This document shows, piece after piece, positions 1 through 64,000 of a stretch of 64,000 nt of DNA; position 1 is the first letter of the stretch, and every line of letters begins with the position of its first letter. A model generated the notes under the pieces. The model was given only the letters and a program-made list of their open reading frames with translations. It did not search any database and was not told the DNA's origin. This stretch comes from an uncultured Fidelibacterota bacterium. GTDB lineage: Bacteria; Fidelibacterota; Marinisomatia; Marinisomatales; UBA1611. Location: contig CAJWLO010000010.1 of the NCBI GenBank assembly GCA_913043235.1, forward strand, positions 1 through 64,000, written 5' to 3'. Both the position numbers and the translations under genes were made by a program.

Positions 1-343
1 CTTTACTTCTTCTAGCTAAAGCTTGTTTTAAATTTAAACAAGTAATAATTCCATTTCCTATAGGTTTTTTGTTTTCTATAGACAGTTTCATTATACCTTC
101 TATAGATGCTTTTGAAATAAAATCAAAATGTGGGGTTTCACCTTTTATAACGCATCCAAGAGCAATAAATCCATCGTATTTTTTAATATTTTTAGATATC
201 ATAACTGGTATTTCAAAAATTCCAGGAACTTTCAAAATTTTGAATTTTAATTTTTTATTTAAAAAATTGATTGTTGAGTCTAACATTTGATTTGAAATAT
301 CTTCATAATAGTTTGCAACAACAATTAAAATTTTATTGTTCAT
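1..343 (-). CDS. ribH: 6,7-dimethyl-8-ribityllumazine synthase, 3' end cut by the window edge
   Basis: Lumazine synthase condenses 5-amino-6-ribitylamino-uracil with dihydroxybutanone phosphate in riboflavin synthesis. I translated it by hand because it runs off the left edge. From the ATG at 343 it gives about 114 residues with the family landmarks in order: an ILIVVANYYEDIS start, VPGIFEIP, ALGCVIKGETPHFDF with the catalytic-loop histidine, and KPIGNGIITC. The family is about 150 residues, so some 40 are missing beyond position 1. The stretch is only about 25% GC, far below its neighbours. The reading frame is open upstream of the ATG and continues into an oxidoreductase fragment at 344-511. 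There is no recognisable ribosome binding site. Identity is secure; whether it belongs beside this genome is doubtful. Confidence 0.85.
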   Translation of the reverse strand, partial: MNNKILIVVANYYEDISNQMLDSTINFLNKKLKFKILKVPGIFEIPVMISKNIKKYDGFIALGCVIKGETPHFDFISKASIEGIMKLSIENKKPIGNGIITCLNLKQALARRSK

Positions 344-511
344 TTTATAGGCGTATTTTTTATCAACGCCGTGACGATTTGCGAAATCCCTCAGCTTTGG
401 TTCATCCGTACTGGCAGCGGCAATCAGCTCGGAGTGGGCTACAAGCTCATTAGCTTTGGCGAAGCATTGCCCCATTTGCCCTAATCCAATAATGCCCCAC
501 CTCACCTTCAT
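344..511 (-). pseudogene. Gfo/Idh/MocA-type oxidoreductase, N-terminal fragment (about 56 codons)
   Basis: Hand translation from the ATG at 511 gives a typical NAD(P)-binding Rossmann start, VRWGIIGLGQMG, followed by a second strand and helix (SELIAAAST, KLRDFANRHGV) ending near KKYAY. Full-length members are about 330-380 residues with a C-terminal substrate domain; none of that is present. At about position 345-350 the frame passes, without a stop, into the AT-rich ribH sequence. The fragment is near 50% GC while ribH is near 25%. It starts 14 bases after the stop of the truncated permease at 526. I read it as a broken piece left by an assembly join or a recombination event, not as a working fusion. 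Confidence 0.7.
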
Positions 512-525
512 GCAATGGTCTGATA

Positions 526-1191
526 TTATAATTCCAGTTTCCTTAGGCCGAGGTATTCATCGCGGTTCTTTTGCAAATCGTCAAAGCTCAGGTTCTTTAT
601 GGAAGATAAGGGAGCAAGCTCTGGCGCTGTCTGGGCAGAAACGCCTTCTCTCATTTTCAAGACACCCAGCCCTTCATCGGCATCATAGGTACGGTCTGTA
701 TCCAGCCAGCGTATTGTAAAGGCATCGCCCACTACAAGCTTGGTATCGCTGGCCATTCCTTTTCCTATAAGTACCGGTATGGCTATATCTTCATGTCCGG
801 AAAGTGCATCTGTTGGCATATTAACAATATTTTGACCAGGAAGAATACCCTTCATGATAGCCGGCATGATGCGGCCACCGGGATAGATGGATGCTTGGCT
901 TACCAAAACCGGGAATGCTTTTTTTTCATCCACAAGTGCTTGCACTGCTGTGGGCGGTGCTGAATGAGCATCTTCAAAAGTCATGGGATCCAGGGGGTCA
1001 TATTCTGGGTGCCAGTAGGCGCCGCCGGCGATCTCTGTATCCATGGTAACCTGCTTGGCGTGTTGGAGCATACCATTATACATGGATGACATAAACAGGA
1101 TCAGGAAAAATGAAAAAGCAGTTACAAGAACATTCAGAAAAGTGCGCAGCCTTGCGCCCAGTAGGTTTTTCAGTGCAATTTTAAAAAGCAT
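526..1191 (-). pseudogene. MacB/FtsX-like ABC permease, N-terminal half only with an unrelated tail
   Basis: The first 174 residues look like the start of a MacB-type permease: a membrane segment at about residues 20-38 after a basic stretch, then an extracytoplasmic (MacB_PCD-like) domain with IPVLIGKGMA and VGDAFTIRWLDTD. Such permeases run about 380-410 residues and end with three more membrane segments containing an FtsX domain. Here the protein stops at 221 with a soluble, charged tail after DADEG, near position 670, that I do not recognise. The other two frames close at once, so a simple frameshift does not restore it. The gene begins 2 bases after the ATPase at 1194-1907, so the pair was once an exporter. 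As it stands it cannot be a working permease. Confidence 0.6.
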
Positions 1192-1193
1192 CT

Positions 1194-1907
1194 CTATGCA
1201 CTGGCCTTGGGATTTTCAATTTTTTCATCTTCGATTATTTCACCATCGTCCAGGTGAATAATGTGCCTGAGGTAAGCCATGATCTTTTCATCGTGAGTTG
1301 CAAATATGAAAGAAGTGGACAATTCTTGATTTAATCGTACCAGAATTTTCATAATATGATGAGAATTCTCCGCGTCCAGGTTGGCCGTGGGCTCATCGGC
1401 CAAGACCAATGCAGGCTGATGTACAATGGCCCGGGCAATAGCTGTCCGCTGGCATTCCCCGCCGCTGAGCATTGCAGGACGGGAATCACGTTTGTCACTT
1501 AATCCCACCCATTTGATGGCCTGGGCTACCATTTTATCCCGTTCCTGGGGATCAATTTTGTTCAGAATCAATGGAAGTTCCACATTTTCAAAAACCGTAT
1601 AAACAGGAAGTAAATTATAACTCTGGAAAATAAAGCCCATGTGCTTACGCCGGAGCCGAGCCCGCTCGCTGTGGGACGTGTCATTTAGAGCCTGGCCCAG
1701 GACACTTACCTGCCCCTCAGTGGGGGAATCCAGTCCACCGATAATATTCAGCAATGTAGTTTTTCCTGAACCGGATGGTCCAACCAGGCCGGTGAATTCA
1801 CCCTTGTTTAGGGTAAGGTCGACATCCTTGAGAGCGGTGAAATAATCACCACCAACGGGGAAACGTTTAACCAGGTTATTTATGGTAATGACGGCGTTGT
1901 TTTCCAT
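1194..1907 (-). CDS. ABC transporter ATP-binding protein, LolD/MacB type
   Basis: A complete 237-residue nucleotide-binding subunit. Walker A is GPSGSGKTT at residues 43-51, the signature is LSGGECQRTAIARA, and Walker B is LVLADEPTANLDAE, the arrangement of the LolD/MacB/FtsE group that works with FtsX-fold permeases. It would power lipoprotein release or efflux at the inner membrane. Its partner permease follows 2 bases downstream but is truncated, so this copy may have lost its function in this assembly. An outer-membrane barrel gene lies 9 bases upstream on the same strand, which suggests a three-gene export operon. GC is near 50%, higher than the window average. Confidence 0.88.
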   Translation of the reverse strand: MENNAVITINNLVKRFPVGGDYFTALKDVDLTLNKGEFTGLVGPSGSGKTTLLNIIGGLDSPTEGQVSVLGQALNDTSHSERARLRRKHMGFIFQSYNLLPVYTVFENVELPLILNKIDPQERDKMVAQAIKWVGLSDKRDSRPAMLSGGECQRTAIARAIVHQPALVLADEPTANLDAENSHHIMKILVRLNQELSTSFIFATHDEKIMAYLRHIIHLDDGEIIEDEKIENPKASA

Positions 1908-1916
1908 CTTTTTTCC

Positions 1917-3008
1917 TTAATGATTATAAATAAACATGAATTGAAATCCGGTCCCGAAACCTGCCAGCGATCTTGGCAGATGTTCTTCAGAAAGATTGTA
2001 ATCAGCACGTTTTGGGCTAATAGACAAAATGAAATTTAAACTATAATGATCATAGGTACTGCTCCAGCGTAAATAATTATAACTGCGATTCTCTTCCAAA
2101 TCAAATTGCGAAATAAACATAAGTTGGTGTACCATACCAAGAGGCATGCTGGTCATGAGTGCTGTGTAAGATTGTGATAATTCACCAGAGTCAATTTTAT
2201 TGGAAATGGACATGTATTCTGCCATTACTAAAATGCCAGTGGCAATCGGCAGGGTGTAATCTGCTCCGACTGTAGCCATTATTATTTCAGATTTATCGGA
2301 ACTGACTAAAACACTCTCATTCCAAAATCCAATGAATCCATCATAGCGATAATCAATAGCAAAACGGCTGTGAGCACCGAAAATTGGAACACCAATTTGG
2401 CCAATTGGCTGCAGGGAATTTGAAGGATCTTGGTGATAGGTCAATCCCCATTCTCCTAATGAATTGGAAAGCTCCACTCGACTTCCATGAGAAAGAGTAT
2501 CCTGATCATTGTTGATCGCCCATGACCACAACGATAAAGAATTAGAAGGAAACCATCGTAGCCTTAATGCTTCCACGCCATCCGTCTGTCCGGTGGGGTC
2601 CTTTAGATCAATCGTATCAAACCAGGAAAGGGAACGTAAAACAAAAGAAGGACCAAATACAATTTTCTGCAAACCCAATCGGACTTCCAGTTTTTCGCTG
2701 GAATATCTTACCCAGTAACGGTGATAAGATTCATTTTTATTGAATAAAGAATCACCCGAATAAAAACTGTCTAATCGATAGGCCCATTCCGTATCTACCA
2801 ATTTGTTATTAGATAATTCTTTAAACAGTGAAAGTGTAGGAATGTATCCCATGGTGGATTCTATGGATGATCGGCTATTTGGCACATCGTTGCTGGTTAG
2901 AGTACTGGTCCAGAATAATCCTTTAAACGAAAAAGGATTTTCAAAGGCGTTTATGGATTGTATCAAAATAATTAAATAAAAAATTATATTACAGAAGGAT
3001 TTATTCAT
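1917..3008 (-). CDS. Outer-membrane beta-barrel protein, function unknown
   Basis: A 363-residue protein with an N-terminal signal peptide (MNKSFCNIIFYLIILIQSINAF) and then alternating, aromatic-rich strands throughout (for example YHRYWVRYSS, LEVRLGLQKIVFG, FAIDYRYDGFIGFW), ending FQFMFIYN. That pattern is typical of an outer-membrane porin-like barrel. A stretch near residue 100-145 (RLGLQKI, then DPTGQTDGVEALRLRW) recalls alginate-export and phosphate-porin style proteins, but I cannot name a family with confidence. It lies 9 bases before the ABC ATPase and 21 bases after pabC on the same strand, so it probably shares transcription with the ATPase and permease and may be their outer-membrane partner. 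Confidence 0.6.
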   Translation of the reverse strand: MNKSFCNIIFYLIILIQSINAFENPFSFKGLFWTSTLTSNDVPNSRSSIESTMGYIPTLSLFKELSNNKLVDTEWAYRLDSFYSGDSLFNKNESYHRYWVRYSSEKLEVRLGLQKIVFGPSFVLRSLSWFDTIDLKDPTGQTDGVEALRLRWFPSNSLSLWSWAINNDQDTLSHGSRVELSNSLGEWGLTYHQDPSNSLQPIGQIGVPIFGAHSRFAIDYRYDGFIGFWNESVLVSSDKSEIIMATVGADYTLPIATGILVMAEYMSISNKIDSGELSQSYTALMTSMPLGMVHQLMFISQFDLEENRSYNYLRWSSTYDHYSLNFILSISPKRADYNLSEEHLPRSLAGFGTGFQFMFIYNH

Positions 3009-3029
3009 TACATGCCGATTGTTTCTATT

Positions 3030-3812
3030 TCAACAATTTTCATGAAGCCATTGATTGTATAGTCGTAATAATTCTGTTGTTATTGATCCTACTCCTCCAG
3101 TTCCGATCTTCTCGGAATTCACCTTTGTGATGGGTATAACTCCTGAACCACTGTTGGTGATGAACAATTCATCAATGTCTGAAAAATTAGATTGATATAA
3201 CAGACCAAATGAAATAGGGAAAGGCGATCTTAAGATGAGGATTTGACGTGTAATACCAGGAAGAACATTATTTTCTCGTGTTATAATCTTGCCATCTTTT
3301 ATCCAGAACACATTACTTCGGCTACCTTCAAGGACAACGCCATCTCCATCTAGAAAAATGGATTCAAAACAACCACTATCATTTGCTTTTTCCCATGCTT
3401 TTAGACATACTTTGTAATTGGTTGTTTTTACATCAGGTGTTTCCCGGTTTGCACTCACTGTAAGAGCTGAAACACCTTCGTAGATTTTAGGATCAAGGTT
3501 TAATTGTGATGTATAAATAATGAAATTTTCAGGGACAGCCAAAATTCGGACCCGTTGATTTGGATCTTTAAAATTTAAAATTACTTCTTGAATCATCTCT
3601 AAAATTTGGGAACGAGAATAATGAATTTTGATGTTTATAATTTTCGCTGAGTTGAAAAGCCTATCCAAGTGCGGTTCTAAAAAGATCGGTTTCCATTCTA
3701 AAGTCCGAAATGTTTCATATAACCCTGTTCCAAAAGAAAATGTGTCAGTGCCAAGCAACAGATTATTGTCATTGATGGATTCCCATTTATTATTTATTAA
3801 AGCTTGTATCAT
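3030..3812 (-). CDS. pabC: Class IV aminotransferase-fold enzyme, probable 4-amino-4-deoxychorismate lyase
   Basis: A 260-residue PLP enzyme of the branched-chain aminotransferase/ADC lyase fold. Visible landmarks are the YETFRT substrate loop near residue 32, the PLP-binding lysine in TTNYK (Lys134), EGSRSNVFWIKDG near 161-173, and LPGITRQ. ADC lyase removes pyruvate from aminodeoxychorismate to give p-aminobenzoate for folate. Sequence alone cannot exclude a D-amino-acid or branched-chain aminotransferase, but the start codon overlaps the pabB stop by 4 bases (ATGA) and pabA lies just upstream, so the pABA operon context decides the call. Confidence 0.8.
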   Translation of the reverse strand: MIQALINNKWESINDNNLLLGTDTFSFGTGLYETFRTLEWKPIFLEPHLDRLFNSAKIINIKIHYSRSQILEMIQEVILNFKDPNQRVRILAVPENFIIYTSQLNLDPKIYEGVSALTVSANRETPDVKTTNYKVCLKAWEKANDSGCFESIFLDGDGVVLEGSRSNVFWIKDGKIITRENNVLPGITRQILILRSPFPISFGLLYQSNFSDIDELFITNSGSGVIPITKVNSEKIGTGGVGSITTELLRLYNQWLHENC

Positions 3813-4909
3813 GGTTGAAATGAAGCTGCCTTGGCTAAGGTTTCATTGTATTCATCATCTTTTTTGGAGTCAATGGTGATGCCACCTCCAACGCCTAAGG
3901 TTAAATTCTCTTTTTGTTGAAAGATGGTGCGAATAGCAATATTGAAATTTAGCGTCCCATTAGGCAGGATATAACCTATGGTTCCTGTGTAAATATTACG
4001 AGAATATGGTTCAATTTCATGGATAATTTCACACGCCTTTTTTTTGGGACAGCCGGAAATGGAACCGCCAGGACTCATAGAAATTAATGTTTCAATAGGA
4101 TGAGAGTTTTTTTTGATCTTTCCTTGAATCAATCCATATGTATGAAAAACTTTTTCTAGTTTTTGAATAGATTTTGATTCAATTACTTCCACAGATCCCG
4201 TTTCGCAGACTTTTCCTAAATCATTTCGAAGCAGGTCAATAATCATATATAATTCTGCCTGTTCTTTTTCGTTATTTAATAAATATTTTAAGTTGAATTC
4301 ATCATCAGTGTCATTGTTTTCTCGTGGAATGGTACCTTTTATGGGTTTAGTAAAAATTGTCTCATTTTCTATTTTTATGAATTGTTCAGGTGAAAGAGAA
4401 TGAATAGCCCAGCCTTCTCCTTCCATAAATGCAGAATACCCAGCATTATTGTTTTGTCTTAGTGTATGAAACAAACTTTCTGGTGATGCTCCTGTTTTTG
4501 ATTTAAGCAGATGTGTATAATTGAGTTGATAAAAATCACCATCTCGGATATGATCTTTTATTTTTTTGAAATTGGTGTCGTAGTCTTCCCTGGAAATGAT
4601 AGGGTGGAAAGTTGACCAATTTGCAATAGGTATTTCTACTATTTCTTCTATTTTTTGGAATGTTTCATAGGCATAAAAATGGGCAGCGGGGATTCCATTT
4701 AAGTCATGTACTGGAACACCAAGATGTATAGTACCAAATTCATAGGAAATATATCCTGCAATGAATTTCCCTTTATGCTTATTAACAAATTTTATCAATA
4801 AATCTGGGGTGTCATTTAGGGTTAAAGAAATTTCATCAATAGGATTGGTTGCAGATATATTCCGCCAATCTGATTGATTATTTCCTAAAAATAGAATTTT
4901 GTTTTCCAT
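3809..4909 (-). CDS. pabB: Aminodeoxychorismate synthase component I
   Basis: A 366-residue chorismate-utilising enzyme that aminates chorismate to aminodeoxychorismate using ammonia from PabA. The chorismate-binding domain shows PIKGTIPR with Lys191, the lysine that marks PabB rather than anthranilate synthase (which has Ala there), then DLLRNDLGKVC, SPGGSISGCPKK and YTGTIGY. The N-terminal domain is shorter than in E. coli PabB (about 450 residues), as in many FCB-group proteins. It follows pabA by 69 bases and is coupled to pabC by an ATGA overlap. It acts in the cytoplasm in folate synthesis. Confidence 0.92.
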   Translation of the reverse strand: MENKILFLGNNQSDWRNISATNPIDEISLTLNDTPDLLIKFVNKHKGKFIAGYISYEFGTIHLGVPVHDLNGIPAAHFYAYETFQKIEEIVEIPIANWSTFHPIISREDYDTNFKKIKDHIRDGDFYQLNYTHLLKSKTGASPESLFHTLRQNNNAGYSAFMEGEGWAIHSLSPEQFIKIENETIFTKPIKGTIPRENNDTDDEFNLKYLLNNEKEQAELYMIIDLLRNDLGKVCETGSVEVIESKSIQKLEKVFHTYGLIQGKIKKNSHPIETLISMSPGGSISGCPKKKACEIIHEIEPYSRNIYTGTIGYILPNGTLNFNIAIRTIFQQKENLTLGVGGGITIDSKKDDEYNETLAKAASFQP

Positions 4910-4978
4910 TTATTATAAGCCACATTGAATACTGGAATAAAAATTAGAAATGGTAAATTTTTTGATATTCGTGGCAGT

Positions 4979-5530
4979 TTAAACATTTAAAAAATTTTCT
5001 AGAATATTAGATCCCATGGGTGTCAAAAAGGACTCCGGATGAAATTGTATGCCAAACAAAGGCAAGGATTCATGTTGGATTCCCATAATCTCACCATCAT
5101 TTGTCCATGCTGTTTTATGAAACTCTATTGGGACCGATGCCAAAGATAAAGAGTGATAGCGTGCTGCCTGAAAAGGTGAAGGGACATTAAAAAACAATCC
5201 AGAATGATCATGGTGAATCAAAGATGTCTTTCCATGAAGAATTTGTTTAGATTGACGTACACTCACACCAAAAACAGATCCAATGCATTGATGTCCAAGA
5301 CACACCCCTAAGATTGGAATTTGTCCCACAGCTTTCTCTATGATTTTATTTGAAATACCTGAGTTTTTAGGTGTCCCGGGTCCGGGTGAAATAATGATCT
5401 TTTCAGGTGCCAAAACATCCAGTTTTATTTTATCATCATTTTGTTTCACTGTAATAGAAGCACCTAATGATTCAACTGCCTGGACCAAGTTGTAGGTGAA
5501 TGAATCATAATTATCAACCAATAAAATCAT
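4979..5530 (-). CDS. pabA: Aminodeoxychorismate/anthranilate synthase glutaminase component
   Basis: A 183-residue class I glutamine amidotransferase supplying ammonia to PabB. The start at 5530 (MILLVDNYDSF) matches where the family begins; the frame is open further upstream to 5683, but that would add about 51 unconserved residues and overlap valS, so I reject it. The oxyanion loop SPGPGTP, the nucleophile Cys77 in GVCLGHQ and the His-Glu pair in GIQFHPES are all present. PabA and TrpG are near identical, and this one may serve both pathways, but no trp gene is in view. It heads the pabA-pabB-pabC operon and is divergent from valS across about 140 bases. Confidence 0.9.
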   Translation of the reverse strand: MILLVDNYDSFTYNLVQAVESLGASITVKQNDDKIKLDVLAPEKIIISPGPGTPKNSGISNKIIEKAVGQIPILGVCLGHQCIGSVFGVSVRQSKQILHGKTSLIHHDHSGLFFNVPSPFQAARYHSLSLASVPIEFHKTAWTNDGEIMGIQHESLPLFGIQFHPESFLTPMGSNILENFLNV

Positions 5531-5669
5531 GCTAAAAATTATTGAAGTAATACGAAGAATAAATGAAGTGTATTTCTCGGATTCATCTATTGGGATTCGC
5601 CAGCTATTCCACTGTAAAATACCAGACTTTATTTGGAAATATTTTAAAAGAAATACGGTGTAATATATT

Positions 5670-8306
5670 ATGTCTGTACCCAAACTGGAAAAAATCTATA
5701 ATCCTGGCGATGTAGAGGATCGCTGGTATCAATACTGGCTGGATAAAAATTACTTTCATGCAGATCCGGAATCTGAAAAAGAACCTTATACAATTGTAAT
5801 TCCACCACCCAACGTGACCGGCATGCTAACCATGGGCCACGTTCTAAATAATACTATCCAGGATATTTTGATTCGCAAGGCTAGGATGGAAGGGAAAGAA
5901 GCTTGTTGGATCCCCGGAACGGACCACGCATCCATAGCCACGGAAGCTAAAGTGGTCAAGATGCTTGAAGAAAAAGGAATCAATAAAAACAATCTCTCTC
6001 GGGAAGAATTTTTAGAGTATACATGGCAGTGGAAGGAAAAATATGGTGGAATAATTATCCAGCAGCTCAAGAAACTGGGATGTTCCTGTGATTGGGAGCG
6101 TGAAAGGTTCACATTGGATGAAGGCTATTCCCGAGCTGTATTGACGGCTTTTGTTAAACTTTATGAAAAAGGACTAATCTATAAAGGCCACCGTCTTGTG
6201 AACTGGTGTCCTGTATCCAAATCTGCTATCAGTGATGAAGAAGTAATCTATCAGGAAGTGGATGGACAATTATGGCATTTTAGGTATTCGATAACTGATT
6301 CAGAGGATTATTTAGTAGTTGCCACAACCCGTCCTGAAACTATGCTGGGTGATACAGCTGTGGCGGTCAATCCAGAAGATGACCGATATCGGACTTTTAT
6401 CGGAAAAACAGTAACTCTGCCATTGGTGGGTCGTGAAATTCCCATCATAGCAGATGAGTACGTTGATCCAGAATTTGGAACAGGCTGCGTAAAAGTAACT
6501 CCGGCCCATGACCCCAATGATTTTGTGATGGGCGAAAGGCATAGCTTAACATTTATCAATATAATGAATGATGACGCCTCTATGAATAACAATGTTCCTG
6601 AAAAATATGTTGGCTTGAGTCGAGAACAGGCACGGAAAGCAGTAGTAACAGATCTTGAATCAATAGGGAAATTGGACAAGGTAGAGGATTATAAAAATAA
6701 AGTCGGGTATTCGGAACGGGGTCATGTGCCCATTGAATCTTATATGTCAGAACAGTGGTTCATGAAAATGGAAGAACTAGCTAAATCAGCATTGGATGCA
6801 GTAAATAATGGTCAAATCAAATTTCATCCAGCACACTGGACCAAGACTTATAACCATTGGATGGAGAATATCAAAGACTGGTGCATCAGTCGTCAGTTAT
6901 GGTGGGGCCATAAAATACCAGTTTGGTATAATAAGAATGATCCTACAGAAATTCATGTTTCAGTTGATGGTCCAGTTGATCTTCAAAACTGGGAACAGGA
7001 TTCGGATGTTTTGGACACTTGGGCCAGTTCATGGCTATGGCCCATGGCGGTACATAATTGGCCTGACTCCGGCGAAGATTTGAGGATGTTTTATCCGACG
7101 GATGCACTGGTAACCGGACCTGACATTATTTTTTTCTGGGTGGCCCGTATGATTATCACTGGCTATGAATTTATGGATGAACAACCATTTAAAGATGTCT
7201 ACTTTACATCTATATTGAGAGATAAAACTGGTAGAAAACTCAGTAAATCTTTAGGAAATTCGCCTGATCCGTTTGAACTATTTGATGAATATGGTACAGA
7301 TGCGGTACGGTTTGGGATTATGCTAATGGCTCCCAAAGGGTTGGATGTCCTATTCTCAAAAGACCGTTTAGATATTGGTCGAAATTTTATGAACAAACTA
7401 TGGAATGTCTGCCGATTTGTCCAAATGAATATCCCCGAAAGCTGGAACACAGAAATTGATATAAAGAAGACTAAACTTGAAATGCCGGAACAGTGGATAT
7501 TGAGCCGGTTAGATAGGGCTTTATATGAAACAAATCGACAGCTGGATCGGTTTAACTTTAATGAAGCAGCAAAAGTAATTTATGATTTCACATGGAATGA
7601 TTTTTGTGATTGGTATGTGGAAATTGCCAAGACACGTTTCTATGGTGAAAATGATCATCAAGTAGATATAGCTCGAACTGTGAGTTTAATATGTATTCAA
7701 ACCATATTGGCTTTACTCCATCCGTATGCTCCATTTATTACTGAAGAGTTGTGGACTCGATTTAAAGATAAAGAAAATAAAGATTTGATAATCAGTCCAT
7801 GGCCCATATCAGGTAACGGATTTGAAAACAAAAAATCAGAACATAATATGACTTTACTTCAGAAAATGGTCACTGCGGTGCGGAGTATCCGTAGTAGGAT
7901 GAATGTTCCACAAGCAAAATTATCGGATTTACTTATACGTTGTTCTCAGGAAAAGGAGATATTTATACGGCGCTATGAAACTTTATTAAAATCACTATCC
8001 AGAATTGAAACCGTTGAATGTGGAGAACAGGTTAAAAAACCAGAGGCATCGGCAACTGCTGTTATTAGCGGGATGGAATTGTATATACCACTTGGATCAT
8101 TAGTAGATTTGGACCAAGAAAAAGTACGCATGGAAAAACGAATCGCACAGATAAATACTTTGATAGCTGGAATAAACGGGAAATTAGCTAATGACAATTT
8201 TATAAACCGTGCCCCAGAACATATTGTAGCTCATGAAAGATCGAATCTCGCAAAGTTAACTGACGAACTGGATAAAGTCACTTCCAATCTAGAGGTTTTG
8301 CAATGA
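5670..8306 (+). CDS. valS: Valyl-tRNA synthetase
   Basis: An 878-residue class I synthetase that charges tRNA-Val. The HIGH region reads NVTGMLTMGH (residues 48-57), with Thr in place of the usual first His; I believe related ValRS proteins share this variant, so I do not treat it as damage. The motif GTDHASIATE is the ValRS-specific stretch after the first fold. The editing domain lies between about 180 and 340 (TTRPETMLGDTAVAV), KMSKS is KLSKS at 523-527, followed by the anticodon-binding domain and a C-terminal coiled coil from about 800. Its stop overlaps the next gene by 4 bases. Full length for the family. Confidence 0.97.
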   Translation: MSVPKLEKIYNPGDVEDRWYQYWLDKNYFHADPESEKEPYTIVIPPPNVTGMLTMGHVLNNTIQDILIRKARMEGKEACWIPGTDHASIATEAKVVKMLEEKGINKNNLSREEFLEYTWQWKEKYGGIIIQQLKKLGCSCDWERERFTLDEGYSRAVLTAFVKLYEKGLIYKGHRLVNWCPVSKSAISDEEVIYQEVDGQLWHFRYSITDSEDYLVVATTRPETMLGDTAVAVNPEDDRYRTFIGKTVTLPLVGREIPIIADEYVDPEFGTGCVKVTPAHDPNDFVMGERHSLTFINIMNDDASMNNNVPEKYVGLSREQARKAVVTDLESIGKLDKVEDYKNKVGYSERGHVPIESYMSEQWFMKMEELAKSALDAVNNGQIKFHPAHWTKTYNHWMENIKDWCISRQLWWGHKIPVWYNKNDPTEIHVSVDGPVDLQNWEQDSDVLDTWASSWLWPMAVHNWPDSGEDLRMFYPTDALVTGPDIIFFWVARMIITGYEFMDEQPFKDVYFTSILRDKTGRKLSKSLGNSPDPFELFDEYGTDAVRFGIMLMAPKGLDVLFSKDRLDIGRNFMNKLWNVCRFVQMNIPESWNTEIDIKKTKLEMPEQWILSRLDRALYETNRQLDRFNFNEAAKVIYDFTWNDFCDWYVEIAKTRFYGENDHQVDIARTVSLICIQTILALLHPYAPFITEELWTRFKDKENKDLIISPWPISGNGFENKKSEHNMTLLQKMVTAVRSIRSRMNVPQAKLSDLLIRCSQEKEIFIRRYETLLKSLSRIETVECGEQVKKPEASATAVISGMELYIPLGSLVDLDQEKVRMEKRIAQINTLIAGINGKLANDNFINRAPEHIVAHERSNLAKLTDELDKVTSNLEVLQ

Positions 8307-9634
8307 ATCTGAGGATAATATTGTTTCTGTGCTGTGTGATTTTTGCACAATCTGGGGATGCAACTTTAACAATATATAAAGATGGTACAGCACTTATTAA
8401 ACAACCAATAATTTGGATAGTTTCTAAAGGGAAAAGTGTAATTAATTGGGATAAGTTACCAGCAAGTATCCAACGGGATACTCCGTTTTTAAACCTTGAT
8501 GGTGCAACAGTAATATCCCAACGGTTCAATGATAAAGTATTTTCCAGTATGAATTACTTCATGGATCTCAAGGGCCAAAAAATTTCCCTTAAACCCAATG
8601 GTGGGAAAATGATTACTGGACTCCTCATGGAAATAAATCAGAAAAGTGTATCCATAAGTTACCGTAATGGCGTATATACTTTTAACCGGGGAGAGCTTGA
8701 ATATATGAGTTCATTAAATAAAGTGTCGAATCCGGTGTTTAAACCCTATTTATCTTGGGATATACAAACTAGTAAGGCTGGCAATTTGAAAGGAGAACTT
8801 GTATATAAATCAAAGAATTTTTCCTGGTCAACAGTTTACAGAATTAAAATGACAGATGAAATCCACGGCGAATTAATTGCCGATGCAGTTATTGACAACG
8901 CCTCTGATCTGGATTTTACCAGCGCCAGACTGCAATTGGTAGAAGGGAATTTGAATAAATTATCCAGAAAAGGACGAACAACGTTAAAATCTGCTGCTAT
9001 GGCCACCAGAGTGACCGCAGAACAAGCTATGAATAGAGAAGAACTGGGTGATTATCATATATACCCACTAAAAGATGCCCATAACTTGCAGGCAAAGGAA
9101 AGTATCACTGTTCGAATGTATGGGCCTTTGAATGTCAAATATAAAAAAACCTATGTGTTCGAAAATTCTGAGCGACGGCAGAAAGAAGAACCCTTGGAAG
9201 TTAAAATCACTCTTAAAAATACGGAATCAAACGGCTTGGGGATTCCGTTACCCGATGGAAAAATTGAGCTTTATACATATTCTAGTAAAGGAGGCTTGGA
9301 ATATATTGGTGCTGATAAAATGGGCCAGGTGCCAAAGGGCCAATCCACAGAGATTACATCTGGACGTGCCTTTGATGTAGTGGGAAATCGCAAAGTATTG
9401 AATTATGACCGTCAACGGAAAAGTGAAGAAGCTGTTATCGAAATTAAGGTGACAAATGCCCGAAGTGAAAATGTTGATGTATTATTAATAGAACACATTA
9501 ATGGTGACTGGATTATAAAGGACGAATCTCTGGATTACCTCAAAAAAGATGCTTCCACAATTCATTTTCCGCTAATCTTGAATGCGGGTGAGACTAAAAA
9601 TGTGTACTACACTTACCGGAAAGAATGGAAGTAA
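8303..9634 (+). CDS. Secreted DUF4139 domain protein
   Basis: A 443-residue protein with a signal peptide (MNLRIILFLCCVIFAQS). After it comes a short beta domain (DGTALIKQPIIW) and then the DUF4139-like region from about 145 to the end, with WSTVYRIKM, VIDNASDLDFTSARLQLVEG and VYYTYRKEW, the layout of periplasmic or surface proteins of this family. The function of the family is not established. The start codon overlaps the valS stop as ATGA, so it is probably translated from the valS message, and recG follows 32 bases later. No catalytic motif is visible. It most likely acts outside the cytoplasm as a beta-sandwich binding or structural protein. Confidence 0.75.
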   Translation: MNLRIILFLCCVIFAQSGDATLTIYKDGTALIKQPIIWIVSKGKSVINWDKLPASIQRDTPFLNLDGATVISQRFNDKVFSSMNYFMDLKGQKISLKPNGGKMITGLLMEINQKSVSISYRNGVYTFNRGELEYMSSLNKVSNPVFKPYLSWDIQTSKAGNLKGELVYKSKNFSWSTVYRIKMTDEIHGELIADAVIDNASDLDFTSARLQLVEGNLNKLSRKGRTTLKSAAMATRVTAEQAMNREELGDYHIYPLKDAHNLQAKESITVRMYGPLNVKYKKTYVFENSERRQKEEPLEVKITLKNTESNGLGIPLPDGKIELYTYSSKGGLEYIGADKMGQVPKGQSTEITSGRAFDVVGNRKVLNYDRQRKSEEAVIEIKVTNARSENVDVLLIEHINGDWIIKDESLDYLKKDASTIHFPLILNAGETKNVYYTYRKEWK

Positions 9635-9666
9635 TAAGCTCAGTAGGGATTTCCTGCTGAACCTTT

Positions 9667-11748
9667 ATGCCAGCTAATTCCCCTTTTGCATCTATCTCTG
9701 AGTTAAGCGGAGTGGGGACAAAAAGAAAATCCATTTTGAATGATCATGGAATATTAACTATCCAGGATTTATTATATTATTTACCCCGGCGGCATTTGGA
9801 TCGTACATCTATTATCCCAATTCAGAAGTTAAAAAAAGGGATGATTGCTACCTTAATAGGTAATGTCGAGACCTTTGGACAAAAATCTATCAGACGGGGA
9901 AAAATGTTTCAGGTCATTCTTTCAGATGGAACTGGGTTTTTAACCCTAACCTGGTTTAATGGAGTTCGTTTCATAAAAAAATTATTTAAGGTTGGTGACC
10001 GTTTTGCCATACATGGAAAAATTGACTGGTACAATGGACCATCTATAAATCATCCGGAATTTGACAAACTAAATCCAGATGATGATCCTATATCTACAGG
10101 TGTTGTTGTTCCACTTTACCCACTGACTAATGAATTTAAATCAATTGGTATAGATCAGCGCGTTTTACGAAAAATGGTACGCGAAGTATTACGTTCTGAC
10201 CTGACCATTCCAGAGATTTTCCCGAAACAATTATTAAAAGAATATAGATTAATCTCCCGCCATGAAGCATTAAAACAGATTCATTTTGCGGATAATATTG
10301 TAAAACTAAATAATGCACGTAGGCGCTTAAAATTTGATGAACATTTTTTTCTGCAGATGCTCATGGCCCTCCGAAAAAAGAATATTCAGCTGACAAGAAC
10401 AAAATCGTTACCGGATATTGGTCCTTATTTTCAAACCATAGTCGATGCGTTGGATTTTGAATTGACCGATGCTCAAAAACGTGTTATACAAGAAATTTAT
10501 GAAGATTTGAAAAAAAGGCGAGCAATGAATCGTCTACTTCAAGGTGATGTGGGATCAGGGAAAACTATTGTATCTATTCTGGTCAGTGCTTTGGCGGTAG
10601 GCAATAATTTTCAGGTAGCCATTATGGCTCCAACGGAAATTCTAGCTTATCAACACTATAAATCATTTAAATCTTTATTGGATAAAGCAAGTATTCCTTG
10701 TGCATTGCTATTGGGGAATATGAAAAAAAATGAACGCCAATCTGTTTTGAAGGGATTAGTAACTGGTAAAATTCTAGTGATTATAGGCACCCATGCTTTG
10801 ATTCAGGATGATGTGAAATTAAACAATCTGGGTTTGGTAATTGTAGATGAGCAACACCGCTTTGGTGTAAATCAACGACATAAACTTATCAAAAAGGGAT
10901 GGAATCCTCACTTTTTGGCAATGACAGCCACACCAATACCAAGAACACTTTCCATTACTTATCACGGGGATATGGATCTTTCCATTATAGATGAATTGCC
11001 CAAAAACCGGATTCCTGTTATTACAAAAGTTGTAAATCCTTCCCGTCTTTCCAAAATCTATGCATTTATAAAAAAAGAAGTTGCTTCCGGACGGCAGTGT
11101 ATGATAATCTATCCGCTAATAGAGGAGTCTCAAAAATCAGACCTAGCAGCAGCAGTTGATGCTTATCAGGAATTAAATAAAAATATTTTTACTGAACTGA
11201 ATGTTGGTTTGGTACATGGCAAAATGAAATCAAATGAAAAAGATAAAGTAATGCTGGATTTTTCCAAAAACAAAATTCAAGTTTTAATATCCACTACCGT
11301 GATTGAGGTCGGCGTTGATATTCCCAATGCCACTGTAATGGTGGTCGAGCATGCAGAGCGGTTTGGTTTGACTCAACTGCATCAGTTGAGAGGCCGTGTA
11401 GGGCGGGGTATGGATAAAAGCTATTGTATTTTGGTACGCAGGAATATAACAGCAATCTCTCAATCTCGTCTAGAGATCATGGAAGAAACAAATGATGGAT
11501 TTATTATAGCAGATGAAGATTTAAAACTGCGAGGACCAGGAGAATATTTTGGGATAAAACAATCAGGGTTTTTCCAGTTTAAGATAGCCAATATGATCAG
11601 CGATGGCTCTATAATATGGGATGCGAGAAAAGCCGCCTTTGAAATGATTGAAAATGATCCAGACTTACAAGAGTCAAGACACCGGTTATTGCAAGAAATC
11701 TTTTATCAGGAATATGAAGATCATTTAGAAATGATTGCTTTATCATAA
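9667..11748 (+). CDS. recG: ATP-dependent DNA helicase RecG
   Basis: A 693-residue superfamily 2 helicase that regresses stalled replication forks and processes branched DNA. The N-terminal wedge domain (LSGVGTKRKSIL, then an OB fold at about 60-140) is followed by the helicase core: Walker A GDVGSGKT at 293-300, DEQH at 394-397, MTATPIPRTLS, and the RecG-type LRGRVGRG near the end of the second lobe. The C-terminal segment PGEYFGIKQSG is typical of RecG. Full length for the family (about 690). It is the third gene of a run with valS and the DUF4139 gene. Confidence 0.97.
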   Translation: MPANSPFASISELSGVGTKRKSILNDHGILTIQDLLYYLPRRHLDRTSIIPIQKLKKGMIATLIGNVETFGQKSIRRGKMFQVILSDGTGFLTLTWFNGVRFIKKLFKVGDRFAIHGKIDWYNGPSINHPEFDKLNPDDDPISTGVVVPLYPLTNEFKSIGIDQRVLRKMVREVLRSDLTIPEIFPKQLLKEYRLISRHEALKQIHFADNIVKLNNARRRLKFDEHFFLQMLMALRKKNIQLTRTKSLPDIGPYFQTIVDALDFELTDAQKRVIQEIYEDLKKRRAMNRLLQGDVGSGKTIVSILVSALAVGNNFQVAIMAPTEILAYQHYKSFKSLLDKASIPCALLLGNMKKNERQSVLKGLVTGKILVIIGTHALIQDDVKLNNLGLVIVDEQHRFGVNQRHKLIKKGWNPHFLAMTATPIPRTLSITYHGDMDLSIIDELPKNRIPVITKVVNPSRLSKIYAFIKKEVASGRQCMIIYPLIEESQKSDLAAAVDAYQELNKNIFTELNVGLVHGKMKSNEKDKVMLDFSKNKIQVLISTTVIEVGVDIPNATVMVVEHAERFGLTQLHQLRGRVGRGMDKSYCILVRRNITAISQSRLEIMEETNDGFIIADEDLKLRGPGEYFGIKQSGFFQFKIANMISDGSIIWDARKAAFEMIENDPDLQESRHRLLQEIFYQEYEDHLEMIALS

Positions 11749-11777
11749 ATCGATTCTCCATTTTGTCTGTAATACAA

Positions 11778-11830
11778 GGGGATTAAATTCCCCGGCTCTA
11801 TTAGTGATAAAATTATTATCTTATTGAGCC
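11778..11830 (+). other. Two adjacent inverted repeats between recG and the DUF1844 gene
   Basis: GGGGA (11778-11782) pairs with TCCCC (11789-11793) around a short AT loop. Directly after it GGCTC (11794-11798) pairs with GAGCC (11826-11830), with an inner GATAA/TTATC pair (11806-11810 and 11816-11820). No T-tract follows, so these are not a classical intrinsic terminator. They may stabilise the recG 3' end or shape the leader of the next transcript, which begins coding 28 bases later. Function is inferred only. Confidence 0.4.
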
Positions 11831-11858
11831 AAGTTGATTATGAGAAGATAAAAATAAA

Positions 11859-12197
11859 ATGATGACCGAGGCAAAGCCTACAAAAGAGGAACAACTTTTT
11901 ATTTATCTTGTTGGTACTTTCCAATCCAGTGCATGGGTAGCACTTGGTAGAATGAAAAATCCCATCACAAATAGAAAGGAACGAAAACTGAAACAGGCCT
12001 CATTTTATATCGATTTGCTGGATATGATGCAAAATAAAATGAAAGACAATCTTTCCGAGTATGAGGAACAAGTTTTAATTAATGCAGTTAGTGAATTAAA
12101 ACTGAATTTTATAGAAGAACAAAAAAAGGCTGATGAGCAAGAAAAAAATGAGCATAGATATAATACATCTGATAACCCATCATCAGAAGAAGAATAA
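11859..12197 (+). CDS. Small DUF1844 family protein
   Basis: A 112-residue cytoplasmic protein matching the DUF1844 pattern: FIYLVGTFQSSAWVALG at about 13-29, a NP-x-T segment (MKNPITNRKE), and a helical IDLLDMMQNKMKDNLSEYEE stretch. The last 35 residues are highly charged and probably disordered. The function of the family is unknown; it is common in the FCB group and delta-proteobacteria. It ends 6 bases before the DUF2723 membrane protein, so the two are very likely co-transcribed. Two ATG codons stand together at the start; either could be used. Confidence 0.75.
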   Translation: MMTEAKPTKEEQLFIYLVGTFQSSAWVALGRMKNPITNRKERKLKQASFYIDLLDMMQNKMKDNLSEYEEQVLINAVSELKLNFIEEQKKADEQEKNEHRYNTSDNPSSEEE

Positions 12198-12203
12198 CCA
12201 GTT

Positions 12204-15146
12204 ATGTATAATAATTACAGCCGTTTAAATCGAATTATAGCCGGTGTTCTGTTTATTGTTTCATTCATTGTGTATTTTGACACAATGGCTCCCACAGTAT
12301 CTTACTGGGACTGTGGTGAATTTATTGCTGTATCCTATAGATTAGCTGTACCCCATCCTCCCGGTAGCCCACTATTTTTACTGTTGGGACGTATTATATC
12401 TATGATTCCCTTCAATACAGATATTGCATATAGAATAAATATTCTTTCCCCTCTTTCAAGTGCATTAGCTATCATGTTTCTTTATCTCTCTGTTGTAATA
12501 ATTGTGACACACTTGCGTGGAAAAATCACAGACAATATTGATGCTTTAATTGCATTTGGCGGAGCAACAGTTGGTGCCCTAACCTTTGCTTTTACCGACA
12601 GCCACTGGTTCAATGCTGTGGAGGCTGAAGTATATTCAATGAGTACCTTTTTTACGGCGATTGTGGTCTGGCTTATCCTGCACTGGAGCGAACGGGCTGA
12701 TGAAAAAGGTCATGAGCGATATATTTTGATCATCGCCTATATGATTGGTTTGGCGACAGGACTGCACCTTTTAAATCTTTTGACATTACCCTTTGTTGCT
12801 TTGATCATTTATTTTCGGAAATACAAAATTGAGTGGCAGTCTTTCGGGATAACAGTTGCCATTACAGGCATCATCTTTATTATTATTCATGATGGGATCA
12901 TCAAAGGTCTACCTAAAATTGCCGCCTCATTAGGTGTTATCTCAGTTGTAATACTTATTACTGCCGTTTTTGGTGGGATGGTCTGGGTAGTGATGAACCG
13001 AAAAAGACTAGCATCAGTTGCGCTCACATCGATGGTTTTGGTACTGATAGGTTATTCCACCTATGCTTTAATTTTCATTCGATCTAATCAGGATCCTGGT
13101 ATTGATGAAAATGACCCAGAGACAGTAGAAGCATTTATTTCCTATCTTGAACGAGAGCAATATGGCGATGTAGGAATATTGCCAAGAAGATACAAAGGGA
13201 TACCGCCAATCCATGAAGTTGTTGGTCGCCCTGCAGGACCCAACCGTGAATATTCATCCCTGCAGAAAAAGCAATACCGATCTTACGAAACCGGTAAGCA
13301 GTGGAACTTTTTCTGGAACTATCAGATTAGGAAAATGTACAATCGTTATTTCTTGTGGCAATTCGCTGGCCGGGGTCCTACTACGGATTCCTTTGTGACC
13401 TCCATGGGTGCTAACAGCCGGGAAGATGGTATATACTGGACTCAGTTTGGCCTACCACTGGCTTTAATTTTTGGCATCCTCGGGATGATTTACCATGGCT
13501 ACCGAGATCAGCGTATGGCGTTTGCAGTGATGACCCTGTTTATTATGACCGGGTATGCAATTATTCTTTACCTGAATCAGGATAATCCTCAACCTAGAGA
13601 GCGAGATTATTCATATGTTGGAAGCTTTTTTGCTTTCTCAATCTGGATTGGGGTTGGTGCCAGCTCCATTAGTGAAAAAATCACAGAATGGATAAAAAAC
13701 AAAGAATTAGCTCACCGCTTAATCTCGATCGTAGTGATCCTGCAATTGATTTTTCTTCCTGGTGTAATGCTCCGTGCCAATTATCATTCCCATGATCGTT
13801 CGGGTAATTATGTAGCTTGGGATTACAGCTACAATATATTACAATCCTGTGGACCCAATGGGGTGATATTTACTAATGGTGATAATGATACCTTCCCGTT
13901 ATGGTATTTGCAGGAAGTAGAGGGATTGCGTACAGATGTGGCAGTTGTGAATCTGAGCTTACTCAACACACCTTGGTACATAAAACAGATGAGAGACTTA
14001 AGGCCCAAGAAAACACAATTTATTAATTTGACAGACGCTCAAATTGATCAATGGACCAGCAGTCTCACCCGCTGGGAAACCCAAAAGGTGAAAATACCTG
14101 TTTATGATGATCCTGAAAATATGGATGGTTTTATTGAATGGACTATGAAACCTACCTTTGCAGGTCAAGCATTGAGAGTTCAAGATATGATGATCATGCG
14201 TATCATTAATGACGCAGCCTGGAGGATTCCCATTTATTTTGCTGTTACTGTTTCACAACAGAATCGTATAGGACTAGACCGCTATCTGGATATGCAGGGG
14301 CTAACTTTCCATTTGAAAAGCCATAAAACAACACCAGTTGATGCAGATAAAATGTATGAAAATTTGATGACCACAGTAGGGCCTCCACTCTGGTCAAGCG
14401 AATTTGACCAAGCCAAATTTAATAGTCCCAAAGACAATGATTATTTAAATTGGTCAAGAGAATATCAGCCGGGATATATGTACCGTAATCTGGGCAATAA
14501 AAGTGTCTACTATAATAATCAAATCATTCGACTGCTCCAAAACTACCGTAGCGCCTATATGCAATTAGCAGTGACTTACTATCTTGATTATCAGAGAGAA
14601 TCCCGTAATAAAGATAAAAATGAAATCAGATTATCTGAGCTTAAGGAAAAAACTCTGGAAGTTTTGGATAAAATGAGCGAGAATATTCCGGAAACCACAA
14701 TACCAATCACTACTGAAGAACTGCATTATCAAGTTGCCCGTATATATGGTGATCTTGGTCAAAAACAATCAATGAGTGAAATTATGGATCGTCTCACGGA
14801 TTCTAAGGTAGACAATCCTGCAAAGAGAATAGAATATGCAAATATTTATTTTAAAGAATTATTTGATACAACCAGATCTTTGTCTATCCTAGAAAGTCTG
14901 CACGCCGAATTTTTACAGCTGGAAAGGATGGTAAATCTTCAAGGATTTGGATCGAAATCTGTAGCACAGAAAAAGTGGCACCAATGGCAACAGGCTTATC
15001 CAGATATGGTTTCTTCCCTTATTTTTATATATAGAAACAGTAATAGGCAAGAAGATGCAGAAATAATTCTTAACAATTGGGTACAGCGTAATCCCAGTGA
15101 TAAAAATGCACTAAAACTATTGGAAAAGGTTCGTACCGAAGGATAG
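12204..15146 (+). CDS. DUF2723 (GT117) membrane protein, probable protein O-glycosyltransferase
   Basis: A 980-residue polytopic membrane protein. The N-terminal region holds about a dozen hydrophobic segments with the family motif APTVSYWDCGEFIAVSY near residue 30-46 followed by AVPHPPGSPLF. The acidic Asp-Cys-Gly-Glu core resembles the catalytic loop of GT-C enzymes that use lipid-linked sugars. From about 560 the protein is soluble (TNGDNDTFPLWYLQEVEG) and the last 200 residues are helical and TPR-like. Members are annotated as GT117 or protein O-mannosyltransferase-like and are characteristic of Bacteroidetes and relatives. It lies between a DUF1844 gene and a GT2 glycosyltransferase, which supports a role in surface glycosylation. 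Donor and acceptor are unknown. Confidence 0.85.
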   Translation: MYNNYSRLNRIIAGVLFIVSFIVYFDTMAPTVSYWDCGEFIAVSYRLAVPHPPGSPLFLLLGRIISMIPFNTDIAYRINILSPLSSALAIMFLYLSVVIIVTHLRGKITDNIDALIAFGGATVGALTFAFTDSHWFNAVEAEVYSMSTFFTAIVVWLILHWSERADEKGHERYILIIAYMIGLATGLHLLNLLTLPFVALIIYFRKYKIEWQSFGITVAITGIIFIIIHDGIIKGLPKIAASLGVISVVILITAVFGGMVWVVMNRKRLASVALTSMVLVLIGYSTYALIFIRSNQDPGIDENDPETVEAFISYLEREQYGDVGILPRRYKGIPPIHEVVGRPAGPNREYSSLQKKQYRSYETGKQWNFFWNYQIRKMYNRYFLWQFAGRGPTTDSFVTSMGANSREDGIYWTQFGLPLALIFGILGMIYHGYRDQRMAFAVMTLFIMTGYAIILYLNQDNPQPRERDYSYVGSFFAFSIWIGVGASSISEKITEWIKNKELAHRLISIVVILQLIFLPGVMLRANYHSHDRSGNYVAWDYSYNILQSCGPNGVIFTNGDNDTFPLWYLQEVEGLRTDVAVVNLSLLNTPWYIKQMRDLRPKKTQFINLTDAQIDQWTSSLTRWETQKVKIPVYDDPENMDGFIEWTMKPTFAGQALRVQDMMIMRIINDAAWRIPIYFAVTVSQQNRIGLDRYLDMQGLTFHLKSHKTTPVDADKMYENLMTTVGPPLWSSEFDQAKFNSPKDNDYLNWSREYQPGYMYRNLGNKSVYYNNQIIRLLQNYRSAYMQLAVTYYLDYQRESRNKDKNEIRLSELKEKTLEVLDKMSENIPETTIPITTEELHYQVARIYGDLGQKQSMSEIMDRLTDSKVDNPAKRIEYANIYFKELFDTTRSLSILESLHAEFLQLERMVNLQGFGSKSVAQKKWHQWQQAYPDMVSSLIFIYRNSNRQEDAEIILNNWVQRNPSDKNALKLLEKVRTEG

Positions 15147-15166
15147 AAATCCCAGTACGGTTTATC

Positions 15167-16216
15167 GTGGCCGAAGGCATACCTGAAGTTAGCATCATTA
15201 TACCTCACTGGAATGGCATTGAAACCCTATCCGAGTGCCTTGATTCATTAAAGCTATCCACATACCAAAATATTGAAATTATTATTTCTGATAATGGTTC
15301 TACTGATGGAAGCCAGGATTGGCTCAAAGAAAACCATCCGGATATACTTTTACTAGAACATGATGATAATTATGGTTACGCCGGCGGCTGTAATCGAGGA
15401 GCGCTGGTGGCCAGTGGTTCATTTCTTCTATTTTTAAACAACGATACTATACAAGAGCCTGACTGGCTGGAGCCACTTGTAGAGCGAATAGAATCTGATT
15501 CTTCTATAGCGGCACTGCAACCTAAAATTCTCAATTATTATGAAAGGGATCTTTTTGATTATGCCGGTGGTTGCGGAGGTCATATGGATATATTTTGTTT
15601 CCCTTTTGCGCGTGGTAGGCTTTTCCTGGATCAGGAAAAAGATATAGGGCAATACAATAGTGCAGAGTCTTGTTTCTGGGCTAGTGGGACTGCGATCATG
15701 GTTCGCAGGGAATTATTTGAAATAGTAGGTAGTTTTGATGAAATATTTTTTTCCCATATGGAAGAAATTGATCTATGTTGGCGCATGCAAGCCATGGGTT
15801 ATAAAATCTGGGTAGAACCTCAATCAATAGTTTACCATAAAAATGCAGTTTCCATGCCAATGTATTCACATTGGAAATATTATTTGAATCACCGTAATTC
15901 ATTGTTAATGCTCCTGTCCAATTACACAATCCCGGTCACTTTTTATGTGGGCATAATTCGATTGATGTTGGAGGTTGTTGCTCTAGGTTATGCGGCAGTG
16001 AAACTGGATATTAACCATATCACAGGTATTTTAAGGGCATTAGGCTGGATTTTGATTCATCCTCACACCATTGTGAATAAAAGAAAACACGCTAGAAAAC
16101 ATAGACGATTGCAGGATAGAAAAATTATGAAGAATATGTTAAATGGCAGTATTGCATTGGCCTACTACCTATTGGGGAAAAAGACTTACTCGGAAATCAA
16201 ATCCAAGGTCTTTTGA
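15167..16216 (+). CDS. Family 2 glycosyltransferase
   Basis: A 349-residue GT-A enzyme starting with GTG, 20 bases after the DUF2723 gene. It opens with VSIIIPHWNGIETLSECL, has ISDNGSTDGS for nucleotide-sugar binding, YGYAGGCNRGA, the metal-binding acidic motif FLNNDT near residue 90, and WASGTAIMVRRELF with FSHMEEIDLCWRM, the usual late GT2 landmarks of rhamnosyltransferase-like enzymes. The C-terminal 100 residues include two hydrophobic helices, so it is probably membrane associated. It likely adds a sugar to a surface polysaccharide or lipid-linked glycan. Its 3' end overlaps the converging DUF4835 gene by 31 bases. Confidence 0.9.
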   Translation: MAEGIPEVSIIIPHWNGIETLSECLDSLKLSTYQNIEIIISDNGSTDGSQDWLKENHPDILLLEHDDNYGYAGGCNRGALVASGSFLLFLNNDTIQEPDWLEPLVERIESDSSIAALQPKILNYYERDLFDYAGGCGGHMDIFCFPFARGRLFLDQEKDIGQYNSAESCFWASGTAIMVRRELFEIVGSFDEIFFSHMEEIDLCWRMQAMGYKIWVEPQSIVYHKNAVSMPMYSHWKYYLNHRNSLLMLLSNYTIPVTFYVGIIRLMLEVVALGYAAVKLDINHITGILRALGWILIHPHTIVNKRKHARKHRRLQDRKIMKNMLNGSIALAYYLLGKKTYSEIKSKVF

Positions 16217-17034
16217 TATACATCACGCCGATCTGGATCCAATTCCTGCATATCTTTCAGCATTTCTCTGCGCCCCAGTTTTCCCAGGGTGGAAGCGATA
16301 GCTTCCGAATGTACTTTTAGGAAATACTGAGTGTTATGGTCTCTGCCTACATCATCATAAGATTGTTCAAGGCCATCCAGCAGCAGTTTTAATTCACCCA
16401 GAGCTCCATCTATATTCCCTTCTTTTATTAAATCAAGTGTAATATACCAGGCTAGACGAGCCTTACGAAGACCGACGTTTCGGCTTAAATTATCCACCAT
16501 CGAGATGCGGTTTCCCCAGCCTTTTTTATATTCCGAGGAGGATCCACGAAGCGCAATTTCTCGCGCGATCTCGTAGGCACTATTTCCACCATTGAATTCG
16601 TAAGTATCAATTTCACCTGCTAGGATGATATATGCATAATAGGCTAGAAATCCGGGTAGCGGTTCAAAAAGTACGGGATCAAAATACAGGCTTGTACCGG
16701 AGTTGTAATAAAATTGCACGCTTTTATCAAAATACCTCAGATCACTGCCATTAGAAAACAAAGCTTGGCAGTTAAATGTTTTTACATTTCCTTTTGATTG
16801 ACCACTTTCAAAAATAATCTGGATATGGAGAACAATGCCAAGATCGTTATAAACTTCATCCCATGCAGTGGATAAAAAAAAGTGGTTCATATCCTCCCGG
16901 AGGGCAAAGATTTCCTGTTTTTCATCACTGCGCAACAGTCGATCATCAAAAGTAATATCCACAGCTGAAAATTGTGCATTAAGATGTTCAATACTGAAAA
17001 AAAGAAGTATAGTATAAAGAATCTTATTTCCCAT
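16186..17034 (-). CDS. Secreted DUF4835 (PorD-like) protein
   Basis: A 282-residue protein with a signal peptide ending near LNAQ. The body matches the DUF4835 layout: VDITFDDRLLRSDEKQ, a FN-x-QA strand, FYYNSGTSLYFDPVLFEPLPGFLAYYAYIILA, then a helical C-terminus. PorD of Bacteroidetes type IX secretion belongs to this family, but no other type IX gene is in this window, and the signature may only mean a periplasmic protein of the same fold. It converges with the GT2 gene with a 31-base overlap and is divergent from cca across 84 bases. Confidence 0.7.
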   Translation of the reverse strand: MGNKILYTILLFFSIEHLNAQFSAVDITFDDRLLRSDEKQEIFALREDMNHFFLSTAWDEVYNDLGIVLHIQIIFESGQSKGNVKTFNCQALFSNGSDLRYFDKSVQFYYNSGTSLYFDPVLFEPLPGFLAYYAYIILAGEIDTYEFNGGNSAYEIAREIALRGSSSEYKKGWGNRISMVDNLSRNVGLRKARLAWYITLDLIKEGNIDGALGELKLLLDGLEQSYDDVGRDHNTQYFLKVHSEAIASTLGKLGRREMLKDMQELDPDRRDVYQKTLDLISE

Positions 17035-17118
17035 ACATGAAAATTGGTGGATTGCGGGTTTTTGAGCAAGGGGTTTGTCAATCCCGTATTTTAAAGATAA
17101 TTCAGGGTAATTTACCTT

Positions 17119-18537
17119 ATGACAAATATCAGAGAATTATTAATAAAATCCAAGTATGAGCAGGTAAAAGATGTCTTGGAAAGAGCAGGAAGGATTGGAG
17201 AATCTAAGGGAATAGCTGTTTATACAGTTGGTGGGTTGGTTCGTGATCTTTTAATGGATAAGATCCTCAATGATATAGATATCGTGATTGTTGGTGAAGC
17301 CATCCCATTTGCAAAATTACTGGCAAGGGAACTTGATGTAAAAAAAATTGTTCCTTTTGAAAAATTTTGCACGGCGCTTATTCCCTATAAGCCAGTTCAG
17401 ATCGAAGTAGCCAGCGCTCGCCGGGAAACTTATGATGATCATTCTAGAAAACCTTCAGATGTTATTCATACTGATTTAAATGGCGACCTGATCCGAAGGG
17501 ATTTTACCATTAATACCATGGCAATAGACATTCGGCCAGGACAATTTGGTGATTTATACGACCCTTTCGGCGGTATAACTGCCTTGAAAAACAGGCTCAT
17601 ACAGACACCTTTAGATCCGAATGAAACATTTTCAGATGACCCACTCAGAATAATGCGTGCAGCCTATTTTGCATCTAAACTTAATTTTAATATTGATGAA
17701 AACTGTCACCAATCCATGAAAGAACAAGTAAGTCGATTAAAGATTGTTTCATGGGAAAGAATCCGGGATGAATTCATAAAAATTTTATCAACAAAAAAAC
17801 CTTCTATAGGCTTAACCATCATGCAGAAAACAGGAGTGTTGAAAATTATATTCCCAGAGATAAACGTTATGTATGGGATGGATCAGACATCGGAATGGCA
17901 CCACAAAGACATTTTTACTCATACCCTGCAAGTTGTTGATAATGCAGCCCGGTTGTCTGATAAAATGGAGTTGCGATTTGCAGCCCTAGTACATGACATT
18001 GCCAAACCTAATACACGGCGCATCAATGATGAAAAAGGCTATACTTTCCATGGCCATGATGCAGTTGGCGAAAGAATGCTAAATAAAGTCGCTCAGCGAT
18101 TAAAATTATCCAATAAAATAACCGTTTATCTTAAAAAGTTAACTCTTCTGCACCTTCGTCCTATTGCTTTGGTAAAATCAGAAGTGACTGACTCGGCAAT
18201 ACGACGTTTGATGATTGCAGCTGGAGAAGACTTGGATGACCTGATGATTCTATGCAGGGCGGATATTACTACCAAAAATCCAAATAGAGTTAAACAATAC
18301 ATGAAAAACTTTGAGATTGTGGAGGAAAAGATGAAAAATGTTGCAGTGCGAGATGCCATGAGTAAATTTCAGTCGCCGATCCGCGGCGATGAAATCATGT
18401 CCATTTGCGGATTAACGGAGGGTCGAATAGTAGGCGTGATCAAAGAATCAATTGAAGAAGCTATACTAGATGGAAAGATTGAAAACACTTACGATGCCGC
18501 AAAACAGTATTTAATAAAGATCAAGGACAATTATTAA
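17119..18537 (+). CDS. cca: tRNA nucleotidyltransferase (CCA-adding or A-adding)
   Basis: A 472-residue class II nucleotidyltransferase. The head domain has TVGGLVRD (residues 36-43) and the metal-binding pair DIDIV at 52-56, then RRDFTINTMAID, DPFGGI and DPLRIMRA. An HD domain follows (ALVHDIAKP near 289-297, with FHGHDAVGE). It builds or repairs the 3' CCA of tRNAs. This matters here because the tRNA-Asn gene at 61,545 does not encode its CCA. Sequence alone does not separate full CCA-adding from A-adding or C-adding forms. Confidence 0.93.
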   Translation: MTNIRELLIKSKYEQVKDVLERAGRIGESKGIAVYTVGGLVRDLLMDKILNDIDIVIVGEAIPFAKLLARELDVKKIVPFEKFCTALIPYKPVQIEVASARRETYDDHSRKPSDVIHTDLNGDLIRRDFTINTMAIDIRPGQFGDLYDPFGGITALKNRLIQTPLDPNETFSDDPLRIMRAAYFASKLNFNIDENCHQSMKEQVSRLKIVSWERIRDEFIKILSTKKPSIGLTIMQKTGVLKIIFPEINVMYGMDQTSEWHHKDIFTHTLQVVDNAARLSDKMELRFAALVHDIAKPNTRRINDEKGYTFHGHDAVGERMLNKVAQRLKLSNKITVYLKKLTLLHLRPIALVKSEVTDSAIRRLMIAAGEDLDDLMILCRADITTKNPNRVKQYMKNFEIVEEKMKNVAVRDAMSKFQSPIRGDEIMSICGLTEGRIVGVIKESIEEAILDGKIENTYDAAKQYLIKIKDNY

Positions 18538-18617
18538 GTATGTAATACTGTGTAAATTAATAGAAACTTATTTCTATTTATTTTGTTTAAATCAAAGGCC
18601 CAAAATCAATAAAATCA

Positions 18618-19958
18618 ATGAGATTCTTTTTTTATTTATTTTTTCATCTTATTCTTGTTTGTTATGCTGTTGCTCAATTTGAATATGACTTGGCAGAATG
18701 TATTGGCATTGCTCTTGAAAATAAGAAAACTCTAAAATCCGCCGAATTAGACGTGAGATTCTCAGAAAAAGAAGTATTTGCCTCCTACAGTGGATTATTA
18801 CCAACAATAAGTTTTGGGACAAATATTGGTAAAACATATTATCCAGAACGTAAAATGGTTACAATTGATTTTGAGAATATTGGATTAGATACTAGTACAT
18901 CAAATTCATCAAAATCCATGTCAACTGGCCTGTCACTGAACCAGACCCTTTATGATGGTGGCCGATCGTTCAATACTGTAAGACAAGCAAAGACCAACTT
19001 GGAAATTTCTAGACTTAATCAACGTCAGACAAAAATCCAGGTCATTCAAAATGTTACCAGATCTTATTTTGGATTACTCCAGACTCAAGAACTTTTTGAA
19101 GTGTCCGAAAAAAATGTGAACCTTTCAGAACAGCAAGTTGATTTGGTCCAAAAACAATTTGATGTTGGTGCTGTCCGTAAAACAGATTTGCTTAAAGCAG
19201 AAGTTGCGAAAGGTCAAGCTCGTGTAGAATTATTAAATCGGAAAACAGCACTAGAAAATGCTAGAAGGCAATTATTTAATGAAATGGGTATGCAAGATTT
19301 TGGTCAATCTATTTCTGCCACTGCAGAAGAATGGACTGATGTTCAAATTCCATCCAGTGCAAATGCGCTTAAGTTTTTAAAAACAAAGAATCCAAGTTTG
19401 TTAATCCAAAAATCACGAATTGATATCGGGGAGTTACAGGTAAAGATGGCAAAAGGCATGCGATTACCTACCTTGGGGGCCTCTATGAATTATTCGGCCA
19501 ATGCTGGTACAGGTGAAGCTCTAATAGAATCAGCAAAAGATGATTGGGTTATGGGCGTAAATCTATCATTGAACATGCCGTTATATTCTGGTAATCGTCT
19601 TTCATCTAGCCAACAGCAAGCAAAATTATCATATGAGAAATCAGAATATGACTATATTACCTATTTGAATGATCTAAGAGTGCAGGTTGAGTTACTTCGT
19701 AAATCCTTAGAAAATTATAGTGAAATCATTCCGATTAATCAAAGTGTGGTAGTTGCAGCAGAGGAAGATTTGAAACTTGTCCAGGAACGGTATAGTTTAG
19801 GTTCGGCTACAATTCTGGAAGTTTTGGATGCACAAGTATCTTTGATTCGTTCCAATTCAACCTTGATTAATACCATACATGATGCCCGGATACAAGAAAT
19901 GAATCTGAGCGCCATCTTGGGAGTTCTTGATTTAAAATATTTAACTCAAAAAGAATAA
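18618..19958 (+). CDS. TolC-family outer-membrane efflux protein
   Basis: A 446-residue protein with a signal peptide ending near VAQ. The two-fold TolC repeat is visible: long heptad-rich helices at about 100-225 and 320-425, with GLSLNQTLYDGGRS and the matching NLSLNMPLYSGNRL marking the two barrel halves, and VQKQFDVGAVRKTDLLKAE paired with VQERYSLGSATILEVLDAQ marking the helical repeats. It forms the outer-membrane duct of a tripartite pump. The adaptor follows 2 bases later and the ATPase and permeases after that, so it heads a complete efflux operon. Confidence 0.93.
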   Translation: MRFFFYLFFHLILVCYAVAQFEYDLAECIGIALENKKTLKSAELDVRFSEKEVFASYSGLLPTISFGTNIGKTYYPERKMVTIDFENIGLDTSTSNSSKSMSTGLSLNQTLYDGGRSFNTVRQAKTNLEISRLNQRQTKIQVIQNVTRSYFGLLQTQELFEVSEKNVNLSEQQVDLVQKQFDVGAVRKTDLLKAEVAKGQARVELLNRKTALENARRQLFNEMGMQDFGQSISATAEEWTDVQIPSSANALKFLKTKNPSLLIQKSRIDIGELQVKMAKGMRLPTLGASMNYSANAGTGEALIESAKDDWVMGVNLSLNMPLYSGNRLSSSQQQAKLSYEKSEYDYITYLNDLRVQVELLRKSLENYSEIIPINQSVVVAAEEDLKLVQERYSLGSATILEVLDAQVSLIRSNSTLINTIHDARIQEMNLSAILGVLDLKYLTQKE

Positions 19959-19960
19959 TT

Positions 19961-21247
19961 ATGTTGAAAATAATAAAAAAGAAAAAAGTATGGATACCAT
20001 TATTGATCCTAGCAGTGTTGGCAGGAGGTTTTTTTATTTTCAGAGATAGTAATGGTGAGGAAATAATCGTAGAGACTGAGAAAGTCCAACGTCGTGATAT
20101 TGTACATAAAGTAAATGCTAGCGGTAAGATTCAGCCGGAAGAAGAAGTTCAAATTACTTCGACAATAACAGGTTGGATCACAGAAATCACAGTAACTGAA
20201 GGTGACACTGTCCAGCCAAGCCAGCATTTGATCAGTATTGATGAAAAACAATACCGACCACGCTATAATCAGGCTTTATCCCAAGTTAAATCTTCAGAAG
20301 CGAATATGCGGAAAGTCCAATCGCAAATGGATCGTACAAAAACTTTATTTTCGCAGAACCTGATCTCCAAACAGGAATTGGAGCAGTTGGAAGCCTCCTT
20401 TCAAATCGCTTTGAGCCAAGCGGAGCAAGCCAAAGCTAACCTATTGTCTGCAGAGGATGAACTTTCCAAAACGCGTCTAACGGCACCCAAATATGGTATT
20501 GTTACTAGTTTAACAAAGGAAGAAGGTGAAATGGCTGTCGGTGGTATGTTTAATCCAGGTGTACTGATGACCGTAGCGGATTTGAGCAGGATGGAAGTTG
20601 AAGTGGATGTAAATGAAAACGATGTGGTAAATATCGAAGTGGGTGATACATCTGAAATTGAGATTGATGCTTATCCTGATACAGTATTTTATGGTATAGT
20701 GAGTGAAATAGCTCACACAGCGCAGTCATTGAATATGGGGGTTCAGCAACAAGTTACAAATTTTAAAGTGAAGATTAGGATGATAGCTGTCCCTAATAAA
20801 ATAAGACCTGGGATGAGTAGTACAGTAAATATTATTTCAGAAACCATTAATAATGTTGTATCGATCCCTATTCAATCCCTCACCTCCCGACCTGAAGATT
20901 ATGCTGATCTAAGCCAAGAAAAAAATCATAAGAAAAAACCCTGGGGTCGTGGAAAAAATGATAATGAAGATGAAGATTATGAGTCACAAAAGGATCCAAT
21001 AGATGTTGTTTTTGTTTTGGAAGATGAATTTGGTGGTGAACTGGCTCCTAAAGGGAAAAAATTTGCATTAGTCACACCTGTGAAAGTAGGGATATCTGGT
21101 GAAAACCACTACTCTGTACAATCTGGGGTCGCAGAAAACAAAATAATTGTTACTGGTGGGTATCGGGTTTTAAGCAAAGAATTGTATCACGGGATTCTTA
21201 TAACAATCAATAATGATTCTCAGGATAAAGACGTTAAAAAATATTAA
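19961..21247 (+). CDS. MacA-like periplasmic adaptor subunit
   Basis: A 428-residue membrane-fusion protein. A single N-terminal membrane segment (residues 10-27, WIPLLILAVLAGGFFIF) anchors it. The lipoyl half-motifs are split by a coiled hairpin at about 85-155, followed by the beta-barrel domain (VEVDVNENDVVNIEVGD). It links the inner-membrane MacB-type complex to the TolC protein encoded 2 bases upstream. Oddly, residues about 310-347 form a charged, low-complexity insert (HKKKPWGRGKNDNEDEDYE) within the membrane-proximal region. It ends 57 bases before the ATPase. Confidence 0.9.
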   Translation: MLKIIKKKKVWIPLLILAVLAGGFFIFRDSNGEEIIVETEKVQRRDIVHKVNASGKIQPEEEVQITSTITGWITEITVTEGDTVQPSQHLISIDEKQYRPRYNQALSQVKSSEANMRKVQSQMDRTKTLFSQNLISKQELEQLEASFQIALSQAEQAKANLLSAEDELSKTRLTAPKYGIVTSLTKEEGEMAVGGMFNPGVLMTVADLSRMEVEVDVNENDVVNIEVGDTSEIEIDAYPDTVFYGIVSEIAHTAQSLNMGVQQQVTNFKVKIRMIAVPNKIRPGMSSTVNIISETINNVVSIPIQSLTSRPEDYADLSQEKNHKKKPWGRGKNDNEDEDYESQKDPIDVVFVLEDEFGGELAPKGKKFALVTPVKVGISGENHYSVQSGVAENKIIVTGGYRVLSKELYHGILITINNDSQDKDVKKY

Positions 21248-21304
21248 TATTTTTAATGAATTTCGTATCTATATAAGAAACTCTTACACTATTTATGGTT
21301 AGTT

Positions 21305-21991
21305 TTGGCTCTCATCTCACTAAATAATATATTTAAGATTTATCATGTTGGCGGAGAAGAAGTCCGAGCATTGGATGGAGTTGATCTAGAGATCAATGAA
21401 AATGAATATCTGGCTATTATGGGCCCATCTGGATCTGGAAAATCAACCTTAATGAACATGATTGGTTGTCTGGATACACCTACATCAGGCGTTTATGAAT
21501 TTGAAGGAGAAATGGTACAAGACATGGATGATTCCCAGCTTGCTTCTATTCGTAATCGTAAAATTGGTTTTGTATTTCAAACTTTTAACCTGTTGCCAAA
21601 GGCCACAGCTCAGCATAATGTTGAGATTCCTTTGATCTATGCAAATATTCGAAAGGAAGAAAGAATAAGTATGGCATCAGTTGCTCTTCAGAGTGTGGGT
21701 TTATCTGATAGAATTTATCATAAACCTAATGAGCTTTCTGGTGGACAGAGACAAAGGGTTGCCATTGCTCGTGCATTGGTAAATAATCCATCTATTATTC
21801 TTGCAGATGAGCCAACGGGAAACCTTGATTCCAAAAGTGGAAACGAAATTATGGAGATCCTTGATCTTCTTCACAAAAAAGGGAATACCATTATTTTGGT
21901 TACTCATGAAAATATTATTGCAAAACATGCACAACGTATTATCCGATTGTTTGATGGGAAAATAACAGAAGACATACAGCAAAGCTCTTAA
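21305..21991 (+). CDS. MacB-type ABC transporter ATP-binding protein
   Basis: A 228-residue ATPase starting at TTG 21305 ([12 protein letters not shown] follows at once, as in the family); there is no in-frame ATG nearby. Walker [10 protein letters not shown] is at 40-48, the signature is [15 protein letters not shown], and Walker B is [13 protein letters not shown]. It powers the two FtsX-fold permeases that follow. In E. coli the MacB ATPase is fused to the permease; here it is a separate protein. The stop codon shares one base with the next start (TAATG). Confidence 0.92.
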
Positions 21992-23202
21992 TGATTTCTC
22001 TATTTATCGAAAACTTTAAAATTTCCTTGTCAGCAGTATTTGCTAATAAGATGCGTTCCATACTTACTGCTTTGGGAATTGTTATTGGGGTACTTTCGGT
22101 TACGTTAATGGGAACACTTATATCCGGTTTGGATAGGTCTTTTGAGGTTAGCATGTCTTGGTTAGGTAAAGATATTTTATATATAAGCAGGTATGAATGG
22201 TTTAGTGATATGGAATGGTGGGAAGTAAAAAATAGACCACAAATGCGTCCCGAATATGTAAATAAAATCAGGCAACGATCTAAATATGCATTGGCAGTTG
22301 CTCCTGTAATGCAAAGAGGGGCATCTCTTTCTTATAAAGATAAAGAAACACAAACAGAAATTTTTGGCACCAATGAAGAATATATGGAAACAATAAGTAC
22401 AGATATAACTAAGGGAAGGTTTTTTACCCGCAATGAAGACAGGGTTGGTTCTAGAGTAACAGTAATTGGGGATGAAATTAAGGAAGCATTTTTTGGCGAT
22501 CAGGATGCTATAGGGCAGTATATAAAAATTGATAACATAAAATTCAGAGTAATTGGTGTTTTAGAAAAGCAGGGAAAGTTTCTTGGTTTATTCAGTGTCG
22601 ACAAACAAGCTATACTACCATTTGGTGCATATAAAAGAATTTTTTCAAAACGAGGTTGGATGCGGCTCAGTGTAAAAGTTCCTGAAAATAAATTAGATGA
22701 AAGTATTGATGAGATTTCATCTGTAATGCGACATATACGAGGTTTAAAACCAAGTCAGGAAAATGATTTTGCTATTAATCAAACAAAAATTTTTGAGAAA
22801 CAATATAATGCATTAAAGATAGCAATTGGAGGAACAGGAATTTTTATTACTTTACTATCATTAATTGTTGGTGGAATCGGAATCATGAATATAATGTTTG
22901 TTTCTGTAAAAGAACGAACAAGAGAGATTGGTGTACGAAAAGCTATTGGTGCAACTAAAAAAATGATTATGGGGCAATTTTTAATGGAAGCAGTAACCAT
23001 ATGCTTAATTGCTGGATTAATTGGACTGGGTTTCGCATACATAATTAGTATTTATATTAATAAGATATTCCCTTCAACGCTTCCCCTGGGTCTATCAATA
23101 TCTGCGGTATTGCTGAGTATTATAGTGGGTGTTATTTCTGGTTTTATCCCTTCTTACCGTGCGGCAAACCTCGATCCTATTGATTCTTTGAGGTATGAAT
23201 AA
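21991..23202 (+). CDS. MacB/FtsX-like ABC permease (first of two)
   Basis: A 403-residue permease. It has a first membrane segment at about 20-42 (MRSILTALGIVIGVLSVTLMG), a large extracytoplasmic domain to about residue 275, then three more segments with the FtsX motif GGIGIMNIMFVSVKERTREIGVRKAIGAT near 290-318, ending in AANLDPIDSLRYE. It overlaps the ATPase by one base and is followed 2 bases later by a second permease, so the two likely form a heterodimer. It moves substrates from the periplasmic side into the TolC duct. The substrate is unknown. Confidence 0.93.
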   Translation: MISLFIENFKISLSAVFANKMRSILTALGIVIGVLSVTLMGTLISGLDRSFEVSMSWLGKDILYISRYEWFSDMEWWEVKNRPQMRPEYVNKIRQRSKYALAVAPVMQRGASLSYKDKETQTEIFGTNEEYMETISTDITKGRFFTRNEDRVGSRVTVIGDEIKEAFFGDQDAIGQYIKIDNIKFRVIGVLEKQGKFLGLFSVDKQAILPFGAYKRIFSKRGWMRLSVKVPENKLDESIDEISSVMRHIRGLKPSQENDFAINQTKIFEKQYNALKIAIGGTGIFITLLSLIVGGIGIMNIMFVSVKERTREIGVRKAIGATKKMIMGQFLMEAVTICLIAGLIGLGFAYIISIYINKIFPSTLPLGLSISAVLLSIIVGVISGFIPSYRAANLDPIDSLRYE

Positions 23203-23204
23203 AA

Positions 23205-24455
23205 ATGGTTACCAGGAATATAAGCAATGTACTAAAAGAGAGTTTTTGGATGGCTATCGATTCCATCCGTAAAAACAAATTACGTTCTATACTCACTCTC
23301 TTGGGTATTACTATTGGGGTATTTTCTGTAATTGGTGTTATGACAGCAATCCGAACTCTTGAATCTTCTGTTGAATCAGGTTTGAATGTATTTGCGACGA
23401 ATACATTTGTAATCCAAAAATATCCTGAAATTGACTTTGGAGGTCATGGAGATAGAAAATATCGAAATAGGGAGAATATTACTATTGATCAATATAAAAA
23501 ACTTAAGAGAAGAGCAAAGCTTCCCCTTCTGGTCAGTGCTGCAGATGGTACTTCTGTGCGCAATGTAAAATATAGAAATAAAGAAGTAAAAAATTCAGTT
23601 GAACTATTTGGAGGTGATGATGGTACAATAAGGTTTTACAACACATACATTTCTGAAGGAAGAAATTTTATCGATGATGATATACGCTTTTCAAAAAATG
23701 TATGTATTCTAGGCATGGATGTTGTGGATCGATTGTTCCCATTTGAAGCTCCACTCTTAAAAAAAATAAAAATCAATGGTCTTGATTATACAGTAATTGG
23801 CATCACTGAAAGGCAGGGTGAAGCTTTTGGTGGAAGTAAGGATAATTTTATTGCTATACCCATCTCTAGTTTTCTTGAAAAATTTTCAAATCAGTGGAGC
23901 AGTATAAGAATTCATATAGAATCATCCTCGGAAAAAACCTATGATAAAACAATGGATGAGGTAATTGGTCTTTTGCGGTCAATACGAAAAGTTCCTCCAG
24001 AACTTGATAATGATTTTGAGACTGTAACCAATACAGTAATGATTGAGCAATTTTCGGGTTTTACAAATGGTATAAAAGTATTTGCCCTTTCTGTTAGTGT
24101 TATTGCCTTAGTAGTGGCAGGGATAGGCATTATGAATATTATGTTAGTCTCTGTTACAGAACGGATCAAAGAAATTGGTATACGTAAGGCAATAGGTGCA
24201 ACTAAGCAAGATATATTAACACAGTTTTTGATGGAAGCGGTTTTCCTAAGTGAATTTGGTGGTATCGTAGGAGTTATATTGGGTGTGGTTGGAGGCAATA
24301 TAGTTGCAGTGATTTTCAACATTCCTGCTGTTATTCCAATTGATTGGGCATTCATCGGTCTCCTTGTCTGCTCTATAATTGGGATCAGTTTTGGGATTTA
24401 TCCAGCATGGAGGGCGGCCCAGCTCGATCCTATAGAATCCTTACGCTTCGAATAA
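23205..24455 (+). CDS. MacB/FtsX-like ABC permease (second of two)
   Basis: A 416-residue paralogue of the permease just upstream, with the same plan: LRSILTLLGITIGVFSVIGVM as the first membrane segment, an extracytoplasmic domain to about 285, then VAGIGIMNIMLVSVTERIKEIGIRKAIGAT and two more segments, ending in AAQLDPIESLRFE. The conserved C-terminal ends of the two proteins show they arose by duplication. It closes the five-gene efflux operon; about 160 bases of non-coding DNA follow before kdsB. Confidence 0.93.
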   Translation: MVTRNISNVLKESFWMAIDSIRKNKLRSILTLLGITIGVFSVIGVMTAIRTLESSVESGLNVFATNTFVIQKYPEIDFGGHGDRKYRNRENITIDQYKKLKRRAKLPLLVSAADGTSVRNVKYRNKEVKNSVELFGGDDGTIRFYNTYISEGRNFIDDDIRFSKNVCILGMDVVDRLFPFEAPLLKKIKINGLDYTVIGITERQGEAFGGSKDNFIAIPISSFLEKFSNQWSSIRIHIESSSEKTYDKTMDEVIGLLRSIRKVPPELDNDFETVTNTVMIEQFSGFTNGIKVFALSVSVIALVVAGIGIMNIMLVSVTERIKEIGIRKAIGATKQDILTQFLMEAVFLSEFGGIVGVILGVVGGNIVAVIFNIPAVIPIDWAFIGLLVCSIIGISFGIYPAWRAAQLDPIESLRFE

Positions 24456-24616
24456 ATTTTCTTTCTGTTCAAGGTAGGGTAAATTTCTCAGCAAAAATCA
24501 TGCCTGTTTTGTATTCTATCACATAATTTTATTATTACTTTTGATCATATGCACCTAATAAAGAATTTGTTGGAGCAAAAGGCTCTTTATCTAAAAACTA
24601 ATAAAGGACCATGTTC

Positions 24617-25354
24617 ATGGTAATTGGTGTTATCCCGGCAAGACTAGATTCCACCCGTTTCCCAAAAAAGATTTTGGCCAATATGGGTGGTAAACCCATG
24701 GTTAGCTATGTGGCTGAACAGGCAACTAAATCAGAAAGACTGGATAAGGTGATTTTGGCGATTGACGCTAAGGAAACTGAACAAATTTTATTAGACTATG
24801 ATTTTGAGCTGGTTATGACTTCCAAAAATCATACATCTGGGACCGACCGGGTTGCGGAGGTGGCCAAAGGTGAACTGGAAGCAGAAATCATTATCAATAT
24901 TCAAGGAGATGAACCTTTGCTGGATCCGAAACTGATAGACGGGCTGGTTGATCTTTTTCATGATCCAAGTGTAGAAATGGCCACTGTTGTGAGTCGCAAA
25001 CTAACGGTTACCGATTTATTAAATCCGAATGTTGTCAAAGCTGTATTGGATGAAAATCAGAATACTCAGGATTTCAAACGGAATGTATTTGATATGGAGA
25101 TTGGTGCTGTGTACCGCCATATTGGCATGTATGGATTTAAACGAAACACCCTTTTTGAGTTTACTGATCAGAAACCATCAGAACGGGAGCAGAAAAAGTC
25201 ATTAGAACAGTTTCGGGCATTGGATTTTGGTATTCCCATCAAAGCCTTAATTACTAATTGTGATCAAATGGCTGTAGATACTCTTGAAGATTTGCAGAGA
25301 GTAGCAGCAGTCATGGGTCTGGATTTGGATGAAGAAAAAATAATGGATGGTTGA
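24617..25354 (+). CDS. kdsB: 3-deoxy-manno-octulosonate cytidylyltransferase (CMP-Kdo synthetase)
   Basis: A 245-residue enzyme that activates Kdo with CTP for lipid A-core assembly. I start it at ATG 24617: the purine-rich AAAGGA at 24603-24608 is 8 bases away, whereas the ATG at 24611 would leave only 2, and family members begin VIGVIPARLDSTRFP. Other landmarks are TSKNHTSGTDRVAEVA, NIQGDEP and DFGIPIKA. It is the first gene of a long operon, and pyrG, which makes its CTP substrate, begins on the base after its stop. Confidence 0.94.
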   Translation: MVIGVIPARLDSTRFPKKILANMGGKPMVSYVAEQATKSERLDKVILAIDAKETEQILLDYDFELVMTSKNHTSGTDRVAEVAKGELEAEIIINIQGDEPLLDPKLIDGLVDLFHDPSVEMATVVSRKLTVTDLLNPNVVKAVLDENQNTQDFKRNVFDMEIGAVYRHIGMYGFKRNTLFEFTDQKPSEREQKKSLEQFRALDFGIPIKALITNCDQMAVDTLEDLQRVAAVMGLDLDEEKIMDG

Positions 25355-26980
25355 ATGAAGACTGCTGAACCGACTAAATATATTTTTGTTCTAGGTGGTG
25401 TTATGTCTGGTTTGGGGAAAGGCATTACCGCTTCCTCCATTGGTTATCTACTGAAAAGCGCCAACGTCAGGGTTACTATTTTAAAACTGGACCCTTATCT
25501 TAATGTGGATCCTGGTACTATGAATCCATATCAGCATGGGGAGGTTTTTGTATTGGACGACGGCTCAGAAACGGATTTGGATCTCGGTCATTATGAACGG
25601 TTTATTGATGTTAATATGACCAAAAATAACAATGCAACGGCAGGTCAGGTTTACAGTACTGTCTTAGAAAGAGAACGCAAAGGTGAATACCTGGGGCAAA
25701 CCGTGCAGGTCATCCCCCATGTTACTGATGAAATAATCAGTCGTATTAAAACTGTTAATCAACCTAAGAAATATGATGTGGTTATCTGTGAAGTAGGTGG
25801 AACAGTTGGGGATATTGAGAGTCTTCCATTTATGGAAGCTATCCGTCAATTATCTTTGGAAACAGGATACCACAACCATTTAATTGTTCATGTAACCCTA
25901 CTTCCATATGTAAAAGCCAGCGGTGAGTTAAAAACAAAACCCACCCAGCATTCAGTTATGAAACTGCGAGAGATAGGTCTATCACCAGATATAATATTTT
26001 GCCGTTCTGAATATAATATTGAAAAATCAGTGCGAAAAAAAATTGCCCTTTTCTGTAATGTACAGCCTGATCACGTTATTCTGGGAAAAGATTTGCCCAG
26101 TATTTATGAAGTGCCGCTGGTTATGCATGAGCAAAATGCAGAACGTTTGATCAGCGAACGACTGAAAATCAAGAAAAATTCGAATCTGGGATCTTTGAAG
26201 AAATTTATCCACAATTTTAAAAACCCGTTATATGAGGTCACCATTGCTATGTGCGGGAAATATACGGAATTGATTGATTCCTACAAAAGCGTTTTAGAGT
26301 CTTTCATACATGCAGGTGTGGAAAATAATGCCCGGGTAAATGTGAATTGGATACACACTGAAAAGATAAAAAATGATGAAACAGCAAAAAATGAATTCAG
26401 GAATTTAGATGGTATTCTAATACTCCCTGGTTTTGGTCCACGAGGGGGTGAAGGCAAAATTCTTTCCGCAAAGTATGCTCGAGAGAATAATATACCATTT
26501 TTAGGCATTTGCCTTGGTCTCCAATGCGCAGTGATTGATTTTGCACGACACGTGTGTGGATTAGAAGGTGCTAACTCGACCGAGTTTAATAAGAAAACAA
26601 AATATCCTGTTATTGATCTCATGGAATCGCAACGAGCCATCAAAATTAAAGGCGGAACTATGCGATTGGGCGCTTATGATTGCAAGATTAAAACAGGAAC
26701 AAAAACCTATGCTGCTTATCGGAAAAAAAAGATTTCTGAACGGCACCGCCATAGGTATGAAGTGAACAATCGTTACCGGAACAGATTAAAACAAAACGGG
26801 TTGGTCTTTTCCGGTGTGAATGAAAATCTTGGAGTGGTGGAAGCTATTGAAATCCCGGATCATTGCTGGTTTGTCGCTGGTCAATTTCATCCTGAACTCA
26901 AAAGTCGAATAAATAAAGCACATCCCTTGTTCCGGGATTTTATTAAGGCTGCAATCAAATTTAATTTTGGGGAAGTTTGA
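25355..26980 (+). CDS. pyrG: CTP synthase
   Basis: A 541-residue enzyme that aminates UTP to CTP. The N-terminal synthase domain has the P-loop-like GGVMSGLGKGITASSIG at about 14-30, LDPYLNVDPGTMNP and EVGGTVGDIE. The C-terminal glutaminase domain carries GICLGLQ with the nucleophilic Cys, and QFHPE with the catalytic His-Glu. Length is normal for the family. It starts directly after the kdsB stop (TGA then ATG) and is followed 3 bases later by kdsA. Placing CTP synthase inside the Kdo pathway operon links CTP supply to CMP-Kdo demand. Confidence 0.97.
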   Translation: MKTAEPTKYIFVLGGVMSGLGKGITASSIGYLLKSANVRVTILKLDPYLNVDPGTMNPYQHGEVFVLDDGSETDLDLGHYERFIDVNMTKNNNATAGQVYSTVLERERKGEYLGQTVQVIPHVTDEIISRIKTVNQPKKYDVVICEVGGTVGDIESLPFMEAIRQLSLETGYHNHLIVHVTLLPYVKASGELKTKPTQHSVMKLREIGLSPDIIFCRSEYNIEKSVRKKIALFCNVQPDHVILGKDLPSIYEVPLVMHEQNAERLISERLKIKKNSNLGSLKKFIHNFKNPLYEVTIAMCGKYTELIDSYKSVLESFIHAGVENNARVNVNWIHTEKIKNDETAKNEFRNLDGILILPGFGPRGGEGKILSAKYARENNIPFLGICLGLQCAVIDFARHVCGLEGANSTEFNKKTKYPVIDLMESQRAIKIKGGTMRLGAYDCKIKTGTKTYAAYRKKKISERHRHRYEVNNRYRNRLKQNGLVFSGVNENLGVVEAIEIPDHCWFVAGQFHPELKSRINKAHPLFRDFIKAAIKFNFGEV

Positions 26981-28323
<1,343 letters not shown>

Positions 28324-28326
28324 AAA

Positions 28327-28851
28327 ATGAAATATATAATTCCTTTTTTATATTTATTTTTTCTGGGATGTGAGCGGCAGGAAGAAAATTTTCAAGGTTC
28401 TAGAGTTAATGGTCCGGACCAGGAAAGCTGGGGTGTTACGATAATCTTAACAGATGAAGGGGTAATGCGAGCCAAGATAAAATCAGGGCATCTGGAAAAG
28501 TATAACGAGCTGGAATTTGTATTATTGGACAGCAACGTTACGGCGGATTTTTTTGATGATAGAGAGATACACACATCTCAGCTGACTTCCTTGAGGGCGG
28601 AAGTTAATCAGAGTTCAAACGATATGAAGGCTATGGGTAATGTTATTGCTTTATCTGACAGTGGTATTTCTTTATATACGGATACCTTGATTTGGAATTC
28701 TAAAGAGGAGAAAATGACTACAGATAATCCGATTATGCTCACAACCGAACAAAAAGACACCCTCTATGGGATTGGTTTTGAATCGGATTCCGATCTTAAG
28801 AATTGGAAGATCTTGAAACCTTCTGGGGTTACCAACAGGAATGAGCTTTGA
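28327..28851 (+). CDS. lptC: LPS export protein LptC (lipoprotein-like)
   Basis: A 174-residue protein with a short hydrophobic N-terminus ending FFLGC, which looks like a lipobox (Cys15). The rest has the beta-rich LptC pattern: DEGVMRAKIKSGHLEKY, VNQSSNDMKAMGNVIALSDSG and LIWNSKEEKMTTDNPI. LptC links the LptBFG transporter to LptA in the periplasm and passes lipopolysaccharide along. E. coli LptC has a membrane helix rather than a lipid anchor; lipoprotein forms are common in Bacteroidetes relatives. It overlaps lptB by 4 bases. lptA, lptF and lptG are not in the window. Confidence 0.85.
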   Translation: MKYIIPFLYLFFLGCERQEENFQGSRVNGPDQESWGVTIILTDEGVMRAKIKSGHLEKYNELEFVLLDSNVTADFFDDREIHTSQLTSLRAEVNQSSNDMKAMGNVIALSDSGISLYTDTLIWNSKEEKMTTDNPIMLTTEQKDTLYGIGFESDSDLKNWKILKPSGVTNRNEL

Positions 28852-29588
28852 GAAATCACCACCATTCACTCAGTGCAAGAGGATTGCATAAAAAATATGG
28901 AAAACGAATGGTAGTCAGGGATGTAGATGTATCCGTTGAACGGGGTGAGATCGTGGGTCTTTTAGGACCAAATGGTGCTGGAAAAACTACATCATTTTAT
29001 ATGATTACAGGGATGTTAAAACCTACTAGCGGCCAGGTGTTTCTGGATAATATAGAAATCACAAACGATGCAATGTATAAGCGGGCACGAAAAGGTATAG
29101 GATACTTAGCTCAGGAACCATCAATTTTTGGGAAGTTATCTGTTGGCAATAATCTTAAACTAGTCTTAGAAATGCGCAAAGAACTTTCTAAAATAGAGCA
29201 GGAGAAAAAATTGAATCTATTACTGGATGATCTGTCTATTTCACATTTAAAACAAAATATAGGCAATACTTTATCTGGCGGGGAACGGCGACGGGTGGAA
29301 ATTGCCCGAAGTCTTTGTATGGATCCTGATTTTATTTTATTGGATGAGCCTTTTGCAGGTGTAGATCCAATTGCTGTGGAGGAAATTCAAGGGATTGTTC
29401 ATTCCCTCAAAGAAAAAGAAATCGGAGTATTGATCACGGATCATAACGTAAGAGAAACTTTGTCTATTACTGATCGATCATATCTATTATTCGATGGACA
29501 AATCCTTAAGTCTGGAACTTCAGAATTTTTAGCAAATGATGAGGAAGCACGACGATTGTACCTTGGAGAAAAATTTAAACTGGACTAG
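28848..29588 (+). CDS. lptB: LPS export ABC transporter ATPase LptB
   Basis: A 246-residue ATPase that drives lipopolysaccharide extraction from the inner membrane. It starts at TTG 28848, overlapping the lptC stop. Walker A is GPNGAGKTT at 40-48, the signature LSGGERRRVEIARSL and Walker B FILLDEPFAGVDPIAV with the LptB-typical GVDP. ITDHNVRETLSITDRSYLL matches LptB rather than general ABC ATPases. Its TAG stop shares a base with the GTG start of rpoN, an order (lptB-rpoN) that is conserved across many Gram-negatives. Confidence 0.96.
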   Translation: MRNHHHSLSARGLHKKYGKRMVVRDVDVSVERGEIVGLLGPNGAGKTTSFYMITGMLKPTSGQVFLDNIEITNDAMYKRARKGIGYLAQEPSIFGKLSVGNNLKLVLEMRKELSKIEQEKKLNLLLDDLSISHLKQNIGNTLSGGERRRVEIARSLCMDPDFILLDEPFAGVDPIAVEEIQGIVHSLKEKEIGVLITDHNVRETLSITDRSYLLFDGQILKSGTSEFLANDEEARRLYLGEKFKLD

Positions 29589-30931
29589 TGGCTACTACAT
29601 TAAAACAATTACAAATTCAGAAACAAAAGCTTGCACCTAGACAGCTTTTGCAAGCCCGGTTGTTGCAATTGAATACGGTCAATCTTGAACAAACTATTCT
29701 GAAAGAATTGGAACAAAATCCTGTATTGGAACAGATAGAAACTGACACTCACACAGAAGATGAAAAAGTGGAAACACCTATTAATGAAATTGACGTATCT
29801 CCAGAGGACATGTACAGTGATGAAACCACATATTATTTTCAGCAGGAAAAAAAGGAAATGCCTTTACCTGATAGACATACGTTGCTAGAAGATGTGATTG
29901 AACAGCTTCGGGATACAGATTTAGATGATATAGAACAAGAAATTGCCGAAGAAATATTATGGAACACGAATGAAAGAGGATACTTAGATACGGAATTAAT
30001 ATTAATTGCTGACCGCCTTGAAATGGATGAAGAGGATCTTGAGCCCATCCTGCATGTGGTACAACGCTTGAAACCAAAAGGTTTTGCATCGCGAAATCTA
30101 GAGGAATGCCTGATGATTCAACTCGAGGATGAAGTCGGATCAATGGCTTATAAAATTGTTAATAAATATTTTGATGATTTTATGCATAAACGCTATGACA
30201 AAATTCAATCAAAATTAAAATGTGATGAAGATATACTTCACGAAGCTGTTGCACATATTACCCATTTAAATCCGCGCCCGGGTGAAGGCTACACCGATAA
30301 ATTTCAAACTGTTATCCCAGATGTAATTGTAAAGGATGAAGGCAATAACTGGGTGATTACTACCAATGATGCCGGCTTGCCGGAACTCAGGATAAACAGG
30401 GAATATGAACAATCCATCCAAAATGAGCATTATAATCTCAAGGCCAAGAAGTTTATTAAAGAAAAGCTGGATTCAGCACATTGGTTCATTGAAGCAGTCA
30501 AACAGCGAAGGGTCACCATGGTAAATGTGATGCATTCGATCATTGGTTTCCAACCGGAGTGGTTCAGCGGTGAAATGAACTTTTTGAGACCTTTAAAGTT
30601 GCAGGATGTGGCTGATCAGATTCATATGGATATTTCAACTATCAGCCGATCCACACGGGGAAAATTTGTGGATACACCATACGGTATTTTTGAGTTGAAA
30701 TATTTTTTTACTGATGGTATTGAACTTAATGACGGACAGATATTGGGAACATTTGTAATAAAACAGGCTCTTAAAAAAATCATTAACACAGAAGATAAAC
30801 ATCAACCACTAAGCGATGATGCCTTGGTAGGAAAATTGAGAGATGAAGGATATGGACTGGCTCGCAGAACTGTAGCAAAATACCGAGATCAACTAGGATT
30901 CCCTGTAGCGAGACTCAGGAAAGAAATTTAA
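29588..30931 (+). CDS. rpoN: RNA polymerase sigma-54 factor
   Basis: A 447-residue sigma-54. The glutamine-rich activator-interacting region I is at the start (QLQIQKQKLAPRQLLQARLLQLN), then an acidic linker, the core-binding domain, and near the C-terminus the helix-turn-helix and the RpoN box ARRTVAKYRDQLG (about residues 427-439). It starts at GTG, overlapping lptB. Sigma-54 recognises -24/-12 promoters and needs an AAA+ activator; none is seen in the window. The hpf/raiA gene that often follows rpoN is absent, replaced by hflK. Confidence 0.96.
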   Translation: MATTLKQLQIQKQKLAPRQLLQARLLQLNTVNLEQTILKELEQNPVLEQIETDTHTEDEKVETPINEIDVSPEDMYSDETTYYFQQEKKEMPLPDRHTLLEDVIEQLRDTDLDDIEQEIAEEILWNTNERGYLDTELILIADRLEMDEEDLEPILHVVQRLKPKGFASRNLEECLMIQLEDEVGSMAYKIVNKYFDDFMHKRYDKIQSKLKCDEDILHEAVAHITHLNPRPGEGYTDKFQTVIPDVIVKDEGNNWVITTNDAGLPELRINREYEQSIQNEHYNLKAKKFIKEKLDSAHWFIEAVKQRRVTMVNVMHSIIGFQPEWFSGEMNFLRPLKLQDVADQIHMDISTISRSTRGKFVDTPYGIFELKYFFTDGIELNDGQILGTFVIKQALKKIINTEDKHQPLSDDALVGKLRDEGYGLARRTVAKYRDQLGFPVARLRKEI

Positions 30932-30949
30932 TTATGAAAAGGAGTAATT

Positions 30950-31915
30950 ATGGCTAAGCGAATTATTATAGGAGATAATGAAGTAACGATTCCGAATATC
31001 ACCCTAGGCGTCCTGCCATTGTTGGGGCTTGCGTTTGCATTTTGGGTTATTACCGGTGTATATATGGTGGGACCAGATGAAGTAGGTGTCATTCGTACGT
31101 TTGGTGCTTATACACATCAAACCCAACCGGGATTAAACTGGCATTATCCGTATCCGATCCAAATGGTTAATACGCCAAAAGTAACCGAAGTAAAACGTAT
31201 TGAAATTGGATTCAGAACACTTAGAAATGGACAATACCGTACAGTTGAAAAAGAAAGTTTAATGCTTACAGGAGATGAAAATATTGTGGATGCAGAGTTG
31301 ATTGTGCAATATAGAATTAAGGAACCTGAGAAATATTTATTTAGGATAGTTGAACCGGAACTCACTGTCAGGGAAGCAGCAGAGGCCAGTCTAAGAACCA
31401 TAGTAGGTATGAATAACATCGATGAAACACTCACTACTGGAAAATTCCGAATACAGGAAGAAGCAAAGAAACAAATCCAAACTATCTTGGACAAATATCA
31501 ATCTGGAATTCAGGTTGTTGCTGCGCAATTGCAAGATGTTTCCCCTCCAAAGCAAGTTATATCGGCATTTAAGGATGTTGCTTCAGCCAAAGAAGATAAA
31601 AACCGTCTCGTCAATCAGGCCGAAGGTTATCGGAATGATGTAATTCCTAAGGCCCGTGGGGAAGCTGAAGCCATGATTCGCGATGCTGAGGGATTTAAGG
31701 AATCGCGAATCAAACGCGCTGAAGGAGATGTAGCTAATTTTAATGCAGTGCTTAAAGAATATAGAAAGGCGAAGGATATCACCAAAAAACGGCTTTATCT
31801 AGAAACAATGGAACGAGTGCTCCCAGATATTGAAAAAATAATTGTCCCTGATAAAGATAGCGGAAATATGCTTAACCTGTTAAATCTCACAACCAGCAAA
31901 GAAGGAGGAAAATAA
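30950..31915 (+). CDS. hflK: Membrane protease regulator HflK
   Basis: A 321-residue SPFH/band 7 protein. One membrane segment near residues 20-40 (VLPLLGLAFAFWVITGVYMV) is followed by the SPFH domain (VGPDEVGVIRTFGAY, then PGLNWHYPYPIQ) and a long coiled coil from about 200 to 285. With HflC it forms a large periplasmic cage around FtsH in E. coli and restrains its proteolysis. It has a good AAAAGGAG ribosome binding site just upstream. The start of hflC overlaps its stop by one base, so the two are made together. The E. coli Gly-rich N-terminal tail is missing, as is common. Confidence 0.93.
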   Translation: MAKRIIIGDNEVTIPNITLGVLPLLGLAFAFWVITGVYMVGPDEVGVIRTFGAYTHQTQPGLNWHYPYPIQMVNTPKVTEVKRIEIGFRTLRNGQYRTVEKESLMLTGDENIVDAELIVQYRIKEPEKYLFRIVEPELTVREAAEASLRTIVGMNNIDETLTTGKFRIQEEAKKQIQTILDKYQSGIQVVAAQLQDVSPPKQVISAFKDVASAKEDKNRLVNQAEGYRNDVIPKARGEAEAMIRDAEGFKESRIKRAEGDVANFNAVLKEYRKAKDITKKRLYLETMERVLPDIEKIIVPDKDSGNMLNLLNLTTSKEGGK

Positions 31916-32760
31916 TGAAAAAATTATTTGCAATTCTTGTAGTCCTTGTTGGCCTGGTTTTTTTCACTACAGTATTTATAGTGGATGAGACCGAACAAGT
32001 TGTTGTCCTAGCATTTGGTAAACCTGTGAAAACCATAACCAAACCAGGATTGAATTTTAAATTACCTGCACCATTACAGGTCGCAGTAACATTTGATAAA
32101 CGACTCTTAGAATACGATGTTCCTCCAGAAGAAGTGTTGAGTATGGACAAAAAAACTTTGATCATGGATAATTATGTACGTTGGAAAATTGTGGATCCTT
32201 TATTATTCCTGCAAACTGTTCAGGCAATTCCTACAGCAAAAACACGTCTTGATGATATCGTTTATTCAGAACTCCGTCAGGAATTAGGTACTCACGATAT
32301 GGTGGAGATTATCACAGAGGCCCGAGATTTGATTATGGATAAGGTAACTGCTGCTAGCAATGAAGAATCAGAAAAATATGGAATTGAGGTTGTAGATGTC
32401 CGTATCCGCCGGGTTGATCTACCATCAGAAAATGAGGCTTCTATCTATGCCCGTATGGAAGCGGAACGAAATCGCAAAGCGAATATGTTCAGATCAGAAG
32501 GCGAGGAAGAAGCTCAGAAAATCAGGGCTAAAACGGAAAGAGATAAAACAGTGATCTTGGCAGATGCGTATAAAACTTCTCAAGAAATACGTGGTGCAGG
32601 TGAAGCCAAGGCATTAGAAATCTATGCTAATTCATTTTCAAAGGACACCAAATTCTATGAATTTTTACGTACATTGGAGACTTACGAAAAAGTTATCGAT
32701 AAAAAGACCACATTAGTCCTTCCCAGTGATTCGAAATTATTCAAGGAATTAACACAGTAG
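31915..32760 (+). CDS. hflC: Membrane protease regulator HflC
   Basis: A 281-residue SPFH protein, partner of HflK. The N-terminal membrane segment (LFAILVVLVGLVFFTTVFIV) is followed by VDETEQVVVLAFGKPVKTI, PGLNFKLPAPLQ, and a coiled coil with RMEAERNRKANMFRSEGEEEA, which is diagnostic for HflC. The end KDTKFYEFLRTLETYEKVID is also typical. Translation starts one base inside the hflK stop. hslV follows after 52 bases, so membrane and cytosolic proteolysis genes stand next to each other. Confidence 0.94.
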   Translation: MKKLFAILVVLVGLVFFTTVFIVDETEQVVVLAFGKPVKTITKPGLNFKLPAPLQVAVTFDKRLLEYDVPPEEVLSMDKKTLIMDNYVRWKIVDPLLFLQTVQAIPTAKTRLDDIVYSELRQELGTHDMVEIITEARDLIMDKVTAASNEESEKYGIEVVDVRIRRVDLPSENEASIYARMEAERNRKANMFRSEGEEEAQKIRAKTERDKTVILADAYKTSQEIRGAGEAKALEIYANSFSKDTKFYEFLRTLETYEKVIDKKTTLVLPSDSKLFKELTQ

Positions 32761-32812
32761 TTTAGGAAAAAAGTATTGAGGATTTTATATATCTTCATAA
32801 GATCATTAAATA

Positions 32813-33358
32813 ATGAAAACAGAAATTAAATCAACCACCATTATTGGAGTTCGTAACAAAAGAAAAGTAGCTATGGCCGGTGACGGACAAGTCACATTTG
32901 GTGATATGGCTTTCAAACAGAAAGCTGTAAAAGTTCGTGAATTTGATACAGATAAAGGCGGTGTACTGGGTGGATTTGCTGGTGCAGCAGCAGATGCATT
33001 GACTTTGTTTGAGAAATTTGAACAAAAACTGGAACAATATGATGGTGACCTGAAACGAGCTGTGGTGGAATTAGCCAAGGAATGGCGTACGGATAAAATA
33101 CTACGTCAGCTGGAAGCTATGCTTGTTGTGATGGACAAACATTACAGTTTTATTATATCTGGGGATGGAAATGTCATTGAACCAGATGGTTCCGTAGTGG
33201 CTATTGGTTCTGGTGGCGGTTTTGCCCAGGCAGCGGCAACTGCATTTCTTCAGACCAGAAAATACAGCGCCAAACAAACTGCAGAAAAATCATTGAAAAT
33301 TGCGGCAGATCTTTGTATTTATACCAATGATACCATCACCGTTTTGGAAATTACATGA
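32813..33358 (+). CDS. hslV: ATP-dependent protease peptidase subunit HslV
   Basis: A 181-residue N-terminal-nucleophile peptidase. It begins MKTEIKSTTIIGVR: the catalytic Thr of the TTI motif follows a short propeptide of seven or eight residues, which must be removed. KVAMAGDGQVTFGD and GSGGGFAQAAATAF complete the family pattern. It forms a double hexamer capped by HslU and degrades misfolded or regulatory proteins. Its stop overlaps the hslU start (ATGA). Confidence 0.96.
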   Translation: MKTEIKSTTIIGVRNKRKVAMAGDGQVTFGDMAFKQKAVKVREFDTDKGGVLGGFAGAAADALTLFEKFEQKLEQYDGDLKRAVVELAKEWRTDKILRQLEAMLVVMDKHYSFIISGDGNVIEPDGSVVAIGSGGGFAQAAATAFLQTRKYSAKQTAEKSLKIAADLCIYTNDTITVLEIT

Positions 33359-34695
33359 ATGAATTGACCCCAAAACAGATCGTGAAAGAACTGGACCGCT
33401 ATATTGTAGGTCAAAATAATGCCAAAAAGGCCGTGGCTATCGCCATGCGCAACCGCTGGCGCCGCCAACAGGTACAAGGCAACATGCGTAATGAAATAAT
33501 GCCTAACAATATTATAATGATTGGATCAACAGGTGTAGGCAAAACTGAGATTGCCCGCCGCCTAGCTGCCTTGGCTAACGCGCCTTTCATTAAAGTAGAA
33601 GCAAGCAAATTTACAGAAGTTGGTTATGTTGGTAGGGATGTGGAATCCATCATTAGGGATCTTATGGATACAGGTGTGACCATGGTTGAGCGAGAAAAGG
33701 AAGCAGAAGTTGTTGACCTAGCTTTGCACTTGGCTAATGAACATATTCTGGATATTTTGTTTCCAGATGATCACAAGAATGATCCCAAACAGTCCAAGGA
33801 AATAAAAGAGCGGCACGCACGGACGCGGGCACGCTTGCGAAAAAAACTGGCTGACGGACATTTTGAAGATAAAATAATTGAGATTGAAATTACAGATCAG
33901 CCTGCAATTGGAATGCAGGTATTCGGCCCCATGGGAATGGAAGATATCGGTATGAATATCAAAGATATGGTTTCGGGAGCAATGCCTAAGAATAAAAAGT
34001 CTAGGAAAATGACTGTTGATGAGGCACGAGAAGTATTAATTGAAGATGAAGCGCAGAAACTTATCGATCATGAAGAGGTCATTCGATTGGCAAAAGACAG
34101 AGTCGAAAATAATGGCATTGTTTTTTTAGATGAGATCGATAAAGTTGTAGGTGGCGATAGAGGTATAGGGCCAGATGTGAGCCGGGAAGGTGTTCAGCGC
34201 GACCTTCTGCCAATTGTGGAAGGAGGGAATGTTAATACAAAATATGGGGTGGTAGCTACAGACCATGTTTTATTTATAGCAGCTGGAGCTTTTCATGTAA
34301 GTACACCAGCGGACATGATACCGGAACTACAGGGACGTTTCCCCATTAGGGTAGAGATGGATAAATTGACGACTTCTGATTTTGTCAAAATATTGACGCA
34401 CCCCAGATCTGCGTTGATCAAACAGTATTCTGCCTTGCTTGCAGCTGAGGGAGTAGATCTTACATTTAATGATGCCGCGATCAAGGCTATTGCAGAGTTA
34501 GCGTCAGAAGTAAATTCAAAAATGGAAAATATTGGTGCTCGGCGTTTGCATACAATTGTAACCACACTGTTGGAAACACCATTATTTGAACACCCAAAAA
34601 GAGGCGATAAAAAAATTAATATAACAGCTAAGTCTGTAAAAAACTCCCTGAAGAATATTGTAGAGGATCAAGATCTGAGCCGGTATATTTTATAA
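33355..34695 (+). CDS. hslU: ATP-dependent protease ATPase subunit HslU
   Basis: A 446-residue AAA+ unfoldase that feeds substrates to HslV. LTPKQIVKELDRYIVGQ opens the protein, Walker A is GSTGVGKT at 57-64, the pore loop region is EVGYVGRDVES, and Walker B is GIVFLDEIDKV. The I domain lies between about 110 and 240 and is shorter and charged here. The C-terminus DLSRYIL is the conserved tail that inserts into HslV to activate it. Coupled to hslV by overlap and followed 7 bases later by argF. Confidence 0.97.
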   Translation: MNELTPKQIVKELDRYIVGQNNAKKAVAIAMRNRWRRQQVQGNMRNEIMPNNIIMIGSTGVGKTEIARRLAALANAPFIKVEASKFTEVGYVGRDVESIIRDLMDTGVTMVEREKEAEVVDLALHLANEHILDILFPDDHKNDPKQSKEIKERHARTRARLRKKLADGHFEDKIIEIEITDQPAIGMQVFGPMGMEDIGMNIKDMVSGAMPKNKKSRKMTVDEAREVLIEDEAQKLIDHEEVIRLAKDRVENNGIVFLDEIDKVVGGDRGIGPDVSREGVQRDLLPIVEGGNVNTKYGVVATDHVLFIAAGAFHVSTPADMIPELQGRFPIRVEMDKLTTSDFVKILTHPRSALIKQYSALLAAEGVDLTFNDAAIKAIAELASEVNSKMENIGARRLHTIVTTLLETPLFEHPKRGDKKINITAKSVKNSLKNIVEDQDLSRYIL

Positions 34696-34702
34696 TAGGG
34701 AA

Positions 34703-35614
34703 ATGCTCCGTCACTTTTTACATATCGCTGATTATTCAAAAGATGAACTTTGGGATATTCTTCATCTGGCAAAAGAGATTAAAACAAAGTTCAACAATCG
34801 GGAAGAATACAAACCATTTAAGGATCAATCCTTAGCCATGATTTTTGCCAAACCATCAGCCAGAACCAGGGTTTCTTTTGAAACCGGTTTCACTTGGATG
34901 GGAGGTCACGCGCTCTTTTTGGGGCCTAATGATATCGGCATAGGAAAGCGCGAAGCTATCAAAGATATTTCACGGCTTTTTAGCCGCTATAATGACCTGA
35001 TAATGGCTCGCCTTTTTGATCATCACCATATTCTAGAACTTGCCGAGCACGCCAGTATTCCAGTTATAAATGGCCTTACAGACTATAACCACCCCTGCCA
35101 GATCATGGCGGATATTCTTACAGTCTGGGAACATCGTGGCAATCTGGATGATTTAAAAATCACTTATATGGGAGATGGCAATAATATTGTGCATTCCTGG
35201 CTGCAACTGGCCAGTATATTTCCAATGCATTTTGTTTGTTGTGGTCCGTCAGGGTTTGAGCCGGATGAAAAGACAGTTAAAAAGGTGAAAGAATCCAAGT
35301 TATCAACCTTTGAACTATCCCGTAATCCAAAATCTGCTGTTGATGGAGCAGATGTGATATATACCGATGTGTGGGCATCCATGGGACAAAAGGAAGAAGT
35401 GGAAAAACGGAAAAAGATTTTTGCAGATTATCAGGTGAATGAAACATTGATGGAAAGTACGGGCAAGGATACAATGTTTATGCATTGTCTACCAGCTGAA
35501 CGAGGCCGTGAAGTAACTGATGGTGTTATGGAAGCATCCTACTCTATTGTATTTGATGAAGCGGAAAACCGATTGCATGCCCAAAATGCTATTATGGTTA
35601 CTATGGTCAATTAA
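34703..35614 (+). CDS. argF: Ornithine carbamoyltransferase
   Basis: A 303-residue enzyme making citrulline from ornithine and carbamoyl phosphate in arginine synthesis. The carbamoyl-phosphate loop is SARTRVSFE (SARTR at 52-56), then HPCQIMADILT near 132, GDGNNIVHSWL for ornithine, and MHCLPAERG near 259-267, the ornithine-specific HCLP motif. N-acetyl- or N-succinyl-ornithine variants exist in Bacteroidetes, but the standard HCLPA and length here favour ornithine. It sits 7 bases after hslU, an unusual neighbour, and 5 bases before the hydroxylase gene. Confidence 0.92.
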   Translation: MLRHFLHIADYSKDELWDILHLAKEIKTKFNNREEYKPFKDQSLAMIFAKPSARTRVSFETGFTWMGGHALFLGPNDIGIGKREAIKDISRLFSRYNDLIMARLFDHHHILELAEHASIPVINGLTDYNHPCQIMADILTVWEHRGNLDDLKITYMGDGNNIVHSWLQLASIFPMHFVCCGPSGFEPDEKTVKKVKESKLSTFELSRNPKSAVDGADVIYTDVWASMGQKEEVEKRKKIFADYQVNETLMESTGKDTMFMHCLPAERGREVTDGVMEASYSIVFDEAENRLHAQNAIMVTMVN

Positions 35615-35619
35615 ATCCC

Positions 35620-36462
35620 ATGCAGTCAGTCCTGACCTTTTTCGATTCAATCGAATCAACGACGCGATCGATTTTTCTAGTTAGTGGATTAGCACTGTTT
35701 TTATCCTTGGAAGCCATCGTTCCATTATTTAAAATGGATTATAATAAACTCCGCCATGCGGGGATAAATCTTTCTTTTACACTTATAACTTTGGTTATTA
35801 ATCTATTTGGGGCAATACTAATTATATCAGCGGTAGATTTTAATTTAGAAAATAAAATTGGAATCTTATATCTAGTTGGAAATTTACCGATCTGGAGTTA
35901 TGTGATTATTGGTTTGGTTCTCCTTGATCTGATAGGTGCTTGGCTGATTCACTGGATTGAGCATAGAGTAAAGTGGATGTGGAAGTTTCATATCATTCAT
36001 CATACCGATCCGAGTGTGGATGTGACCAGTGGATTGCGGCATCACCCAGGTGAAAATATCTTTCGTCTTGTATTTACATCCATAGCAGTGCTTATAACAG
36101 GTGCTTCGTTAGGATTGGTAATGCTATATCAGACCATTTCAGCATTTTTTGCAGCTTTGACCCATGCTAATATTCAGATACCTGGTTGGATAGAAAAACC
36201 TTTGGCATGGGTTTTTGTCACACCTCACTTCCATAAGATTCATCACCATTACGTCCAGCCCTATACAGATAGTAATTACGGAAACATTTTTTCTATTTGG
36301 GATCATCTATTCAGAACTGTTGCCTGTATGGAAAAAATGGATGATATTGTTTATGGTGTAGATACCCATATGAGTCCAGAAGAACATTCAAGTATAAAGA
36401 ATCTGCTCATGATACCTTTTCAGGAATATCGGCATCCACCTGGGTCAAAATTCAGCGATTAA
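35620..36462 (+). CDS. Sterol desaturase/fatty acid hydroxylase family membrane enzyme
   Basis: A 280-residue integral membrane di-iron enzyme of the fatty acid hydroxylase superfamily. Four hydrophobic segments lie between about 20 and 185. The histidine clusters that bind iron are all there: HWIEHR near 110, FHIIHHTD near 123, LRHHPGE near 138, and HFHKIHHHY near 206-214. Members hydroxylate or desaturate lipids, sterols or carotenoids using oxygen. The substrate cannot be read from sequence. It ends the long plus-strand run that began at kdsB. Confidence 0.85.
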   Translation: MQSVLTFFDSIESTTRSIFLVSGLALFLSLEAIVPLFKMDYNKLRHAGINLSFTLITLVINLFGAILIISAVDFNLENKIGILYLVGNLPIWSYVIIGLVLLDLIGAWLIHWIEHRVKWMWKFHIIHHTDPSVDVTSGLRHHPGENIFRLVFTSIAVLITGASLGLVMLYQTISAFFAALTHANIQIPGWIEKPLAWVFVTPHFHKIHHHYVQPYTDSNYGNIFSIWDHLFRTVACMEKMDDIVYGVDTHMSPEEHSSIKNLLMIPFQEYRHPPGSKFSD

Positions 36463-36472
36463 AATTTCAGAG

Positions 36473-36500
36473 GACAGTTTTTATTTAATTCTGTCGTTTT
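36473..36500 (+). terminator. Weak hairpin plus T-run after the hydroxylase gene
   Basis: GACAG (36473-36477) pairs with CTGTC (36491-36495) around a 13-base AT loop, then GTTTT follows. It stands 10 bases after the hydroxylase stop, where a terminator for the long operon would be expected. The stem is short, so the call is tentative. Confidence 0.35.
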
Positions 36501-36622
36501 ATGAAAGTAGATATATTATGGTTTTTTGGGGAAGTTGCTTTGAATTTTTGTTTACCCAATATTCCGCATATTACTGCTGTTATTTTAGCTTTTGCCAATT
36601 ACAGACTTGAAAAAGTTATGGA

Positions 36623-39100
36623 TCAATAATCCATATCCATTCCGCCGCCGCCGCCGCCACCACCGCCACGGCCACCAAAGTTTCTACGATCCCATTTCTT
36701 TTTTTGTTGTTCCCCAAAATTATATTTCAGATTGATAGATGTGGTGCGTCGACCGCGTTTCCGCTGTGCGTACATTTTTTGGGTGTAGTCAGTGTAATCC
36801 TGGACAGTATCAATAATAAATTTTCGATTGTTAAAAAGGTCATTCACTTTTAGTGTTACAGATAAACGATTATCCATAAATGATTTTTCGATACCTATAT
36901 CTGCTCCATAATTAGCAGGAATCGTCCCAGATGTAATTTTCATTGTGCCTCGACCACCAACTGATAATTCTACACGAGCCACTGTAGGGATATTTAAGGT
37001 GAGCTGACCACGGTTAAACATTCCCCGGGATGAACCGGTCATATCATCTTCATACTGCCCCCCAGTAGTTTTAGAACTCCACCACCAGGTTGTAAGCATG
37101 AGACTAGCCAAAGGCATAGGGCGATAGTTGATAATGATGCTCCCACCAAGATTTTTGGCACTCTCGGCATTTCCAGTTGTCAACAATTCATAGGATTCAT
37201 TGTTGTAGATTATCTCATCCCGATCCCACCAGGCAATCGCATCAGTCGTATGTTTGTAAGTGAGTCCGCTATTAAAATTGAATTTTCTAGAATTTCTGGA
37301 AAAATTAATCTCCATTACATCACTGTATTCGGGTTTTACAAAAGGGTTTCCATTGCGTATTCTTGTTGTATCCAGCATATCATTAGGAAATGGATTTAAT
37401 GATCTGGTTCGAGGTCTGTTAACGCGTTTGGAATAACCAAATTGTATTTGCGCTTTTTCATTAAACTTATAGTTCAAGAACATACTTGGATAAATATGAC
37501 TATAGGGATTATTGAATTCACCTGATTTAACAGCCTGATTAATAACAAAATGTGTAATACTAGTAGAAGCCGTCGTGTCTCCGGTCACTCTTGCGATTGT
37601 CTCAACATGTTCAAACCTAAGACCGCCTTTTAAACTGAAACGGTCACTGAGCTTATAGCCCAGAGTTCCGTATAGGGCATAAATATCTTCATCATAATAA
37701 TAATCATAGGTACCATTTTGAAAAAATAAATCATCATCCAATGCTTTGAGTGTGGTTTTAAACCCAGCTTCCAAGACTAAACTTTGACCAAAATTATCTT
37801 CATAGTCAAAAGATGCAATTGTATTTTTATGGCTCTGCTGATCTTTTTGGGTGGTATTATTACCATTCGTTTCTTTATCCAAGTTTTCTTCAGTCTCATC
37901 TTCTGTTCCATAGCCATAGCTAATATTTGCGTTTAGCTTTCTATCTTTTGAATCAAACTTGTTTTCGTAGGATAAAGAATGGTCCCATTCATTTTCATCT
38001 CCATATTCTTGGATATCTAATTTGCTGAGGACAGGTCTCGTTGTCTCAATAATTTCTCGGCTGTTTTGATCCCTAGTATTGAAAGTAGATGTATAACTAA
38101 TGGTACTGGTAGTGGTAGGATAAAGATCACCGCCAAAACGGAATGAAATATTATCAGAATTTCTGATTCTTTTTGTATCCTGGTAGAGATACCTGACACT
38201 GTCATTTGGCTGAAAATATAAATAATCAAATTCTCTCAGGCCAGATCCATAGCGTTCTCCCATTCGGTAACTGGCGTTGCTGAAAACATTCCACGAATCC
38301 GTACGATAATTTAGATTACCGCTAATATTGTTTTTGTTGTATTCACCGGCAGAGAGCGATGTGTTGCCATTCAATCCCTCGAATGCACCTCGCTGAAGAA
38401 TTATATTGATAATCCCGCCTACACCGTCCGGATCATACTTTGCTGATGGATTGGTAATGACTTCTACCTTTTTAATCATAGATGCTTGCAGGTTATCTAC
38501 CATAGATCGGCGGTCAAATCCGACTTTTTTACCATCTATTAGAACCGTTACATTCGCATCACCGCGTAGAGTAATGTTTCCATCAATATCCACGTCTACA
38601 GTAGGAACCTGATTTAGAACATCCTCACCTGATCCACCGGAAGCGGCCAGGTTTTTACCTACGGTGAAAATTTGTTTATCAATAGTTTGAATAAACTGGC
38701 TCTCGCCCAGAACTTCCACTTCAGCCAAGTTGACCGATGAAACCTGAAGTGGAATATTCCCCAGATTTTGCTCAATACCACCCCTTTCACCAGGAAAAAT
38801 ATTAATTGGAGATATTTCTTTTGTTGCGTAGCCTATGAATTCCACTATCGCCCGATATCGTCCTAAAGGTATTTCACTGATATTAAACCTGCCTGTTTTA
38901 TCAGATAGAGCTCCAGTCACTATTTCATTAGAGCGCATATTTACCAGAGAGATAGAAGCGTATTCAAGAGACTCACCTGAAGTGGAATCTGTCACGGAAC
39001 CACGAACAATGCCGATAGGAGGCATTTTAGCCCCAGCCCCGGGCCATTGCCCGAAAGAAATACTGGTTAATAAAAAAAGTATTAGAAATCGATGGGACAT
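36623..39100 (-). CDS. TonB-dependent receptor-like outer-membrane protein with CarboxypepD_reg domain
   Basis: An 825-residue outer-membrane protein. A signal peptide (ending near SFGQ) is followed by a carboxypeptidase-regulatory-like beta-sandwich (about 30-115, VRGSVTDSTSGESLEYASISL), a plug domain (about 140-235, GEDVLNQVPTVDVDIDGNITLRG and IKKVEVITNPSAKYDPDGVGGIINI), and a long barrel of the outer-membrane beta-barrel 3 type. No TonB box is obvious. The C-terminus is odd: after the last basic stretch it ends in a run of glycines and then MDMDY rather than an aromatic-ended strand. It may import or sense a peptide or polymer; the ligand is unknown. It is divergent from yidD. Confidence 0.88.
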   Translation of the reverse strand: MSHRFLILFLLTSISFGQWPGAGAKMPPIGIVRGSVTDSTSGESLEYASISLVNMRSNEIVTGALSDKTGRFNISEIPLGRYRAIVEFIGYATKEISPINIFPGERGGIEQNLGNIPLQVSSVNLAEVEVLGESQFIQTIDKQIFTVGKNLAASGGSGEDVLNQVPTVDVDIDGNITLRGDANVTVLIDGKKVGFDRRSMVDNLQASMIKKVEVITNPSAKYDPDGVGGIINIILQRGAFEGLNGNTSLSAGEYNKNNISGNLNYRTDSWNVFSNASYRMGERYGSGLREFDYLYFQPNDSVRYLYQDTKRIRNSDNISFRFGGDLYPTTTSTISYTSTFNTRDQNSREIIETTRPVLSKLDIQEYGDENEWDHSLSYENKFDSKDRKLNANISYGYGTEDETEENLDKETNGNNTTQKDQQSHKNTIASFDYEDNFGQSLVLEAGFKTTLKALDDDLFFQNGTYDYYYDEDIYALYGTLGYKLSDRFSLKGGLRFEHVETIARVTGDTTASTSITHFVINQAVKSGEFNNPYSHIYPSMFLNYKFNEKAQIQFGYSKRVNRPRTRSLNPFPNDMLDTTRIRNGNPFVKPEYSDVMEINFSRNSRKFNFNSGLTYKHTTDAIAWWDRDEIIYNNESYELLTTGNAESAKNLGGSIIINYRPMPLASLMLTTWWWSSKTTGGQYEDDMTGSSRGMFNRGQLTLNIPTVARVELSVGGRGTMKITSGTIPANYGADIGIEKSFMDNRLSVTLKVNDLFNNRKFIIDTVQDYTDYTQKMYAQRKRGRRTTSINLKYNFGEQQKKKWDRRNFGGRGGGGGGGGGMDMDY
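36642..36674. repeat. GGN trinucleotide run encoding the polyglycine tail
   Basis: Read on the plus strand this is repeated CCG changing to CCA; on the coding (minus) strand it gives about ten glycines with one Arg close by, at the end of the TonB-receptor-like protein. Being a simple trinucleotide run, its length could vary by slippage without breaking the frame. Confidence 0.8.
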
Positions 39101-39277
39101 TAAAAACCTACCTCAGATTGTTTATTATTAATCATTTATTTTTTGTTTGACCCATGAAAACAAGAAATGTTAAAAAAATATGAGTATTTTTCGTCAAACG
39201 CAGAATAATCAATTTTTTAGCGACGAATACTAATTAATAGAATCAGTATTTTCCTAATTAAAAATGATATTAAAATA

Positions 39278-39520
39278 ATGCTTCAAAGGTTCATCCAGTC
39301 TTTTATTATTTTTATTATAAGATTGTATCAAATAATCCTATCTCCATTTCTGGGTCCCAAATGTCGTCACATACCGAGCTGTTCACAGTATACGATTGAA
39401 GCCATAAAAGAATGGGGTGTGATTAAAGGAGGATGGCTATCTATAAAGCGGATCACACGCTGTAATCCCTGGGGAACCCATGGGTATGACCCAGTTCCTG
39501 CTAAAAACAATAAATATTAG
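39278..39520 (+). CDS. yidD: Membrane protein insertion efficiency factor YidD
   Basis: An 80-residue protein with the complete YidD pattern: an amphipathic N-terminus, [28 protein letters not shown] (three Cys in the second half of that motif), [16 protein letters not shown] and a GYDPVP end. It supports YidC in inserting membrane proteins. It is usually found in the rpmH-rnpA-yidD-yidC cluster near the origin; here it stands alone, between a receptor gene (divergent) and a PHP gene (convergent, 36 bases). Confidence 0.95.
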
Positions 39521-39556
39521 ATTGTTATAGTGACAATTATAAGAGTCTATTAAATA

Positions 39557-40696
39557 TTAAAATTTTGGTTTCATCAGGATGGTAATTACTGGGTGAGTAG
39601 CGGGGGCAGTAAGGGCATTTAAAACCTCGAACTGCATGGAAAATTTCCGTTTTTTCTCCCCCGTTTTTATGTCCAATATTTTTTCCCCGTGAGGATTGAT
39701 AGTAAATACATCAACATCTGAATAGAAATTATAACGACTGATATTTCGCAAGGAATAAGAAGCATCTGAGTTATTTTCCAATTTGACATTCACAACAGTA
39801 GAATTATTAATATAAAACGCATCCTTACTATTCAGGCAAGCGTTGATCAAAGGAACTAGATTTTCATGTTTGCCGATGAGATTTTCTTTATACCAGATTA
39901 CGGTTCGTCCTTTTCTTAAGGCACGCTTTAGTGATGATGGGGTTTTTTCTGTAGCAAAAACAAGCGTCACCGGCCGATGCCCTCCAAAGGGTATCTTATA
40001 CTGCCAATCTACGATACCATGAATATCAGAAGTGCCCAAGATGGTAAGATTATAATCCAGTGCCAGTTGCAGCCCTTCATCTGAATAAGTGGTATCGTTA
40101 ACCACCTCAATACCTTCCAAAAGACCTTGTTCGATAAGATTAATGTGGATGGTATCTAGGGGAATTTTAGCATCAGGAGATTGGCTGATCCAGTGAGGGT
40201 GATTCCAGAAAATAAATGCATCTTGTCGTCGGGCTTCTTTGAATACTTCTATTGGATCATCAATCAAGAGTTTATTAGCATCCTTAACAAAAATAGCGTT
40301 GGCGTGGCCTGGTGGCATAGAACGGGTGATCTCGGACCCATTGATAACCATTACTTCCGTATTTTTTGCATATTGGGTAGCGATTTGGAAAGAACGATTA
40401 CGATCTGGATGAGGAATATCCTTTTGCCAGGATTGGTATTCCAAGTGCTCGGTGGTAGCGATTACATCAACATGATCTTTTTCGGCCTCGGTAACGCGGA
40501 TATTAGGGGCCACACTGCCATCCGAAAAAATGGTATGCATATGTAGGTCACATACCAGAGTCAGATATCCAGGTATATTAGGGAATTCAATAGCACGATT
40601 GTATTTATTATGCGCTTTCAGATTGGGTGGATATATTACATGCCAGCTGCAAAAAATGGTGAAAAACAAAAGGCGTATTAAATTATTGTGAATCAC
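39557..40696 (-). CDS. Secreted PHP-domain phosphoesterase (Sb-PDE type)
   Basis: A 379-residue protein from GTG 40696. I choose that start because it overlaps the stop of the upstream gene as GTGA and has GGAAGAA 7 bases upstream; a TTG at 40711 is the alternative. A hydrophobic segment (IRLLFFTIFCSWHVIY) serves as signal or anchor. The PHP metal site shows DLHMHTIFSDG, TTEHLEY, NGSEITRS, FWNHPHW and TSDIHG, in the order of Sb-PDE phosphodiesterases. The last 120 residues form an extra beta domain. It probably hydrolyses phosphoesters in the periplasm. It is the last gene of the lpxH-HEAT-duplicated-domain set. Confidence 0.82.
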   Translation of the reverse strand: MIHNNLIRLLFFTIFCSWHVIYPPNLKAHNKYNRAIEFPNIPGYLTLVCDLHMHTIFSDGSVAPNIRVTEAEKDHVDVIATTEHLEYQSWQKDIPHPDRNRSFQIATQYAKNTEVMVINGSEITRSMPPGHANAIFVKDANKLLIDDPIEVFKEARRQDAFIFWNHPHWISQSPDAKIPLDTIHINLIEQGLLEGIEVVNDTTYSDEGLQLALDYNLTILGTSDIHGIVDWQYKIPFGGHRPVTLVFATEKTPSSLKRALRKGRTVIWYKENLIGKHENLVPLINACLNSKDAFYINNSTVVNVKLENNSDASYSLRNISRYNFYSDVDVFTINPHGEKILDIKTGEKKRKFSMQFEVLNALTAPATHPVITILMKPKF

Positions 40697-42078
40697 TGAG
40701 TTTCTTCCCAATGGATATTCATAGTGTGGTATTGGGGTTTCATGCCTTTAATGATGGGTATAATAAGGGTATAGGTTGTTATCTGTTCTGGCTCCAGGGC
40801 AGTGTCAGCAATTACATCTGAATCATAAGCGATTCGAGTTCCTTTAACAAAAATAGAATCTGTTCCTGCCAAAGATGTAGTCTGGTCCCACAGGCTGCCA
40901 ATTACACGAACAAAATCTGCTCGTTTTTTACCAATATTTTTTATTCGTCCAGATATTATTTGCCGATCCGGATAATAGTCAATGAAAGGATCGCCAAGAA
41001 ATTCGACTTTTGGTGCCGGAAGCTCATATTCATCCATGCGAATGACCATTTCTTTTTTCAGAACCAGCCGCCCAATTTGGGTAGAAAGAGTTAAGCTGGA
41101 ATCTGTTTCTTCTTCGATATTTCCTAGAACAACTGTACCATTTTGTAGCTCTATTCGATGATGAAAATTCGGGACATTTATCATCTCCAAGATTTCACGG
41201 CTTATATCAGGCATTTTCTGTTTGTGATCATATGCCTGTACTACCGTCTTTAGGGAGTCAATTTCCGACTGCAGTGCTTTCAGATTTGATTCATATTCAA
41301 AAAATAATTCACCAAATTCTAGTTTTGATTTTGGTTTTGGATTTCGCTGTTGTGGTAATGAATCCAATGATGCCTTTATAGGTTCAGTGATAATATTACT
41401 CGTGTCCGATTTTTCTGCTCTTATTTCTACTTCAGGTTCCGGTGGAAGTTCAGAAGGGATAGAAACCTTAATTTTAACATTGTCGCCCCAAATAGTAACT
41501 CGGGCAAATCCAGAACCCAGTTTTTTATGCTCCGCTTGAAGAACATATTTCCCAGACACAATCTTTTTCAGTTTGAATTCACCACTTTTTTTTGTTTTCC
41601 CATCGGCAAATTTTTCACCATTCTCATCCAGTAAAATAACATTTGCTTTTTTAATTCCGTTATTGTTTTGATCTACAATCTTACCAGAAACCTCGAATTT
41701 TCCTTTCGGAGGTTCTTCTTTCTGAAGGGTTGTATTTGGTTCAAGACTATTTAAGGGCTGAAGCTCAGAAGGAATCGTAATATTAACTTCCAGATCTGTA
41801 TCCACTATGGTGACAGCAATAGCACCCGATCCCAACTTTTTATCTTTCGTCTCCATAGTGTATGTTCCCGGAACTATCTTTTTTAATTCAAAAGTTCCAT
41901 CTTTCTTGGATTTACTACTTTTTACTTTATTGCCCTTGGAATCCAGAAGGAGAATAGGTGCTTTTTTAACACCTTCGCCTTCTAAAGTGATAACGCTACC
42001 TGAAATACTAAATTTGTCCTTTGCAAATAGAATTGCAAACAATAAAAACAATGGCAGAATTCTGAAAGTTTTATTCAT
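40693..42078 (-). CDS. Secreted protein with two duplicated CarboxypepD_reg-like domains
   Basis: A 461-residue protein. I start it at ATG 42078, which gives a clean signal peptide (MNKTFRILPLFLLFAILFA) and has AGGGAG just upstream; the longer frame adds 26 unconserved residues inside the neighbouring gene. Residues about 23-107 and 127-213 are an obvious internal repeat: ISGSV/VSGKI, GVKKAPILLLD/GIKKANVILLD, FELKKIVPG/FKLKKIVSG, KKLGSG and a shared IPSEL end. A proline-rich linker, a short coiled coil (about 265-290) and a C-terminal beta domain (from about 330) follow. No enzymatic motif is seen; a structural or binding role outside the cytoplasm is likely. Overlaps on both sides imply coupled translation. 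Confidence 0.7.
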   Translation of the reverse strand: MNKTFRILPLFLLFAILFAKDKFSISGSVITLEGEGVKKAPILLLDSKGNKVKSSKSKKDGTFELKKIVPGTYTMETKDKKLGSGAIAVTIVDTDLEVNITIPSELQPLNSLEPNTTLQKEEPPKGKFEVSGKIVDQNNNGIKKANVILLDENGEKFADGKTKKSGEFKLKKIVSGKYVLQAEHKKLGSGFARVTIWGDNVKIKVSIPSELPPEPEVEIRAEKSDTSNIITEPIKASLDSLPQQRNPKPKSKLEFGELFFEYESNLKALQSEIDSLKTVVQAYDHKQKMPDISREILEMINVPNFHHRIELQNGTVVLGNIEEETDSSLTLSTQIGRLVLKKEMVIRMDEYELPAPKVEFLGDPFIDYYPDRQIISGRIKNIGKKRADFVRVIGSLWDQTTSLAGTDSIFVKGTRIAYDSDVIADTALEPEQITTYTLIIPIIKGMKPQYHTMNIHWEETQ

Positions 42079-43204
42079 GCTCCCTTTTATCAAAATGAGC
42101 TTTATAGGCCATTCGACGTACTGTTTCAGCATAGGTTTGCTCTTTTCCCAGAACATAAATCATATCAAGAACGTTGTCATAATAGATGTAATTATCTTTA
42201 TTTTCTAAGATTGGTATTAATTTTTCAATCACAGATGGATCCTTGAAAGATCCTAAATTATCGATGGCTTTCTTTCGGATATCAACCGGATAATCGTTGG
42301 AACTGGCAATTTCCAAAACAGCTTTTTTTACTTCGGGATCATCAAATTCACCAAGAGCTGCCAACATGGTGTTAAGTAGACTGTAATACTGGGATTTACC
42401 CATATTGTATGTATTAAGAAGAGCCAAGACCAGATTTTCCTCTTTGACACCTTTCATTGTGTTCAAGGCAAATTCACGTACTTCCATATTAGTATTGGGA
42501 TCCCCTAGTAGTTCCGCGAAAGCAATGGCAACATCATCAGGGTTCTTTTTACCAAGAATTTCTACTGCCATATTCCGAACACTTATATTTGCTCTGGGGT
42601 CTCTGGCAATATTGGTGAGGACAGGAATAACCTGATCATTCCCCAAAGCGCCTAGAGTTTGTGCCAGAAGTTTTTCAGTTTTGGATAAATTGGCCTTAGC
42701 TACTTCATAAAGATCGAGCAGGGCAAGTACCTGATCTTTAGTTCTAACCTTATTCAGGTTTTTTGCCAAGACCAAGTGAATTTCATTGGTTCGATCTTCC
42801 AGTTTATGCATTGCCTTTACCATTGCAATGGCAGCTTTCGGATTTTCCTCAAACATACCAAGCATTTCAATGGATTCATGCAATAAGGTGTAATCCACAG
42901 CAGTGGTGGTTTCTACCATTTTGGAAATGGCTCTCAGAGCAGTGGGGTGTTGAGACTGTGCCAGTGCTTTTCCGGCTATAACGCGCGCTTTCGCATGCTG
43001 GTTTTCATCCTGATACATACTAACCAATTCATTCAAGGCTTGGACGTTCCCGTCCTTATATGAATTTTTCAATTTTTGGATATTATTAAGAAAATTGGGA
43101 TCGTCAGGATCCATGATTCCCTTTTTACCAAATAGCCCTTTTACAAAAGAACAACCCTGGAGTAAGAATAAAACTGCCAAAATGGTTAACAATTGATTAC
43201 GCAT
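42071..43204 (-). CDS. HEAT-repeat lipoprotein
   Basis: A 377-residue protein with a lipobox (LLQGC, Cys18) after a short hydrophobic segment, so it is probably lipid anchored. The rest is all helical with recurring HEAT/PBS-lyase-like units of about 30-35 residues, for example VIPVLTNIARDPRANISVRNMAVEIL followed by a unit ending NMEVREFALNTM, then DYPVDIRKKAIDNLG. Such scaffolds bind other proteins. The start overlaps lpxH by 8 bases and the end overlaps the next gene by 8 bases, so the three are one operon. The partner is unknown. Confidence 0.78.
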   Translation of the reverse strand: MRNQLLTILAVLFLLQGCSFVKGLFGKKGIMDPDDPNFLNNIQKLKNSYKDGNVQALNELVSMYQDENQHAKARVIAGKALAQSQHPTALRAISKMVETTTAVDYTLLHESIEMLGMFEENPKAAIAMVKAMHKLEDRTNEIHLVLAKNLNKVRTKDQVLALLDLYEVAKANLSKTEKLLAQTLGALGNDQVIPVLTNIARDPRANISVRNMAVEILGKKNPDDVAIAFAELLGDPNTNMEVREFALNTMKGVKEENLVLALLNTYNMGKSQYYSLLNTMLAALGEFDDPEVKKAVLEIASSNDYPVDIRKKAIDNLGSFKDPSVIEKLIPILENKDNYIYYDNVLDMIYVLGKEQTYAETVRRMAYKAHFDKREHE

Positions 43205-43937
43205 TGTGCTCCCAGGGATGCATAGTTAATTCCTTACCATTAAAATAAGCATAAGTTGGATTGTGAAACCAGTCGCCCATAATTACCAGTTTCCCATTAT
43301 TTAGATCAATCATTTCACCCAAATGATAATGCCCGCAGATCATGTAATCAAAGCCATTATCTATATGTTTTTCTGCTACCAATTTTATTTCTTCGCGCAC
43401 ATCATGTCTGATTTTTTGCGGATGATTAGAATGGCGTCCTTTGCTCGAGATCCATCTAGCAAGCCTATAGGTAATAGTGGGATGTATCCATCGAAGCATC
43501 CAGATAAAGAAACGACTACGAATTATTTTCTTTAATATCCGGTAGCCATGATCCCAACTCAAGAGCCCATCACCATGAGTGATAAAGAAGTTTCTTCCAT
43601 TAATGGAAAATTCCATATCCCCAAAATACACTTCGTCCATAATATCTTTCATCATGTAATCCTGTACCCAATAATCATGATTTCCCAAAATAAAGTGAAA
43701 AGCAATACCACTTTTTTTTAATTCCAGAACCTTGGTATAAAAATCTGCGAATGCTTTTGGAATCAAGTCAGGATATTCAAAATAAAAATCAAAAAGGTCA
43801 CCAACAAAAAATAAGCTACCACCAGTACTCTTAACTTGGTCCATTAACCGGAACAAACTCTCCCGACGATGTTGTTCATCAGTGGAATGGTCAAGCATGA
43901 GGTGTATATCGGAAATAAAATAGAGGGGCGTTTTCAT
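43197..43937 (-). CDS. lpxH: UDP-2,3-diacylglucosamine pyrophosphatase-like metallophosphoesterase
   Basis: A 246-residue calcineurin-like phosphoesterase. The metal ligands appear in order: DIHL at 10-13, GDLFDFYFEY near 46-55, LGNHDYW near 84-90, ITHGD near 118 and ICGHYHLG near 203-210. LpxH cleaves UDP-2,3-diacylglucosamine to lipid X in lipid A synthesis at the inner membrane. The GNHD motif replaces the GNRD of E. coli LpxH, as in the broader LpxH-like group, so the exact substrate is probable rather than certain; LPS genes elsewhere in the window support it. Confidence 0.8.
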   Translation of the reverse strand: MKTPLYFISDIHLMLDHSTDEQHRRESLFRLMDQVKSTGGSLFFVGDLFDFYFEYPDLIPKAFADFYTKVLELKKSGIAFHFILGNHDYWVQDYMMKDIMDEVYFGDMEFSINGRNFFITHGDGLLSWDHGYRILKKIIRSRFFIWMLRWIHPTITYRLARWISSKGRHSNHPQKIRHDVREEIKLVAEKHIDNGFDYMICGHYHLGEMIDLNNGKLVIMGDWFHNPTYAYFNGKELTMHPWEHNA

Positions 43938-44032
43938 AACTATCAGAACTTACTTGAGCCTCTTTGTCCGAGCAAGCCCAGACCGAAAGTTAGTATATTA
44001 AAAATCAGCATGGTTAAGGCGAATACCAAATT

Positions 44033-44062
44033 TTGACAAATATTGTGGAACTTCAGTCTAAT
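44033..44062 (+). promoter_or_regulatory. Possible sigma-70 promoter before the peptidase-propeller-barrel gene
   Basis: TTGACA at 44033-44038 is a perfect -35 match; TCTAAT at 44057-44062 differs by one base from TATAAT and stands 18 bases away. A start site near 44069 would leave about 13 bases before the ATG at 44082. The region lies between divergent genes, where a promoter is needed. AT-rich DNA gives chance matches, so this is moderate evidence. Confidence 0.4.
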
Positions 44063-44081
44063 GGAGATGTAGATTCAGATA

Positions 44082-47000
44082 ATGATGAGAAGAATTATAT
44101 CTATTTCTTTATTTTTATTGACTGTGCTAATAGGTCAGTCCTTTGGTCAGAATAAAATCCAGTACCGGGATTTTGACTGGTCATTTATTCAGTCGCCTCA
44201 TTTTGATATCTATTTTTATGGTGGGGAACAAGATCTAGCTGAATTTACAGCAGATATTGCCGAAGAGGCATATGAACAAATTTCCGTTCACTTACGATGG
44301 GATTTGAAGCGCCGGGTTTCCATCATGGTATATAATTCCCATAATGAGTTTCAGCAGACTAATGTTGTTTCAACTTATATGAGTGAAGGGATTGGGGGCG
44401 TAACAGAATTATTCAAGAACCGTGTTATTTTCCCATTTGAGGGAAATTATGAGCAGTTTCGACATGTGATTCACCATGAATTGGTCCACGCTATGATTAA
44501 TGATATGGTTTATGGTGGCAGTATGCAGCATATGGTTACAAGTCGAACAAAAATTCGTGTTCCTCTCTGGGCTAATGAAGGTTTAGCAGAGTTTTTAAGT
44601 TCCAACTGGGATACCAAGGCAGACATGGTTTTACGGGATATTGCTGTGCATGAAAGGATGCCTTCTGTGAAAGAATTAAATTATTTCATGGCGTACAAGG
44701 GTGGACAATCCTTGTGGCGTTTTATTTCCGGTAAATATGGGAGGGAAAAAATTGGGGATGTGTTTCGTTCTATGAAACGTACCCAGAATGCCGAACGCGG
44801 TTATGAACAGGCACTGGGGATGAAATATGACGACCTGACCACTCAGTGGCATAAATACCTTAAAAAGGAGTATTGGCCCGATATTGCTGATAGAGATCCC
44901 TTGGAAGATATTGCAGAAAAGTTGACCGATCATAAAAAATCAAGGAATTTTTACCATATCAGCCCTGCATTATCCCCAGATGGCAGTATGGTGGCAGCCC
45001 TTTCAGATCAATCTGGTTATTTTGATATTGTTTTATTTAATGCTATGACTGGTAAAAAGATCAAAAGCCTAGTGAAAGGAAGCCGATCGGTAAATTTTGA
45101 AGAATTAAAGTGGTTGCAGCCCGGTATTTCTTGGTCTTCGGATAATAAATCAATTGTTTTTGCAGCCAAGGCAGGCAAGGGAGATGCGTTGCATATCATT
45201 GATGTAGATACTAAGAAGTCAAAAAAGATAGAAATCGATCTGGATGGAGTATTTTCAGCAGCTTGGAGCCCGAAGGGAGATGAACTTGCTTTTGTAGGCA
45301 ACAAAGGTGATGCCAGCGATATATATATTTATAATCTTACCAATAAAGAGTATTATCAATTAACGGCAGATAAATTTTCTGATTCCTACCCCTGTTGGAA
45401 TCCGGAAGGCACACAGATTGCTTTTGTTTCAGATCGTGGAGATCAATTGTCTGGAATATTGGCAGGTGAAATGAGTGATCATGATTACAGTCAGACGGAT
45501 ATTTATATTATTGATAAAGAATCCGGCTCCATATCACGAGTGACAGATACGGACTATAATGAATCACACCCTGTATGGGCCAATACAAAAAATAGTCTTC
45601 TTTATACAGCAGATTATAATGGTGTCTGGAATCTTTACCATATACCGCTAAAGGACCAGGTTGATTTAAGGGAGGACATTATTGCTAGTGCTGCCCAACC
45701 ATATGCTGTGACAAATGTACTTACAGGACTGCAGCAGCCTACAATTTCCAAGAATGATGACAGAGTTGTTTTTGCGGGCTATGCAGGTGTTGGATGGGAT
45801 CTGTACAGTATGGTGAACCCGATAGCTTTGCCTGAAAAATCGATAGAACCAACCCAATTTATAAAAACAAGTTCTTCAAATAATGAACAAATTACTGATC
45901 TGCGAAAACATAAAAAATCCAAGGAACAAGTAGTGGATAGCGGGGTATATTCCAATTGGATTTTTGCTTCTGGATATAAACATCTTAATTCAACTCCGAT
46001 CGAGCTCGAAGATGCTGAACTTATTTCTATAGATAGTACAGGGTCAGACGGTCGCCATGTTCCTCAGACTTATAAAACAAGGTTTACCCTAGATTTAATC
46101 AGTGGAAACCTGCAGATAAGTAATGTGTTTGGTACCCAGGGTATGACCTATTTTGCATTCAGTGATATTCTTGGGGATCACCAGATTGCATTTGGTACTG
46201 AAATGGTTCTGACTCTGGAGAATAGTGATTATTATTTTTATTATGCCTATTTAAAAAATAGACAGGACTACCATTTTATGGCCTTCCAGAATGCTGATTT
46301 TTTCACCATTAATAGCTTTAATTATTACGGATATAATACCCTGGCAAGGCTGAGACATTATGGATTTCAAGGTTTTATATCTAATCCTTTCAACCGTTAT
46401 AATCGAATTGACTTTGGTCTATCTTGGCACAATATTAATTATTCCATATTGGAACCTCAATCTACTGAATATCAAGTGCAATATGTGGAAACTTATTCTA
46501 CAAAATATTCTGCAGTGCTGCCTACAGTCAGCTGGATATATGACAATTCTGTTTTTGGCTATACAGGTCCCATAGATGGATTTCGGCAAAATACATCCCT
46601 CACTGTGAACCCAGGATATGGTTCAACAAATGGCATAAAATTCCAGACATTGAAACTGGATGCCCGGAAATACTTTCGCATGGGTCGGGATTATACCTTG
46701 GCAGTTCGAGGATTCCTGGGGAAAAGTTTTGGACCGAATAAACAGCAGTTTTTCATGGGCGGTATTCCTTATCTTGTAGGCGGTGGCGGTGAAACAAATG
46801 GGGTAAAAGATTTAGGAAATTACAGGGATGTTATCCTGGATACTTCTAATGCATCCCTTATACATGACATATATTTTACTGAATATGCATTCCCACTGCG
46901 GGGCGCCAGATTTGCCGAACGTTTTGGATCAAATGTTGCTTTAGCCAATATTGAAATTAGATTTCCATTCATCAATTATATGGCTCTGGGATTCCCACTT

Positions 47001-47267
47001 AAAGTTATTTTTGGTAATATCCGTGGACATGCATTTATTGATGTAGGTGCCTCCTGGAATAATGCCGATGAATTTTCATTTTCTTCCTGGCCAACACGAT
47101 ACGGCTCAAATATTTCTGGTAAATTTTCTCCGGTTGTTTCTACTGCAGGCTTGGGTACTAAAATAAATCTTGGGTATTTTTTACTTCGAATTGAAACCGC
47201 CTGGGATAAAAACCCTAATGGATATTCAAAACCCCAATGGTATTTTTCATTGGGACCTGACTGGTAA
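44082..47267 (+). CDS. Large secreted protein: gluzincin-type peptidase, TolB-like propeller and outer-membrane barrel
   Basis: A 1061-residue protein in three parts. After a signal peptide (ending near SFGQ) comes a peptidase MA-like domain with the zinc motif HELVH at 132-136 and the third ligand in NEGLAEF at 165-171. Residues about 285-600 hold TolB/PD40 beta-propeller repeats (HISPALSPDGSMVAALSDQSG, WSPKGDELAFVGNKG, WNPEGTQIAFVSDRGD). From about 670 to the end, strands rich in Tyr and Phe, GGIPYLVGGGGE and a terminal WYFSLGPDW suggest a BamA/surface-antigen type barrel. It probably sits in the outer membrane with the peptidase and propeller on one side. Its job is unknown. Confidence 0.8.
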   Translation: MMRRIISISLFLLTVLIGQSFGQNKIQYRDFDWSFIQSPHFDIYFYGGEQDLAEFTADIAEEAYEQISVHLRWDLKRRVSIMVYNSHNEFQQTNVVSTYMSEGIGGVTELFKNRVIFPFEGNYEQFRHVIHHELVHAMINDMVYGGSMQHMVTSRTKIRVPLWANEGLAEFLSSNWDTKADMVLRDIAVHERMPSVKELNYFMAYKGGQSLWRFISGKYGREKIGDVFRSMKRTQNAERGYEQALGMKYDDLTTQWHKYLKKEYWPDIADRDPLEDIAEKLTDHKKSRNFYHISPALSPDGSMVAALSDQSGYFDIVLFNAMTGKKIKSLVKGSRSVNFEELKWLQPGISWSSDNKSIVFAAKAGKGDALHIIDVDTKKSKKIEIDLDGVFSAAWSPKGDELAFVGNKGDASDIYIYNLTNKEYYQLTADKFSDSYPCWNPEGTQIAFVSDRGDQLSGILAGEMSDHDYSQTDIYIIDKESGSISRVTDTDYNESHPVWANTKNSLLYTADYNGVWNLYHIPLKDQVDLREDIIASAAQPYAVTNVLTGLQQPTISKNDDRVVFAGYAGVGWDLYSMVNPIALPEKSIEPTQFIKTSSSNNEQITDLRKHKKSKEQVVDSGVYSNWIFASGYKHLNSTPIELEDAELISIDSTGSDGRHVPQTYKTRFTLDLISGNLQISNVFGTQGMTYFAFSDILGDHQIAFGTEMVLTLENSDYYFYYAYLKNRQDYHFMAFQNADFFTINSFNYYGYNTLARLRHYGFQGFISNPFNRYNRIDFGLSWHNINYSILEPQSTEYQVQYVETYSTKYSAVLPTVSWIYDNSVFGYTGPIDGFRQNTSLTVNPGYGSTNGIKFQTLKLDARKYFRMGRDYTLAVRGFLGKSFGPNKQQFFMGGIPYLVGGGGETNGVKDLGNYRDVILDTSNASLIHDIYFTEYAFPLRGARFAERFGSNVALANIEIRFPFINYMALGFPLKVIFGNIRGHAFIDVGASWNNADEFSFSSWPTRYGSNISGKFSPVVSTAGLGTKINLGYFLLRIETAWDKNPNGYSKPQWYFSLGPDW

Positions 47268-47316
47268 AACTCACCCTTGTATCCCGTGGTCACGGGAGGC
47301 AATTTTTCCGCTCTTC

Positions 47317-48666
47317 ATGGCCAAATTAAAAACCAAAATCGTATTTCTTTGTTCTTCCTGTGGCGATGATTTCCCCAAATGGAATGGGCAGTGTCCATCC
47401 TGCAAGGAATGGGGAACCCTTTCTGAATTCAAAGCATCTTCTAAAAAAAGTAAAGGTAAAACTGAAATCCGGGATTCAAAATTTCTTCCAGATGTATTAA
47501 GTGGTGCACCTGTTGAGCGAATTTCAACAGGGATAAGGGAAGCAGACCGAGTATTAGGAGGTGGATTTCTTTCTGGGGCACTTATTTTATTAGGGGGGAG
47601 TCCTGGAGTTGGGAAGTCAACATTGGCGCTACATATTTGCTCTGGTATTGACCGTAAAGTATTATATATCTCAGCAGAAGAAAGTGAAGAACAAGTTGCA
47701 TTACGGGCCCGTCGGCTCAAAATAAATTCGAAATATCTCCATCTATCCGGTGAAAATGAAGTTGAAGGTATTATTACCCATATTGAGCGAATATCACCAG
47801 AGCTAGTTGTTGTTGATTCCATCCAGACAGTAATGAATACTGGTTTAGATTCCTTGCCAGGATCTCCTAGTCAGATTCGTGATTGTGGCCAGCGTCTTTT
47901 AGAAGTTTCAAAACAAAGAAATGTCACAATCTTGATTGTGGGTCATGTGACAAAGGATGGAACAATCGCTGGACCGAAAATGTTGGAACATATGGTAGAT
48001 ACCGTTTTGTACATGGATGGTGACGATCGGTATGATCATCGCATTTTAAGATCAGCAAAAAACCGATTTGGCGCCACCCACGAAGTTGGCATTTTTAATA
48101 TGGATTCGGAAGGCTTAAAAGAAGTAACAAATCCTTCCGAAATGTTTTTAGCAGAACGAAGTATAAACATACCTGGCACCAGTGTTTATCCATCTTTAGA
48201 AGGGACTCGTCCCATTCTAGTGGAGGTGCAAGTATTAGTTTCCGATGCCAATTTTGGAACACCACAGCGAAACCTAAATGGATTCGATTATAAACGATTG
48301 GGAATGCTAATCGCTGTTCTAGAAAAAAGGATAGGATTAGCTATGGGGACAAAAGATGTCTTTGTTAATTTGGTCGGTGGACTTAGAGTAAATGATCCCG
48401 CAGCAGATCTTTCTATTATTTGTTCTACCGCTTCTAGTACTATGGATAATCCTATTGAAGAAAATACTGTGCTTTTGGGCGAAGTTGGATTGGCAGGAGA
48501 AGTTCGATCTATTAGCCGATTAGAGCATCGATTAACAGAAGCTAAAACCCTTGGGTTTAAAACAGCTATCGTCCCGGCTGCAAGCATGAATGATAAAGTC
48601 AAAAAGATTGAGATTGATCTTCATCCTGTTAAATTTGTGAAAGATGCCTTTAAAATATTATTCTAG
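47317..48666 (+). CDS. radA: DNA repair protein RadA
   Basis: A 449-residue RecA-like protein that speeds branch migration in recombinational repair. I start it at ATG 47317, giving the expected opening; the frame is open upstream to 47170 but inside the previous gene. A four-cysteine zinc finger (C12, C15, C26, C29) is followed by Walker A GGSPGVGKST near 93-102, the RadA-specific KNRFG motif near 247-251, and a C-terminal Lon-like domain (KDVFVNLVGGLRVNDPAADL). Normal length. An imperfect palindrome (CCCGTGGTCACGGG, 47284-47297) and GGGAGG lie just upstream. Confidence 0.96.
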   Translation: MAKLKTKIVFLCSSCGDDFPKWNGQCPSCKEWGTLSEFKASSKKSKGKTEIRDSKFLPDVLSGAPVERISTGIREADRVLGGGFLSGALILLGGSPGVGKSTLALHICSGIDRKVLYISAEESEEQVALRARRLKINSKYLHLSGENEVEGIITHIERISPELVVVDSIQTVMNTGLDSLPGSPSQIRDCGQRLLEVSKQRNVTILIVGHVTKDGTIAGPKMLEHMVDTVLYMDGDDRYDHRILRSAKNRFGATHEVGIFNMDSEGLKEVTNPSEMFLAERSINIPGTSVYPSLEGTRPILVEVQVLVSDANFGTPQRNLNGFDYKRLGMLIAVLEKRIGLAMGTKDVFVNLVGGLRVNDPAADLSIICSTASSTMDNPIEENTVLLGEVGLAGEVRSISRLEHRLTEAKTLGFKTAIVPAASMNDKVKKIEIDLHPVKFVKDAFKILF

Positions 48667-48739
48667 AGTTGTCCTTCAACCAGTGAAGAATGATAGATGT
48701 ATTATTATGCTTCACTAAACGAATCAAAACTTTCTACAC

Positions 48740-49873
48740 ATGAAATTTACTATACATCAAAAAGACTCCAATACAGCTTCTCGCGTGGGTATTATAGAAA
48801 CAGATCATGGTCGAATCGATACGCCTGCCTTCATGCCAGTCGGAACGGTAGGGGCTGTAAAAACCATGACGCCACATGATTTGGAAGAGATTGATTCGCA
48901 AATCATATTGGGGAATGCTTATCATCTGTATTTGCGACCTGGAATTGACGTAATCAATAAAGTTGGTGGGCTTCACAAATTTATTAGTTGGGAAAGACCA
49001 ATTTTAACAGATAGTGGAGGATTTCAGGTTTTTTCTCTGGCAAAATTGAATAAAATCAATGATGATGGTGTAGAGTTTCAATCGCATTTGGATGGTAGTC
49101 GACATATGTTTTCACCGGAATTTTCTATGGAAATTCAACGAAATCTGGGTGCAGATATCATTATGGCTTTTGATGAATGTCCACCGGGTGATGCCGATGA
49201 TAAAAGAATCAAAGAAGCCGTGGTAAGAACATCCCAATGGATGAAAATGTGTAATAACTGGCTAAAAGAAAATCCTGAAATATATAATTACAAACAAACA
49301 GTATTTCCCATTATTCAGGGATCAGTTAGCCATGAATTGCGGAAACTTAGTGCTGATGAATTAATTCCATTTTCGACCTGTGGCATTGCCATAGGCGGAC
49401 TGGCAGTAGGCGAAGAAAAAAATGCCATGTTTGATACTTTGGAGTTTTGTGACACAATTTTACCCAAAGATCAGCCCCGGTATTTAATGGGCGTGGGCAA
49501 GCCTTCCGACCTATTGCAGGCGGTGCGTCGCGGTGTGGATATGTTCGACTGTGTTATGCCTACACGGAATGGCAGAAATGGACACGTTTTTACATCTGGA
49601 GGTGTTATAAACATCAAAAATAAAAAATATAAAAAAGATCCATCACCCATTGATCCAGATAGCTCACACATCTGGGGACATACATTTTCAAAATCGTATT
49701 TACGACACTTGCTTAATATTAATGAGATTTTAGGACTTAGAATAGCTTCAACCTTGAATTTATTTTTTTATCTTGATCTAATGGCATCCATTCGAGAAAA
49801 GATTTCTGATGGCAGTTTTGATATTTGGTCAAAATCCTTAATAAGTGATATGAAAAATATGAAAGGAATGTAA
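48740..49873 (+). CDS. tgt: tRNA-guanine transglycosylase lacking the zinc-site residues
   Basis: A 377-residue enzyme that swaps guanine 34 for preQ1 in tRNAs for Asp, Asn, His and Tyr. DSGGFQVFSL carries the general-acid/base Asp91, MAFDECPPGD the base-recognition Asp145, GGLAVGEE the substrate loop, and FDCVMPTRNGR the nucleophile Asp270. The C-terminal part aligns with known enzymes (PDSSHIWGHTFSKSYLRHL), but the three zinc cysteines are replaced by Ser308, His310 and Gly313, and the later histidine by Leu339. So the fold is kept while the structural metal site is lost. It overlaps the Nudix gene by one base. Activity is likely, though not certain. Confidence 0.9.
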   Translation: MKFTIHQKDSNTASRVGIIETDHGRIDTPAFMPVGTVGAVKTMTPHDLEEIDSQIILGNAYHLYLRPGIDVINKVGGLHKFISWERPILTDSGGFQVFSLAKLNKINDDGVEFQSHLDGSRHMFSPEFSMEIQRNLGADIIMAFDECPPGDADDKRIKEAVVRTSQWMKMCNNWLKENPEIYNYKQTVFPIIQGSVSHELRKLSADELIPFSTCGIAIGGLAVGEEKNAMFDTLEFCDTILPKDQPRYLMGVGKPSDLLQAVRRGVDMFDCVMPTRNGRNGHVFTSGGVINIKNKKYKKDPSPIDPDSSHIWGHTFSKSYLRHLLNINEILGLRIASTLNLFFYLDLMASIREKISDGSFDIWSKSLISDMKNMKGM

Positions 49874-50352
49874 TGACAGATATTTTAGTTAGAGTAATTG
49901 ATACCTATGTATTTCGCCATACGGAGAAAGGACCTAGATTTTTATTATTAAAACGATCCAAAACCAAAATGTATGAACATCTTTGGCAAGGCGTTGCAGG
50001 AAAAATTAAAAAAGGGGAGAAGGCTTGGGAAGCAGCCATTCGTGAACTAAAAGAAGAGACAGGACTAGAACCAGTAAACATGTTTGTGGCAGATCATGTA
50101 AGTAGATTTTATGAAATCTATGGGAACAGAGTTAATCTTGTCCCTGTTTTTGGTGTTCAAGTGGGCCAGGAAGAAGTAACATTGTCTGAAGAACATTGTG
50201 AATATTGTTGGGTGGATTTAGAAACGGCCAAGGATACACTTGTTTGGAAAGGGCAAAAAGAAGGTATCGCTGCTGTGGCCAATATGCTGAATTCAAAAGA
50301 TGACCGAATCAAATGGTCAGAAGTTGATTTAAATACAAAAGGTGCCAAGTAA
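49873..50352 (+). CDS. Nudix hydrolase
   Basis: A 159-residue hydrolase with a perfect Nudix box at residues 43-65: Gly43, Glu49, REL at 57-59, EE at 61-62, Gly64-Leu65. It opens LVRVIDTYVFR and has LLKRSKTKMYEHLWQGVAGKI, resembling dihydroneopterin triphosphate pyrophosphatases (folate) and related NTP-cleaning enzymes. The substrate is not certain. The start shares one base with the tgt stop, so it is coupled to tgt; queuosine and folate both begin from GTP-derived pterins, which fits a pterin substrate only loosely. Confidence 0.85.
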   Translation: MTDILVRVIDTYVFRHTEKGPRFLLLKRSKTKMYEHLWQGVAGKIKKGEKAWEAAIRELKEETGLEPVNMFVADHVSRFYEIYGNRVNLVPVFGVQVGQEEVTLSEEHCEYCWVDLETAKDTLVWKGQKEGIAAVANMLNSKDDRIKWSEVDLNTKGAK

Positions 50353-50398
50353 AATCCAAAAGCACTTTGTAATTTCATTGTTTAATAAAGGATCTATG

Positions 50399-50854
50399 AT
50401 GTTAAAAAAAGGAACAAAAGCACCAGATTTTACTCTAGAAAATCAAGATGGAAATTCTGTCAGTTTAAGTGATTATAAAGGTCAGAAGGTATTGCTCTGG
50501 TTTTACCCAAAAGCAAGTACGCCTGGATGAATTATTGAAGGTCAGGAACTCCGGGATGAGTTTCAAAGTTTCAAAAAGAAAAATACTGTAATTCTGGGTA
50601 TGAGTGCCGATTCCGTGAAAGTACAAAAAAACTTTTGTACAAAGCAGGAGTTTCCATTTGCACTTCTTTCTGATTCAGATAAGTCTACTATCCGTTCCTA
50701 TGAAGCTATTGGTTTGAAAAAGATGTATGGCAAGGAATATGAAGGTATCTTTCGTGTGTCTTATCTAATTGATGAAAAGGGTATCATTGAAAAAACATAT
50801 GGGAAAGTGAAACCTAAGGAGCATGCCCAGCAGGTCCTGATGGATATCGCTTAA
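50399..50854 (+). CDS. bcp: Selenocysteine-containing BCP/PrxQ peroxiredoxin (UGA at the peroxidatic position)
   Basis: Read through one in-frame TGA (50528-50530), this is a 151-residue thiol peroxidase that reduces hydrogen and organic peroxides. ATG 50399 is 6 bases after AAAGGA. The thioredoxin-fold start (GTKAPDFTLENQDG), WFYPKASTPG, then the UGA, then IIEGQELRDEF match BCP/PrxQ, whose motif is TPGC; the UGA is precisely the peroxidatic Cys codon (residue 44). The rest (LLSDSDKSTIRSYEAIG, YEGIFRVSYLIDEKG, YGKVKPKEHA) is intact. Cys80 is 36 residues later, the spacing of a resolving Cys in some PrxQ. A SECIS-like hairpin follows the UGA. A point mutation is the alternative. Confidence 0.85.
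50537..50572 (+). promoter_or_regulatory. Putative bacterial SECIS hairpin directing UGA as selenocysteine
   Basis: GGAACTC (50545-50551) pairs with GAGTTTC (50558-50564), six Watson-Crick pairs and one G-U, around the hexaloop CGGGAT (50552-50557). Outside an internal loop, GAAG (50537-50540) can pair with TTTC (50569-50572). The apical loop begins 21 bases after the UGA and has G as its second base. This fits the published bacterial SECIS consensus (loop 16-37 bases from UGA, G among the first two loop bases, upper stem of at least 4 pairs). SelB binding is inferred. Confidence 0.7.
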
Positions 50855-51780
50855 ATAGAAATATATAGTGATTCATCGCGAAAGGATGATTCATTTTTCG
50901 AATCATCTATGTATCCCATCATAACTGAATGCCCTTTGATTAGAAGTACATTATCTTTCAGGGTCAATTCGCTGAGATGAATAGGTAATGTCCCAAGGGA
51001 AAGAACAGCAGTGTTTTCAGAGCAAATGGCAAGTTGATTATCTTTGAATTTCTTCATGTTTTTCAAGTCTTTTCTTATATAAAAAGTGCTGTTTTGAATT
51101 TTATCTGATATGATCACATCTGCATTCTTATCGGTAAAGATACATCCGCAGTAAATAGGTAAAATCGCTTTAAGCACGACCCAGGAAGTTGAATCTGGCT
51201 GCAAGTCGCAAAAGAATCGAATCCGACTCTTTATACCGATTATTTTCTGGATGGAATTGGTATTCACAAGCAGATTATAATGTGACAACCGTATGCCTTT
51301 TTCTGGTGACCAGGATACCAATGCTTCATCACTAAGCAGTGCTTTATATTTTGGGTCGAAATCGGTGGGAAATGAATCAATAACTTTCAACAAATCAATG
51401 TCCGCTTTGATCAAATGATTTGTGTTGCAGGATTGTTTTGCATTCACAATATCTGGAGATTTCAGAAGTACAGCAGATGCGCCTAGGTGCCATATGCCAA
51501 ACAACAGGATTTCAGTCTGTGGGAAACCTATATCTTCGATAATAACCCTTTCCTTAGGTTTTATGTTTAAGCTATCAAGCCAATGGGCGGTTTGTTGAAC
51601 CAGTTCATAAAATTTGCAATTGGTTATGTTATGTTGTTCATAAATCACCTGTTCAGAAAATTTGATATTCTGTCCCTCGATAAGTGCATATGTATTGGGA
51701 TAGGGTACCATATATTCAATGGGCTCCACATTCCCAATGCACTGGGCTTGGTAAATACGTTCTTGTAGGTTTGTGGGCAT
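50851..51780 (-). CDS. Degenerate AMP-dependent ligase-like protein
   Basis: A 309-residue protein resembling part of the adenylate-forming (acyl-CoA synthetase) N-terminal domain: FYELVQQTAHWLDSLNIKPKERVII, GIWHLGASAVLL, then ALVSWSPEKGIRLSHYNLL where active enzymes have the phosphate loop TSGTTGxPKG before the same S/THxNLL. That loop is lost. A later GHSVMMGYIDD resembles the GxxVMxGY segment, but the protein ends soon after, without the TGD motif or the C-terminal lid domain. It is thus unlikely to form adenylates. Its stop overlaps the peroxiredoxin stop on the other strand; a flavin reductase lies upstream in the same direction. Pseudogene or repurposed protein are both possible. Confidence 0.6.
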   Translation of the reverse strand: MPTNLQERIYQAQCIGNVEPIEYMVPYPNTYALIEGQNIKFSEQVIYEQHNITNCKFYELVQQTAHWLDSLNIKPKERVIIEDIGFPQTEILLFGIWHLGASAVLLKSPDIVNAKQSCNTNHLIKADIDLLKVIDSFPTDFDPKYKALLSDEALVSWSPEKGIRLSHYNLLVNTNSIQKIIGIKSRIRFFCDLQPDSTSWVVLKAILPIYCGCIFTDKNADVIISDKIQNSTFYIRKDLKNMKKFKDNQLAICSENTAVLSLGTLPIHLSELTLKDNVLLIKGHSVMMGYIDDSKNESSFRDESLYISI

Positions 51781-51817
51781 AGGTATTCTGGTGTATTGAT
51801 ATTCAAGAAAGATGTTA

Positions 51818-52462
51818 TCAGTTCTTATTCGATGGATAAATAAGATCCGGTTTTATTTTTCGTATGATTTTATAACTATCTGTAAGGCATGTAAACCAGT
51901 TTACCACTAGGTGGCCAACAGGATGAAGCTTTTCCAGATTGATTCGCCCATCATCATAAATTTCATCATCTATATGAAAGAGTGCAATGGTCCCAATCAC
52001 TGCAAAACCACTACCGGTAGTTCCATCCCCAATCTCCACGATCTGGTTCAATCTGCATTCAAAATTGATTTTGGAATCCCCAACCCTGGGAGGTGTAACT
52101 AATTGTAATGGAACAACAGCTAGATCTGAAATATCAAATTCATCCACATCCGGTTCAAAATCAGTGGCAGACAGGACCATCTTATCAGCAAAAGACTCCG
52201 AAACTATATTAACTACAAATTCTTCCGTATCTCGGATATTGATGAGGGTATCCTTTTCTGTGCCGTTCCATCCGCGTCTAGCTGGAGCGAACATGATAGT
52301 GGGCGGTTTGGAACAAATACCATTAAAATAGGAAAAAGGAGTCACATTGTATTCCCCATCCTTAGAAATAATGGATACAATGGCGATGGGTCGTGGCACA
52401 GTGGACCCGGTCATAAGTTTGTGGGCATCTTGGAAAGAATATTCTGAAGGGTCAATAATCAC
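51818..52462 (-). CDS. Flavin reductase family protein
   Basis: A 214-residue FMN-binding split-barrel protein. I start it at GTG 52462, where the family begins (IIDPSEYS); a TTG at 52543 would add 27 unconserved residues. Motifs include TGSTVPRPIAIVSIISKDG for FMN phosphate binding, NVTPFSYFNGICSKPPTIMFA, and FVVNIVS. The C-terminus HPVGHLVVNWF is typical of the DIM6/NTAB group. Such proteins reduce flavins with NAD(P)H or act as FMN-dependent oxidoreductases; the substrate is unknown. It is 37 bases upstream of the ligase-like gene and divergent from sfsA. Confidence 0.85.
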   Translation of the reverse strand: MIIDPSEYSFQDAHKLMTGSTVPRPIAIVSIISKDGEYNVTPFSYFNGICSKPPTIMFAPARRGWNGTEKDTLINIRDTEEFVVNIVSESFADKMVLSATDFEPDVDEFDISDLAVVPLQLVTPPRVGDSKINFECRLNQIVEIGDGTTGSGFAVIGTIALFHIDDEIYDDGRINLEKLHPVGHLVVNWFTCLTDSYKIIRKIKPDLIYPSNKN

Positions 52463-52644
52463 GGCTAATTTTACAACTTTGATTTTAATAGAAACAGACG
52501 TTCTACTTTTGGTGAAACTACAGCACCATTTATTTTTGGCCAACCATCATTGAATACAAATAAAGTATTGAAGTTTTTAAACTCTTTTTTTGAACGATTA
52601 TTGAAAAGAGTCATAATATTAACCTTAAAATATCAATATATATT

Positions 52645-53370
52645 ATGAAAATTAAAGGTCCGCTTATCCCTGCTAAATTTGTTGAGCGCCCCAACCGATT
52701 TATAACTATCATTAATATAAATGGTATTAAATATCGCAGCCATTTACCGGACCCTGGAAGATTAAAGGAGTTATTAAACCCTGGTGCTAATCTTTTAGTT
52801 AGGCCTGCTTCAGAAAACTCAAAAAGAAAAACCAGATATACCACTGTAATGGTTAATCATAATGGTCAATTAATTTCACTGGTCTCATCATTGCCGAACC
52901 AGTTTGTCAAAGAAGGCCTACTGAAAAAAGAACTGCCCATGTTGAAAAACTACTACTTGCTTCGCCCGGAAATAAACGTAGGTAATCACCGTTTTGATTT
53001 TCTATTGCAGGGTAGTGATGGAAAAAAATTTTACTTGGAAGTCAAATCCGTAACTTTTGTTGAAAATGCGGTAGCAAAGTTTCCTGATGCGGTCACAGCA
53101 CGAGGTGCAAAACATGCCCGAGCATTAAAGGCATTGGTTGAAAGTGGAGAAAAAGCGGGTATCTTATTTGTATGTCAGCGCCCAGATGCTATTTTATTCT
53201 GTCCCATGTGGGAGAGGGATCCAAAATTAGCAAGAGCGGTATTGGAAGCAAATCGTTCTGGAGTAAGTGTCTGGTGTATTACCTTGAATGTTTCAGAAAC
53301 AGAAATGACATTTCATAAGGAGATTCCTGTAAATTTAGAATCACCGAAAAACTCAATTGAATTTAATTAA
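52645..53370 (+). CDS. sfsA: SfsA family nuclease
   Basis: A 241-residue protein with an N-terminal OB-like domain (IPAKFVERPNRFI, HLPDPGRLKELL, the SfsA hallmark) and a C-terminal PD-(D/E)XK-type nuclease domain with RFDFLL near residue 112 and FYLEVKSVTFV near 132-142 supplying the catalytic Asp and Glu-x-Lys. VARFPDAVTARG-like FPDAVTARGAKHARAL and GILFVCQRPDA are also family marks. It was named for sugar fermentation stimulation in E. coli and later proposed as a nuclease; the true role is unclear. The next gene begins inside its last codons. Confidence 0.93.
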   Translation: MKIKGPLIPAKFVERPNRFITIININGIKYRSHLPDPGRLKELLNPGANLLVRPASENSKRKTRYTTVMVNHNGQLISLVSSLPNQFVKEGLLKKELPMLKNYYLLRPEINVGNHRFDFLLQGSDGKKFYLEVKSVTFVENAVAKFPDAVTARGAKHARALKALVESGEKAGILFVCQRPDAILFCPMWERDPKLARAVLEANRSGVSVWCITLNVSETEMTFHKEIPVNLESPKNSIEFN

Positions 53371-55036
53371 ATTTTCCCCCATTTTAGTTGGTTCCTTTTT
53401 CGTAGCACTATTCGTTTATTCGTGTGCCGCTATTCAATCCCCCAGCGGTGGACCCAAAGATGAAACACCTCCTGAATTAATTCAGTCCGTACCTGAAAAT
53501 GGAGCAATATTTTTCTCTGGAGGACGAGTGGAACTGGTATTTTCTGAATATCTTAGTGAAAATTCAATATCCAGCGCAATCACAGTTATGCCTAGATTGA
53601 AAGAAGACCCTGAATTAATTTACAAAGGTCGCCGGGTCTTTGTGGATTTTCCTGATTCTCTACTCAGTGATCAAACTTATATAATTTCTATTGATCGGAG
53701 TTTGAAAGATGAACATGGAGTTTTTCTGAAACAAGGATTGCAAGTCGCCTACACCACAGGGGCTAAAATTAATGAAGGATCCATCGCTGGTACCATAAAA
53801 CATATCAAACCTACTTCTGCCCAGCTATGGAAAATAAAATCGGAAGATGACTTATCCATGTTTTATCATCGGGAACCAGATTATGTGCTAGACGCCGCGG
53901 ATAATGGCAGTTACCACTTCCAATATTTATCATCGGGGTCCTATAAAGTGGTTAGTGTGGAACAATCTATATCTGGAACAATTATCAACCCTAATCATAC
54001 TATATTAGGTTTACCTTGGGAAACAATTATTCAACTCGGTACCGATGAGGTTGTAATAAAAATGGATATGATGATGCCGGAGAAATTAGGGACAAACCAG
54101 ATGACCCGAGCTGAATGGATCACGGGAACCTGGTTCAAATTATTTTTTTCACAAAATATCTCTGGTATGTTCACCCTATTACCAGTGCAGGTTTTTGCTG
54201 AAGATTCAATATTGCCAGTGATAGATCTTTTTTTAGATAATGAAGATCAAACTATGGTTCATATAGTACTGCCTGAATCTATTTCCCACCCAGGCTTGGT
54301 TACTTTTGCTTTGAACAGTATTCAGCAGGGAGAAAAAACATTGCTTGATTCCAGCAAGGTGACTGTCAGAACGGATACCACCCTAGATACCACAAATGTA
54401 AAGATCAGTTTTCCGGTAAAATCATATGTTCATTCCATTGAGGAAGAAATGATTGTTCCGTTGAAAATCAGTTTTTCAAGTTTTATGGAAAAATCTATAA
54501 TTCCTTCGACATTGGTTCTGATACAGGATTCAATTTCGGTTCCATTGATATTTAATTGGATTTCTCCTTTGACATTGGAGATTATTCCTGAGATGAATTG
54601 GAGTCCGAAGACAAATTATCAACTTCATATCCATGCGGATAAACTGAAGCCTCTATATGGAAAAACCCTCATTGATTCAGTAACAACTGTTTCGTTCAAA
54701 ACATCAAATTTCATCAGGTTTGGACGCTTGCTGGGACAGATTGACTCCGGCTTGCCAGGCAAAGTTGTAGTCCAGGTAAAATATCTTGAAAAGGAACTGA
54801 AAAATTTTCATGCCGTTGTAAATTCGGATGGGTCATTTGAAATGAATCGTTTACGAGAAGGAAATTATTCATTACTATTTTTTCAAGATAGTGATGGTAA
54901 TAATAGCTATTCTTATGGTAACCTGAGTCCCTATAGATCTGCTGAATGGTTTTTTGCTTATCCGGACACAGTAGAAATACGAGGAAACTGGGATATGGAA
55001 TTGACCGGTATTCAATTTGGGAAAAAATCTTTATAG
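53357..55036 (+). CDS. Lipoprotein with N-terminal Ig-like (Big_5) domain
   Basis: A 559-residue protein from TTG 53357, overlapping the sfsA end by 14 bases. A hydrophobic segment ends in FVYSC (lipobox, Cys23). It continues AIQSPSGGPKDETPPELIQSVPENGA, the characteristic start of SbsA-like Ig lipoproteins of the FCB group, with FSEYLSENSI and TYIISIDRSLKDEHG completing the first Ig-like domain (about 35-130). A middle carboxypeptidase-regulatory-like region (SSGSYKVVSV) and a second Big_5-like unit near 365-450 follow, then a C-terminal DSDGNNSYSYG segment. It is probably anchored at the outer membrane. No enzyme motif; role unknown. Confidence 0.75.
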   Translation: MNLIKFSPILVGSFFVALFVYSCAAIQSPSGGPKDETPPELIQSVPENGAIFFSGGRVELVFSEYLSENSISSAITVMPRLKEDPELIYKGRRVFVDFPDSLLSDQTYIISIDRSLKDEHGVFLKQGLQVAYTTGAKINEGSIAGTIKHIKPTSAQLWKIKSEDDLSMFYHREPDYVLDAADNGSYHFQYLSSGSYKVVSVEQSISGTIINPNHTILGLPWETIIQLGTDEVVIKMDMMMPEKLGTNQMTRAEWITGTWFKLFFSQNISGMFTLLPVQVFAEDSILPVIDLFLDNEDQTMVHIVLPESISHPGLVTFALNSIQQGEKTLLDSSKVTVRTDTTLDTTNVKISFPVKSYVHSIEEEMIVPLKISFSSFMEKSIIPSTLVLIQDSISVPLIFNWISPLTLEIIPEMNWSPKTNYQLHIHADKLKPLYGKTLIDSVTTVSFKTSNFIRFGRLLGQIDSGLPGKVVVQVKYLEKELKNFHAVVNSDGSFEMNRLREGNYSLLFFQDSDGNNSYSYGNLSPYRSAEWFFAYPDTVEIRGNWDMELTGIQFGKKSL

Positions 55037-56095
55037 ATGAAATGTGTCGTATTAGCTGGCGGTAGCGGCACCCGTTTTTGGCCTTTAAGTCGTGAAAACA
55101 ATCCCAAACAATTATTGAATATTGTTGGTAACCAATCCATGATCCAAATGACCATTGATCGTTTAATAAAAATTAAATGGGTCACGGATATTTATATTAT
55201 AACCCGGGCAGATTTGCGTGAAAAGATTATTGATGAAATCAAGACTGTTAAACCTGAAAATATAATTGCAGAACCATCAGGAAAAAATACTGCTCCTGCT
55301 ATTGGACTTGTTAGTTTATTGATTAGCCTTCAGGATCCAAATACAGTGGTGGGTTTTTTCCCAGCAGATCATTTAATTATTGGTCACTCTGAATTTGAAC
55401 GATCTTTGCAAACTGCAGAGCACCTTGCCCGAAATAGTAATTCTATTGTAACTATTGGAGTGCAACCTACCCACCCTTCTACGGCATATGGTTATATCCA
55501 GTTTGATGATAGTAGTGAAAAAGACCATCCTGGTGCATATAAAGTAAAAACCTTTGCGGAAAAACCGCATCACAAATTGGCACAAAGATTCATTGCCAGC
55601 GGTGATTTTTTATGGAATGCTGGAATGTTCATTTGGCAAATAGATACGCTCATGACAGGATTAAGAAAGAATATGCCGGATTTATATGAATCTTTGCAAA
55701 ATATTTCCCATAGGTTAAAGGATGGGAAACTCTTTGATGATATCTGGGAGTACATTGACCCAGTATCTATTGATTATGGTTTATTAGAGAAATCAAAAAA
55801 TATTTATGTGGTTGCTTGTGAGTTTCAGTGGAATGACTTGGGGTCTTGGAATGCATTGTATGATGTATTAGGAAAAGATAATGAAGGAAATATTGTACGC
55901 GGCAAAGGGAAGGTCATGGATGGACGCAATAATTTCATTGAATCCAATGGACGATTTACAGCTGTAATTGGAAGCGATGATCTTGTGGTTATAAATACGG
56001 AAGATGCCACACTGGTTGTCCATCGTGAAAAGGTTGAAATGGTGAAAGAAATGGTCGACTTTTTGAAAAAAAAGGGTAGAAAAGATTTAATTTGA
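55037..56095 (+). CDS. manC: Mannose-1-phosphate guanylyltransferase
   Basis: A 352-residue nucleotidyltransferase making GDP-mannose from GTP and mannose 1-phosphate. The signature VLAGGSGTRFWPLSRENNPKQ is at residues 4-24, with FFPADHLI near 108-115, FAEKPHHKLA and the active-site stretch LWNAGMFIW near 190-198. The C-terminal half shows EFQWNDLGSWNALYDVL. It lacks the isomerase domain of bifunctional enzymes. The product would feed mannosyl or fucosyl transfer, possibly including the DUF2723 enzyme of this window. It follows the lipoprotein gene directly and overlaps the next gene by one base. Confidence 0.94.
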   Translation: MKCVVLAGGSGTRFWPLSRENNPKQLLNIVGNQSMIQMTIDRLIKIKWVTDIYIITRADLREKIIDEIKTVKPENIIAEPSGKNTAPAIGLVSLLISLQDPNTVVGFFPADHLIIGHSEFERSLQTAEHLARNSNSIVTIGVQPTHPSTAYGYIQFDDSSEKDHPGAYKVKTFAEKPHHKLAQRFIASGDFLWNAGMFIWQIDTLMTGLRKNMPDLYESLQNISHRLKDGKLFDDIWEYIDPVSIDYGLLEKSKNIYVVACEFQWNDLGSWNALYDVLGKDNEGNIVRGKGKVMDGRNNFIESNGRFTAVIGSDDLVVINTEDATLVVHREKVEMVKEMVDFLKKKGRKDLI

Positions 56096-56355
56096 TGAAA
56101 AACGATAAGTTGTATGCTGAATTTGAACAACTGGGTGAAAGGCTGGGCATAAAGATTGTGAAAGGGAAAGGTGACTTCGTTGGAGGTATATGCATGATCC
56201 ACGATCAAACTGTAATTGTTATCAATAAGATGAAACCTCTGGAACAACGTTTGAAGACGCTTGCGAGCAGTTTTTTAGAATATTCCCTGGATGATATTTA
56301 TATAGTCCCAGCTTTAAGAGCTTATATTGATGATATACGGTCACTAGATCTTTAA
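56095..56355 (+). CDS. Small conserved protein of unknown function
   Basis: An 86-residue protein that I do not recognise by name. It starts at ATG 56095 inside the manC stop (TGATG); a TTG three bases earlier is possible. The sequence has a helical start (KLYAEFEQLGERLGI), a glycine-rich turn GKGDFVGGICMI, a strand VIVINKMKP, then EQRLKTLASSFLEY and DDIYIVPALRAYIDDI. It looks like a compact cytoplasmic fold without transmembrane segments. A strong terminator lies 17 bases after its stop, so it ends the sfsA-lipoprotein-manC transcript. The pattern recalls small hypothetical proteins found in other FCB genomes, but I cannot confirm this here. Confidence 0.65.
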   Translation: MKNDKLYAEFEQLGERLGIKIVKGKGDFVGGICMIHDQTVIVINKMKPLEQRLKTLASSFLEYSLDDIYIVPALRAYIDDIRSLDL

Positions 56356-56372
56356 TTTTCTTGATTTTTCCT

Positions 56373-56405
56373 AAGGTGTGAGGTTACACTCAACACCTTT
56401 TTCTC
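56373..56405 (+). terminator. Rho-independent terminator after the small protein gene
   Basis: AAGGTGT plus GAG (56373-56382) pairs with CTC, one bulged A, and ACACCTT (56388-56398), around a short loop, and a run of T follows directly. It is the clearest intrinsic terminator in the window. It separates the sfsA-to-manC transcript from the elongation factor gene 33 bases further on. Confidence 0.8.
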
Positions 56406-56437
56406 TCAAATTATACTACTATTAAAGAGGCTTATAT

Positions 56438-58510
56438 ATGAAACAATATCAATCATCTGATATACGAAATTTTGCAATTGTGGGACATGGTTCCAGTGGA
56501 AAGACTTGTCTTGCGGAAGCAATGTTGAAATCAGGAGGTATGATTAACCGGCTTGGAACCATCGAAACAGGGACCACCATATCTGACTATCATCCTGGCG
56601 AAAAGGAACGCCAGATATCCATTCATGCCACCCCTCTTCATATGGAATGGATGGAGAAAAAATTCAATATAATTGATACACCGGGCTATTCTGATTTTAT
56701 TGGTGAAGCTTTGGGATCCTTAAATGTGGTGGACCTAGCAATTATTACCATCCATGCTATCAATGGTGTTGAAGTTTGTACAGAAACAATGTGGAATCAT
56801 GCATCCAAACTTGGCATTCCAAAGATGCTAGTCGTAAATGGCCTTGATAGAGAACATACAGATTTTGATTCAATTTTGAATCAAGCAAGAAAAAGATTTG
56901 GCAATAATGTTTTTCCCATGCAATTGCCAGTTAATGCAGGCCCAGGTTATAACCAAAATGTGGATGTACTCAGGACAGAGCTTATTTCTTATGATTTAGA
57001 TGGATCTGGGAAAATGGCAGAGCGAGAACTCCCAGATAATTTGAATGAAAAAGTAAAAAGTCTACATGAAGAATTAATAGAATATGTAGCTGAATCTGAT
57101 GATGCGTTACTGGAAAAATTCTTTGATCAGGGGGGACTATCAGAAGAAGAAATGAGGGATGGAATTCATCAGGCAATCCAAGACCAGACTTTTATTCCCC
57201 TGTTTTGTACTTCAGCCACCTCCAATGTAGGTGTTAATCGGGTCTGTGATTTTATAGCCAAGTATGGATCTTCTCCGGATGACAGGAGAATAATTACGGC
57301 TCAAGATACCCAGGGCAATGACGTAGAAGTTTCATTAGACGGATCAGAAACAGTATTGCAAATTTTTAAAACCATGTCCGAATCACATGTAGGAGAATTG
57401 TCCCTGTTTCGTGTCTATTCGGGCAAAGTAAAGACAGGGCAGGATTGCTACAATACGAATCGCAATACCAATGAACGTTTTGGGCAATTATTTATCCTTA
57501 ATGGTAAAAACAGAACCCAGGTGGATCAGCTTTCTGCTGGAGATATTGCTGGGGTAGTGAAATTGAAGGATACCCATACAAACAATACCTTGTGCTCTGG
57601 AAAACATGTTTTGTTGCCGATGATAGAACTGCCAAATCCTAATATTCATGCTGCAATTGTTCCTACAGCAAAAGGAGATGAGGAAAAACTTGCCATAGGG
57701 CTTTCAACGTTGCATGAAGAAGATCCCACATTTGTATACCGTGTAGATAGTGAGGTGAAACAAACTATTATATCTGGTCAGGGTGAGTTGCATCTGAAGG
57801 TAACTACAGAACGATTAAAAAGGAAATTTGGAATTGATATTCTTCTGGAAGAACCACGGGTCCCTTATCGTGAAACAATAACCGCCAAAGGTTCATCGAA
57901 ATATCGTCATAAAAAACAGTCTGGAGGAGCCGGTCAATTTGCGGAGGTTTGGATGCGGATTGAACCAAGAAAGAGAGGCGATGGTGTGGAGTTTACTCAT
58001 TCCCTTGTGGGGCAGAATGTTGATCGTGTTTTTGTGCCTTCTGTCGAAAAGGGTGTAAATGTAGCCTGTTCAGAAGGAATTCTTGCAGGATGTAAAGTTG
58101 TGGATCTAAAAATTGATTTCTACGATGGAAAAATGCATCCAGTAGATTCAAAGGATATTGCCTTTCAAACTGCAGGGAAACACGCCTTTCGGGAATCATT
58201 TTTAAGCGCTCAACCCTGCCTTTTAGAACCGATCATGGATATTGAAGTGAAAGTCCCAGAAGAATTCATGGGCGATATCATGGGTGATATTTCCGGGAAA
58301 CGAGGGAAGATCATGGGTATGGATTCTGATGGCAGTTTCCAGGTTATTAAAGCGCAAGTTCCCCAAGCTGAACTCTATCACTATGCTACCACGGTTCGAT
58401 CACTTACAGGAGGTCGTGGAATTCATATGGAGTCCATTAGTCATTATGAAAAAATGCCAAAAGATTTTGAGAAAAAAGTGATCTCTGCTGCCAAAAAAGA
58501 TGAGGAATAA
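56438..58510 (+). CDS. Elongation factor G paralogue (EF-G II type)
   Basis: A 690-residue translational GTPase. G1 is GHGSSGKT at 16-23 and G3 is DTPGYSDF near 79-86. The G4 motif reads NGLD where standard EF-G has NKxD; sister proteins of this subtype also vary here (for example NQLD). Domains II to V are recognisable (SGQGELHLKV, RVPYRETI, the RGDGVEFTHSLVGQNVD region, and DISGKRGKIMGMD). A good AAGAGG site precedes the ATG by 7 bases. EF-G II proteins are thought to act in special translocation or ribosome recycling roles rather than replace the main EF-G, which would be with the str operon elsewhere. It follows a terminator and thus has its own promoter. Confidence 0.9.
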   Translation: MKQYQSSDIRNFAIVGHGSSGKTCLAEAMLKSGGMINRLGTIETGTTISDYHPGEKERQISIHATPLHMEWMEKKFNIIDTPGYSDFIGEALGSLNVVDLAIITIHAINGVEVCTETMWNHASKLGIPKMLVVNGLDREHTDFDSILNQARKRFGNNVFPMQLPVNAGPGYNQNVDVLRTELISYDLDGSGKMAERELPDNLNEKVKSLHEELIEYVAESDDALLEKFFDQGGLSEEEMRDGIHQAIQDQTFIPLFCTSATSNVGVNRVCDFIAKYGSSPDDRRIITAQDTQGNDVEVSLDGSETVLQIFKTMSESHVGELSLFRVYSGKVKTGQDCYNTNRNTNERFGQLFILNGKNRTQVDQLSAGDIAGVVKLKDTHTNNTLCSGKHVLLPMIELPNPNIHAAIVPTAKGDEEKLAIGLSTLHEEDPTFVYRVDSEVKQTIISGQGELHLKVTTERLKRKFGIDILLEEPRVPYRETITAKGSSKYRHKKQSGGAGQFAEVWMRIEPRKRGDGVEFTHSLVGQNVDRVFVPSVEKGVNVACSEGILAGCKVVDLKIDFYDGKMHPVDSKDIAFQTAGKHAFRESFLSAQPCLLEPIMDIEVKVPEEFMGDIMGDISGKRGKIMGMDSDGSFQVIKAQVPQAELYHYATTVRSLTGGRGIHMESISHYEKMPKDFEKKVISAAKKDEE

Positions 58511-58521
58511 CTTGTTGATAT

Positions 58522-59016
58522 ATGGATAAACTGTGGGCACCTTGGCGGATAGATTATATTAGAACTCCCAAAGAAGATGGATGTGTCTTTTGCGCTAAAT
58601 CGGAGTCTGGTGATGATCGGGAAAATCTTGTATTATTCAGGGGGGATAACTCATTCATTTTGATGAATCTTTATCCCTATTCCAATGGTCACTTGATGAT
58701 TGCTCCTTACCAGCATACTTCAAAAACATTGGACCTTTCTAGGGAAACAAATCTTGAGATGATTCACATGGTAAATCAGTCAATGGAGATCCTAAAAATA
58801 ACCATGAAAGCAGAGGGATTTAATTTTGGCGCTAACTTAGGCAAAGTAGCGGGGGCAGGTATTGAAGAACATCTCCATTACCATGTTGTACCCCGGTGGA
58901 CCGGGGATACCAATTTCATGCCGATACTGGGTCATACAAAGGTTATTGTAGAGGGCCTACAAGAAACTTGGGATATTTTGGAACCTAATTTTAATAAAAT
59001 ACAGAAATCGCCTTGA
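58522..59016 (+). CDS. HIT family nucleotide hydrolase/phosphorylase
   Basis: A 164-residue histidine-triad protein. WAPWRIDYI opens it, GCVFC (Cys21, Cys24) suggests a bound zinc, and the triad reads EHLHYHVVPRW with His117, His119 and His121. MNLYPYSNGHLMIAPYQHT is the expected nucleotide-binding strand pair. This layout resembles the Ap4A phosphorylase-like HIT group of actinobacteria and FCB bacteria. It is 11 bases after the EF-G gene and overlaps the next small membrane protein at its stop. Confidence 0.9.
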   Translation: MDKLWAPWRIDYIRTPKEDGCVFCAKSESGDDRENLVLFRGDNSFILMNLYPYSNGHLMIAPYQHTSKTLDLSRETNLEMIHMVNQSMEILKITMKAEGFNFGANLGKVAGAGIEEHLHYHVVPRWTGDTNFMPILGHTKVIVEGLQETWDILEPNFNKIQKSP

Positions 59017-59351
59017 TGATGGAATTTAGCCGCACCTGGCTCCCCTATCTTTATCTTTACGGTGCAGGGGGGGTCATTTTTTTTACAGGAATAATGATTA
59101 TACTACGATCCCGTTCTTTAAAAATAGAACGTGCGAGACATAATTTTTGGTTTCATATTCTTATTTTTGGATTTTTTTATTATATGGGCATTCATGGTGC
59201 GGCAATCCAGGCGGCTCTTGGCAATTATTTAATCATGTTTATTATTCTACTGGCGATGGCTGTCCTCTTGGTTTGGGTCATCATCTCACCCAGATTGAGC
59301 TCAGGAAAAGAAGAAATCTTGGAAAGGATAAAAACTGATGAAATGGTGTAG
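59016..59351 (+). CDS. Small three-segment membrane protein
   Basis: A 111-residue protein I do not recognise. It starts at ATG 59016, overlapping the HIT stop (TGATG); a second ATG follows at once. Three hydrophobic segments are visible: about residues 10-30 (YLYLYGAGGVIFFTGIMII), 46-65 (FHILIFGFFYYMGIHGAA) and 70-92 (YLIMFIILLAMAVLLVWVII), then a basic-acidic tail. It lies 55 bases before the sodium:solute symporter in the same direction, so it may be an accessory subunit of that carrier. No other clue to function. Confidence 0.65.
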   Translation: MMEFSRTWLPYLYLYGAGGVIFFTGIMIILRSRSLKIERARHNFWFHILIFGFFYYMGIHGAAIQAALGNYLIMFIILLAMAVLLVWVIISPRLSSGKEEILERIKTDEMV

Positions 59352-59406
59352 GTATATATTGGAATTTTATTTCTATTTATTTTAATCATGCTAAGTTTGT
59401 TCTAGG

Positions 59407-61254
59407 ATGGAACCTGTAATTCAAACTTCCAACTATTTCTGGATGATTCTATTCGGATATTTTGCTATGGTACTGGGTTTTGGTTCGTTTTTCGCCCGCT
59501 ATAACAAAACCACACAGGATTTCTTTTTTAGTGGACGGCGGTTTTCTTGGTGGTTGGTAACCATGTCTATAGTAGCTACCGGTGTCGGGAGCCATAGTTT
59601 TTTAAAATATTCATCTAAAGCTTACGAGCATGGTTTTTCATCCACAATGACTTACATGAATGACTGGTTTTTCATGCCTCTGTTTTTGTTTGGTTGGCTA
59701 CCCATTGTATATTACACCAAGATTCGTTCCATTCCAGATTATTTTCAACGGCGTTTTAATTCCGGGGTACGTATTTTGGCAACCATTGCCATATTAGGTT
59801 ATATGATCGGCTATATTGCCATCGGATTTCTCACCATGGGTAAAACCTTAGAACCGCTTTTAGGGTGGGATCTTTATACCATCATTTTTGTGGTGGCTAT
59901 TATTTCTGGGGTTTATATCTCTTTCGGAGGCCAGACAGCGGTTATTTTCACTGATTTGGCTCAAGGTTTTATCCTGCTATTTGCAGGAGTACTGGTATTC
60001 ATATTGGGTATAAAATTTGTGGGTGGATGGTCTATATTTTGGAACACACTTACCCCGGAATTCAAACTACCGTTGGCTCATTACAACCATCCGCCGAATT
60101 TTAACTTTGTAGGCATATTTTGGCAGGACGGAGTGGCTGGTTCCGTCGGGTTTCTCTTTATGAACCAGGGATTGATCATGCGTTTTATGGCCTGCAAATC
60201 TGTCAATGAAGGCCGCAAGGCAGCGGCTTTTAATGTGCTTGTACTCCTACCTATTTCGACAATTGCAGTTTCTAATGCAGGCTGGATAGGTAAAGCTATA
60301 AGTGTGGTGACACCACAGGCTTGGAATACAACCACAAAACTGGATCATGTTTTTACCCAGGTGACCTACCTTATCACAGGGAGCGAGGTCGTCTTTGCCT
60401 TTGTAATTGCGGCTGTGGCGGCAGCGCTTATGTCAACAGTGGATACACTAATCAACGCTGTGGCGGCTGTGGTGATCAATGATGTGTATCGACCAATGGT
60501 GAAAAAACGTAATGATCGCCATTACCTGCAGGCAGCCATGATCGTTTCAGCATTGGCTACAATATTGGGTGCTGTGAGTACTATCTTTTTCAATAATTTT
60601 CCTACACTCTATGAGGCCCACGGTTTTTTTCATAGTACCATGACACCGCCCCTAGTAGTAGCCATTTTCCTAGGTATATTTTGGAAACGTTATAATACGC
60701 CTGCGGCCGTGGCAACTTTCTTGGGAGGTGCGGTCCTGATGTGGATCGGCAGTAAATATCCTCAAATCTTTATTTCTCCCTTTGATCACGGTATAGAATT
60801 CAACTTGGAACGTCCTTACTCTTATATTAGGGCTCTTTATAATACGTTGGTTTGTGCTGGATCCGGCGTTATAGTTGGTTTGCTTACCTCACCAATGAAA
60901 GATGAAAAAACCGATGGATTGACTGTTTGGTCCTTGGACAAAGCTAGGGAATTATTTAAAGGTGGAACTCCCAATGATTTATCTGGTAAGCCTGTGGAAG
61001 TGATCTGGAAAACCGTAGAAAAAAACAAGAATGAAATATGCTTCTCTGCGCGGGATATGGATACCATGGGTGCCATGATAGGTGACCTGGTTTATCTTTG
61101 TGATAAACGAAAATGGCTGGGAGGCCTGAAATCTGTTCATTCTGTTTATGGCGAACCCCATGATATGAACGGTGTAGTATACATAACCAATATCCATAAA
61201 GAATCTGGACGATTTGACGAAAATATAAAATTGATTGCTGAAAAAGAAATGTAA
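59407..61254 (+). CDS. Sodium:solute symporter family protein
   Basis: A 615-residue carrier of the SSS family. About 13 hydrophobic segments run to residue 505. Family landmarks are TTQDFFFSGRRFSWWLVTMS near 35-54, RSIPDYFQRRFNSGVRI near 108-124, and ISGVYISFGGQTAVIFTDLAQG near 160-185, matching the segment used for solute and sodium binding. It has an extra cytoplasmic C-terminal domain of about 110 residues (from VWSLDKARELF to the end). The substrate, often a sugar, amino acid or organic acid, cannot be told. A small membrane protein is encoded just upstream. Confidence 0.9.
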   Translation: MEPVIQTSNYFWMILFGYFAMVLGFGSFFARYNKTTQDFFFSGRRFSWWLVTMSIVATGVGSHSFLKYSSKAYEHGFSSTMTYMNDWFFMPLFLFGWLPIVYYTKIRSIPDYFQRRFNSGVRILATIAILGYMIGYIAIGFLTMGKTLEPLLGWDLYTIIFVVAIISGVYISFGGQTAVIFTDLAQGFILLFAGVLVFILGIKFVGGWSIFWNTLTPEFKLPLAHYNHPPNFNFVGIFWQDGVAGSVGFLFMNQGLIMRFMACKSVNEGRKAAAFNVLVLLPISTIAVSNAGWIGKAISVVTPQAWNTTTKLDHVFTQVTYLITGSEVVFAFVIAAVAAALMSTVDTLINAVAAVVINDVYRPMVKKRNDRHYLQAAMIVSALATILGAVSTIFFNNFPTLYEAHGFFHSTMTPPLVVAIFLGIFWKRYNTPAAVATFLGGAVLMWIGSKYPQIFISPFDHGIEFNLERPYSYIRALYNTLVCAGSGVIVGLLTSPMKDEKTDGLTVWSLDKARELFKGGTPNDLSGKPVEVIWKTVEKNKNEICFSARDMDTMGAMIGDLVYLCDKRKWLGGLKSVHSVYGEPHDMNGVVYITNIHKESGRFDENIKLIAEKEM

Positions 61255-61544
61255 TCTGTCAATACTTACCGGTTTCATTCCTTACCAATAACTCTTAGAT
61301 CAAGAAATAGGGCAATCAGGAACAAAACGGGGAGACGTATAAGTGTCTTAATTAATCTTAATAATGTACTGGATTATTCAACCGGTTTATTAAACATAAA
61401 ATTTATAATTAGTATTATCTTAATGGACTATAATGGTAGTATAAATAATTTGAAAGAAAATTTCTAGGTTTATCCCCATAATTGTGTCTTTGACCAGTTT
61501 AGCAATAAACCTAAATTCCCCAGCTTTTTTCAAAAAAATAATAT
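61255..61544. other. AT-rich intergenic stretch before tRNA-Asn
   Basis: About 290 bases without a convincing gene. No ORF of useful length, no repeat and no clear hairpin-plus-T terminator were seen. The palindrome AACCGGTT lies near 61380. It presumably holds the symporter 3' end and the promoter of tRNA-Asn, but no strong -35/-10 pair stood out. Confidence 0.5.
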
Positions 61545-61617
61545 TCCGGAGTAGCTCAGTTGGTAGAGCAGGTGGCTGTTAACCACTTTGTCGGGGGTTC
61601 GAGTCCCTCCTCCGGAG
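61545..61617 (+). tRNA. tRNA-Asn (GTT anticodon)
   Basis: A complete cloverleaf of 73 bases. The acceptor TCCGGAG pairs with CTCCGGA, followed by discriminator G. The D arm is GCTC-AGTTGGTA-GAGC, the anticodon arm GGTGG-CTGTTAA-CCACT places GTT at positions 34-36, and the T arm is GGGGG-TTCGAGT-CCCTC. The 3' CCA is not encoded (CTT follows), so the Cca enzyme at 17,119 must add it. With G34 it is also a substrate of the Tgt at 48,740. Confidence 0.97.
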
Positions 61618-61655
61618 CTTTCCCTCTTCCAGATCGCTAGGTTTCAAATTATTAT

Positions 61656-63785
61656 ATGAAACGTTATATTTTTTTAATTATCTTAGTTATGTATGCCTGT
61701 ACAAAAAACCTGATTCCCCCGGATGCACCTCAAACACCCAAAAAATTAATTCTCCATGGCGAAAGTCGAGTGGATAATTACTACTGGATGCGGTTAACTG
61801 ATGAACAGAAAATGGCCAGAAATCCAGACAAGCAGACCAAAGATGTCCTCGCATACATTAATAAGGAACAGAAATATATAAAAACCTGTCTATCACATAC
61901 AGAAGGACTGCAGGAAAAGATATTTAATGAAATAGTAGGACGGATAAAGAAAGATGACAGTACTGTTCCCTATTTGGATAATGGTTACTTTTATTACCAC
62001 CGATTTGAATCAAATAAGGAATATGCTATTCACTGCCGAAAAAAGGGTTCACTTGAATCTGCTGAAGAAATCTTGCTGGATGAAAACGAATTAGCAGAGG
62101 GCCACGACTATTTTGCTTTGGGCGATTATAATGTAAGCCCGGATAACAAGTGGTTGGCCTATAGTGTTGACACCTTAAGCAGGAGATTTTATACTGTGTT
62201 TTTTAAGAACCTGACCACCGGTAATGTGTTGGTTAAATCTATTCCTAATACTACTGGTGGTGTTGCATGGGCCAATGATAACAAAACGGTATTCTACACA
62301 TCAAAAAACAAGGTTACACTACTCTCAGAAAAAATATACCGGCATAGAATTGGTTCGGATTATTCTAATGATGAAATTGTCTACATTGAAAATGACAATG
62401 CGTTTTATACCGGTGTATATCGTTCCAAGTCTGGAAAATATATTATTATCTGGAACACCAGTACTCTTGTAAGTGATTATCATATTTTGTCAGCCGATGA
62501 CCCTGATGGAAAATTTAAAAATTTTACTCCCCGAGGCAAAGAGCATGAATACAGTATCGAACATTTTGGTGATCATTTCTATATTATTACCAACTGGGAG
62601 GCTTTAAACAACCGGCTCATGAAAACGTTGGACACTTCAACAGATATGTCCAACTGGGAAGAGGTTATTTCTCATCGTGACGATGTACACCTGTTGGGGA
62701 TGGAAATTTTTAATAGACATATTGTACTCAATGAGCGTAGGAATGGTCTGCTTGATCTGCGGGTAATTAACTTGAAAAATGGTGTTGATAAATATATTGA
62801 TTTTCAAGAAAAGATACATGCCGTCTATATCGGAATTAATGAAGATTTCAATACCAATATATTGCGCTATTCCTACTTTTCATTAGTGACTCCAGATGCC
62901 ATAATTGATTATAATATGGACACAGGAGAAAGAACATTATTGAAACAACAGGAAGTAGTAGGTGGCTATGACCAGGCTGCATATCAAGATGAAATACATT
63001 ATGCTACTTCAAGGGATGGAGAACGGGTCCCCATCTACTTGGTTTATCGTAAGGACCTTAAAAAAGATGATCCCCAGCCACTACTTCTTTATAGTTATGG
63101 TTCTTACGGAACTACAGAAGATCCATATTTTAGTATTGTCAGACTTAGTCTTTTAGATCGTGGTTTTATTTATGCTATCACTAATATACGGGGCAGTCAG
63201 GTATTTGGTCGTCAATCCTATGAAGATGGGAAAATGCTCAATAAGAAAAACACCTTTTATGATTTTATTGATGCAGGGGAGTATCTGGTTGAACAGGGAT
63301 ATACAGATAAAAATCAATTGTTCTGTGAGGGAGGAAGTGCGGGAGGTTTATTGATAGGAGCCGTGGTTAATATGGCACCAGATTTGTGGAAAGGGGCACT
63401 TGCAGAAGTTCCTTTTGTTGATGTGGTTACCACTATGAAAGATTCTACAATTCCACTGACATCCAATGAATGGGATGAATGGGGTGACCCAAGGGAAGAG
63501 AAAGAATACCGCTATATGCTATCTTATTCCCCCTACGATCAGATTGAGGACCGAGAATACCCCAATATGCTGGTGACTGCAGGATACTTTGATTCTCAGG
63601 TTCAATACTGGGAGCCATTAAAATATATAGCAAAACTGCGAGACCACTGGTTAGGAAGTAATAAATTATTTCTGCATATCAATATGGAGGCAGGGCATGG
63701 TGGAAAGTCCGGACGTTTCCGTCGCTACCGGGAATATTCTTTAGAGCTTGCTTTTATGTTGGATTTGGTGGGAATAAAAAAGTAG
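61656..63785 (+). CDS. Prolyl oligopeptidase family (oligopeptidase B-like) lipoprotein
   Basis: A 709-residue serine peptidase of family S9A. A short hydrophobic start ends in VMYAC, a likely lipobox (Cys15), so it is exported and lipid anchored, unlike cytosolic oligopeptidase B. Residues about 20-420 form the gating propeller (RVDNYYWMRL is the typical opening), then the alpha/beta hydrolase domain: catalytic Ser561 in EGGSAGGLL, Asp646 in GYFDSQV and His681 in EAGHGG. Length fits the family. It would clip short peptides, perhaps after basic residues, in the periplasm or at the outer membrane. It begins 38 bases after tRNA-Asn. Confidence 0.93.
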   Translation: MKRYIFLIILVMYACTKNLIPPDAPQTPKKLILHGESRVDNYYWMRLTDEQKMARNPDKQTKDVLAYINKEQKYIKTCLSHTEGLQEKIFNEIVGRIKKDDSTVPYLDNGYFYYHRFESNKEYAIHCRKKGSLESAEEILLDENELAEGHDYFALGDYNVSPDNKWLAYSVDTLSRRFYTVFFKNLTTGNVLVKSIPNTTGGVAWANDNKTVFYTSKNKVTLLSEKIYRHRIGSDYSNDEIVYIENDNAFYTGVYRSKSGKYIIIWNTSTLVSDYHILSADDPDGKFKNFTPRGKEHEYSIEHFGDHFYIITNWEALNNRLMKTLDTSTDMSNWEEVISHRDDVHLLGMEIFNRHIVLNERRNGLLDLRVINLKNGVDKYIDFQEKIHAVYIGINEDFNTNILRYSYFSLVTPDAIIDYNMDTGERTLLKQQEVVGGYDQAAYQDEIHYATSRDGERVPIYLVYRKDLKKDDPQPLLLYSYGSYGTTEDPYFSIVRLSLLDRGFIYAITNIRGSQVFGRQSYEDGKMLNKKNTFYDFIDAGEYLVEQGYTDKNQLFCEGGSAGGLLIGAVVNMAPDLWKGALAEVPFVDVVTTMKDSTIPLTSNEWDEWGDPREEKEYRYMLSYSPYDQIEDREYPNMLVTAGYFDSQVQYWEPLKYIAKLRDHWLGSNKLFLHINMEAGHGGKSGRFRRYREYSLELAFMLDLVGIKK

Positions 63786-63939
63786 TAAAACCCGTCAAAT
63801 AAGGATGGCTGGATTTTTTTCCAAATCCTGATCTATAATTCTATTTTTATAAAAAAATAAATAGAACATGAGTGCAAGTATTTGTAATAAAGTTTTATAT
63901 TTCGACTATTAATTCGATATATAAAATAATAATCTATTT

Positions 63940-64000
63940 ATGTCTGTTTCAAAACGTCAATTAGAAGAAAGAGAAATGCGAAAGGAACGCATCTTAGACG
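63940..64000 (+). CDS. TetR-like regulator, 5' end only
   Basis: The last 61 bases open a reading frame of 20 codons from ATG 63940: a charged stretch of Gln, Glu, Arg and Lys ending in ERILD, which is how many TetR/AcrR regulators begin before the helix-turn-helix. The rest lies outside the window. Low certainty on so few residues; 154 bases of non-coding DNA precede it. Confidence 0.45.
   Translation, partial: MSVSKRQLEEREMRKERILD

Follow-up and report, generated by a model that had tools for sequence, protein, structure and literature searches.

The window (the whole stretch of DNA that was analysed, 64,000 nucleotides long) carries a tgt gene that encodes a tRNA-guanine(34) transglycosylase (Tgt), flanked by radA and a NUDIX hydrolase gene, and a more distant tRNA-Asn gene (Table 1). 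The tgt reading frame is open and complete. Its product passes the NCBIfam equivalog model TIGR00430 with 471 bits, against a curated cut-off of 306.75, and matches the Pfam TGT model PF01702 with 479.6 bits. The last base of the tgt stop codon is also the first base of the NUDIX gene. The start of radA at 47317 was chosen within an ORF that reaches to 47170. Families are referred to below by the labels f1 to f20 used in the analysis, f1 being the family of the query, and the order radA-tgt-nudix was kept in nearly all f1 genomes.

Table 1. Features of the tgt locus, with positions in the window.
Feature	Position	Strand	Basis
radA, upstream of tgt, own zinc ribbon retained	47317..48666	+	ORF
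tgt, tRNA-guanine(34) transglycosylase, 377 aa, zinc-less form	48740..49873	+	ORF; TIGR00430; PF01702
Codon of catalytic Asp91 (Zymomonas Asp102)	49010..49012	+	Alignment, conservation
Codon of catalytic nucleophile Asp270 (Zymomonas Asp280)	49547..49549	+	Alignment, conservation
Codons 308-313, former CxCxxC zinc loop, now SSHIWG	49661..49678	+	Alignments: Zymomonas TGT, >200 homologues
Codon of Lys318; Arg in 40/47 zinc-type, Lys in 46/61 zinc-less Tgt	49691..49693	+	Column comparison
Codon of Ile335; Leu in 41/47 zinc-type, Ile in 51/61 zinc-less Tgt	49742..49744	+	Column comparison
Codon 339, former zinc-ligand His (Zymomonas His349), now Leu	49754..49756	+	Alignments
NUDIX hydrolase gene, start codon overlaps tgt stop	49873..50352	+	ORF, context
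tRNA-Asn, anticodon GUU, substrate type of Tgt	61545..61618	+	Within window

The gene is present in single copy. No second, canonical tgt was found in the genome of origin (2.9 Mb, 83% complete), which contains one TGT-family gene, or in the genomes of the family, where a Tgt match was obtained in 28 of 33 f1 genomes and was single in each. These 28 genomes reach a completeness of 96%, and one of them has its single Tgt split over two contigs. They include all seven f1 genomes with at least 90% completeness and low contamination.

The zinc-binding residues of TGT are highly conserved, and the C-terminal zinc-binding domain is part of the dimer interface (PMC4425180). One article states that the activity of E. 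coli TGT depends on zinc (PMC9508795, citing Chong 1995), and the zinc site is kept in human QTRT1 (PMC6165067). In a HMMER alignment of the query to the Zymomonas structures, the ligands Cys318, Cys320, Cys323 and His349 were paired with Ser308, His310, Gly313 and Leu339. Both segments were aligned without gaps ('DSSHIWGHTF' in the query versus 'ECHCAVCQKF/W' in Zymomonas, and 'STLNLFFY' versus 'TEHNIAFY'), which is the basis of the residue correspondence, and the same ligand columns were recovered in MAFFT alignments of 82 to more than 200 homologues. The catalytic residues Asp91 and Asp270 were invariant among 86 sequences, and the TDSGG and GGLAVGE loops and Arg276/Arg279 were invariant or almost invariant in the alignment. 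An initial annotation of this DNA had described exactly this combination, with all four zinc ligands replaced and the catalytic aspartates and base-recognition loop intact, and the alignments agreed with it on both points. Val223 in the GGLAVGE loop is the residue of preQ1-using bacterial enzymes, and we take Tyr320 and His323 to be the counterparts of the Zymomonas dimer-interface residues Tyr330 and His333.

When alignment columns were compared between 47 zinc-type and 61 zinc-less Tgt, no shifted Cys ligands were found near the former site of the query. Its strictly conserved Cys147 and Cys271 lie away from the site, and zinc-type Tgt conserve them to the same degree. The initial annotation had left a choice between a fold without zinc and the use of other ligands, naming His310 and His314. 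We consider it very unlikely that this Tgt still binds zinc or another metal through altered ligands that include these two residues. His310 occurs in 22 of 26 f1 sequences, but the rest have Ile, Val or Asn at this position, and sister families have Ser or Ile. His314 is confined to this one f1 sequence, and the column comparison revealed no other clade-specific conserved Cys or His around the former site. The first half of that choice, the zinc-free fold, is the part that found support, in agreement with the lineage-wide loss, purifying selection, predicted fold and recurrent losses described below.

Alignment with relatives, as suggested in the initial annotation, demonstrated that the loss is lineage-wide. 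The ligands were absent from all 26 f1 Tgt sequences that cover the site, and chance or sequencing error is therefore excluded. Among sampled members of the same order, f3–f8 and f10–f14 retained Cys-Cys-Cys-His (CCCH), and the Tgt of f2, f9 and f15 was without all four ligands. Elsewhere in the class, f20 retained the zinc site, and in f16–f19 the Cys residues were gone and the His was mostly retained, again in sampled members. The sampled Tgt of the other classes of the phylum, which is probably Neomarinimicrobiota, retained the site, except that one genus has an additional copy of the Bacteroidota type. Most of the phylum families sampled other than f1 had the CCCH set. One zinc-type Tgt of the same order (G027:C186:974-2051; L168, L170) is broken into two reading frames and contains an internal TGA, reflecting a frameshift or an assembly error.

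The query lacks the CCCH set that serves as a criterion of bacterial Tgt. We do not treat the missing zinc site as disqualifying, because the family models do not demand it and the ligands are also absent from numerous Tgt that occur in single copy in two phyla.

Selection on the gene was estimated by comparison with a congener. The values were dN 0.111 and dS 1.345 for the whole gene (dN/dS approximately 0.08) and dN 0.100 and dS 0.879 for residues 297–346, the former zinc region (dN/dS approximately 0.11). These results indicate that tgt is under strong purifying selection, the former zinc region included. The genome also encodes queA and queG, which the initial annotation had named as genes to look for, together with queF, and the three genes are common in f1. 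This genomic evidence, with the tRNA-Asn(GUU) of the window, indicates that Tgt works in the queuosine pathway. A tgt that is decaying or repurposed, in a lineage that no longer makes queuosine, would fit the disappearance of four ligands from a site described as needed for activity (PMC9508795). Such a fate is highly improbable, however, for a gene with a dN/dS of this order and invariant catalytic residues, whose zinc-less form is fixed across f1 in single copy and with queF, queA and queG kept.

The AlphaFold model of the query Tgt (86 sequences) had a mean pLDDT of 93, with values of 97–98 over the former zinc region. The prediction around the former site, another check put forward in the initial annotation, yielded a normal TGT fold. 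The model is a TIM-barrel of the TGT type with a TM-score of 0.94 to 1ozm/1pud, and its helices 311–315, 318–326 and 330–356 are those of a zinc-type relative modelled alike; both models scored approximately 0.94 against Zymomonas TGT. Because AlphaFold is blind to metals and favours the fold typical of the family, this result speaks for compatibility, not for stability. No solved zinc-less Tgt was found among the PDB entries whose ligands were inspected, namely the best match to a Bacteroidota query (10fb) and the Zymomonas entries, all of which were of the zinc type.

Besides the ligands, the columns that differed most between zinc-type and zinc-less Tgt were 335, 312 and 318, all near the ligand positions in sequence. 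Column 312 had Thr, Leu or Ala in the zinc-type and Val, Phe, Trp or Met in the zinc-less Tgt; the residues at 318 and 335 are given in Table 1. The direction of the changes at 335, 312 and 318 was consistent in independent pairs, and no significance is claimed for these recurring substitutions because just four such pairs are well supported. The substitutions suggest that hydrophobic repacking is apparently the physical replacement of zinc.

The zinc-less condition was not confined to this lineage. All 80 query-similar Bacteroidota loci (L003–L082) were without the CCC ligand set, in a sample that consists of the loci closest to the query and is thus biased towards similarity. A second Bacteroidota sample is biased in the opposite direction, since the Pfam model supplied its first 30 loci as top hits; in it, 32 of 49 were without the zinc set and 17 were CCCH. 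A tree of 108 Tgt from which the ligand columns had been removed required at least seven state changes, a count in which gains and losses are not distinguished. The zinc-less Tgt of the phylum fell into three supported clades, f1/f2/f15 (100/97), f9 (100/100) and f16–f19 (100/98). A single ancestral loss for all of them was rejected, with an AU p of 0.012 for the one-clade constraint, and one clade and one loss for f1/f2/f15 and f9 together was compatible with the data (AU p 0.60). When the zinc site is taken as ancestral, these sequences indicate that it was lost two or more times within the phylum and at least once more among Bacteroidota.

The best matches to the query among named genomes were Bacteroidota, which are also without the Cys ligands, and a horizontal acquisition of the zinc-less Tgt from that phylum was considered. 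We regard it as extremely improbable. On the tree, the query Tgt branches with zinc-type sisters within its own phylum and apart from Bacteroidota (branch support 100), a placement that speaks against the origin suggested by the matches. Bacteroidota Tgt, for example those of Phocaeicola, Pedobacter and Prevotella, resemble the query in the absence of the three zinc Cys and in Lys318 and Ile335. They differ from it in having lost the site separately and in ligand 4, which is mostly His or Gln in Bacteroidota versus Leu in f1.

Two Tgt matches were present in most genomes of g83, a genus of the same phylum. In the genome examined (G230), one Tgt was CCCH and the other was of the Bacteroidota type with GSDH, which grouped with Bacteroidota on the tree; the copies are labelled L211 (G230:C177, L316:9023-10153) and L212 (G230:C53). 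Given the number of genomes that carry two, horizontal transfer would be a likelier source of the extra Tgt than contamination. Among Tgt on viral contigs, four of the five that cover the site were CCCH. The three zinc Cys were absent (GTGH) from the viral-contig Tgt L322 (IMGVR_UViG_3300032255_000145).

Taken together, the results establish the zinc-less Tgt as a genuine variant of a familiar enzyme, one that is shared throughout the lineage and has arisen repeatedly. Because the same kind of loss arose several times in evolution, Tgt apparently folds and works without zinc. From the comparisons and the structural model, we infer that the query is very probably a working, zinc-independent Tgt with a repacked former metal site. 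Such an enzyme would exchange guanine 34 of tRNAs with GUN anticodons for preQ1 by the usual two-aspartate mechanism, and its C-terminal subdomain would hold together with no zinc ion. Ser/His/Gly and Leu have taken the place of the CxCxxC loop and the distal His, and the hydrophobic side chains of Trp312, Leu339 and Ile335 would repack the former site, with Lys at 318, while Tyr320 and His323 have been retained. A literature search that reached few subscription papers found no report of a zinc-less Tgt. Curated databases may already make the zinc annotation of Tgt conditional.

Compared with the Tgt of Zymomonas mobilis and E. coli (TIGR00430), the query has the same length, fold (TM-score 0.94, approximately 47% identity), Asp pair, base-recognition loops and Val223. 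It differs in the replaced zinc ligands and in Lys318, Ile335 and Trp312, where Arg, Leu and a residue of small or medium size, respectively, are usual. The eukaryotic queuine transglycosylase QTRT1/QTRT2 shares the TGT superfamily fold but is a heterodimer with the zinc site kept in both subunits (PMC6165067, PMC4425180). The dispensability of a structural zinc within a conserved family has parallels in bacterial GluRS (PMC4381286) and in zinc-free L31, L36 and S14, which are different proteins.

If the zinc-independent reading is correct, zinc would be dispensable in Tgt, the family would offer a natural experiment on a zinc site replaced by packing, and the connection drawn between zinc limitation and tRNA queuosine would have to be revised. 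Culturable Bacteroidota with a related loss make the claim directly testable. More tentatively, an active zinc-independent class of Tgt may have arisen repeatedly with recurring substitutions (Leu to Ile at 335, Arg to Lys at 318 and a bulky hydrophobic residue at 312), in some lineages via zinc sparing (L31, S14, L36), in which case the textbook zinc dependence would hold only for part of the family.

Zinc sparing is compatible with a zinc-independent Tgt. That the site was lost in such a trend, along with those of ribosomal proteins, and not by neutral drift, is possible but somewhat doubtful. Thirty genomes of the phylum were compared. L31 was of the zinc type in all 13 genomes with a zinc-type Tgt, as were L36 and S14 wherever they were found (12 genomes each). 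Zinc-free L31 and/or S14 occurred in 14 of the 17 genomes with a zinc-less Tgt (L31 in 13/17, S14 in 9/16), and in the three f9 genomes L31, S14 and L36 were all without zinc ligands. By family, the proportions were 4/6 for zinc-less versus 0/7 for zinc-type Tgt (exact p approximately 0.02, uncorrected for shared ancestry). However, animal-gut Bacteroidota, which are not obviously zinc-poor, are also without the site, no other zinc loss was seen in f15 and f19, and the independent loss events are few. The genome of the query is itself mixed: its L31 is the zinc-free form, but S14 and L36 are of the zinc type and the neighbouring radA has kept its zinc ribbon. The FolE of two f1 members likewise resembles the usual zinc enzyme. 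These results hint weakly at zinc sparing in which Tgt was one of the earliest sites to go, and neutral loss is also possible.

The longer, zinc-free form of L31 was observed in f1, f9 and f16 and the zinc form in the other phylum families sampled (L299–L301, L303, L306–L308, L310–L315). The f9 genomes, which measure 0.7–1 Mb, combine the zinc-less Tgt with zinc-free L31, S14 and L36 (L331–L333, L361–L363).
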